32,911 nucleotides of DNA from Chthonomonadaceae bacterium (GTDB lineage Bacteria; Armatimonadota; Fimbriimonadia; Fimbriimonadales; Fimbriimonadaceae), in contig JAEURO010000005.1 in assembly GCA_016788345.1 (NCBI GenBank), positions 1 to 32,911 on the forward strand, given 5' to 3'. The notes under the pieces were generated by a model. The model did no database searches, had not been told where the DNA came from, and saw only the letters and a program-made list of their open reading frames with translations. Numbering within the stretch: position 1 is the stretch's first letter; each line of letters starts with the position of its first letter. Below are positions 1 to 32,911 of the stretch, in pieces. Both the position numbers and the translations under genes were made by a program.

Positions 1-591
1 ATCAGCGCATTGCGGGACACGGGCGTAAAAGGGATCACTGTCATCAGCAACAACTGTGGCGTCGACGACTTTGGGATGGGGTTGCTTCTGCAGACCAAGC
101 AGATCAAAAAGATGGTCAGTAGCTATGTGGGCGAAAACGCGGAATTCGAAAGGCAATATCTGAGCGGAGAGCTGGAACTGGAGTTTAATCCGCAAGGCAC
201 GTTGGCCGAACGCATTCGCGCTGGCGGCGCAGGAATTCCTGCGTTTTATACGAAGACCGGTTATGGGACCCTTATTGCCGAAGGAAAAGAAACAAAGCAA
301 TTTGACGGCGAGTGGTACGTGATGGAGTCCGGGCTAAAAGCCGACTTGAGTTTAGTAAAGGCTTGGAAAGGGGATGCAGAAGGCAACTTGGTCTACCGGG
401 CGACAGCAAGGAACTTCAACCCAATGATGGCGACTGCAGGACGGGCCTGTGTTGCCGAGGTCGAGGAACTCGTGCCAGTTGGAACACTCGACCCAGACCA
501 GATCCATACTCCAGGAATCTTTGTGGACCGCATCATCCGTGGGGAGAAGTACGAAAAGCGGATCGAGCGGATGACAACTAGGCCTCGCTAG
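1..591 (+). CDS. scoA: 3-oxoacid CoA-transferase subunit A, 5'-truncated by window edge
   Basis: This is the alpha subunit of a succinyl-CoA:3-ketoacid (acetoacetate) CoA-transferase, which moves CoA between acyl donors in ketone-body, acetoacetate or short-chain acid metabolism. The reading frame is open from base 1, so the true start lies to the left; about 196 residues remain of a family usually near 230. Visible family landmarks are the segment [18 protein letters not shown], the stretch [20 protein letters not shown], and a late [10 protein letters not shown], which is typical of SCOT subunit A. The beta subunit lies at 1366-2010 on the same strand, but an opposite-strand gene separates the two. 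The stop codon overlaps the stop of that gene by four bases. Acetate or butyrate CoA-transferase specificity cannot be excluded from sequence alone. Confidence 0.9.
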
Positions 592-1328
592 CTTTTCACA
601 AGTTTGTAGGCGCCGTTTCGGAGTACTTTGAACGAAGGGACGGATTTGGTTCTGTCGAATTCAACAGCAAAAGGAGCGAGACTTTCGGCCAGGGGGCTGC
701 TTGACGGCTTTCTCGATGGAAAAACATCGACCCGGATCGTCGCTTGCCCTTTGGCGCGGGCTCCGTCGGCCAGGGTGTAGATTTCCATGATCTTGTCGTC
801 TGTCATCGCGAGGCAGCCTATGCTCACCCTGTCGCCGTGGATAAAGATGTCGCCGCCGGGCCGGACCTGATCCGACAGGATCCGGTCGCTGGCATTGGGA
901 TAGTCGAGTCCGAGTGAAAGTAAGAAGCGGCTGGCGGGGTTAAACCGGTTTATCTGGTAGAGGCCCTCGGGCACTTGCCGGTCTCCCTCCTTACGCTTGG
1001 GGCCAAGACCGCCGCTCATAGCCGCAATCGCATAAATCTTTATGAGCCGGAAAGGGCCGTCACTATGAGCCGCTCCCCAAGCTTCAAGCACTGCTTCTTT
1101 CTTAAAGGCTCGAAAGTACATTGCTGGCACTGGGTAAGGCAAACCTGCATGCTCCGCAGTCGCTTGCAAGTACTTGGCTTTCCTCCTCTTAGCCTGCAAA
1201 ACCCGTTCCTTAGGGCCGAGGAGCCTCAGGTCGGCGAGATTGTCGCCGGAACCAGGGGTCTGTCTCGATGTGCACGCACACGTGACCAAGCCGATCGTGA
1301 AAACGATGAGGCTCTCAAGATGAGGCAT
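588..1328 (-). CDS. YafK-like L,D-transpeptidase (YkuD fold)
   Basis: This is a 246-residue putative murein L,D-transpeptidase, acting in the cell envelope on peptidoglycan cross-links or on anchoring of envelope proteins. The catalytic signature is at residues 161-174, [14 protein letters not shown], with His164 and Cys172 as the expected catalytic pair. Spacing and flanks resemble the YafK/ErfK-type subfamily more than large Gram-positive enzymes. The N-terminus is hydrophobic (residues 7-19) and ends in Cys17 and Cys19. It could be a signal peptide or an imperfect lipobox, since the residue before either Cys does not fit cleanly. The ATG at 1328 has only 37 bases between it and the divergent scoB start. 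The gene sits between scoA and scoB on the other strand and looks inserted into a former scoAB operon. Confidence 0.8.
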
Positions 1329-1353
1329 TCAATTATTGTGGTCCATTCGAGAG

Positions 1354-1359
1354 TAAAAT
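1354..1359 (+). promoter_or_regulatory. -10 box of a probably leaderless scoB transcript
   Basis: The hexamer TAAAAT ends six bases before the scoB ATG at 1366. With normal -10 to +1 spacing, transcription would start on or next to the A of the ATG, giving a leaderless mRNA. No clear -35 hexamer is visible. The same geometry recurs at 29148 and 32121. Confidence 0.5.
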
Positions 1360-1365
1360 CGATTG

Positions 1366-2010
1366 ATGCCATGGTCACGAGACGAACTTGCCATACGAGC
1401 CGCGAAGGAAGTGCGGGATGGCTTCTACGTGAACCTCGGGATCGGCATCCCGACCCTTGTCGCCAACCACATTCCTGATGGCATGGACGTCACGTTTCAA
1501 AGTGAGAACGGGATGTTGGGGATGGGGCCGTTCCCCTACGAAGGCGAGGCTGACCCTGACCTTGTCAACGCCGGAAAGCAGACCATAACTGCGCTTCCTG
1601 GTGCGGCATATTTTTCGAGCGCGGACTCCTTTGGGATGATCCGAGGTGGCCATATCGACCTCTCGATCCTTGGCGCGATGGAGGTGAGTGCAGAGGGCGA
1701 CCTTGCCAACTGGATGATCCCTGGAAAAATGGTCAAAGGAATGGGTGGAGCGATGGATCTAGTCGCCGGAGTCAAGCGGGTCGTCGTTGTCATGGAGCAC
1801 ACGAACAAGGCAGGCGAATCAAAGGTGTTGCCCGCTTGCACTTTGCCGCTGACAGGAAAAGCCTGCGTCGACTTGGTGATCACTGACCTTTGTGTTTTCG
1901 AAGTGGACAGGGGGCAAGGGTTACGACTCCTTGAGCTTGCTCCGGATGTGACCGAGGACGAGGTCGCGGCGAAGACTGCCGCACCTTTCCGGAGCGCTTT
2001 GGCTTGCTAG
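1366..2010 (+). CDS. scoB: 3-oxoacid CoA-transferase subunit B
   Basis: This is the beta subunit of the CoA-transferase whose alpha subunit ends at 591. It carries the catalytic glutamate that forms the glutamyl-CoA thioester, in the motif SENGMLG (Glu47 from the ATG). The oxyanion/CoA region [11 protein letters not shown] lies at residues 25-35, and the stretch [19 protein letters not shown] is characteristic of SCOT/AtoA proteins. At 214 residues it is full length. A TTG at 1363 is in frame, but the ATG at 1366 matches the family N-terminus and has a -10-like box six bases upstream. The mtnC start codon overlaps the scoB 3' end, so the two are probably co-translated. Complex formation with the separated scoA product is expected but inferred. 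Confidence 0.93.
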
Positions 2011-2705
2011 AGCCACGAGCCTACTTGCTCGACATTGAAGGGACGACCACACCAATCGACTTTGTGACGACAGTGCTGTTCCCCTTTGCCAGACAGCATA
2101 TGTCGAATTACTTTTCACAGTCACTGAATGATCCTGTCGCGCGGCTCCAGTTGGTCTCGGACTGCTGTGCACTGGCAGAAGAACACAGCGGAGATTCTGA
2201 CGCGCCGGAGTGGTTGGATAAGCCAGACCCCCAGGGGGCCTTGCCCTTCATTTACTGGCTGATGGACCATGACCGCAAGTCGACTGGCCTCAAGTCGATC
2301 CAGGGGAGGATTTGGGAAGAGGGCTATCGCACTGGAAGGCTTCAAGGCGTCGTCTACCCCGATGTTTGGCCAGCAGTGAGGCGCTGGAAGGGACGTGGTG
2401 CGGGCGTCTATATCTATTCGTCGGGCAGCGTCCTCGCACAAAGACTCATCTTCAGCCACTTGCCAGAGGGCGATATGACGCGACTGATCGACGGATACTT
2501 TGATACGGCGACGGGCCAAAAGCGCGACTCTGACAGCTACGCAAAAATAGCCAAAGCCTTGGACATGCCTCCCGGAGAGATCATGTTCTTAAGCGACGTC
2601 GAGGCAGAGGTGGACGCGGCAAAAAGTGCTGGGTTCCGTGCAACATTGGTGTGCAGGGGCCCAGCAAGGCCGGACAGCATCGCGACTTTCGACGAGTTGC
2701 CATGA
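2004..2705 (+). CDS. mtnC: Enolase-phosphatase E1 (methionine salvage)
   Basis: This is a bifunctional HAD-superfamily enzyme of the methionine salvage pathway. It enolises and dephosphorylates 2,3-diketo-5-methylthiopentyl-1-phosphate to the acireductone. The HAD motif I is [13 protein letters not shown], with Asp10 and Glu12; the DxE form followed by GTTT is diagnostic of MtnC. Motif II appears as YSSGSV, and a later [12 protein letters not shown] supplies the motif III/IV aspartates. Its 233 residues are normal for the family. The TTG start overlaps the last seven bases of scoB and a GGAG lies about 12 bases upstream, so translation is probably coupled. No other methionine salvage gene is visible nearby, so the pairing with a CoA-transferase has no obvious metabolic logic. 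Confidence 0.92.
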
Positions 2706-2727
2706 GGGCGGGTAGACTAGACACGTT

Positions 2728-2802
<75 letters not shown>

Positions 2803-2817
2803 GCCTGTAGTAAGTCG

Positions 2818-3468
2818 ATGTTCCTCGCTGGGTTGCTTTCTCCCCCTCAAACGTTTGTCCTCGCCGTGGTGTGCTTGGAGTTCAAGAACCCAATGTTCAA
2901 TTCGATTCCAGACGGCGAAAGGGCCGATCGAGAACTGATGTCCTTGCTTAAGGAAAACGGAGTTCCCGAAAAAAACTTTGTTTTGGTCGAGGGGAAGCGG
3001 GCCACGACCGCCCGAATCGATTTTGAATTTCGAGAGGCGCTCGGAAGGGCGAGGGCTGAGGACACTCTTCTCGTTTACTACGCAGGGCATGGATTTGAGC
3101 ACCCTGCGGGCTTTCAACTCGCTACCTACAACACTTACGTTGGTGCACCAGGCTGGAAGATGTCACGGGCATTCGCCTTGATCAATTCGCGGTTCAAGGG
3201 CCGTTCCATCGCTCTGGTGGCCGACTGTTGCGCAAGCGGCCTTCTGCAGGGATTCGCAAGCAAGTCCCGCAAAGGTGTTGCCATATTTGCTGCTGCGTTG
3301 GGGGCTTCCGAAGTTCCAGAGGGATGGGGCTTCACCAAGAAACTCACATCACTGTTACGCGAATCAAAGGGTGTGCTTGGCCAGGCGAAGTTCAACTCAG
3401 AGTTCAAGGGGCACACCATCCATTGGCCGGATGGAGTCAATGAGATTCGACTCTGGTCGTCCAAATAA
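2818..3468 (+). CDS. Small caspase-like (peptidase C14) protein
   Basis: This is a 216-residue protein that is essentially one caspase/metacaspase domain. The beta strand and catalytic histidine are in LLVYYAGHGFE (His91). The nucleophile is in ALVADCCASGLL (Cys138), where DCCASG stands for the usual DSCHSG. The early part has the expected spacing PDGERADRELMSLLKENGV, which resembles the A-x-D-A-x-x-L helix of prokaryotic caspases. The ATG at 2818 was chosen because an upstream in-frame start would lie inside the tRNA. No pro-domain, repeat region or membrane segment is visible, so regulation would have to come from a partner that is not adjacent. The gene starts 15 bases after tRNA-Gly and its 3' end overlaps the convergent neighbour by 32 bases. 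Substrate and role are unknown; signalling, programmed death or defence are all possible for this family. Confidence 0.75.
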   Translation: MFLAGLLSPPQTFVLAVVCLEFKNPMFNSIPDGERADRELMSLLKENGVPEKNFVLVEGKRATTARIDFEFREALGRARAEDTLLVYYAGHGFEHPAGFQLATYNTYVGAPGWKMSRAFALINSRFKGRSIALVADCCASGLLQGFASKSRKGVAIFAAALGASEVPEGWGFTKKLTSLLRESKGVLGQAKFNSEFKGHTIHWPDGVNEIRLWSSK

Positions 3469-4309
3469 CTTGGCAAGCCCTAGGGTGCAAACTGGGGGTT
3501 GCCAAGAGGTCAATGTCCCGAATGGCCCCCGCGACCTGCCAATAGCAAAGCTCCAATCCATGTGCGTCGGCTTGGCAGATAAGGTGCTCCATGGTCGATT
3601 CGATGGGCACCAATTCTGGCATGGTCAGTTCTAGGCTGATAAGAGATTGGTCCCGGCTTGGTAAGACGGTGCCCCGGACGCGGACTCCAGTCATTCGATA
3701 GTCACCATCAAGGCGCCTGTGCCTGATCTTGTCGACGACGCGACGAACAGCATGGAGATTAAGGGGGGCCAAGTAGGCGTTCAGCCTGATAAAGAATGGT
3801 CTGAGTCCCATGCACGTCACACCGAGCCTCTCATGGGCGATGTCCGGGCCAAAGTCTGGCAAAAGCGTTCGTCCAACTAGGCAACCAAAGCCGCCACGAC
3901 GCATATCTATGACCTCCCACTCGGGCCGTCCAGTCTCCGACAGGTCGGTGAGCATGACCGGGGTCCCATGGTTCGTTGCTAAGGCGTCTGCCAGCGCCCT
4001 GGTCCACTTCAGCCCGTCGCTCTCCGCTCCAAACCACACTACAGGACAAGTGTCCAGGGCACCTGTCCTAGTAAAAGGGGACGAATGGCGCGTGAGGTCA
4101 ATAGAGGGCAAGACTTTTTCGGCAATAGAAAGCGTCGACGTGAGAACGTTGTCCGGCCGCCCAGAGAACGACATGGTCGTAAGATTCAGGTCGACGTCGC
4201 TTTCGCAATAGTGGAGGTCGGCTCCGGTTTCCTCGATTAAGTCGACGCACTCCGACACCAACCGCTTGTCACGGCCGAAAGACCAGGTCGGAGCAACCAA
4301 TACTCTCAT
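3437..4309 (-). CDS. Formiminotransferase-like protein lacking the catalytic His
   Basis: The 290 residues align along their length with the N- and C-subdomains of glutamate formiminotransferase (FTCD/FtcD). Landmarks are the start APTWSFGRDKRLVSEC (family form PNFSEGRD), IDLTRHSSPFTRTGALDTCP at 70-89, PDFGPDIAHERLGVTCMG, and a final lobe with the VAGAIRDIDLL element. In the mammalian enzyme the second block contains EHPRMGALD, whose His82 is the general base. Here the matching residue is Phe79, while the flanking His75, Arg81 and GALD are retained. The fold and folate-like pocket may persist without standard transferase activity. No histidine-degradation gene is nearby. A glycosyltransferase lies upstream on the same strand with a 70-base gap. 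Family assignment is fairly firm; function is open. Confidence 0.72.
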   Translation of the reverse strand: MRVLVAPTWSFGRDKRLVSECVDLIEETGADLHYCESDVDLNLTTMSFSGRPDNVLTSTLSIAEKVLPSIDLTRHSSPFTRTGALDTCPVVWFGAESDGLKWTRALADALATNHGTPVMLTDLSETGRPEWEVIDMRRGGFGCLVGRTLLPDFGPDIAHERLGVTCMGLRPFFIRLNAYLAPLNLHAVRRVVDKIRHRRLDGDYRMTGVRVRGTVLPSRDQSLISLELTMPELVPIESTMEHLICQADAHGLELCYWQVAGAIRDIDLLATPSLHPRACQVIWTTRVESH

Positions 4310-4350
4310 TGTTAGAAAACTCTTCGCCCAATCGGAGGCATGTACTGTGA

Positions 4351-4366
4351 CGAACCTAAAGGTTCG
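4351..4366. repeat. Short palindrome between glycosyltransferase and FT-like gene
   Basis: CGAACCT-AA-AGGTTCG is a 7-bp perfect inverted repeat in the 70-base gap between two minus-strand genes, followed by a short GTTC tandem. It lacks a U-tract on the minus strand, so it is a poor terminator. An operator role is possible. Confidence 0.4.
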
Positions 4367-4379
4367 TTCGTTCGATCGC

Positions 4380-5480
4380 TCAACTGCGTACGAGCTTTTC
4401 GTAAAAGTCTAAGTACTTGTCCGCCATGACTTGCCGGTCGAACCTCTTGGCGTTTTCCAGGCCTTTCCGTGACAACTCGGCCAAGTTTTCTTTGTGCGCC
4501 AAAACTTGATTGGCTCCGTCGAGAGGGTCAGTACAATCAAAGTAGACGGCCGCGTCGCCTCCGACCTCCGTCATCGGACGGCGGTTAGTCGTAAACACTG
4601 GACAGCCGCAGCTCTGGGCCTCGACTATCGGTAAGCCGAACCCTTCGTTTGTAGATGGAAAAATGAGAGCCCTTGCCAGAGAGTAAAGAGCTTCGATAAC
4701 ATCGTCGTCGGGCTCCTTGATCCATATGACTCTTCCTAGTAATCCGAGGTTTCGCTCTACTTCGATGAGCCGGTCTGTCTTGCCACTTCCACACATGACC
4801 AGCGCGTGCTCGGAATCCGGGGCCAAATTGAGGATCTCTTTGTAGATCTTGAGGACGCCTTCACGATTCTTGTAGGGCTTGTTTCCGCCAATGTGCATGT
4901 AATAGCCCCCCGGTGTCAAATTCAGCCCAGGATCGAGCCGTTGGATAGCTGAATGGGGTTCGAGCCTCTTGTAGTTTTTGTAGCTTCCATTAAGGATCGT
5001 CTCAACTTGTCCTTTGTAACCGTAGAGATAGGTCTTCATCTCTTGACGGGTCGTGTCGCTGACGCAGGCGACTCCGGTCGCTTGTCGGACACTTTGGAGA
5101 ATCATTCTTTGGAGGTGGCGGCCTTTCCAACCTGTCCTCCACTCTGGATCGGGCCCTAAAGCAGACCTTACAGCCATAAAGTCGTGAATAGTCGCCAAAG
5201 TGGGCCGCCCTTTGACAACAGGAAGGTTCAGGGCCATGCCTTTTTCGCAAAAGTGCACGATGTCGTATGAACTTGATTCCCGCCTCAGGATCCTGGGAAA
5301 GACCAAGTATTTGTCCAGGTATCTCGCCCATTTGCTTTTGTCTTGTGCCTTATGCAAGTGTCCAGGGCGGACAACCCGGAACTCACAACGTCCCTGGAGT
5401 TCCGCAGCGAGGGCCTGTTCGAATCCGTAAATACTGTACTGTTTGTCTGACAAATGGCTGCCGACAAATAAGACGCGCAT
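4380..5480 (-). CDS. GT4-family glycosyltransferase
   Basis: This is a 366-residue GT-B fold retaining glycosyltransferase of the GT4 (glycosyl transferases group 1) type. It probably transfers a sugar from a nucleotide-sugar donor during polysaccharide or glycolipid assembly at the cytoplasmic face of the membrane. The acceptor half starts with MRVLFVGSHLSDKQYSIYGFE. The donor half has HIGGNKPYKNREG and the EX7E signature EGFGLPIVEAQSCGCPVF. The ATG at 5480 follows an AGGGA Shine-Dalgarno with six-base spacing; an in-frame TTG at 5483 is less likely. It is the upstream partner of the FT-like gene. Donor and acceptor cannot be read from sequence. Confidence 0.88.
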   Translation of the reverse strand: MRVLFVGSHLSDKQYSIYGFEQALAAELQGRCEFRVVRPGHLHKAQDKSKWARYLDKYLVFPRILRRESSSYDIVHFCEKGMALNLPVVKGRPTLATIHDFMAVRSALGPDPEWRTGWKGRHLQRMILQSVRQATGVACVSDTTRQEMKTYLYGYKGQVETILNGSYKNYKRLEPHSAIQRLDPGLNLTPGGYYMHIGGNKPYKNREGVLKIYKEILNLAPDSEHALVMCGSGKTDRLIEVERNLGLLGRVIWIKEPDDDVIEALYSLARALIFPSTNEGFGLPIVEAQSCGCPVFTTNRRPMTEVGGDAAVYFDCTDPLDGANQVLAHKENLAELSRKGLENAKRFDRQVMADKYLDFYEKLVRS

Positions 5481-5575
5481 CAAATATCCCTAAAAGCAAC
5501 ACGTGCCCGAAAGGACACGATTATGAAACTCCATGTTACCTTGCCGTGCGGATGTCTCTAAATACTCCGGAGAGT

Positions 5576-6958
5576 TCAGACCTCTGGATAAAGGTCTCTG
5601 ATAAGAAGCCGTACTGTGGCGTTGAGGTCTTTATCGCGGTTCATGAGTGACCGAATTTTTCTATATCCATGCATCATCGACGTATGGTCGCGGTCTCCAA
5701 ACAGGGCCCCAATGTGTTTCCATGAATCTCCTGTGATCTCCCGTGTGATGAAAACAGCGATGTGTCGTGCATGTGCGATCGGCGCCTTTCGGCTTTGCCC
5801 TTTGATGTCATTGACTGGGATTTGAAAATGCTTGCTGACCGTGTCGAGTATCTGTTCAAAATTGGGCTTCGAGGTTGTAATCGTACTGTAATAGCGTTCG
5901 ACGGTTTCTTGGGCCATTTGAAGGTCGATGCGACCGCTGTCCAGGCTGGCTTGCGCGGCCAGTTTATTGAGCGCGCCTTCAAGAATACGAACGTTGCTCG
6001 GGATGGATTCGGCCAGGAACATTGCGACGTCATGGTCGATTTCGATCCCTTCCTGTTGAGATTTGCTCAAAATGATGGCGCAGCGGGTCTCGGTGTCTGG
6101 TGTCAGGACGTCAGCGACCAATCCAGACTCGAAACGAGAGCGGAGCCGCTCGTCCATCAAGAGCAAGTCACGCGGCGGTCGGTCCGAACAAAGGACGATT
6201 TGTTTCCCTAGGGCATAGAGGTAGTTGAATGTATGGAAAAGCTCCTCCTGAGTGCGTTCCTTGCCGGCAATGAATTGGACGTCGTCCAGCAGCCAGACCT
6301 GCACCCCTCGCTGGGCTCGCCTAAACTGGTCGATCCGGTTGTTTTGTAGAGCGTGGACAAATTCCTCGGCAAATTGTTGGGCGGTCACATACATCACGGT
6401 GCACTTTGGATCCCGTCTTTGGATCTCATAGGCAATGCCCATCATGAGGTGTGTTTTTCCGAGCCCACTGGCGCCATAGATGAACAGCGGGTTGTACTTC
6501 GTCCCAGGTGCAGACGAGACCGCTTTCGCCCCAGCGAACGCTAACCGGTTGCTTTGCCCGACAACGAAGTTATCAAATCGGTACTTGCCGTTCGACTGCA
6601 ACGGAGTCACGGGGTCTACATTTACAGGGCGCAAGGTGACGGTACCTGCGTCAGGTTTTTCTTCGATGCGCTCACGTGCCGTCACGCGCAGGTCGATTTT
6701 TACGGTCTTTCCAACTTCTTTGCTCAGCTCATGTTGGAGGAGGCTGATGTACTTTTCTCTGATCCATTCGCGGACAAACTGTCCAGGGGTGTCGAATACG
6801 GCTGTGTGTCCGTCTAGAAGAACCGGTTGGAGAGGTCGCAAAAACTTCTTGACGACGGTCGTCGGAAGGTTGGACTCAACCGTCTTGATCACGCGCTCCC
6901 AAGCGTCGCGCAGTGCAACGGCGTCCTCATTGTCCTCTAAACTGTATTGGTCCGACAT
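5576..6958 (-). CDS. dnaA: Chromosomal replication initiator DnaA
   Basis: DnaA binds DnaA boxes and melts the replication origin, and it also acts as a transcription factor. The 460-residue product has domain I at 15-90 and the AAA+ domain with Walker A GASGLGKTHL (162-171) and Walker B VWLLDDVQF (221-229). The domain IV signature is GDRDHTSMMHGYRKI near 430-445. The ATG at 6958 gives the usual N-terminus; a GTG at 7006 is in frame but would add 16 unfamiliar residues and lies inside a promoter-like region. The usual partner dnaN is not adjacent: the 3' neighbour is a glycosyltransferase and the 5' neighbour is divergent thiN. A DnaA box overlaps the likely -10 box, which suggests autoregulation. 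Confidence 0.97.
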   Translation of the reverse strand: MSDQYSLEDNEDAVALRDAWERVIKTVESNLPTTVVKKFLRPLQPVLLDGHTAVFDTPGQFVREWIREKYISLLQHELSKEVGKTVKIDLRVTARERIEEKPDAGTVTLRPVNVDPVTPLQSNGKYRFDNFVVGQSNRLAFAGAKAVSSAPGTKYNPLFIYGASGLGKTHLMMGIAYEIQRRDPKCTVMYVTAQQFAEEFVHALQNNRIDQFRRAQRGVQVWLLDDVQFIAGKERTQEELFHTFNYLYALGKQIVLCSDRPPRDLLLMDERLRSRFESGLVADVLTPDTETRCAIILSKSQQEGIEIDHDVAMFLAESIPSNVRILEGALNKLAAQASLDSGRIDLQMAQETVERYYSTITTSKPNFEQILDTVSKHFQIPVNDIKGQSRKAPIAHARHIAVFITREITGDSWKHIGALFGDRDHTSMMHGYRKIRSLMNRDKDLNATVRLLIRDLYPEV

Positions 6959-6997
6959 GTCAAAAAAATCTGGCCCACATGGACCAAAGAGGAGGGC

Positions 6998-7007
6998 ATT
7001 ATACACA
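6998..7007. promoter_or_regulatory. dnaA -10 box overlapped by a DnaA box
   Basis: On the minus strand 7003-6998 reads TATAAT, about 40 bases upstream of the dnaA ATG. On the plus strand 6999-7007 reads TTATACACA, a full match to the DnaA-box consensus TTATNCACA. The two share five bases, so DnaA binding would block polymerase at its own gene. Confidence 0.55.
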
Positions 7008-7044
7008 TGCGCCCGCCCGCTTTTTAGCTAGGTGTGTTAATACT

Positions 7045-7053
7045 TTTTTCACA
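7045..7053 (+). promoter_or_regulatory. Second, weaker DnaA-box-like site
   Basis: TTTTTCACA fits the relaxed consensus TTWTNCACA and lies 37 bases from the first box, in a short T-rich stretch between dnaA and thiN. Two boxes alone do not establish an origin. Confidence 0.35.
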
Positions 7054-7133
7054 AAAACTTTGCTCAGACTCAATCCCTCGGCGGGACTGGGCTCATCGCC
7101 CTGGGACCTTGAAAAATGTCACACTGACTGCAC

Positions 7134-7763
7134 ATGGCTCAACGGGTTTTGGGGGTTCTTGGCGGGTTGGATTTGTCCCTCGAAACATTGATAATGTGGG
7201 CCAGGTCTGCTGACGTCGTTTATGCGGCAGACTCGGCAGTTGACAGGCTGTTGCCCGCGGGAATAGAACCCATAGTCGTTGGCGACTTGGATTCTTGCAC
7301 GTCGGATCTCCATGGCTTACGTGTCGTGCGCGACATTGATCCGAACAGTACAGACTGCGACAAACTCTTGGCACTGGCCGCACACGATGGGCACAAGTCG
7401 CTGACTTTGGCGGGTCTAGAAGGCGATCTGCTGGACCATGTCCTCGCCACTCTCTCAAGTGTAGTTGCCGCGAACTTGGCTGTGCGCCTGGTTCTTCGGC
7501 GTAGTCTGGGAATCCTAATTAAAGGCGGGGGCAGGGCCATAGAACCTGGTCTCCACGGAAAGCGGGTCTCGCTCATCCCTCTTGTCCCATGCAGTGGCGC
7601 GAGCCTGACCGGCGTCCTGTGGGAGTTTGCCGACCAACCGCTGACCGTGGGCGGGTTCCTGAGCGTGTCGAATGAAGGAACCGGAACCGTGGTCGCTAGC
7701 CTCCGGACCGGCGCCGCCCTCCTTATTTTTGAAAAGCCGGTCGATGAACAGGCCATTTGGTGA
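7134..7763 (+). CDS. thiN: Thiamine pyrophosphokinase
   Basis: This enzyme converts thiamine to the cofactor thiamine diphosphate using ATP, in the cytosol. The 209 residues show the catalytic-domain motifs in order: AADSAVDRLLPAGIEP (31-46), GDLDS (50-54), the acidic TDCDKLLAL (73-81) and LEGDLLDHVLATLS (95-108), where most family members have GGRxDH. The C-terminal thiamine-binding beta-sandwich ends with the conserved SVSNEGTG and a late LLIFEKP. The ATG at 7134 is the first good start and diverges from dnaA, with 175 bases between the two starts. No TPP riboswitch motif was found in that gap. Here GDLLDH replaces GGRxDH, a modest deviation that is tolerated elsewhere in the fold. Confidence 0.87.
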   Translation: MAQRVLGVLGGLDLSLETLIMWARSADVVYAADSAVDRLLPAGIEPIVVGDLDSCTSDLHGLRVVRDIDPNSTDCDKLLALAAHDGHKSLTLAGLEGDLLDHVLATLSSVVAANLAVRLVLRRSLGILIKGGGRAIEPGLHGKRVSLIPLVPCSGASLTGVLWEFADQPLTVGGFLSVSNEGTGTVVASLRTGAALLIFEKPVDEQAIW

Positions 7764-7828
7764 ACGGACTTCGTTCATAATCCGACAATAGTGGTGTAAC
7801 CAGACACCGTAGCCGGGCGAGACAAGCT

Positions 7829-8275
7829 ATGAATCCAAACCTAGATGACGAGCAGATCGAAGAAAGTGCGATCGAAGCCGATGCCTTTGGTGGGGACCAA
7901 GGGTCTGAAGAGGAGGCTGTCCCTGCCGGAGGGGCGACAATTGTGGTCAAGCGGGCGGGGGTCGAAACCGAAGAGAAGTTCACGTTTGTGCCCCCAGCCA
8001 TTATAGGCAGGTTCGACGCCTCGGTCGGGCCCGTCGATATTGATCTAGGCGCGCTGCCTGAAGGGGCATATGTGAGCAGAAAGCACGCCAAAGTGTCTTG
8101 CGAGGATGGCGTATGGTCGATCACAGACATGGGCTCGTCAAACGGAACCTACGTGCTTCGGGAGGATTTTGAAAAAGTTGACGAAGCCGAGCTTGTAGAT
8201 GGAACTGAGTTCGCGCTAGGTAACGCCAGGTTTGTGATTAGAATTCCTGGCCCAGAACCAAGTGAAGCCCCCTGA
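7829..8275 (+). CDS. FHA-domain protein
   Basis: This is a 148-residue protein with an acidic, probably disordered N-terminus (residues 5-30, rich in Glu and Asp) followed by one forkhead-associated domain at about 38-140. The phosphothreonine-binding signature is intact: IGRFD (59-63), SRKHAKV (83-89) and GSSNGTYV (102-109). Such domains recruit threonine-phosphorylated partners. No Ser/Thr kinase or phosphatase gene is in the window, so the partner is unknown. The next gene, a GGDEF protein, is on the same strand 109 bases downstream; joint signalling is possible but not shown. No transmembrane segment is visible. Confidence 0.9.
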   Translation: MNPNLDDEQIEESAIEADAFGGDQGSEEEAVPAGGATIVVKRAGVETEEKFTFVPPAIIGRFDASVGPVDIDLGALPEGAYVSRKHAKVSCEDGVWSITDMGSSNGTYVLREDFEKVDEAELVDGTEFALGNARFVIRIPGPEPSEAP

Positions 8276-8384
8276 TTTGGCACCCTGCATATCAAGTTTC
8301 ACGAACTTGACCGTAGCCAAACGGTTCGAAAGACAAGCAGTTTGATCCCTCAGACCGTCTGATAGTGTGGGGCAAACAATTGAA

Positions 8385-9212
8385 ATGATTCCATCAGACA
8401 CTCTTCGGCAAGCTTGGAGCTTTTTGCTACAGCACCTTCAGCGCGGAGTTTGGCTCCTCGATTCAGAAGGTCGCATCATCGAAGCGAACGCTGCCATGCA
8501 CAAGTGGCTCGAGGTGCCAGATCTGACAGGACTTTCTGCCGCAGAATTCCTCGTCGCAACTCAACTAGACGAGCACGAACTTGTCTCTCGGACCGGTGTC
8601 CGTCGAAAAATCGTCATTGTGTCAGGGCGCGTAGGAGAGTCGACCATCCAAATTTTTGCCGATCAATCGCTCGTGCGAGTCATGGAGTCCAGGTTGGTCG
8701 AGGAGATCCGGCGAGTGTCAAAGCTAGCTGGCGAAGACCCGTTGACCGGAGTGGGGAACAGGAGGGCGTTTGACGAAGCGCTTACGGCGATGCTTGGCGA
8801 AATTGGGAAAAAGTTTGGTGTCATCGTTGTGGATGCCGATGACTTTAAGGCAGTCAACGACTCGTATGGACACAAGGTGGGAGATGAAGTGCTCAAGTCT
8901 CTCGCACACAAGATACAGACCCTTGTGAGATCAGACGACATCGTGTCCCGCATCGGAGGGGACGAGTTCGCCATTTTGCTTCCTAATGTAAACATGTCCG
9001 TTCTGACCGAAGTCGCCGAGCGGTTGAGGAAAGAATTAGTCGTCGAGGCCCAGGGAAAAAGCTTTCCTGTCAAAGTCTATGCCTCCGTGGGGTACGCCCA
9101 TAGCGGCCCTGATCCTTCGACCGTAGTAGAGAGGGCCGACAAGTGGATGTATCAAAACAAAGTTGACCGCGAGTCAGGCGGGCTTGCTGCGTTGGCAGAA
9201 AGGGAAGCCTGA
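8385..9212 (+). CDS. PAS-GGDEF diguanylate cyclase
   Basis: This is a 275-residue cytosolic protein that should make the second messenger cyclic di-GMP from two GTP. A PAS-like sensor covers about residues 10-95 (LQRGVWLLDSEGRIIEANAAM), joined by a short helix to a GGDEF domain starting at DPLTGVGNRRAF (118-129). The active site GGDEF at 191-195 is intact. The inhibitory I-site RSDD (182-185, RxxD five residues before GGDEF) is also present, so product inhibition is likely. The ATG at 8385 is used; an in-frame GTG at 8367 cannot be excluded because a GGGG lies between them. No heme or flavin ligand is obvious in the PAS domain, so the input signal is unknown. Confidence 0.9.
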   Translation: MIPSDTLRQAWSFLLQHLQRGVWLLDSEGRIIEANAAMHKWLEVPDLTGLSAAEFLVATQLDEHELVSRTGVRRKIVIVSGRVGESTIQIFADQSLVRVMESRLVEEIRRVSKLAGEDPLTGVGNRRAFDEALTAMLGEIGKKFGVIVVDADDFKAVNDSYGHKVGDEVLKSLAHKIQTLVRSDDIVSRIGGDEFAILLPNVNMSVLTEVAERLRKELVVEAQGKSFPVKVYASVGYAHSGPDPSTVVERADKWMYQNKVDRESGGLAALAEREA

Positions 9213-9261
9213 CCGACGAAGAGCCGTCGTCCATAGGCGTCCCCAGGTAACCTATTTTGCA

Positions 9262-10287
9262 ATGAAAGCGATAGCCAAAGCCCGACCGGCCCCCGGCCTG
9301 GATTTGGTCGAGGTCGCGGAACCTGAGATACGCCCAGGGCATGTCAAGATACGTGTTGAAAGAGGCAGTGTTTGTGGGACAGACCTGCACATTTATGACT
9401 GGGACGCCTGGTCCAGTCATCGAGTCAAGCCCCCTCGTGTGATCGGCCATGAGTTTTGCGGCACTGTCGTCGAGGTGGGGGAGGGAGTCACAACACACCA
9501 AGTTGGAGATTTTGTAAGCAGCGAATCTCATATCGTCGACGAGACTGATCCAGACTACTTGCGTGGCGACGGACATATTGCCCGATCCACAAGGCTCTTA
9601 GGGGTCGATGTAGATGGGGGTTTTTGCCCATATGCGGTGGTTCCTGTCATGAACGCCCGTCATACGCCATCTATCGTGCCAAAGAGCGTCGCGAGCATGC
9701 AGGACGCCTTAGGAAACGCCGTACACACGGTCATGGATGGGCCGGTTGAGGGCCAGAGAGTTTTGATCACAGGAATGGGCCCGATCGGTCTCTTCGCAGT
9801 CGCGATATGTAAATGTCTTGGGGCGGAAAAGATCTACGCGACCGAGGTAAGCCCGTTTCGTATAGGTTTGGCCGAGCAGCTTGGGGCCGACGTGGTCCTC
9901 AGTCCTGCAATATTGGACATTTCTGCGGAACTGTCTAAGATCGAACCTCACGGGTTGGACGCAACTCTTGAAATGTCAGGAAAACGGTCGTCGCTGGATC
10001 TGGCGCTCCGACACACGCGGCCAGGCGGCCGCGTCAGCCTGCTTGGCCTTTATGCTGACACGGAGATCGGGATCGACCTCAACAACCTCATCTTTAAGGG
10101 ACTCCGGCTCCAGGGGATCATTGGGCGTAAGATGTGGGAGACGTGGGATCAAATGACCTGGATGTTCACTGAAAAAGGGCTCGATGTCAATGCCGTGGTG
10201 ACCCACGAAATGCCGTTCGAGAACTTTGAAGATGCAATGCAAACCCTTAAGAAAGGAGAGGCCGGTAAGATCGTGCTCACCTTCTAA
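9262..10287 (+). CDS. tdh: L-threonine 3-dehydrogenase-like enzyme without structural-zinc cysteines
   Basis: This is a 341-residue zinc-dependent medium-chain dehydrogenase. Threonine dehydrogenase oxidises L-threonine to 2-amino-3-ketobutyrate with NAD+. The catalytic zinc site is in SVCGTDLHIYDWD (Cys38, His43) and GHE (His63, Glu64). The Rossmann glycine motif is GMGPIGLFAV, and the late GRKMWETW matches the TDH-typical GREMFETW. The structural-zinc lobe that normally follows DRVSGEGHI, with four cysteines, is replaced here by SHIVDETDPDYLRGDGH, which has none. The ATG at 9262 was chosen over a far-upstream in-frame start because it matches the family N-terminus. The gene is solitary; no 2-amino-3-ketobutyrate CoA ligase follows, and tRNA-Ser is next. 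Confidence 0.85.
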   Translation: MKAIAKARPAPGLDLVEVAEPEIRPGHVKIRVERGSVCGTDLHIYDWDAWSSHRVKPPRVIGHEFCGTVVEVGEGVTTHQVGDFVSSESHIVDETDPDYLRGDGHIARSTRLLGVDVDGGFCPYAVVPVMNARHTPSIVPKSVASMQDALGNAVHTVMDGPVEGQRVLITGMGPIGLFAVAICKCLGAEKIYATEVSPFRIGLAEQLGADVVLSPAILDISAELSKIEPHGLDATLEMSGKRSSLDLALRHTRPGGRVSLLGLYADTEIGIDLNNLIFKGLRLQGIIGRKMWETWDQMTWMFTEKGLDVNAVVTHEMPFENFEDAMQTLKKGEAGKIVLTF

Positions 10288-10330
10288 TCCAAAAGAAGGG
10301 CTTCGGCATAGGATACAATCTACGTTGCCC

Positions 10331-10418
10331 GGAGGAGTGGCAGAGTGGTCGATTGCGGCGGTCTTGAAAACCGTTTTAGGGCAACCTAACGTGGGTTCGA
10401 ATCCTACCTCCTCCGCCA
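10331..10418 (+). tRNA. tRNA-Ser(UGA)
   Basis: Acceptor arms GGAGGAG (10331-10337) and CTCCTCC (10408-10414) pair. The long variable arm of a class II tRNA is present (GGGCAACCTAACG region), with T loop GGTTCGAATCC and encoded CCA at 10416-10418. The loop CTTGAAA places TGA at 10365-10367, which reads UCA and other UCN codons. Confidence 0.95.
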
Positions 10419-10419
10419 A

Positions 10420-10460
10420 AACACCTTGGCCCTTTTCATACAGAGAAGGGCCAAGGTGTT
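10420..10460. terminator. Strong hairpin between convergent tRNA-Ser and htrA
   Basis: A perfect 15-bp inverted repeat (10420-10434 with 10446-10460, arm AACACCTTGGCCCTT) has an 11-base loop. On the minus strand it is followed by TTTTGG, so it most likely terminates htrA. It may also stop plus-strand transcripts after the tRNA. Confidence 0.8.
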
Positions 10461-10466
10461 ATTGAA

Positions 10467-12008
10467 TTACTTGAAGGGGACTGTCACGGTGTATTCGGAC
10501 CGGGAACCGTTCACGAACCTTACGAACCGGACACTGACTTGGTCGCCCCAGTTGACTCCCGACATGGCCCCGGTCAGGTCGTCGACCGTGGTCACTTTGG
10601 AATTGTTGACTTCAAGGATGACGTCACCAGATTGGAGGTCGACTTTCGACGCAAATGAACCGTCTGACACGTTCGTCACGACGACACCGGCAACATCGGC
10701 TGGAAGACCAAACTGCTTGCGAGCGGTGGCGTCGATTTGTTGAACCATGACTCCCAGCTTCGGCTTTCCAGATTTCTGGACCTCGGGTTGTTCGCTTTCT
10801 TGCGGCTGGCCAAAAAGCCGGTCGCGAAGATCGTTGCCAAAAGGAGTTTGCGGAACTGGTTGGGACTTGCTCCTTGCCACTTCTGGTTTATAGGCGTCTA
10901 GCTTGACCGAGACTGTCGAGGACTTTCCTCCGCGAACATAGGTGACTTGGACCGTTTGGCCGGGAGAATGCTTGTACATGGAGACGCGCAAGTCGATTTC
11001 ACCCCTGACCGGCTGGCTGTCGATTGCCGTGATGACGTCACCCTGGCGGATTCCAGCTTTGTATGCGACGGTCGAGCTATCGATTTGCTCGGCAAAGGCA
11101 CCACCCGTGAGGTTGAATTTCTTCATCTCGTACGGCTTGAGGTCTCTCGGATTGACGCCCATGAGTCCGCGGTCGAACTTGCCCGTGCTTATGAGTTCGT
11201 CGGCCACAGCCTTGACCACGTTAGACGGGATCGCGAAACCGATTCCGGCACTCGACCCAGATTGGCTGTTGATGGCTGAGTTGACCCCAATGACTTCACC
11301 ATCGACGTTAAGGAGTGGCCCGCCCGAGTTTCCGGGATTGATTGCGGCATCGGTTTGAATGAGTCCGCTGTACACCCGGGTCTGTCCACTCGAAGGGTCT
11401 GGAATCAAACCGGGCCTGCCCATGGCGCTGACGTGGCCAAACGTGACCGAATCATCGAGGCCAAACGGTGCGCCAATGGCCATTGCTATCTGACCGATCC
11501 TGATCTTGCTGCTGTCGGCGACGGCCAAGGTAGGCAACCCCGACTCTTCAATCTTGATGAGGGCCAGATCGAGTTGCGGATCGTTGGCCTGAACCACCCT
11601 TCCAGTGACTTCGCGTCCGTCGGCCAGGACAACCTTGACCGTTTTATAGCCGTCGACCACGTGGTCGTTCGTCACGATCCATCCGTCGCTGCGATAGACA
11701 AACCCGGAGCCAGATTTCACGCCTTGAAGCATGGTCATTGCGCCACCTTCCTCCTTTTCGTTTCCGGGGCCTGTGATAAAGACCACGCCCTGCGAAGCGG
11801 CCTCAGCCAGGCTCGAGAATGTATGGTCAAGCTGCTTGAGGGCTGTCAGGTCGGTGCCAGTGTCTAGGCCGGCGGCCCGCAGTTTGATCGGGTTGTTTCC
11901 GCCGAAAATGGTGGGGTTGTTTCTGGTACTTTGGGCAAACACGATGCCGCCGATGACCAGGGCGCCTGCTCCAATGACAAGCCATGGTCGGTTCAAGATA
12001 TCTTTCAT
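10467..12008 (-). CDS. htrA: HtrA/DegP-type periplasmic serine protease
   Basis: This is a trypsin-like protease and chaperone for misfolded envelope proteins, 513 residues with an N-terminal membrane anchor or signal (residues 9-25). The catalytic triad is His116 (IVTNDHVV), Asp147 (PQLDLALIK) and Ser228 (NPGNSGGPL). Two PDZ domains follow, the first around 285-375 and the second from about 420 to the end, separated by a Pro/Gln-rich linker. A Shine-Dalgarno AAAGGAAAAG lies upstream of the ATG. It is the last gene of a minus-strand set with an ECF sigma factor, an anti-sigma factor and an RseB-like protein. A GGAAC-N17-CTGT site at 12068-12093 may give it a promoter of its own under that sigma factor. 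Confidence 0.95.
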   Translation of the reverse strand: MKDILNRPWLVIGAGALVIGGIVFAQSTRNNPTIFGGNNPIKLRAAGLDTGTDLTALKQLDHTFSSLAEAASQGVVFITGPGNEKEEGGAMTMLQGVKSGSGFVYRSDGWIVTNDHVVDGYKTVKVVLADGREVTGRVVQANDPQLDLALIKIEESGLPTLAVADSSKIRIGQIAMAIGAPFGLDDSVTFGHVSAMGRPGLIPDPSSGQTRVYSGLIQTDAAINPGNSGGPLLNVDGEVIGVNSAINSQSGSSAGIGFAIPSNVVKAVADELISTGKFDRGLMGVNPRDLKPYEMKKFNLTGGAFAEQIDSSTVAYKAGIRQGDVITAIDSQPVRGEIDLRVSMYKHSPGQTVQVTYVRGGKSSTVSVKLDAYKPEVARSKSQPVPQTPFGNDLRDRLFGQPQESEQPEVQKSGKPKLGVMVQQIDATARKQFGLPADVAGVVVTNVSDGSFASKVDLQSGDVILEVNNSKVTTVDDLTGAMSGVNWGDQVSVRFVRFVNGSRSEYTVTVPFK

Positions 12009-12067
12009 AGTTTTTTGTTCTTTTCCTTTAGATGACTGTGGTTTAGTGTCTTTCTAACAATTCCAAA

Positions 12068-12093
12068 ACAGGTGATGGGTCTGACTAAGTTCC
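12068..12093 (-). promoter_or_regulatory. Candidate ECF-sigma promoter of htrA
   Basis: Read on the minus strand: GGAAC (12093-12089), a 17-base spacer, then CTGTTTT (from 12071). The same GGAAC-N17-C[GT]GT layout occurs upstream of the sigma gene. It sits just beyond the rseB-like stop, about 60 bases before the htrA ATG. Confidence 0.45.
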
Positions 12094-12098
12094 AGGAC

Positions 12099-13082
12099 CT
12101 AACCGCCTTCGTCCTTAAAGGCGTCCAAGATGTCCCTTAGAACCTCGGTTGGCATGAAATCTCCTGGTACGACTCCGATCCCATACCCGATGTTATACCG
12201 GTCAAAGACCGCCAGCCTGGCTTCAGGAGGAGCGATCACTGCCCCACGTTTCCACTCATAGATCGTCAAGGTCGCCATGCCGTCCGTCACTTTGACTCCC
12301 AAGTGTCGCCGATCCCCTTTCCCATAAATGTTGGCGTTGCTGACTTTGAAACCGTACGGCAAGCTTGATGGGAGCCGGGCGCTGAATCCGAGTTCAGGTC
12401 TAGAGTCCTTAGGGTACTTGACCTTTCTTGGGGCCGGGACATAGACGACGTTAGCCTCTTTCGACTCCTCTGGCAATCCGAAGTCTTCCTCGGCAATGGC
12501 ACGGCCAAATTCGGCATAGCGGGTGTCGAACACTGTTTTCTTGTCCCCATTTTCGTCCTCGACCTGGTACTTGAGCACGACAGCCCTTTTGGGATCGACA
12601 AACAGGTGTCGGATTGGAACCTCGTCATTTGAGGGTTCTAGGACAAGTTCTCTTACCGGGATGTCTGCCACGAGGATCTTTGACCCAAACCGAACCTCGT
12701 AGTTCTTTTGCACGAGCTCCCACCTGGTCTTAATGTCTGGCTGGACGGTCACAGGTGAAGTTTGAACAATGACCTGGTTTGCGTCTGGTTGAAAAGTCGA
12801 CATAGACTTAGTGTCGTCGATCGTGACCACGCCACTCTGATAACTGGGTTGGAGGATGGTGACTTTAACGCCTTTCCGCGCGACAGTCTGGACTTTCACA
12901 AGTGCGAAAGCATCGCCATTCCCGTACCTTCTCGATTCAATGTGAAGATAGTCGACTTCACGCTGGTTGGTGAGAGCCCTCTTAAGAAGATCCTTGGCGC
13001 CATTATCGACAGGCCCCGGCTGAAACGCGACAATTGAGACCCAGACGAGGTGGCCAAGGACTACGCTAGTTGCCGCCTGCAT
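12099..13082 (-). CDS. RseB/MucB-like envelope stress regulator
   Basis: This protein resembles RseB/MucB, the periplasmic proteins that bind the anti-sigma factor and sense lipid or envelope damage. About 327 residues start with a hydrophobic export signal (MQAATSVVLGHLVWVSIVAF). The first domain (about 35-215) has the LolA-like beta pattern of MucB_RseB, with DYLHIESRRYGNG, a repeated beta-strand core and a FDTRYAEFG element. The second domain has the RLPSSLPYGFKVSN motif found at the start of the RseB C-terminal domain. The ATG at 13082 is annotated. A GTG at 13112 is also in frame, and the nearest GGAGG lies between them, so the exact start is uncertain. The 5' end overlaps the anti-sigma gene, which implies coupled translation. 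Gene order supports the assignment. Confidence 0.78.
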   Translation of the reverse strand: MQAATSVVLGHLVWVSIVAFQPGPVDNGAKDLLKRALTNQREVDYLHIESRRYGNGDAFALVKVQTVARKGVKVTILQPSYQSGVVTIDDTKSMSTFQPDANQVIVQTSPVTVQPDIKTRWELVQKNYEVRFGSKILVADIPVRELVLEPSNDEVPIRHLFVDPKRAVVLKYQVEDENGDKKTVFDTRYAEFGRAIAEEDFGLPEESKEANVVYVPAPRKVKYPKDSRPELGFSARLPSSLPYGFKVSNANIYGKGDRRHLGVKVTDGMATLTIYEWKRGAVIAPPEARLAVFDRYNIGYGIGVVPGDFMPTEVLRDILDAFKDEGG

Positions 13083-13515
13083 AACCGACTGCAACGACGG
13101 GCACACCTCCACTCATGGGATCCGACCCACCCAGATAGGCACGGTCGGCATCGGCTTCCCAAGAGGACGTTGTCGTCGCTGCCACAGGCTGCGGTCTGGG
13201 CGTAGATCTTGCGTCAAGAAAAACGGCCAAAGACGCCGCCGCCAACCCCGCACAAATCAGGGCTCCCGCAAGGGCCAATGGACGTCTGCCTCGAGCCCGG
13301 CCCTGTAAGGATGCCTTTAGACGGGATTCGAGTCCACTTGGTGGGACGTGCGTTTTAAGAGTTCTGAGGCTGGACTTCATCTCCAAGGACTCCTCGTAGA
13401 GGGCCCGGCACTTGTTGCAAAACCGCATGTGGTTCCTCAGCTGCACGGCTTCTTCGCCGGTAAGTTCATTATCGACGAGCGCTGATACGAGCGGTTCAGC
13501 TGTCCTGCAGTTCAC
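13066..13515 (-). CDS. Zinc-finger anti-sigma factor
   Basis: This is a 149-residue membrane protein expected to hold the ECF sigma factor from the gene before it. The anti-sigma zinc-binding motif HxxxCxxC is at His29-Cys33-Cys36 (HMRFCNKC), with Cys3 as the likely fourth ligand. The helix LVDNELTGEEAVQLRNH precedes it. One transmembrane segment lies at about 78-100 (LALAGALICAGLAAASLAVF), and a short outer tail is rich in Gly and Ser. The start overlaps the sigma-factor stop and the 3' end overlaps the RseB-like gene. Release of the sigma factor by regulated proteolysis is the known mode in this family and is inferred here. Confidence 0.87.
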   Translation of the reverse strand: MNCRTAEPLVSALVDNELTGEEAVQLRNHMRFCNKCRALYEESLEMKSSLRTLKTHVPPSGLESRLKASLQGRARGRRPLALAGALICAGLAAASLAVFLDARSTPRPQPVAATTTSSWEADADRAYLGGSDPMSGGVPVVAVGYAGGN

Positions 13516-14087
13516 TCTGCACCTCCATATACGCTTTCAATGTGTGACCGCAACTGTTTTCGACCTCGGTGGATTCTTGACCGCACCGTACCTATCGAAG
13601 TGTCCATGATTTCAGCGATCTCTTCGTAACTCATCCCTTCGATGTCGGCCAACACAACGGCGGTTCTAAACTCCGAGTTCATGGCCTTGAGGCCCCGTTG
13701 AATCGGCTCCTCCAGCGTACTTTCCATAATCGTGATGTCTGCAGCGGCGTCACAATCGGGGAAATCCCATTGGCGGTTGTTCTCTGTGCCGGACGAATCG
13801 ATGCTGACCGTTTTGATCCTGTTCTTCTTGCGGACAGAGTCAATGTGGACGTTCGTCATGATCCGGTAGAGCCAGCTTGTAAACGGCAGGTTTTCATCGT
13901 ACCGATGAAAAAACCGAAAGGCACGGACATACGATTCTTGAAGCAAATCTTCGGCATCGGTCGAATTGCCAGTTAAGCGGTACGCCATGTTGTAGGATTG
14001 TCGATAGGACTGGGCTATGAGCTGTTCGAACAGCCCGCTCCGCTCCTCTTTGCCCCTGGCAAGCCCTTTGACTAACGACCCGATCAT
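13512..14087 (-). CDS. ECF RNA polymerase sigma factor (RpoE-like)
   Basis: This is a 191-residue extracytoplasmic-function sigma factor. Region 2 includes YNMAYRLTGNSTDAEDLLQE (about 32-51) and the -10 recognition and melting segment SWLYRIMTNVHIDS. Region 4 has the helix-turn-helix DIEGMSYEEIAEIMDTSIGT followed by VRSRIHRGRKQLR, which reads the -35 element. The gene heads a minus-strand cluster of sigma, anti-sigma, RseB-like and HtrA. The ATG at 14087 has a GGAAC-N17-CGGT site just upstream, consistent with autoregulation. Together this is a complete envelope-stress circuit. Confidence 0.93.
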   Translation of the reverse strand: MIGSLVKGLARGKEERSGLFEQLIAQSYRQSYNMAYRLTGNSTDAEDLLQESYVRAFRFFHRYDENLPFTSWLYRIMTNVHIDSVRKKNRIKTVSIDSSGTENNRQWDFPDCDAAADITIMESTLEEPIQRGLKAMNSEFRTAVVLADIEGMSYEEIAEIMDTSIGTVRSRIHRGRKQLRSHIESVYGGAE

Positions 14088-14104
14088 GGTGGAATGACCC
14101 TTTT

Positions 14105-14130
14105 ACCGATCTATTGTATCCGATGGTTCC
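14105..14130 (-). promoter_or_regulatory. Candidate autoregulatory ECF promoter
   Basis: Minus strand: GGAAC (14130-14126), 17-base spacer, CGGTAAAA (from 14108). GGAAC is the usual -35 core for RpoE-type ECF factors. The predicted start would lie about 10-15 bases before the sigma gene ATG. Confidence 0.5.
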
Positions 14131-14151
14131 CGCGTCTGTGACAAAACATGA

Positions 14152-14718
14152 TCATTCGACGGCTTTCCATCTAGGGACTGTGTCTGTTCCAGATTTGCCC
14201 TTCAGTATTGTTTCCAGGTTCTTGTTTTGCAAAGTCTCTTTGATATCGGCCTTACCCCAGATCGTGAAGTAACCGAGACCGCCATTGGCCAGCAACCCAG
14301 GCATTGCAACCCTGTAGGTTTTGTTGTCGTCCAAGTTCGCACCTGCCAGCGTCACCGCGACAATCCTGCTGTTGGGGCCTGCCTTTTTGCTAAAGGTCAC
14401 AATAATGCCTGAAACCTGAAGAAAGCCTTGGCTGGGTGAAGGGTAGAGGGCGACTGAGCGCTCCAGGCCTTGGCGGATTTTTGCCCCACTTAAGGTGCTG
14501 ACAACAATTTCATCAGTTGGAAACTCCACCAGGCCAGCTAAGTCCCCGGACTTGAAAGACGCCTTGAGGATTCCTGCGGGCAAGAACGCTATGTCAGCTT
14601 TTGCTGCGGATCTTATGAGGTCGGCGGCAACTTGCGCCGGGCCAAAGGGTTCGCTCTCCGGCCCCGCCCACGAGAACGGGCACAAGGCTATTGCGGCGCC
14701 AAGCGACATGGGTTTCAT
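14152..14718 (-). CDS. Stand-alone 5'-nucleotidase C-terminal domain protein
   Basis: This is a 188-residue exported protein. After a short signal (MSLGAAIALCPFSWA) it matches only the substrate-binding C-terminal domain of UshA-type 5'-nucleotidases. Family features are VAADLIRSAAKADIAFLPAG, GDLAGLVEFPTDEIVVSTLSGAKI, the SQGFLQVSGIIVTF strand and TYRVAMPGLLANGGLGYFTI. The metallophosphoesterase domain that normally precedes it and carries the metals is absent, and no upstream frame encodes it: rplK lies 76 bases upstream. It may be a nucleoside-binding protein, or it may work with a separate catalytic partner. It follows rplK on the same strand but has no evident functional link to it. Confidence 0.75.
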   Translation of the reverse strand: MKPMSLGAAIALCPFSWAGPESEPFGPAQVAADLIRSAAKADIAFLPAGILKASFKSGDLAGLVEFPTDEIVVSTLSGAKIRQGLERSVALYPSPSQGFLQVSGIIVTFSKKAGPNSRIVAVTLAGANLDDNKTYRVAMPGLLANGGLGYFTIWGKADIKETLQNKNLETILKGKSGTDTVPRWKAVE

Positions 14719-14794
14719 GGACTTACAACTAATAGACAGAATTGCGAGTCTATCGTTTCCACAGTCCTATACCAGAGTTTTCTTCGAAAAGTTC

Positions 14795-15220
14795 TCAGAA
14801 ATTCGCATCAATTCCCATGGATCGGGCTGAACCCGCCACGATCCTCAATGCTTGCTCTTCGTTGTCAGTGTTCAAGTCTGCGATTTTGAGTTTCACGACT
14901 GAGAGGGCTTGTTCCCGTGTCAGAGTCCCGGCAGACTCCTTGCTGGGGTTGCTCGATCCTTTCTCGATTCCCATCGCTTTCTTGATGAGGTCGGTCATGA
15001 GGGGCTGCTTGACTTTGAACGCATAGCTGCGATCCTCGAAAACGGTAATCTCTACAGGAAGGGTGAAACCCATCTGCGGCGCGGTTTGCTCGTTGAACTT
15101 TTTGAGAAACTCCATCATGTTGATCCCTGCCTGGCCGAGCGCCGGACCTACGGGAGGGGCTGGAGTGCCTTTGCCTGCAGCGATGTTCAATTTGATGACG
15201 CTTGCAATCTTCTTTGCCAT
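14795..15220 (-). CDS. rplK: Ribosomal protein uL11
   Basis: L11 forms part of the GTPase-associated centre of the 50S subunit and binds 23S rRNA near the L7/L12 stalk. The 141 residues show the N-terminal proline-rich PAPPVGPALGQAGINMMEF and the RNA-binding C-terminal domain ending AGSARSMGI. Length is standard. An AGGA about ten bases upstream supports the ATG at 15220. The usual neighbours are absent: no rplA follows, and no nusG or secE precedes. The gene behind it encodes a 5'-nucleotidase-like domain. The classical L1-mediated autogenous control of an rplK-rplA transcript therefore could not act here in its usual form. Confidence 0.97.
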   Translation of the reverse strand: MAKKIASVIKLNIAAGKGTPAPPVGPALGQAGINMMEFLKKFNEQTAPQMGFTLPVEITVFEDRSYAFKVKQPLMTDLIKKAMGIEKGSSNPSKESAGTLTREQALSVVKLKIADLNTDNEEQALRIVAGSARSMGIDANF

Positions 15221-15398
15221 ATGACTGTGTCCTAAAATGATGCACGGAAGCGGGGAGTGGGAAGCGTCACCCGGATACCGAAGAAACGAGTTTACCTAGC
15301 TTGCCGCAGGATCACGGTCTTTTGACAGCTGGCAGAGTTCAACCGTGGCTCCAATCAGGTACGATCCAAGTTGTGGCAGGAAGCCAGGGTGTTGGCAC

Positions 15399-16661
15399 AT
15401 GAAGGTCTGGATCGTTCACCGTTATGCGGTGAAGCCTACTGAACCAGGAGGGGCGAGGCCTTTCACATTGGCAAAAGAGCTGGCTTCGCGCGGCCATGAC
15501 GTCACGCTCGTCGCTGGCAGCTTTAACCATTGGTCGAAGACCGACTCGAAGTTGTCTTCTGGTGAGAAAGAGAGGGTCGAGGTGGTCGACGGGGTCCGGA
15601 TAGTGTGGATCAAGTCCATGTCATATCAGAGTTCTGGGCCGCGCCGACTCATCGGGATGATTGACTTTGGGCGTCGAGTCAAAAGTTCGCCCCTCTTGGC
15701 CAGTTTCGAATCTCCAGACATTATTATTGGATCCAGCCCCCATCCTTTTTCTGCGATGGCGGCCCTTAAGCTCGCAAAGCGATTGAAGGCGGCGTTTGTC
15801 TATGAGGTGCGAGACCTGTGGCCGCAAAGCTTGATTGATCTTGGACACTTTTCAGAGAATCATCCGCTGATCGTTTTGATGAGGCGAATGGAATCAAGCC
15901 TTGTGCAGAAAGCGAAGGCCATCGTCACATTGCCACCTGTCTGCCCCACATATTTCGAAGAAAAGGGAGCTGAATCAAAGGCTGTTTTCTGGATTCCTAA
16001 CGGAGTCAACGTGCCAGATCTGCCGCCAGTTCAGCCCATACCAGATTCGCAAGTCTGTACCTTCACCTTTGTTGGGGTTTTTGGATTGGCCTATGCGTTC
16101 GACACTCTGTTGGAAGCCGCGAGCCAGTTGCAGAAGGACGGCCACGAAGACAAAATCAACTTTAAGTTGGTCGGCGACGGTTGGGAGAAGCCGCGGATCG
16201 TCAAACGGGCAGAGGAACTGGGCCTCAAAAATGTGTCTTTTGTTGGCGCAGTGCCCAAGTCAGACGTGCATAGGCTCATGGCCGAATCGGACGCTGGATT
16301 GCTGCCTCTAAAGCGTACCGAGGTCTATCGTTGGGGGATTAGCCCGAATAAGCTGTTCGACTACTTTGGGGCCGGCCGCCCAGTCTTGTTTTCGGGAGAC
16401 CCAGGGAACAACCCTGTCGATGAAGCCGGGGCCGGGATCTCAGTGATGCCAGACAACCCAGCCGGGCTTGCTCAAGCTGCCCTGGAACTGGCTCAGATGT
16501 CTAGAAAAGAACGTGAGGCGATGGGCGCAAGGGGAAGAGACTACGTGGAACGGAACCACGATTTGTCTGAACTGGTGACAAAATTGGAAGACGCGCTCTA
16601 CTTTGCGCTCGATGGCAGGGGGTCAAGTCCTGCCCAAGTGAAAGAACTCATCCATCACTGA
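15399..16661 (+). CDS. GT4-family glycosyltransferase (WbuB-like)
   Basis: This is a 420-residue GT-B glycosyltransferase. The N-terminal half begins MKVWIVHRYAVKPTEPGGARP and has a long acceptor domain with FVYEVRDLWPQSL, which is typical of the WbuB / fucosamine-transferase branch. The donor half contains FTFVGVFGLAYAFDTLLEA and the late motif GISPNKLFDYFGAGRPVLF, where the nucleotide sugar binds. A role in O-antigen or exopolysaccharide assembly at the inner membrane is likely. The ATG at 15399 follows a weak CAGGG; the extra upstream in-frame codons do not resemble the family. No other polysaccharide genes adjoin it, so its acceptor is unknown. Confidence 0.88.
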   Translation: MKVWIVHRYAVKPTEPGGARPFTLAKELASRGHDVTLVAGSFNHWSKTDSKLSSGEKERVEVVDGVRIVWIKSMSYQSSGPRRLIGMIDFGRRVKSSPLLASFESPDIIIGSSPHPFSAMAALKLAKRLKAAFVYEVRDLWPQSLIDLGHFSENHPLIVLMRRMESSLVQKAKAIVTLPPVCPTYFEEKGAESKAVFWIPNGVNVPDLPPVQPIPDSQVCTFTFVGVFGLAYAFDTLLEAASQLQKDGHEDKINFKLVGDGWEKPRIVKRAEELGLKNVSFVGAVPKSDVHRLMAESDAGLLPLKRTEVYRWGISPNKLFDYFGAGRPVLFSGDPGNNPVDEAGAGISVMPDNPAGLAQAALELAQMSRKEREAMGARGRDYVERNHDLSELVTKLEDALYFALDGRGSSPAQVKELIHH

Positions 16662-17118
16662 GACAGACTGAAGTCAATTGATCGACGTGGTACATGTCGT
16701 GCCCAACCATAATGTTGGCGATGTCGTAGACTGTCAGTGGACCTTGTTCGGGATGGACGACAAAATGGGTCCAGGCATCCTTCGAGAGACTTGCGAGCCA
16801 AGAGACCGTTTTCCCGCGCTCTGTACCATAAAGTGACAAGGCACGCTCTATATCCCACTCGTTGTATTTGTTTTGCACGGCCATCTCGCCTTCGTCGAAC
16901 GTTGGGACACTGGCCCCATTGTTCGCGACTGCTGCCTCCATTCGCCCTCGAATGATGGGTTCCCAGTCGGCAAGGTGCGCGACTACTTCCCGGGGTGAAA
17001 ACCGGTCTGGGCCAGTGGGTGTGTCTAAGCATTTGTTCTGGGCTACTAGCCTGCGAAAAATGTCTGGCGTGACACGCATCGCCTTGAGAAGATAAACATG
17101 CATGTTTCGTTTTACCAT
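16648..17118 (-). CDS. DinB-fold protein
   Basis: This is a 156-residue four-helix-bundle protein of the DinB/YfiT superfamily. The three metal-ligand histidines are visible as VVAHLADWE (His48) and VGHDMYHVDQL (two His near the C-terminus). Members include thiol-S-transferases and putative metal-dependent hydrolases, and the exact substrate cannot be inferred. It overlaps the convergent glycosyltransferase gene by 14 bases at its 3' end. Its start is only 14 bases from the divergent sialate esterase start, so the two promoters must overlap or lie inside the genes. TATGTT lies eight bases upstream of the ATG. Confidence 0.82.
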   Translation of the reverse strand: MVKRNMHVYLLKAMRVTPDIFRRLVAQNKCLDTPTGPDRFSPREVVAHLADWEPIIRGRMEAAVANNGASVPTFDEGEMAVQNKYNEWDIERALSLYGTERGKTVSWLASLSKDAWTHFVVHPEQGPLTVYDIANIMVGHDMYHVDQLTSVCLSDG

Positions 17119-17132
17119 CCGCTTGGAACATA

Positions 17133-18509
17133 ATGGCCGTCATGGTGTCCGCTCTGACCCTCCTCATGCTCCCTGTTTCCGACGCTGACATGCGGCTTCA
17201 CTCACTTTTTAAGGACCACATGGTCGTGCAGCGTATGTCCACATTGCAGGTCAAAGGATGGGACGAGCCAGGTACCGGTGTCACCGTCAAAGTAAGTTGG
17301 GTCAAGGGCGAATTTATGGGGGTTGCCGACAGGTTCGGTGCTTTTTCGATCAAAGTCCCAACTTCGGAGGCTGGTGGGCCCTATACGATCTCGGTGAAGG
17401 GGTCTGACGATATACAAGTCTCGGACGTCATGGTTGGCGATGTTTGGGTCTGCAGTGGCCAGTCCAACATGGAGTGGCCGTTAGCCTCGACCGGCAACGC
17501 GGCAGAGGACATTGCGTCGGCAAACCAAACCGGGGTTCGACTGTTTCAGGTCAAGAACGATATGAAGGACACTCCTCAGGCCAATTGCGAAGGTCAATGG
17601 GCGACAGCGAGCCCCGACTCGGTCAAGGGGTTTTCTGCCGTCGGCTATCTCTTTGGGAAAGAACTCGACAGCAAAACGGGTGTCGCAATCGGACTTATAG
17701 ACACAACATGGGGAGGCACCGAAGCTGAGCTTTGGACGAGTGAGACAGGGCTCATGAAACTTCCAGAATTGAAAGGGAGCCTCCGCTCGAAAAAGCACTC
17801 GACATTGTTCAATGCGATGGTCTCTCCCTTAACTGGGTTTCCGATCAAAGGAGCCATCTGGTACCAAGGAGAGTCCAATGTAGGGCGGGCCTTCCAGTAT
17901 CGACGGCTGTTTCCCGAGATGATCAAGGACTGGCGACGAGAGTGGCGCCAGACCTTTCCTTTCTACTTCGTGCAGATCGCCCCGTTCAAGGGCTATGGAT
18001 CTGCCGCTGCCGCCGAGCTGAGAGAAGCTCAGAACTTTGCGCTGCAACTGCCAAAAACTGGTGTCGCAGTCATCACCGATGCAACTGGCAACTTGGATGA
18101 CATTCATCCTCAAGATAAACGTACCCCCGCACATAGGCTTGCTCTCTGGGCCCTGGCAAAGGATTACAAGCAGACCGGATTTGAATACTGCGGGCCGATC
18201 TACCAAAAGGTCAAGTTTAGCGGTCCTTATGCGCGGCTCACGTTTGATCACGGGTTGGGGCTTCAAGCCATTGGTGGCCCCTTGCGAGAGTTTGAGATCG
18301 CCGGGGCCGACCGTGTTTGGAAGCCGGCGATCGCTACAATCGAAGGTGAATCGGTGTTGGTTTATAGCGACGAAGTGCTACGACCTGTGGCCGTACGAAT
18401 GGGATGGTCGACAGCGCCACAGCCAAACTTGTTCAATCAAGCCGGACTACCAGCCAGTCCGTTTAGGACAGACAAGTGGCCAGGCTTGACCGACTCAACC
18501 AAATGGTGA
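17133..18509 (+). CDS. Sialate O-acetylesterase family protein
   Basis: This is a 458-residue secreted SGNH-like esterase that removes acetyl groups from sialic acid or other glycans. A signal peptide covers residues 1-19. The catalytic serine is in VCSGQSNMEW. The oxyanion region is IWYQGESNV, and the catalytic Asp/His pair is in NLDDIHPQDK. The first about 100 residues form a beta-sandwich domain usual for this family (LFKDHMVVQR start). The 3' end meets the convergent aminopeptidase gene with a two-base gap. A start at 17142 is also possible. No sialic-acid uptake or lyase genes are in the window, so a plant or microbial polysaccharide could equally be the substrate. Confidence 0.87.
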   Translation: MAVMVSALTLLMLPVSDADMRLHSLFKDHMVVQRMSTLQVKGWDEPGTGVTVKVSWVKGEFMGVADRFGAFSIKVPTSEAGGPYTISVKGSDDIQVSDVMVGDVWVCSGQSNMEWPLASTGNAAEDIASANQTGVRLFQVKNDMKDTPQANCEGQWATASPDSVKGFSAVGYLFGKELDSKTGVAIGLIDTTWGGTEAELWTSETGLMKLPELKGSLRSKKHSTLFNAMVSPLTGFPIKGAIWYQGESNVGRAFQYRRLFPEMIKDWRREWRQTFPFYFVQIAPFKGYGSAAAAELREAQNFALQLPKTGVAVITDATGNLDDIHPQDKRTPAHRLALWALAKDYKQTGFEYCGPIYQKVKFSGPYARLTFDHGLGLQAIGGPLREFEIAGADRVWKPAIATIEGESVLVYSDEVLRPVAVRMGWSTAPQPNLFNQAGLPASPFRTDKWPGLTDSTKW

Positions 18510-18511
18510 GA

Positions 18512-20635
18512 TTACTTCAAGGCACTTTCGGCTGCTCGTTTGATTCTTGACCGTCTGTCTTTGAATTTTGCGGCAAGTTCAAAGACATCTCGGTTGCCTT
18601 TTGCGTCCCACGCTTTTAGTGCGTTGATCGCGTTGATAACCACTTGAATCGGGCTCGCATCTGTGATCTGTGCGCGAAGGGCTTTCACAGTTCCTGGATC
18701 CGGTGGAAGCTTTGCAAGCGCTTGGACCGCGGTCGCCCGTCTCTGGTAGTTCTTATGTCCAAGTTCACTCAACCAAAAGGTTCGAAGTGTCGGTTCGGCT
18801 TTGTTCGCCAATTGGTTAAGTGAGTCAAATGCAGGACTAATGCCATTGTCAGCTGCCAACACTTTCGCCATGAGTGTGTAGTCGATCGAGGTTCCTCCTA
18901 ACATCAGTCCAAGCGCCCTTTCTCGGTCGCTAGCGTTCGGAGCATGGGCGAAAATCACTGGAAGCTCGGTCTCAGTCCAGTTGTACTTGGGAATCTCTCG
19001 CAGGAAATCTTGAAAAGGGTCGAGTACGACTGCGCTTGGTTGGTTGGTCGTGATTTCGAACGTCTCGCTTGCCTTGGACAACATGACAGTTTTGACATCC
19101 ATTGAGGTTCCGTGGAAGACTCCGACCTTGCATTCGGTCTCATAGACGGGTGTCCCATCCTTTGTGTCTTGGAGTTGCTTGACTGTCAGTTGTAGCTTGC
19201 CGCCAGCATACGCCCACGTATATTCAAGCACCGGGTGACCTGGTTTTTCTATCCACTGGGCCCAGAATCGGTCGCAGTTGATACCGGTCGTCTCAGTCAT
19301 TATTCGACGGAGCTGGGTGCTTTCGACCGGTGTGTGTTTCCAGGTTTCGAGGTACTTCTTAAGGCCCGCGAAGAAGTTTTCGTCTCCTAACCAACGTCGA
19401 AGGGTGTGGAGCACGACTCCACCTTTTGGATAAGAGTGGCTGTCAAACATATCGTCAGGGTCTGAGTAGAGGCGGGTCGAAATTGGGCGTTTGTACCTCC
19501 TTGCCTCTTGCAAGTAGGCCTGGGTGTTGTTTTCAACTTCATGCGCATAGGCGTTGGCTCCACGACTATGTTCCATGTAGATGGATTCCATGAATGTCGC
19601 AAAACTCTCGTTCAGCCACGTGTCGCCCCAATCCTTGCATGTCACCAAGTCGCCGAACCACTGGTGGCCCAACTCATGTGAGTTCAGACTGTCCATCAAG
19701 TAGTATCCGTCACGCGGTTCGGTGAGAGACCCTTCTCCCAGGTTTGTCGCCGTGACGTTCTCCATGCCTCCGCCGAAATCGTACATAGCGCATTGGGCAT
19801 ATTTGTTCCACGGATACTTGACTCCTAGCCTCTCAGAGAAAAAGGCGAGCATGTCCTTCGTGTGACCAAAAGACGAGTCGATGAGATAGCCTGACCCTTT
19901 TGGAACGACGTACCAGAGATCAATTCCGGACCACGAATCCTTTTTTATGTCGAAGAGCCCTCCATAAATGGCGAGGAGGTAGGTTGCGTGCGGCTTGGTC
20001 ATACGCCAAACGGCTGTTTTGCGCCCATTCTTTGTTGTTTCGCTGACGAGTTCTCCGTTGCCGATCAAGCCCCAATCCGCAGGCACTGTCGTCCGGGTCG
20101 TGCTTGTCGCCAGGTCGTTTGGATAGTCCCATGTGGGTACCCAGTCAGAGTTGTATCTCGTCTCTCCCTGTGTCCAAAACCCGACCCGGTCTTTGTTTGT
20201 GGCGTTTGGGGATATCCAATGCCAGCCGCCGCCACCACTGCCAAAGCCGGTTCCGCGCGCGTTGTTGGATCGATATCTCACAACAACTTTGACTTCCTTG
20301 CCTTTCTGCACGTTAGGAACGTCGACGATCAAGTCCCTCTCGGCTCGTTTGAATGTGACTTTGTTACCGTTAGCTGTCACGGCAAGGATTTCTATTGGTG
20401 GGCCGGCATGCAAGAGGATGCTCTTTAGGCCAGCCCTGAGCGGGACGAACGTGTTAGTCACGGACCCGGTAATCGTACGCTTTTCATAGTCGACGTCGAT
20501 GTCGGCCGACAGGTCTGTGAGATCGCAAGTTCGGTCAGGTGCATATTGGATTTTTGCGCGAGGGGGCTGAAACTGTCCTTGAGAATATGCGGTTGAGCAA
20601 AAGAGGGCGGTTGCAATTAAGGTCAACAGGCGCAT
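18512..20635 (-). CDS. M1-family aminopeptidase with C-terminal HEAT-like repeats
   Basis: This is a 707-residue exported zinc aminopeptidase. The signal peptide is MRLLTLIATALFCSTAYSQ. The zinc site is HELGH (320-324) with the third ligand Glu343 in WLNESFA. The substrate-binding GxMEN motif appears as GGGMEN (288-293). The N-terminal beta domain covers about 25-225. After the catalytic domain, residues about 575-700 form alpha-helical repeats (ALGLMLGG, RRATAVQALAKLPPD, NAINALKAW) like HEAT repeats. The ATG at 20635 gives a clean signal peptide; an in-frame TTG upstream is unlikely. It starts 54 bases after tsaC and may be read from the same operon. It should trim peptides in the periplasm. 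Confidence 0.93.
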   Translation of the reverse strand: MRLLTLIATALFCSTAYSQGQFQPPRAKIQYAPDRTCDLTDLSADIDVDYEKRTITGSVTNTFVPLRAGLKSILLHAGPPIEILAVTANGNKVTFKRAERDLIVDVPNVQKGKEVKVVVRYRSNNARGTGFGSGGGGWHWISPNATNKDRVGFWTQGETRYNSDWVPTWDYPNDLATSTTRTTVPADWGLIGNGELVSETTKNGRKTAVWRMTKPHATYLLAIYGGLFDIKKDSWSGIDLWYVVPKGSGYLIDSSFGHTKDMLAFFSERLGVKYPWNKYAQCAMYDFGGGMENVTATNLGEGSLTEPRDGYYLMDSLNSHELGHQWFGDLVTCKDWGDTWLNESFATFMESIYMEHSRGANAYAHEVENNTQAYLQEARRYKRPISTRLYSDPDDMFDSHSYPKGGVVLHTLRRWLGDENFFAGLKKYLETWKHTPVESTQLRRIMTETTGINCDRFWAQWIEKPGHPVLEYTWAYAGGKLQLTVKQLQDTKDGTPVYETECKVGVFHGTSMDVKTVMLSKASETFEITTNQPSAVVLDPFQDFLREIPKYNWTETELPVIFAHAPNASDRERALGLMLGGTSIDYTLMAKVLAADNGISPAFDSLNQLANKAEPTLRTFWLSELGHKNYQRRATAVQALAKLPPDPGTVKALRAQITDASPIQVVINAINALKAWDAKGNRDVFELAAKFKDRRSRIKRAAESALK

Positions 20636-20688
20636 GGCAAAGTCCAACCTACCAGATTACGGGTCCCTTTGATCGGAGGGTGCCCGAC

Positions 20689-21618
20689 TTAGGCCCATGT
20701 GCTGGCTTTTTTGAGTCTGTCGTGGACGGCCTCCCATTCAGGATCCCGCGGAGGAAGCTCGACAAAGATGTCTTCAGTTCCTGTTTCGTCGAGCCGCTGC
20801 AACGAGCGATAGAGATTTGCAGCATAAGCTGCCGGGTCGGCTGGCATCCTGATTTGCCTTTCATCTGCCGGACGGTCAAGAGTCAGGCCAGGTTGACCCA
20901 CAGGTACCCGGTCGACGAGTTTGACTTGGGCACGGGGCGCGTAGTGCCGGGCATATTGACCCGGCGACTTTCGAACTGAGCTTGGCGGACCGCTTCCCAA
21001 GGGGCGGCCCAACACCGCTTGGATGTCAGCCCTGGTCACGGCGCCTGGGCGGAGAACGATGGGTTCGTCTGAAGTCAGGTCGAGTACTGTGCTCTCAAGC
21101 CCAATCTCGCATTGGCCACCATCAAGGACCATATCGACTTGGCAGAGTATCGCGGGGTCAATCTCGTGGGCAGAAGTCGGGGACAGTCTGGTGAAGAGGT
21201 TGGCGCTTGGTGCGGCGACGGGGCATCCTGACTCCTTGATGACAGCGAGCGCAACCGGGTGCCTGGGAACTCTAACAGCGACCGTGTCCAACCCGCCAGT
21301 TGTGCAGTAAGGGACGGTTGGACGCTTGGGCAGAACGAGGGTCAGGGGGCCGGGCCAGAACCGGCTCGCGAGCGCCTTCGCAGCAGGTGGGACAACCTCT
21401 GTGATGTCAACCAATTGGTCGAAACTTCCGATATGAACGATCAAGGGATTGTCCGGAGGACGGCCTTTGATCTCGAAAACATGTTGGACCGCGCGGCTGT
21501 CGAGTGCGTGACAGGCCAAGCCATAAACGGTCTCGGTTGGAATCACGACGACCCTTCCGCTTTGAATTGCGCGAGCGGTCGACACTATGTTTTCTGGGCT
21601 TGGCTGAAGGATTTTCAT
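20689..21618 (-). CDS. tsaC: Threonylcarbamoyl-AMP synthase (Sua5-type)
   Basis: This enzyme makes threonylcarbamoyl-AMP from threonine, bicarbonate and ATP, the first step of t6A modification at position 37 of ANN-decoding tRNAs. The YrdC domain (about 8-200) shows GRVVVIPTETVYGLACHA, the EIKGRPPDNPLIVHI block and the APSANLFTRLSPTSA nucleotide site. A C-terminal Sua5 domain (about 230-309) follows the linker SPGQYARHYAP, so this is the long Sua5 form (309 residues). The ATG at 21618 overlaps the aroE stop as ATGA. It is the last member of a seven-gene overlapping operon. Confidence 0.95.
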   Translation of the reverse strand: MKILQPSPENIVSTARAIQSGRVVVIPTETVYGLACHALDSRAVQHVFEIKGRPPDNPLIVHIGSFDQLVDITEVVPPAAKALASRFWPGPLTLVLPKRPTVPYCTTGGLDTVAVRVPRHPVALAVIKESGCPVAAPSANLFTRLSPTSAHEIDPAILCQVDMVLDGGQCEIGLESTVLDLTSDEPIVLRPGAVTRADIQAVLGRPLGSGPPSSVRKSPGQYARHYAPRAQVKLVDRVPVGQPGLTLDRPADERQIRMPADPAAYAANLYRSLQRLDETGTEDIFVELPPRDPEWEAVHDRLKKASTWA

Positions 21619-22409
21619 TGGACTGCCGACCACATAGCGTCCCGCGGGGCAGGCAACCCTGTCCACCACTCGAAACTGAGTGCGCCCTGCTCCACCAGCA
21701 TCTTGAGGCCATCCCTTGTTGTGAGGCCCCTCGCCTGGGCAGACCTCAAAAACTGTGATGGGCCCGTGCCGTACGACACATCATAGGCGACCGTACCCTC
21801 GGCCCCCTCCCAATCAATGTCAAGATCTTCGCCCATGAGTCGGGACGATGTTGTGTTGAGGGCTAACCCGAAACCTTTCGGCCGAGGCGCATCTGCCAAT
21901 CGCACTGATGGGAAGTCCTGGACGAGTTTCTCGGCCCGTTCGCGGCTCCTGTTCCATATGTGGACGTCGAACCCTGACTCTAAAAGCGCGACCGTCAACG
22001 CCCTCCCCGTGCCTCCTGCACCCAACACAAGAGCAGATCGCGACAGCAGTGGCAAGTCTTTGACAGTGGTCAGGAAACCTGGCGCGTCTGTGTTGACACC
22101 CTCATGACGTTGAAAGTCCAAAGCATTGAGCCCTCCATAGCGGGCGTCAGAGGATTCGCGTTGATGCTCCAATGCCAGATCCTTTAAGGGAACCGTCACA
22201 TTGACCCCACGGTACCCGAGTTGCTGCAACCGTGCTAAGGCGGACTCGAAGCTATGTCGGCTGACAAGGACCGCATGATAGGTTAACGCTAGGCCGAGTT
22301 GTGTATAAGCTGCAGCGTGCATTCTTGGCGACAATGAATGTGACACGGGGTCTCCAATGACTGCGAAATCTCCGGCTGGCGCCTCGTTCCAAACGTGCCA
22401 AGTAGTCAC
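21615..22409 (-). CDS. aroE: Shikimate dehydrogenase
   Basis: This enzyme reduces 3-dehydroshikimate to shikimate with NADPH in the aromatic amino acid pathway. The 264 residues show the shikimate-binding VSHSLSPRMH, the catalytic lysine in NVTVPLKDLA, GVNTDAPGF with the partner Asp, the nucleotide loop LGAGGTGRA, NRSRERAEKL, and the C-terminal DGLKMLVEQGALSFEWWTG. The GTG at 22409 was chosen because it overlaps the stop of the preceding gene as GTGA, the pattern used through this operon. The frame stays open to 22775, but that extension lies inside the HAD-GtrA gene and does not resemble AroE. It overlaps tsaC by four bases. Confidence 0.93.
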   Translation of the reverse strand: MTTWHVWNEAPAGDFAVIGDPVSHSLSPRMHAAAYTQLGLALTYHAVLVSRHSFESALARLQQLGYRGVNVTVPLKDLALEHQRESSDARYGGLNALDFQRHEGVNTDAPGFLTTVKDLPLLSRSALVLGAGGTGRALTVALLESGFDVHIWNRSRERAEKLVQDFPSVRLADAPRPKGFGLALNTTSSRLMGEDLDIDWEGAEGTVAYDVSYGTGPSQFLRSAQARGLTTRDGLKMLVEQGALSFEWWTGLPAPRDAMWSAVQ

Positions 22410-23503
22410 GCTTTCTCCGCGTCTGCATCCCTGAAGGTGTAAATCTTTGACCCGAAAAAGTTCCAGAATGCGACCACGGCGGTAGCGATGGCGGTCGCGA
22501 CGGCCCACGAGACTTTCGGGTGCCCGGCGACGATCCTGTTGAAAACCGTCGTCAGGAATGTATTCAGTGCCATGCCACTTAGCGCCACTAGGAAGTACCG
22601 TCGCAACTGGCGAGACCGGCCGGCGGAGCCTTCGAGCCCAAAGGTCCACTTTCGGTTCCAGTAAAAGGCATTGAGGATTGCAAGGCACGCGGTAGGTACT
22701 TTGAGTACAGGAAAGGCCGCGTCCGTCGGCACCCGGGCGCCGCCAAACAGCGAAGGGAACGTTTCCATCAACCATTGGCCCAAGGCACCTCCAATCGTGG
22801 ACTGGCCTGCGGGGACCACGAACAGCAAGGCATAGTGTAGACCTGCGTCGATGAGCGTCGACGACAGTCCGACCACACAGAACTTTACAAATTGGCGGAC
22901 GGTGTCGTGTTGGAAAAACCCAGGGTCGTGGGGGATCGCGTTTGCGTCTGGTTGAAAATAGCGGTACAAAAATAATCCCAGGAACCTTTCAACGTTTCGG
23001 CTTAGATATCGCGTACCGACAAACTCTCTCTTTTCCATCGGACGGATCCAGACCGCGTCAATTCCAGATCGGTTTGCCCCGAGGATATCCGTCAGGAGCT
23101 GGTCACCTATCATAACCGCGTCCTCGGCTCTGACGCCAAATTTTTCGAGCGCGATCTTATACATCTTGGTGCTCGGCTTAAATTTGTCTCGGCAGAATTC
23201 TAGTCCGAGTTCCTTGGTGATCGCTTCAAGGCGTTCAGGATGGCGGGTGTTGCTGAGTACAAAAAAATTCAATCCGTGCGCCCGACCCTTGTCTAGCCAG
23301 TCGCGCGTCGATTGCGGGATGTCACGGCTCCGCCAAGGAAGCATGGTGTTGTCGACGTCGAGCAAGATGAGCTTTTTGCCCGACTGGGCGATGGCCTCGA
23401 GATCGACTTTGTCTAGGCTGTCCAACGACTCCTTAGGGCTTAACTTTCTGACCGCAACAGGCATGCTCTCGCGGTCAAACGTTCCAGATCGAAAGTGTCT
23501 CAC
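22406..23503 (-). CDS. YqeG-like HAD phosphatase fused to a GtrA-like membrane domain
   Basis: This is a 365-residue fusion. Residues about 25-180 are a HAD phosphatase of the YqeG/IIIA type: LILLDVDNTMLPW (DxDxT), FVLSNTR, KPSTKMYKIALEKFG and MIGDQLLTDILGANRSG. Residues about 205-360 are a GtrA-type four-helix membrane domain: FVKFCVVGLSSTLIDAGLHY, NAFYWNRKWTF, YFLVALSGMALNTFLTT and FWNFFGSKIYTF. GtrA proteins act in export of lipid-linked sugars or as polyprenyl-phosphate partners. A fused phosphatase could act on a phospho-lipid or sugar phosphate at the membrane, but this is inference. The GTG at 23503 overlaps the mltG stop (GTGA); an ATG at 23464 is an alternative. The gene lies between mltG and aroE. 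Confidence 0.85.
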   Translation of the reverse strand: MRHFRSGTFDRESMPVAVRKLSPKESLDSLDKVDLEAIAQSGKKLILLDVDNTMLPWRSRDIPQSTRDWLDKGRAHGLNFFVLSNTRHPERLEAITKELGLEFCRDKFKPSTKMYKIALEKFGVRAEDAVMIGDQLLTDILGANRSGIDAVWIRPMEKREFVGTRYLSRNVERFLGLFLYRYFQPDANAIPHDPGFFQHDTVRQFVKFCVVGLSSTLIDAGLHYALLFVVPAGQSTIGGALGQWLMETFPSLFGGARVPTDAAFPVLKVPTACLAILNAFYWNRKWTFGLEGSAGRSRQLRRYFLVALSGMALNTFLTTVFNRIVAGHPKVSWAVATAIATAVVAFWNFFGSKIYTFRDADAEKA

Positions 23504-24495
23504 TTCGACCCACCGGACCTTGCTCGCCTAATGTTTTTTAAGTGGTCGTCATAGGTGACCGCAAAGAAATGGCTTCTATCGGGTTTTGCGACATAGTAAA
23601 GATATCCGTGACTATCAGGATTGAGGGCAGCCAGGATGCTCTTGAGGCTCGGCGAGCAAATGGGTCCTGGAGGAAGTCCTTTGTGCAGGTAGGTGTTGTA
23701 TGGCGAGGCTACAGTTCGCACCTCGCCTGGCCCAAGCTCTTTCCATTGCTGCATGGCATAGAGAACAGACGCGTCGATCTGCAAGGGCATCCCCATTTTT
23801 AGCCGGTTTTCGATGACACCGGCTATCTTGGACCGATCGGCATCGATCGCCGCTTCGAGTTCGACCAGAGACGCTATGACCAGTGTCCGGCGCACATCTA
23901 CCGAGGCTGGAATCTCTGGCAGAACTTTGTTCGCAAAGTTCTTCAGTTGTCTAAGAATGACTTTTTGGGCGCCGGCACCGACTGGGAGGTCATATGTGTC
24001 AGGGTACAGCCATCCTTCCAAGTTACGTCCTCTTAGTTTGAGGGCGGGATCAATGTCTCCTGCAAAATCAGCACACTCTTTTCGATAGTCCTCAGCCTTG
24101 CATATGCCCGATTCTTCTAGCTTCTGGGCGACCCTGGCCACCCACCATCCTTCGGGGATCCGAACAAGATGTTGGATGGGTGAACGAAGAGACTGCACTA
24201 TTTTTTCTAAGTTGTCGCCGGGTCGCACCTTATACGTTCCCGCTTCAATCTTGGTTGGGAGCCGCATTAGTTTTGCCATCAGGCTCGAAGCCCCTGCGTT
24301 GCGAATGACTTTAGACTCTTGAAGTCTTTCGAAAGCATCCGAGGTCTTCACGGCCGATTCAAACTTTATCGTGATGGGTTGCCCAGGATCAAGAGGGCGT
24401 GACTGGTCAAAGAGGATCGCAACCCCAGTTCCGAGCCCACAGAGGCTTAGGATTGAGAAAACAGCGCAGCCGAACCCTGCTCTGTTACGAGCCAT
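23500..24495 (-). CDS. mltG: Endolytic murein transglycosylase MltG (YceG)
   Basis: This is an inner-membrane enzyme that cuts nascent peptidoglycan and sets glycan strand length. The 331 residues start with a transmembrane helix (about 9-29). A LysM-like domain follows, around 55-115 (IEAGTYKVRPGDNLEKIVQSL). The catalytic YceG core has EGWWVARVAQKL, LEGWLYPDTYDL, LVIASLVELEAAI with the active-site glutamate, MPLQIDASVLYA, and SPYNTYLHKGLPPGPICSPS. The ATG at 24495 lies inside the last 11 bases of ruvX. It continues into the HAD-GtrA gene with a four-base overlap. The ruvX-mltG pairing is common in bacteria. Confidence 0.95.
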   Translation of the reverse strand: MARNRAGFGCAVFSILSLCGLGTGVAILFDQSRPLDPGQPITIKFESAVKTSDAFERLQESKVIRNAGASSLMAKLMRLPTKIEAGTYKVRPGDNLEKIVQSLRSPIQHLVRIPEGWWVARVAQKLEESGICKAEDYRKECADFAGDIDPALKLRGRNLEGWLYPDTYDLPVGAGAQKVILRQLKNFANKVLPEIPASVDVRRTLVIASLVELEAAIDADRSKIAGVIENRLKMGMPLQIDASVLYAMQQWKELGPGEVRTVASPYNTYLHKGLPPGPICSPSLKSILAALNPDSHGYLYYVAKPDRSHFFAVTYDDHLKNIRRARSGGSK

Positions 24496-24907
24496 GCGTG
24501 TACCTCAAGAGGATTTGGCAGGCGGCCTCAGAGTCCACTCGAGCGCGAATACCCGCAGCCGTCAAGCCTAAGCGCGAGAGGTTTGCTTCTGCTTCTTGGC
24601 TCGTGAGAGATTCATCAACAAGCCATACGTCCACATCGAGCTCACAGCACTTGTCGGCCAATTGGCGCACCACCCTTGACATTTTGGTGTCTCCGTTGGC
24701 ATCTAGGGGGAGTCCGATCACCATCCCTTGGGCATCGTTTTTTTTCATGGCTTGCACGAGTGCCACTGCGTCTTTGTTCAAAGTGCCGGAGGCCGACAGA
24801 GGTTTGAGCGGCCTGGGCAGGCCTGTCGCAAGGTCCATGACGGCCAACCCGATGTTCTTACGACCGAAGTCGACTCCGAGCAACCGGACTGGCGCGAGGT
24901 CGCTCAT
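24485..24907 (-). CDS. ruvX: Putative pre-16S rRNA nuclease / RuvX (YqgF)
   Basis: This is a 140-residue RNase H-fold protein. The first acidic residue is in LLGVDFGRKNIGLAVMD, followed by MVIGLPLDANGDTKM, VWLVDESLTSQEAE and the last acidic residue in DSEAACQILLRY. In E. coli YqgF helps process the 16S rRNA 5' end; a Holliday-junction role was proposed from the fold. The ATG at 24907 overlaps the upstream stop as ATGA, and the seven extra in-frame codons before it are not needed. It overlaps mltG by 11 bases. Confidence 0.92.
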   Translation of the reverse strand: MSDLAPVRLLGVDFGRKNIGLAVMDLATGLPRPLKPLSASGTLNKDAVALVQAMKKNDAQGMVIGLPLDANGDTKMSRVVRQLADKCCELDVDVWLVDESLTSQEAEANLSRLGLTAAGIRARVDSEAACQILLRYTHGS

Positions 24908-25677
24908 GAGACTCCGAACGCCTCCCAAACGACGTGTTTCATGCCTGGTGTCACGCTGATTGCTTCGTTGGTCACTTGCTCTCTACCCGAAAAGTCGGTG
25001 AAACATCCGCCTGCCTCGCGGACAATGACAGCCATTGCACTGACATCCCAACGTGAGACCACCGGGTCGATCATCGCGTCCACACGGCCGGTGGCCACCA
25101 GGGCATGACCGTACGCGTCGCACCAAGTGCGGGTCGCAAGACAGGTCGCAGCCAGTTTATCGATCCCTTCAGTTCTCCCGGAGATCCTGGCCGATTTATG
25201 CCCAGCCGTCGCGATTATGGCCCTGCCTGGATCGGCATTGCTTTTCACCATGCAGAGTTCGCCGTTGCACTGGGTGCCGTGACCCCTCGCTGCCGATACG
25301 AGCTCGCCAAGGGCAGGGAAGTAGGCTGTCCCAAGCAACGGTATTTGGTCGCACTCATATGACACCAGGGTGGCGAAAAGCGGAACGCCAGCCATAAAGG
25401 ATTTGGTGCCATCTATTGGATCAAGAACCCATCGGTCTGCGGATTCGGGGTCGCCCCCATGCTCCTCACCCAAAATCTCTTCGCCGGGAAACTCTCGCTT
25501 GATTCGGTCTCTAAGCAATTCTTCGGCTGCCAGGTCGGCTGAAGTCACGGGAGATTCGTCGTCTTTGAATTTGAAGTCCTTGACTAACTGAAACGATTGA
25601 AGGACCAAGTCTCCTGCTTCGCGGGCGATTTGCTCTGCGAACGCCAGCCGCTTTTCCAAATCCATGTCTTGACTCAA
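24904..25677 (-). CDS. hisN: Inositol-monophosphatase-family enzyme, probable histidinol-phosphatase
   Basis: This is a 257-residue Mg2+-dependent phosphatase. Metal ligands are in LGEEHGG and in RWVLDPIDGTKSFMAGVP, followed by the late SRWDVSAMAVIVREAGG. The forms DGTKSFMAGVPLFATLVS and WCDAYGHALVATGRVDAMIDP are closer to HisN-type histidinol-phosphatases than to generic inositol phosphatases, so histidine biosynthesis is the leading call. 3'-phosphoadenosine phosphatase (CysQ-like) activity is an alternative. The TTG at 25677 overlaps the preceding stop as TTGA, matching the operon pattern; an ATG at 25665 would drop four residues. It lies second in the seven-gene operon. Confidence 0.8.
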   Translation of the reverse strand: MSQDMDLEKRLAFAEQIAREAGDLVLQSFQLVKDFKFKDDESPVTSADLAAEELLRDRIKREFPGEEILGEEHGGDPESADRWVLDPIDGTKSFMAGVPLFATLVSYECDQIPLLGTAYFPALGELVSAARGHGTQCNGELCMVKSNADPGRAIIATAGHKSARISGRTEGIDKLAATCLATRTWCDAYGHALVATGRVDAMIDPVVSRWDVSAMAVIVREAGGCFTDFSGREQVTNEAISVTPGMKHVVWEAFGVS

Positions 25678-26606
25678 GGCCCTCGCTCATCATTGAAGGC
25701 CACAACGTTTACGCACTCTTTGCTCTCCACATGGCCCCCTAATAAAGAGTGCGCCACTTGGCCAGTGACCGTGACCTTGGAGCCAGGCAGGATGACGCAG
25801 TCTGAGAGCGACGTGGCAGTGACCTGCGCGGTTGCCCCGATCACGACATTCTCCCCGACCTCTGCATTGACGACCGCACCCTCTCCGATCAACGAGCCAC
25901 CTTTGCACAAATGCCCAGAAGTCTCCAAAAAGCTGTCCAAAGTCCCTGTGTCGAACCATTCGCCTTCGTACTTTCCTGCTAGGACTGTTTCGCCCTGGTC
26001 TACGAGGATCTGGATAGCGTCAGTAATCTCATATTCGCCTCGCCCACTCGGCTGGAGGTTCGGAAGAACATCCCAGATCTTTGGACCGAACACATACATT
26101 CCTGCCATCGCTAGATTTGACTCTGGGTTTTTTGGCTTTTCGACAAGCCGGGTTATCCGGTCTCCCGAGACGTTTGCCACTCCAAACCGAGACGGGTCCG
26201 CGACTTCCTTGACTAGGTTGAGGTTCGCGCACCCTGACTGCCGGAACTTGTCGACGAACGGCCTGAGTGGCTGGCTGTAGACGGCATCGCCAAGATACAG
26301 TATAAAGCTGTCGCCGGCAACAAATTCCTTAGCAAACCCAACGGCGTGAGCGAGCCCCTTCGGCTCTGTCTGCTTGACATAGGACAAGGCTAGGTTAAAT
26401 TGAGAACCGTCCCCCAGCGCGGCTCTGACTTGGGGCTCGTTGCTCCCCACCACGACGCAGACTTCTTTGACCCCACAATCGCGCAATTGGTCAAATGCGT
26501 ACTCCATGGTCATCCGATTGCAGATTGGGAGCAATGGCTTGGGTACGTGGTGCGTGACGGGATATAGCCTGCTCCCTTTGCCCGCCGCCAAAACGACTCC
26601 TTTCAT
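25674..26606 (-). CDS. Nucleotidyltransferase, long-form glucose-1-phosphate thymidylyltransferase type
   Basis: This is a 310-residue sugar-1-phosphate nucleotidyltransferase with a C-terminal left-handed beta-helix. The pyrophosphorylase signature is MKGVVLAAGKGSRLYPVTHH with PKPLLPICN. Further catalytic elements are EPKGLAHAVGFA, ILYLGDAVYS, RLVEKPKNPESNLAMAGMYVF and GEWFDTGTLDSFLETSG. Hexapeptide-like strands appear after residue 240 (GEGAVVNAEVGENVVIGA). The pattern fits the long RmlA (dTDP-glucose) family; UTP- or GTP-type donors remain possible. The ATG at 26606 fits the family start; another ATG at 26624 would add six residues. It heads the overlapping operon and could supply sugar donors to the two glycosyltransferases in the window, though they are not linked. 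Confidence 0.85.
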   Translation of the reverse strand: MKGVVLAAGKGSRLYPVTHHVPKPLLPICNRMTMEYAFDQLRDCGVKEVCVVVGSNEPQVRAALGDGSQFNLALSYVKQTEPKGLAHAVGFAKEFVAGDSFILYLGDAVYSQPLRPFVDKFRQSGCANLNLVKEVADPSRFGVANVSGDRITRLVEKPKNPESNLAMAGMYVFGPKIWDVLPNLQPSGRGEYEITDAIQILVDQGETVLAGKYEGEWFDTGTLDSFLETSGHLCKGGSLIGEGAVVNAEVGENVVIGATAQVTATSLSDCVILPGSKVTVTGQVAHSLLGGHVESKECVNVVAFNDERGP

Positions 26607-26726
26607 TGCATTCAATCTTGGCATTTTGGGGTAGGTGGGGCAGGGTCGGACCGCTTCGCGAAGTGCTGAGCTACCGCGTGTGGCATTATTGATTGACGGG
26701 GGACAAGAAAGATTTTTGAAACTTAG

Positions 26727-27242
26727 ATGCGAAAGCAACTCCATCCTATCGTGACGGTCAATGACAAAATGCAACACGTCTACTCCTACGAGTTGGTCTG
26801 CGCACCAGGTGAGGGGTTTGACCCTCGGTTCAAACCCGAATTGACGCCCAGAGACATGTTGGCCCTGGGAGTGTTCGGTGGAAAATACATGACCGACTGC
26901 CGCGCCGAGTTTCCCGCCGACTGGTTCGAGAACGCGAAGCTCAGCCCCTATCGCGCGAACGCGAGCCTCAATTTCTTTGGTGTTTCGGCCTCGAAGCCAC
27001 TCGCGTATTGGGTCGCCAAAGGCTGGATCCACCCCGAGGATCCGCGAGGGTGGTTCCAGTGGTACTGCCGCTATTACATGGGCCGCAGAATCCAGGACGA
27101 CGAGCGGCAGATCAAGCGCTGGATCGCGATCCAACGGCACGTGGCGCAACTGCGCAAGAACTGCCAACCCGGCGACCTGAGTTGTCGCCGCCGGCAGCGC
27201 CAGGCCCTTTTGCATTGGGCAATCGATTCGAGGCGAATCTGA
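26727..27242 (+). CDS. Conserved protein of unknown function
   Basis: This is a 171-residue protein that I recognise only as a conserved family without an assigned role. It has a strongly patterned core: DMLALGVFGGKYMTDCRAEF, PADWFENAKLSP, LNFFGVSASKPLAYW, PRGWFQWYCRYYMGRR and a basic, Cys-containing tail (RKNCQPGDLSCRRRQRQALL). The many Trp/Tyr/Phe and Arg residues suggest nucleic-acid or nucleotide contact, but this is a guess. There is no signal peptide or membrane helix. It is divergent from the nucleotidyltransferase operon across 120 bases. Its stop overlaps the next gene start as TGATG, so the two are probably co-translated. Confidence 0.75.
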   Translation: MRKQLHPIVTVNDKMQHVYSYELVCAPGEGFDPRFKPELTPRDMLALGVFGGKYMTDCRAEFPADWFENAKLSPYRANASLNFFGVSASKPLAYWVAKGWIHPEDPRGWFQWYCRYYMGRRIQDDERQIKRWIAIQRHVAQLRKNCQPGDLSCRRRQRQALLHWAIDSRRI

Positions 27243-27691
27243 TGGCGGTCCGTTCGCTCAAGATCGAAACGGTCGTGGACGCGCCCTTGGCGACTGTGTT
27301 CGACTTCTTCAGCCGTGCCGAGAACTTGGAACGGATCACCCCCACCAAGCTACGCTTCGAAATCCTGACTCCCTTGCCAATTCAGATGCGTCCGGGAGCC
27401 CTTATCGACTATAAGCTGAGACTCTTCGGCTTTCCCATGTACTGGACGACTGAAATCACTGTCTGGGAGCCGGGAGTCCGTTTTGTCGACGTGCAGCGCA
27501 AGGGCCCCTACAAGCTGTGGGAGCACGAACACAGGTTCGAAGCCATCGGTGACAAGACACGCATGACGGATTCCCTTCGCTACGAGGCTCCGGGTGGGGT
27601 GCTTGAACCCCTGATCCACGCGCTCTTTGTGCGCCGCCAGGTGGAGGCGATCTTCTCTCATCGGGCAAAAGTCATTACAGATTTGTTTTAA
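27242..27691 (+). CDS. SRPBCC/START-fold ligand-binding protein
   Basis: This is a 149-residue helix-grip (SRPBCC, polyketide cyclase / coenzyme Q-binding-like) protein. The family pattern is a first strand SLKIETVVDAPLATVFDFFS, the helix RAENLERITP, then beta strands with WTTEITVWEPGVRFVDVQ and a final long helix ending VRRQVEAIFSHRAKVI. These proteins bind hydrophobic ligands in a central cavity; the ligand is unknown. The ATG at 27242 shares one base with the stop of the preceding gene. The gene converges on the next gene with a 27-base gap. Confidence 0.82.
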   Translation: MAVRSLKIETVVDAPLATVFDFFSRAENLERITPTKLRFEILTPLPIQMRPGALIDYKLRLFGFPMYWTTEITVWEPGVRFVDVQRKGPYKLWEHEHRFEAIGDKTRMTDSLRYEAPGGVLEPLIHALFVRRQVEAIFSHRAKVITDLF

Positions 27692-27718
27692 CACCGTGTG
27701 GCTAGATCAAGACATCCT

Positions 27719-28456
27719 TCAGGCACAGCCACCAAACATAGTCGTTGACGATTTCCAATGGTTTGGGCTGTGACATTCAAGAGACTTGACTACTGACCTC
27801 GCTAAATCTTCCGCCCACCCGTTCTTTGCCAGAAGCACGTAAAGCCTTGGAGAATACGGACGAAACCGCAGCGCTAATGGCGGCCGACAATCTAATCGTT
27901 TATCACAACGGTAAATCAACTCTCGAGTCTGCGCTTGATGAGTCCCCGTCCTGCAAAAATGATGATAAACGATGACCAATGGAGATATTTCGAGCAGGTC
28001 TGCGACCTCGCCATCAACGATGTACTTCCCGTATTTGCTTGAACCTGGCGTCACAGAAGGGGGTACAAACCCGTTGTCTGGGTCAGCCATGATGACCTGT
28101 GCTGATGAGAGTGCTTGCCGCGACCGGTCAAACCAAGATGCACGCTCCGAACCGCCCTTTCTCGGGATCTGCTCGGTGAAGAACAACGTTGTGTCCGGCA
28201 AGATGCCCGCCCGCTCGAGGTTGGTCACGGAACGGCCTTGTTTCGGGATCTGACTTAGTGCCTGGATGAGCTCAGGTTCACTAGCCTTGTATTCGAGCTT
28301 ATCGAGGTAAGCAAGGTGTCGTCCATCTGAGTTGTGCTCTTCATCAGGAAAGAGGTACCAAGACAGGCCGAGGGGTGCCCCGCTCATACGTGAAACAGCC
28401 CGTAGTAATTGGAACTTACTGAAGTCTCCAACATCGCCCGCGTATCGATCTTGCAT
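27719..28456 (-). CDS. Conserved uncharacterised accessory protein
   Basis: This 245-residue protein belongs to a family I know only as hypothetical. The signature parts are MQDRYAGDVGDFSKFQLLRA, LSWYLFPDEEHNSDGRHLAYL, WFDRSRQAL, VIMADPDNGFVPPS and LVIVYHHFCR. The ADPDNGF element and the following beta strand recall nucleotide- or metal-dependent enzymes, but no fold can be named with confidence. The start ATG directly follows the TAA of a uvrA 3'-end remnant (TAAATG). In the ancestral layout it was therefore probably coupled to uvrA. Such genes are patchily distributed, and a defence or stress role would be speculation. Confidence 0.68.
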   Translation of the reverse strand: MQDRYAGDVGDFSKFQLLRAVSRMSGAPLGLSWYLFPDEEHNSDGRHLAYLDKLEYKASEPELIQALSQIPKQGRSVTNLERAGILPDTTLFFTEQIPRKGGSERASWFDRSRQALSSAQVIMADPDNGFVPPSVTPGSSKYGKYIVDGEVADLLEISPLVIVYHHFCRTGTHQAQTRELIYRCDKRLDCRPPLALRFRPYSPRLYVLLAKNGWAEDLARSVVKSLECHSPNHWKSSTTMFGGCA

Positions 28457-28540
28457 TTATGACGCCCCGCGTTCTAAATCTGAGGCCAATAGACTCTTCA
28501 AATACCGCCCTGTCCAGCTCTCCTCCACCTTCGCCACGTC
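28457..28540 (-). pseudogene. uvrA: Detached 3' end of uvrA (second copy)
   Basis: Read on the minus strand, 28540-28457 encodes [15 protein letters not shown], then SLLASDLERGAS and a TAA stop. The first 15 residues are identical to the C-terminus of the uvrA fragment at 30681-31682, but the tail differs. Upstream of the Asp codon the homology ends at once (an in-frame TAG precedes it), so only this end survives. It is likely the original end of uvrA, displaced when the intervening cassette arrived. Confidence 0.75.
28497..28540. repeat. Direct repeat copy A (uvrA 3' end)
   Basis: This is a 44-bp copy of the sequence at 30697-30740, same orientation, with one mismatch (C at 28535, A at 30735). 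The difference is silent in the uvrA frame. The two copies lie exactly 2,200 bp apart and flank three accessory genes. Confidence 0.9.
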
Positions 28541-28655
28541 CTATAAAGCCCCGCAGCCAATCTCGGGCAACCAAGACAAGGTCGGAGACCCTGATGGTGG
28601 GCCTCCTCCAGCAACTGACTCAAGATATCCCGCAGCCCGGAGATATTATCCCCTT

Positions 28656-29141
28656 CTACTCCTTCAGCAGGTAATAGATGTCGGTTTGAAGGTTAGCTTC
28701 ATCTTCAGTCCAGTGTCCGTAGACTTCCCAACTTTGGCCCGAGAATGTCCTACCCTTGTCTTTTGCCCATTCCTGGACGGCTTCGTGCGCTGCCCCGAGC
28801 TTTGAATACGGGCCCAAGTGGGTGATGTGGGCAACTTCGCCGGCAGGAGTTTCGAAGTATGCCAATTCGCCGTCGGTATCAAAACTGCCCGACACTTCCA
28901 CACCGACTGCCACTTCCAATCCTTTTGCTGTGCTGGGGTTTGTGGTCGGGTCAGGGCAGTAGACTGCGACCATGAGGGCACCTGGTTTTTGAACTTCCGG
29001 GTGCTTTTTGACTCCTTCCCAGGCTTTCCCGCAGAGTTGCTGGACTGTTGACCCTAGGTTTACGCGGTTCGTCCACGTTCGGATTGCAACCAGAGGAATA
29101 GCTCCGACTCGGAAGACCTCGGTGGAGTCGCTTCGTACCAT
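28656..29141 (-). CDS. GyrI-like small-molecule-binding protein
   Basis: This 161-residue protein is essentially one GyrI-like (AraC effector-binding / SOUL-type) domain. The diagnostic part is TPAGEVAHITHLGPYSKLGAAHEAVQEWA and the late SWEVYGHWTEDEANLQTDIYYLL. No DNA-binding domain is attached. Stand-alone members bind or hydrolyse small toxic compounds, or inhibit gyrase; which applies here is unknown. The ATG at 29141 was chosen because TATACT ends six bases upstream, a leaderless-type start. The frame stays open to 29237 without family support. The gene lies inside the repeat-flanked segment, upstream of the remnant uvrA end. Confidence 0.72.
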   Translation of the reverse strand: MVRSDSTEVFRVGAIPLVAIRTWTNRVNLGSTVQQLCGKAWEGVKKHPEVQKPGALMVAVYCPDPTTNPSTAKGLEVAVGVEVSGSFDTDGELAYFETPAGEVAHITHLGPYSKLGAAHEAVQEWAKDKGRTFSGQSWEVYGHWTEDEANLQTDIYYLLKE

Positions 29142-29147
29142 TGAGGC

Positions 29148-29153
29148 AGTATA
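29148..29153 (-). promoter_or_regulatory. -10 box of a probably leaderless GyrI-like gene
   Basis: Minus strand TATACT (29153-29148) is followed by six bases and then the ATG. No Shine-Dalgarno sequence is present and no good -35 is seen. Confidence 0.45.
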
Positions 29154-29272
29154 GCCAAACGCGCATCTTCGGAAGTTCCGATCGGCAGCTGTCTTCATCT
29201 TGATTTGGGCCGTGCCGAGGCTGAACGTGAAGCCCAAAAATCTGGTTGCAAAGCAATGTGAAAGGAGTCAAT

Positions 29273-29710
29273 TCATACACCCCTGATTGGGAATTTCTCG
29301 CAGACCACATTTAGGTCTTCCAGCAATTGCACAATTTCCTCCTTGTACACCCAATAAAGGAACTTATGGTGTTGGGTCGCGGCGTTTGGAGTCGCCTCCA
29401 CGAGGACCTCAAATGGATGAAGACCCTCGCACGTTCGGATCGTGACGCTGATGTTTGGTTCGAGAGATTTGAGCTCGGCTAAGTCGGAGACGCCTGCCAA
29501 CTGCTGCCGGCATCCATCAGCAAATGCGGCAATGCTGGGTGCATCGAGAACCGTTCCGCTGAATCGCACCGAACCACCGTCCGTTGCGCAATGGACAGTC
29601 ACAGTCAGGCAATTTCCGTCCCACTCGTCGTGCGACTCCTCGAATTGCCGATGGTGAATCCAGACCTTCAGCCCACAGATCTTGAAATCTGGCTTACCGA
29701 GTACAGACAT
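29273..29710 (-). CDS. WapI-like immunity protein
   Basis: This 145-residue protein resembles the WapI family of immunity proteins, which neutralise polymorphic-toxin C-termini. The matching features are SHDEWDGNCLTVTVHC near residue 30, a middle beta region with ELKSLEPNISVTIRTCEG, and the ending LLEDLNVVCEKFPIRGV. No toxin gene or Rhs/WapA repeat region is in the window, so it is an orphan here. ATG codons lie at 29716 and 29710; the second is preferred because TATAAT overlaps the first, leaving four bases to the second. The gene lies in the repeat-flanked segment. The family assignment is from memory of the sequence pattern and is moderate. Confidence 0.5.
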   Translation of the reverse strand: MSVLGKPDFKICGLKVWIHHRQFEESHDEWDGNCLTVTVHCATDGGSVRFSGTVLDAPSIAAFADGCRQQLAGVSDLAELKSLEPNISVTIRTCEGLHPFEVLVEATPNAATQHHKFLYWVYKEEIVQLLEDLNVVCEKFPIRGV

Positions 29711-29961
29711 CTGCATTATAGAACCGACTTAAAAGAGGTCTCTCGATATTACCTCGATTTGAAGCTCGTTCGTGTCGCGCTGTTGCGTGCTAATGTACCT
29801 GAAATGCAAAGGGACTTTATGATTCTGCAAGTATTCAATAAGTATTCGTTTACATCTCTGCATCTCACTCTTAAACATGTCAGAATCACAAACTGGCTTA
29901 ACTGTCAAAAATAACATTCACTTAATACACTATATTCGTGATTTTTTACTATTAAGTCTCC
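29711..29961. other. AT-rich non-coding gap in the cassette
   Basis: About 250 bases with no credible gene on either strand; the line 29881-29940 has 19 G/C of 60. The 5' edge (29715-29720) carries a minus-strand TATAAT overlapping the start of the WapI-like gene. Base composition is far below the core genes, which fits imported DNA. Confidence 0.5.
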
Positions 29962-29987
29962 TTAACTTGATTGTTCTCGAAGGAGAC
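29956..29987. terminator. Possible hairpin at the end of the RxxxxH gene
   Basis: GTCTCCTT (29956-29963) pairs with AAGGAGAC (29980-29987) over a 16-base loop, straddling the stop codon at 29962-29964. The U-tract on the minus strand is poor, so termination is uncertain. Confidence 0.35.
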
Positions 29988-30684
29988 GATTAACATATTC
30001 AGTTTGTTTCTTTGTATTGAATTGACGAAGGCAAGAATCAAGAATTGTTGTAAGGGTATTAGGATTCTCGGATTGAAAGGATTCGATTCTGTCACAAAGA
30101 AGTGCGCAGGTGAATTCTCTTACGAAAGTCTTAGCTTTGGAGGCACCAAAATTTGTTAAGTCAATACTTGTTCCGCCGAATGTAAAAGTCCTGTTGTAAA
30201 GGTTGCCAAGGTCGTATCGATTATCCAAACAATCTATTCGAGATCCGCCTTGCAGTCTCTCCTCGAAGTGTGCCAAATGGTCGCGCATGTCTTTGATAGG
30301 TTTGAAATAGCCTTGCCACGACTGAATGACCTCCATTGTCCGTTTGCCGCCCGCTTGCTTCTGAATCCACTTTGCGAGTGACCCCACACGATGTATGGCC
30401 TCCAGCATAAAGTGAATATCGATGAAGATGGGACACGGGCTCGTCCCGATGGAATTTGACACGCGTTTCATTTGCCGCAAGACTCTGTTCCATTGTCTCG
30501 AAGCAGCTTCTGAATAGTTATTTAGAGAACGGAGTGCCACATATGCCCCTGAATCCGCTTCAAGTAGCCAGAATGTGTCTATGGACCGTAACTGCTCCTT
30601 TGACCAGCCGTCCAAGGCCCGTGGAATGGTCGATCCAGTTGCCGTTTGCTTTGTTGATTGCCTACGATTGGTCCCTCCTTTCAC
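29962..30684 (-). CDS. Unknown accessory protein with an RxxxxH motif
   Basis: This is a 240-residue, AT-rich, mostly helical protein that I do not recognise. The helix [15 protein letters not shown] carries R-x4-H, the kind of motif found at the active site of HEPN RNases, and a long preceding helix has [11 protein letters not shown]. That makes a HEPN-like fold possible but unproven. The GTG at 30684 overlaps the uvrA-fragment stop (GTGA) with AAGGA upstream, so translation would be coupled to the uvrA tail. The frame is open further to 30810, but that part is only the shadow of uvrA in another frame. It is the first gene inside the repeat-flanked segment. Confidence 0.62.
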
Positions 30685-31682
30685 ACCAACATTCCTTTCA
30701 AATACCGCCCTGTCCAGCTCTCCTCCACCTTCGCAACGTCTTCCGGCGTCCCCGTCGCCACGACCTGCCCGCCTCCCGTCCCGCCCTCCGGGCCGAGGTC
30801 GATCACCCAATCGGCGGTCTTGATCACGTCCAGGTTGTGCTCGATCACCAGCACGGTGTTACCCTGGTCCACCAAACGGTGCAAAACCGTCAACAACCGC
30901 CGCACGTCCTCGAAATGTAACCCAGTGGTGGGCTCGTCCAGAATATAGATCGTTCGCCCGGTGGACCGCTTGGAGAGCTCCTCGGCCAGTTTCACCCTCT
31001 GCGCCTCGCCCCCAGACAAAGTCGTCGCTGGCTGCCCCATGCGGATGTAGCCCAAGCCGACATCGAGCAACGTCGCCAGCTTGCGGTGGATCTTGGGGAT
31101 CGGCTGGAAGAAGTCGCAGGCCTCCTCGATAGTCATCTCGAGCACGTCTGCGATGTTTTTGCCTTTGTAGCGCACCTCCAGCGTCTCGCGGTTGTAGCGC
31201 TTGCCCTTGCAGACCTCGCACGGCACCTAGACGTCGGGCAGAAAGTGCATCTCGATCTTGATGATCCCGTCGCCCTTGCAGGCCTCGCACCGCCCGCCCT
31301 TCACGTTGAAGCTGAAGCGCCCGTTCTTGTAGCCCTTGATCTTGGAGTCCGGCGTCTTGGCGAAGAGCTCGCGGATCATGTCGAAGGTGCCTGTGTAGGT
31401 GGCGGGGTTGCTCCGCGGGGTGCGACCGATAGGTGACTGGTCGATGTCGATCACCTTGTCCAGCTGCTCGTGGCCGGTCAATGAGTCGTGGTCGGCCCAG
31501 ACCCCGCGCGTGCCATAGGTCTCGTACATCAGGCGGGGGAACAGGGTGTCCTGTACGAGGGTGCTCTTCCCGCTCCCGCTGACACCGGTGACGCAGACGA
31601 ACAACCCCAGCGGCACCGCCACATCCACCCCGCGCAGGTTGTTCCCTGTCGCGTTCTTCAGCACCAGCCAGCCGTCGGACAT
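30681..31682 (-). pseudogene. uvrA: uvrA C-terminal fragment with in-frame amber codon
   Basis: UvrA is the DNA-damage sensor of nucleotide excision repair. Only the second ABC half is here: Walker [14 protein letters not shown], the zinc-finger part [15 protein letters not shown] and [16 protein letters not shown], signature [17 protein letters not shown], Walker [15 protein letters not shown]-loop [15 protein letters not shown], and the end [11 protein letters not shown]. The family has FLPDVYVPCEVC, but codon 31227-31229 is TAG in place of the Tyr. About 600 N-terminal residues are absent; upstream lies a truncated hydroxypyruvate isomerase. The fragment is clearly GC-rich (31261-31320 has 40 G/C of 60). 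A functional uvrA must be elsewhere. Homology may start up to 20 bases before 31682. Confidence 0.88.
30697..30740. repeat. Direct repeat copy B (uvrA 3' end)
   Basis: Partner of 28497-28540, inside the uvrA fragment and coding for its last 15 shared residues. The sequences diverge immediately on both sides. Confidence 0.9.
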
Positions 31683-31706
31683 GTGGACGGGAGTATACCC
31701 CTTTGT

Positions 31707-32081
31707 TCAGGCGGTGCAAGGCGGCTGGCCCTTGCCGGAGAAGACTGTGCGGCCAGGTTGATGTATCGTGCGGCCTGGCCCCGCGCCGTCAGGGATCGTG
31801 GTGATGCCCAGCGCCATCGTGCAGATGAGGCCGTGCTTCTTGACGGTCGCGAACTCGTCCTCTTTGAGCAGGTCGATCCCCACCAGCCCCATGTCCTTGC
31901 CCGCGACGCAGAGGTCGTCGAGTGCAATGCCCCCAAAGCACCAGCGACAGACCGACTGCTTGAGGCTCGCCTTTGGCTTTTCCTGGCTCATTTTTGGCAG
32001 TTTGGCCCCTGTTGCCACCGCACCAGCCGCCCCGGCGGCCAGGGCCAACGCCTTCCGGCGGGAGATTGTGGTGTCGCTCAT
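31707..32081 (-). pseudogene. Truncated hydroxypyruvate isomerase family gene
   Basis: The first about 99 residues look like a Tat-exported hydroxypyruvate isomerase/TIM-barrel protein: twin-arginine signal SRRKALALAAGAAGAVATGA, then LKQSVCRWCFGGIALDDLC, KDMGLVGIDLL and VKKHGLICTMALGITTIPDG. The rest of the barrel, about two thirds, is missing. After about 31785 the frame continues as a Gly/Pro-rich tail without family likeness and stops at 31707. The break lies next to the start of the uvrA fragment and shares its reading frame, so one rearrangement probably joined the two. Confidence 0.72.
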
Positions 32082-32120
32082 GCGCCCATTCTACTGGGCA
32101 TGGTCAAGTCTTGGACAATC

Positions 32121-32126
32121 TATAAT
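32121..32126 (+). promoter_or_regulatory. -10 box of a probably leaderless small gene
   Basis: A perfect TATAAT ends seven bases before the ATG at 32134, which would place +1 at the start codon. No good -35 is seen at 16-18 bases. Confidence 0.5.
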
Positions 32127-32133
32127 CGCGGAT

Positions 32134-32370
32134 ATGCGGCCGGGACGTAAGATCGTTAACCCAACGGGGGATCGGCGTGCCGTGGTGTATGCCCACGAGA
32201 AAGGTTTCTTCTCGTTTGAGGGAGAGTTTTGGGACGCGGAAGAAGAGTGTTGGATACCGAGCTCGACTGTGGGTTTCCCGATGTGCGACACAATGGAGAC
32301 TGCTCTTGTTGAGGCTATTGATCGAATCCCATGGCTCACCGAGGAGCTAGCATTTGCGAGCGGCTCTTAG
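32134..32370 (+). CDS. Small hypothetical protein
   Basis: This 78-residue protein is not recognised. It has GRKIVNPTGDRRAVVYAHEKG, then FSFEGEFWDAEEECW, and ends in an acidic helix (ETALVEAIDRIPWLTEEL). It is soluble, without a signal peptide. The length and a short antiparallel pattern suggest a small regulatory or immunity-type protein, but this is a guess. The ATG at 32134 follows a perfect -10 box. The frame is open far upstream (to 31768), but that part lies antisense to the hydroxypyruvate isomerase remnant. A 5-bp hairpin begins at its stop codon. Confidence 0.6.
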   Translation: MRPGRKIVNPTGDRRAVVYAHEKGFFSFEGEFWDAEEECWIPSSTVGFPMCDTMETALVEAIDRIPWLTEELAFASGS

Positions 32371-32619
32371 GAACTTGGGCGTTCCATCGGAACCGGGGTG
32401 CAAAAGTCATCACCCCGGCCATGTATGGTCGTGGAGTGCACTAGAATTGTGCATGTCGGTAGGCGGGGAGCCTCCCCGGCCATTCTGCTTTGACAGACCG
32501 CGCGTGCGTTGCTCCCGCCACCTTCGAAGTGCGACGATGAGGAATGCCGCGGCTCAGACCGCCGATGCTCTGCATGGTCTCGCCTGAAGGAGGCTTGCCG
32601 GCGCAGAAGGAAGCAGAGC
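32371..32619 (+). ncRNA. Hairpin-rich IS110 leader, candidate bridge RNA
   Basis: About 250 bases without a gene, upstream of an IS110 transposase. Stems seen: 32370-32374/32381-32385; 32393-32400 with 32411-32418 (8 bp, CCGGGGTG); 32464-32469 with 32473-32478 (CGGGGA); 32549-32552 with 32559-32562. IS110-group elements encode a bridge RNA in the left end, before the transposase. Whether this one does, and where the element begins, cannot be decided here. Confidence 0.35.
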
Positions 32620-32621
32620 AT
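32565..32621. repeat. Inverted repeat enclosing the transposase RBS
   Basis: ATGCTCTGC (32565-32573) is the exact complement of GCAGAGCAT (32613-32621), which includes the first two bases of the transposase ATG. Folding would bury the GAAGGA ribosome site and the start codon. Confidence 0.5.
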
Positions 32622-32911
32622 GAGATGTGTTGGAATCGATGTGTCGAAGGGAGCGCTGGCGTGCGCGTTCCAAGGCCAGGTGAAGGAGTTTCCCAACTCC
32701 GTGAAAGGCCTCAAGGAGCTAGAAGGCTGGGCCCGGGAGGCGGGAGCTTGGTGTTTGGAGCCCACTGGCCGCTACCACGAGCTGGCCGCGGACTATGCCC
32801 ATGAGGCCGGGAAAGCCTGTTTTGTCGTGAACCCGGCCAGGGCAAAGAAGTATCTTGGGTTCGTGGACGGTCGAGCGAAGACGGACAAGGTCGACGCGCT
32901 CGCGCTTCAGC
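32620..32911 (+). CDS. IS110-family transposase, 3' end beyond window
   Basis: This is the N-terminal 97 residues of a DEDD transposase/recombinase of the IS110 family. The RuvC-like catalytic acids are visible: GIDVSK (Asp7), LEPTGRYHE (Glu48) and GRAKTDKVDA (Asp89, Asp92). The conserved VVNPARAKKY precedes the last motif. The ATG at 32620 has GAAGGA seven bases upstream. The window ends inside the gene. IS110 elements lack terminal inverted repeats and use an RNA guide. The element lies next to the broken hydroxypyruvate isomerase and uvrA fragments, so it may have taken part in that rearrangement. The catalytic C-terminal serine domain is outside the window. Confidence 0.92.
   Translation, partial: MRCVGIDVSKGALACAFQGQVKEFPNSVKGLKELEGWAREAGAWCLEPTGRYHELAADYAHEAGKACFVVNPARAKKYLGFVDGRAKTDKVDALALQ

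What the first reader, a model, noticed from the sequence alone, without database searches (positions are those of the whole stretch)
32371..32911. IS110 transposase with a structured leader that may encode a bridge RNA
IS110-group recombinases use a bridge RNA, encoded in the non-coding left end, to pair with target and donor DNA. The 250-base leader here contains at least four stems and a 9-bp inverted repeat that encloses the ribosome site. A new ortholog may show a different target.
Basis: partly seen in the sequence, partly recalled or inferred. Interest (0 to 1): 0.52.

Follow-up and report, generated by a model that had tools for sequence, protein, structure and literature searches.

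The report
IS110 element whose RNA targets repeats
The end of this contig holds the left half of a mobile DNA element whose leader encodes a guide RNA that matches a short palindromic repeat of the host genome; the kind of system is known, but its two-letter crossover site (CA instead of the usual CT) is unusual.

Summary
The finding is real. The window ends, at a contig break, inside an IS110-group element. The element starts at 32422, not 32371; bases before that are host DNA and include the target, a REP-like repeat. Three right ends of the same element elsewhere in this genome fix the other terminus (...CATAGAAT|CACGC). The 198-base leader has the anatomy of a bridge RNA: 5' stem-loop, target loop (left guide CCCCGGCCA at 32474, right guide GCGCGTG at 32500) and donor loop (32521-32590). 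The guides match the left flank, two of three right flanks in full, and the repeat. Over 13 elements (window plus 12 relatives), own guide/flank pairs beat swapped ones (0 of 200,000 permutations as good). A covariance model of the donor loop built without the window finds it and nothing else in 33 kb (42.5 bits). The layout is IS110 type, not IS1111 type. The 'structured' impression itself is weak: folding energy is no better than shuffles and the 9-bp inverted repeat is near chance level. The unusual part is the core: CA at the left end and all three right ends, where relatives have CT and a published structure paper calls the T almost invariant. Three of the four guides carry the change.

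The parts
32389..32421 (+). REP-like host repeat used as target: hairpin CCGGGGTG...CACCCCGG, left target plus core CCCCGGC-CA at 32413-32421
   Evidence: 33-base matches of 94% and 88% in contig C118; 22 pattern places in the genome against 2 for the reversed control; continuation CACGCG in most empty copies
32420..32421 (+). core dinucleotide CA at the left end
   Evidence: same CA after TAGAAT at three right ends; relatives have CT
32422..32619 (+). left end (LE) of the element, 198 bases, encoding the bridge RNA
   Evidence: starts TGTATGG like relatives; guide and covariation tests
32424..32429 (+). TATGGT, proposed -10 of the promoter formed at the circle junction (the -35 TTGACA lies in the right end on contig C15)
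   Evidence: 18-base spacing at the joined right end/left end, also in 3 of the 5 relatives listed and 17 in one more; inference
32436..32454 (+). 5' stem-loop GTGCAC...GTGCAT
   Evidence: predicted fold
32462..32519 (+). target-binding loop: basal stem GGCGGGGAGC (32462-32471) with GCTCCCGCC (32511-32519), apical stem 32484-32487 with 32494-32497
   Evidence: stem and hairpin around the guides, p 0.08 and 0.05 for the window alone, same layout in 8 relatives
32474..32482 (+). left target guide CCCCGGCCA
   Evidence: 9 of 9 identical to the left flank plus core; 0 of 18 foreign left targets score as high
32500..32506 (+). right target guide GCGCGTG
   Evidence: 7 of 7 complementary to CACGCGC, the core and right flank at 2 of 3 right ends (the third, CACGCCA, matches in 5)
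32521..32590 (+). donor-binding loop
   Evidence: 42.5 bits, E 4.5e-7, only match in the window to a covariance model built from 6 relatives; covariation
32536..32545 (+). left donor guide GATGAGGAAT (weak: pairs GAAT of the right end plus wobbles; core positions do not pair)
   Evidence: aligned with donor guides of relatives, conserved in L162 and L166
32572..32576 (+). right donor guide (G)CATG, pairs with core CA plus TG(T) of the left end
   Evidence: position of (G)CAAG in relatives with CT core
32620..32911 (+). IS110 recombinase, N-terminal 97 residues, cut by the contig end; DEDD motif residues in sight
   Evidence: PF01548; the C-terminal half is on contig C15

Best explanation
This is the left part of an IS110-group insertion sequence, with at least three right ends in this genome. 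Its leader is transcribed into a bridge RNA, most likely from a promoter that exists only when the excised circle joins the right end (TTGACA) to the left end (TATGGT). The RNA's target loop pairs with both strands of a REP-like repeat of the host (CCCCGGC-CA-CGCGC). Its donor loop pairs with the element's own junction (CATAGAAT-CA-TGTATGG). The recombinase then exchanges strands at the shared core, here CA instead of CT. Shown here: the ends, the guide matches, the covariation and the core. Inferred: transcription, pairing and recombination in the cell, and that the C15 half belongs to the same kind of element.
For: Recombinase domains. Three right ends that part company after CACGC. Left flank is a host repeat. 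Left guide 9 of 9, right guide 7 of 7; both together in 0 of 50,000 shuffles. Swap tests: 0 of 20,000, 11 of 362,880, 0 of 200,000. Donor loop: 98% of cells paired, covariation score above all 500 shuffles; model without the window finds it. Junction promoter spacing.
Against: Folding energy is ordinary. The left donor guide pairs poorly and its core positions do not pair with CA. The stems of the window's target loop are individually marginal. The copy in the window has no known right flank of its own. No RNA or activity data. Rfam has no match. In one search own pair was not best in 3 of 13 elements (none of them the window).
Confidence: 0.93

Rival explanations
1. The leader is only a 5' untranslated region that controls translation of the recombinase, for instance through the 9-bp inverted repeat that covers the start codon; the guide matches are coincidence.
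For: The inverted repeat is real and its right arm reaches into the start codon.
Against: 84 of 1000 shuffles hold one as long, and relatives lack it. Guide matches are far beyond chance over 13 elements.
Confidence: 0.03
2. An IS1111-type element whose RNA lies downstream of the gene.
For: None found; only that both groups share the recombinase superfamily.
Against: The three right ends stop 3 bases after the stop codon, leaving no room for an RNA. No inverted match of 8 bases or more between leader and right-end region.
Confidence: 0.01
3. A bridge-RNA element that is now dead: the CA core and poor left donor guide are decay, and the copies are remnants.
For: Left donor guide does not match the core. 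Only one left end is found for three right ends, though assembly gaps explain that as well.
Against: The three right ends are nearly identical (100% over 77 bases, 93% over 66 to 67 including flank), the 97 and 184 residues are open, and CA is matched by three guides and by the target repeat.
Confidence: 0.15

Closest known systems
IS621 and its bridge RNA (IS110 group; Durrant et al. 2024, PMC11208160, and Hiraizumi et al. 2024, PMC11208158; passages read)
   Same: RNA in a long left end, 5' stem-loop plus target loop plus donor loop, left and right guides on opposite sides of each loop, junction promoter, REP as target, same recombinase domains, short ATA/TAT pair flanking the donor.
   Different: Core CA here, CT there; 7-base right target guide here, 4 there; different target; different host.
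   Same: Same ends (TGTATG..., TAGAAT or AGTAT) where both are visible; alignable donor loop; same layout.
   Different: Right core CT in every one of these; proteins at most about 50% identical over the stretches aligned; each has its own target.
IS1111-group elements with seekRNA (Siddiquee et al. 2024, PMC11187229; passages read)
   Same: DEDD recombinase guided by an RNA from the element's non-coding end; some aim at REP sequences (ISPa11).
   Different: Their RNA lies downstream of the gene and they have longer subterminal inverted repeats.

Membership tests
[quoted passage not shown]
   46.1 bits over 92 residues, cut by the contig end; acidic motif residues D7, E47 and the DKVDA motif
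IS110 group with bridge RNA | C-terminal PF02371 domain with conserved serine | tested here: met
   On C15, 86.5 bits, serine in the DSG motif (which serine is catalytic is recalled); that C15 carries the same kind of element is inferred
IS110 group with bridge RNA | Left non-coding end longer than the right one | tested here: met
   198 bases on the left, 3 on the right
IS110 group with bridge RNA | RNA with target and donor loops in the left end | tested here: met
   transcription not testable
IS110 group with bridge RNA | Core dinucleotide contained in all four guide pairings | tested here: inconclusive
   CA pairs in left target, right target and right donor guides; not in the left donor guide
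IS110 group with bridge RNA | CT core (second base almost invariant T, PMC11208158) | tested here: not met
   CA at one left and three right ends. The paper says 'almost', so this is a preference rather than a strict criterion
IS110 group with bridge RNA | RNA-guided recombination activity | not testable with these tools
   needs an assay
IS1111 group | Long right end carrying the RNA | tested here: not met
   right end stops 3 bases after the stop codon in all three copies
IS1111 group | Subterminal inverted repeats of 7-17 bp | tested here: not met
   no inverted match of 8 bases or more between leader and right-end region of C15; a 7-base one was not looked for

The most novel reading that the evidence does not exclude
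A natural bridge-RNA recombinase that works at a CA core: the second core base, called almost invariant T in the structure paper, is A at both ends of the element and in the target repeat, and the left target, right target and right donor guides have changed with it, with a 7-base right target guide that may compensate.
Probability: 0.5. Interest if true: 0.6.

Novelty: new member of a known kind. Interest (0 to 1): 0.42.

Why it matters
Bridge recombinases are being developed as programmable tools for DNA rearrangement, and their CT core limits which sites can be used. A natural element that has settled on CA, with most guides changed to match, would show that the T can be replaced and suggest how. 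It is also one more independent case of an IS110 element that aims at the host's own REP-like repeats.

Tried and rejected
Rfam gave no bridge RNA match for the window (2 tRNAs at gathering score; three chance-level hits in the leader) or for 8 relatives. Minimum-energy folding gave no signal. A five-sequence whole-leader alignment was not usable as a whole (I had cut two of its rows so that they included flank). A pattern search for further left ends found only two other places, each with 2 mismatches, taken as chance (my own estimate is that about one is expected). The idea that the inverted repeat hides the start codon was dropped. That the proline after the motif glutamate explains the CA core was dropped: L052 and L065 also read EPTG and L052 has a CT core.

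Rows dropped or against: 15 of the 17 loci with a left-end motif among the 73 rows were used (L059 and L109 left out; L109 is the same element as L140), plus the window, L139, L140 and L144. Loci without the motif were dropped, so the test covers only elements with this kind of end. Of those 19, 9 had no foreign left target scoring as high as their own (the window among them) and 10 had between 2 and 18. In one search, right guides of L144, L066 and L067 were matched or beaten by 1, 3 and 6 of 8 foreign targets. In one search, L067, L163 and L165 were matched or beaten by 1, 4 and 10 of 12; L141, L164 and L166 were left out because I could not see their left end. Picking the best match favours guides that fit the core, in the window and in relatives alike. 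Model R1 missed L142, L143, L144, L163, L165, L066 and L067.

Full report
What is there. The window is one whole contig (C273) of a 317-contig genome and stops at 32911, inside an IS110 recombinase gene. Residues 1-97 match PF01548 (46.1 bits). A PF02371 half occurs once in the genome, at the start of contig C15. Relatives L054 and L056 put it about 26 residues after the window's last one. Both contigs therefore look like pieces of one kind of element, broken by the assembly.

The ends. A search with the C15 right end found three copies: C15 start, C128 end and C15 end. All read GACAAGAAACCATAGAAT followed by CACGCCACCC, CACGCGCCCATCC or CACGCGCCCTGG. The element therefore ends at TAGAAT, overlapping its TAG stop codon, and the shared CACGC beyond it is core and target. 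Relatives show the same border, TAGAAT or AGTAT before CT. On the left the element begins TGTATGG, as relatives do, at 32422, preceded by GGCCA. CA is the sequence shared by both borders and is therefore the core. Because several copies exist, the window's left end cannot be paired with one particular right end, but all three right flanks begin CACGC.

The target. Bases 32389-32421 match two places in C118 (94% and 88% over 33 bases). The repeat is palindromic and mostly continues CACGCG where no element is present. A pattern for it occurs at 22 places in the genome against 2 for the reversed control; the 22 include the window's own two and weak matches with 2 mismatches. I call it REP-like from its form; no REP model was tested.

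The guides. The leader holds CCCCGGCCA (32474-32482), identical to left target plus core, and 17 bases further GCGCGTG (32500-32506), the complement of core plus right target. In 50,000 dinucleotide shuffles of the leader the left guide arose 50 times and both together never. I saw the matches by eye first, so the stronger test is the swap of targets between elements. Left targets over 19 elements: own matches sum to 287 against a permutation mean of 250, none of 20,000 as good. Right targets over 9 elements: 116 against 94, 11 of 362,880 as good. Jointly over 13 elements: 368 against 306, none of 200,000. The own pair was best in 10 of 13; the exceptions were L067, L163 and L165. The elements are not all independent (L066 and L067 are 78% identical).

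The structure. In the 9 elements tested a stem can close around the two target guides and a hairpin sits between them; for the window alone this is marginal (p 0.08 and 0.05). The donor loop is better supported. Seven sequences align, 98% of cells pair, four of seven pairs have changes on both sides, and the covariation score exceeds all 500 shuffles and all slid versions. I chose that structure from the alignment itself, which favours it. An independent check: a covariance model built from the six relatives alone found the window at 32521-32590 with 42.5 bits and nothing else in 33 kb.

The core. The window's element has CA at the left end and at three right ends. The right core is CT in L139, L140, L142, L143, L144, L052, L066, L067, L161, L162 and L166; L139 has AT on the left. 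Best right target guides end in AG in the 8 relatives and in TG here. The right donor guide reads CAAG in 4 of the 6 relatives and CATG here. The left donor guide GATGAGGAAT is shared with L162 and L166, but its core positions (GC) do not pair with CA. Hiraizumi et al. state that the second T is almost invariant (passage). Durrant et al. tested AT, GT and TT cores and improved non-CT cores by lengthening right target pairing from 4 to 7 bp (passage); the natural 7-base guide here fits that. Searches listed nothing titled on natural CA cores, and the term 'CA core' is absent from PMC11208160. I read passages of three papers only, so this is not proof of absence.

Expression. At the circle junction, TTGACA of the right end would lie 18 bases before TATGGT of the left end. 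A scan of 32300-32911 found no sigma-70-like promoter in the linear form. This agrees with the junction promoter described for IS110 elements (passage).

Verdict. It is a new and well-supported member of a known kind with one unusual feature, the CA core.

Noticed in passing
window 30681-31682, - strand: Two adjoining frames match the C-terminal part of UvrA (profile positions 614-760 and 763-941 of 943), separated by one in-frame TAG; the N-terminal part is not in these frames. A truncated or broken uvrA-like gene, or a sequence error.
   Followed up: partly
window 31747-31778: Another copy of the REP-like repeat, upstream of the element. In C118, C51 and C302 copies occur as inverted pairs about 100 to 230 bases apart.
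   Followed up: partly
window 28486-28540 and 30686-30740: A 55-base direct repeat, 89% identical, 2200 bases apart; the second copy overlaps the end of the UvrA-like frame.
   Followed up: no
L137 (contig C15, 3000-8882) and L071 (contig C15, 1-3000): Contig C15 is bounded at both ends by right ends of the element in opposite orientation, so it lies between two inverted copies.
   Followed up: no
L142 (genome G104), right flank of its IS110 element: The downstream flank repeats the left target followed by the right target (CTCACCCCCTGCCCCCTCTCCATCGG), which looks like an unoccupied copy of that element's target next to the insertion.
   Followed up: no
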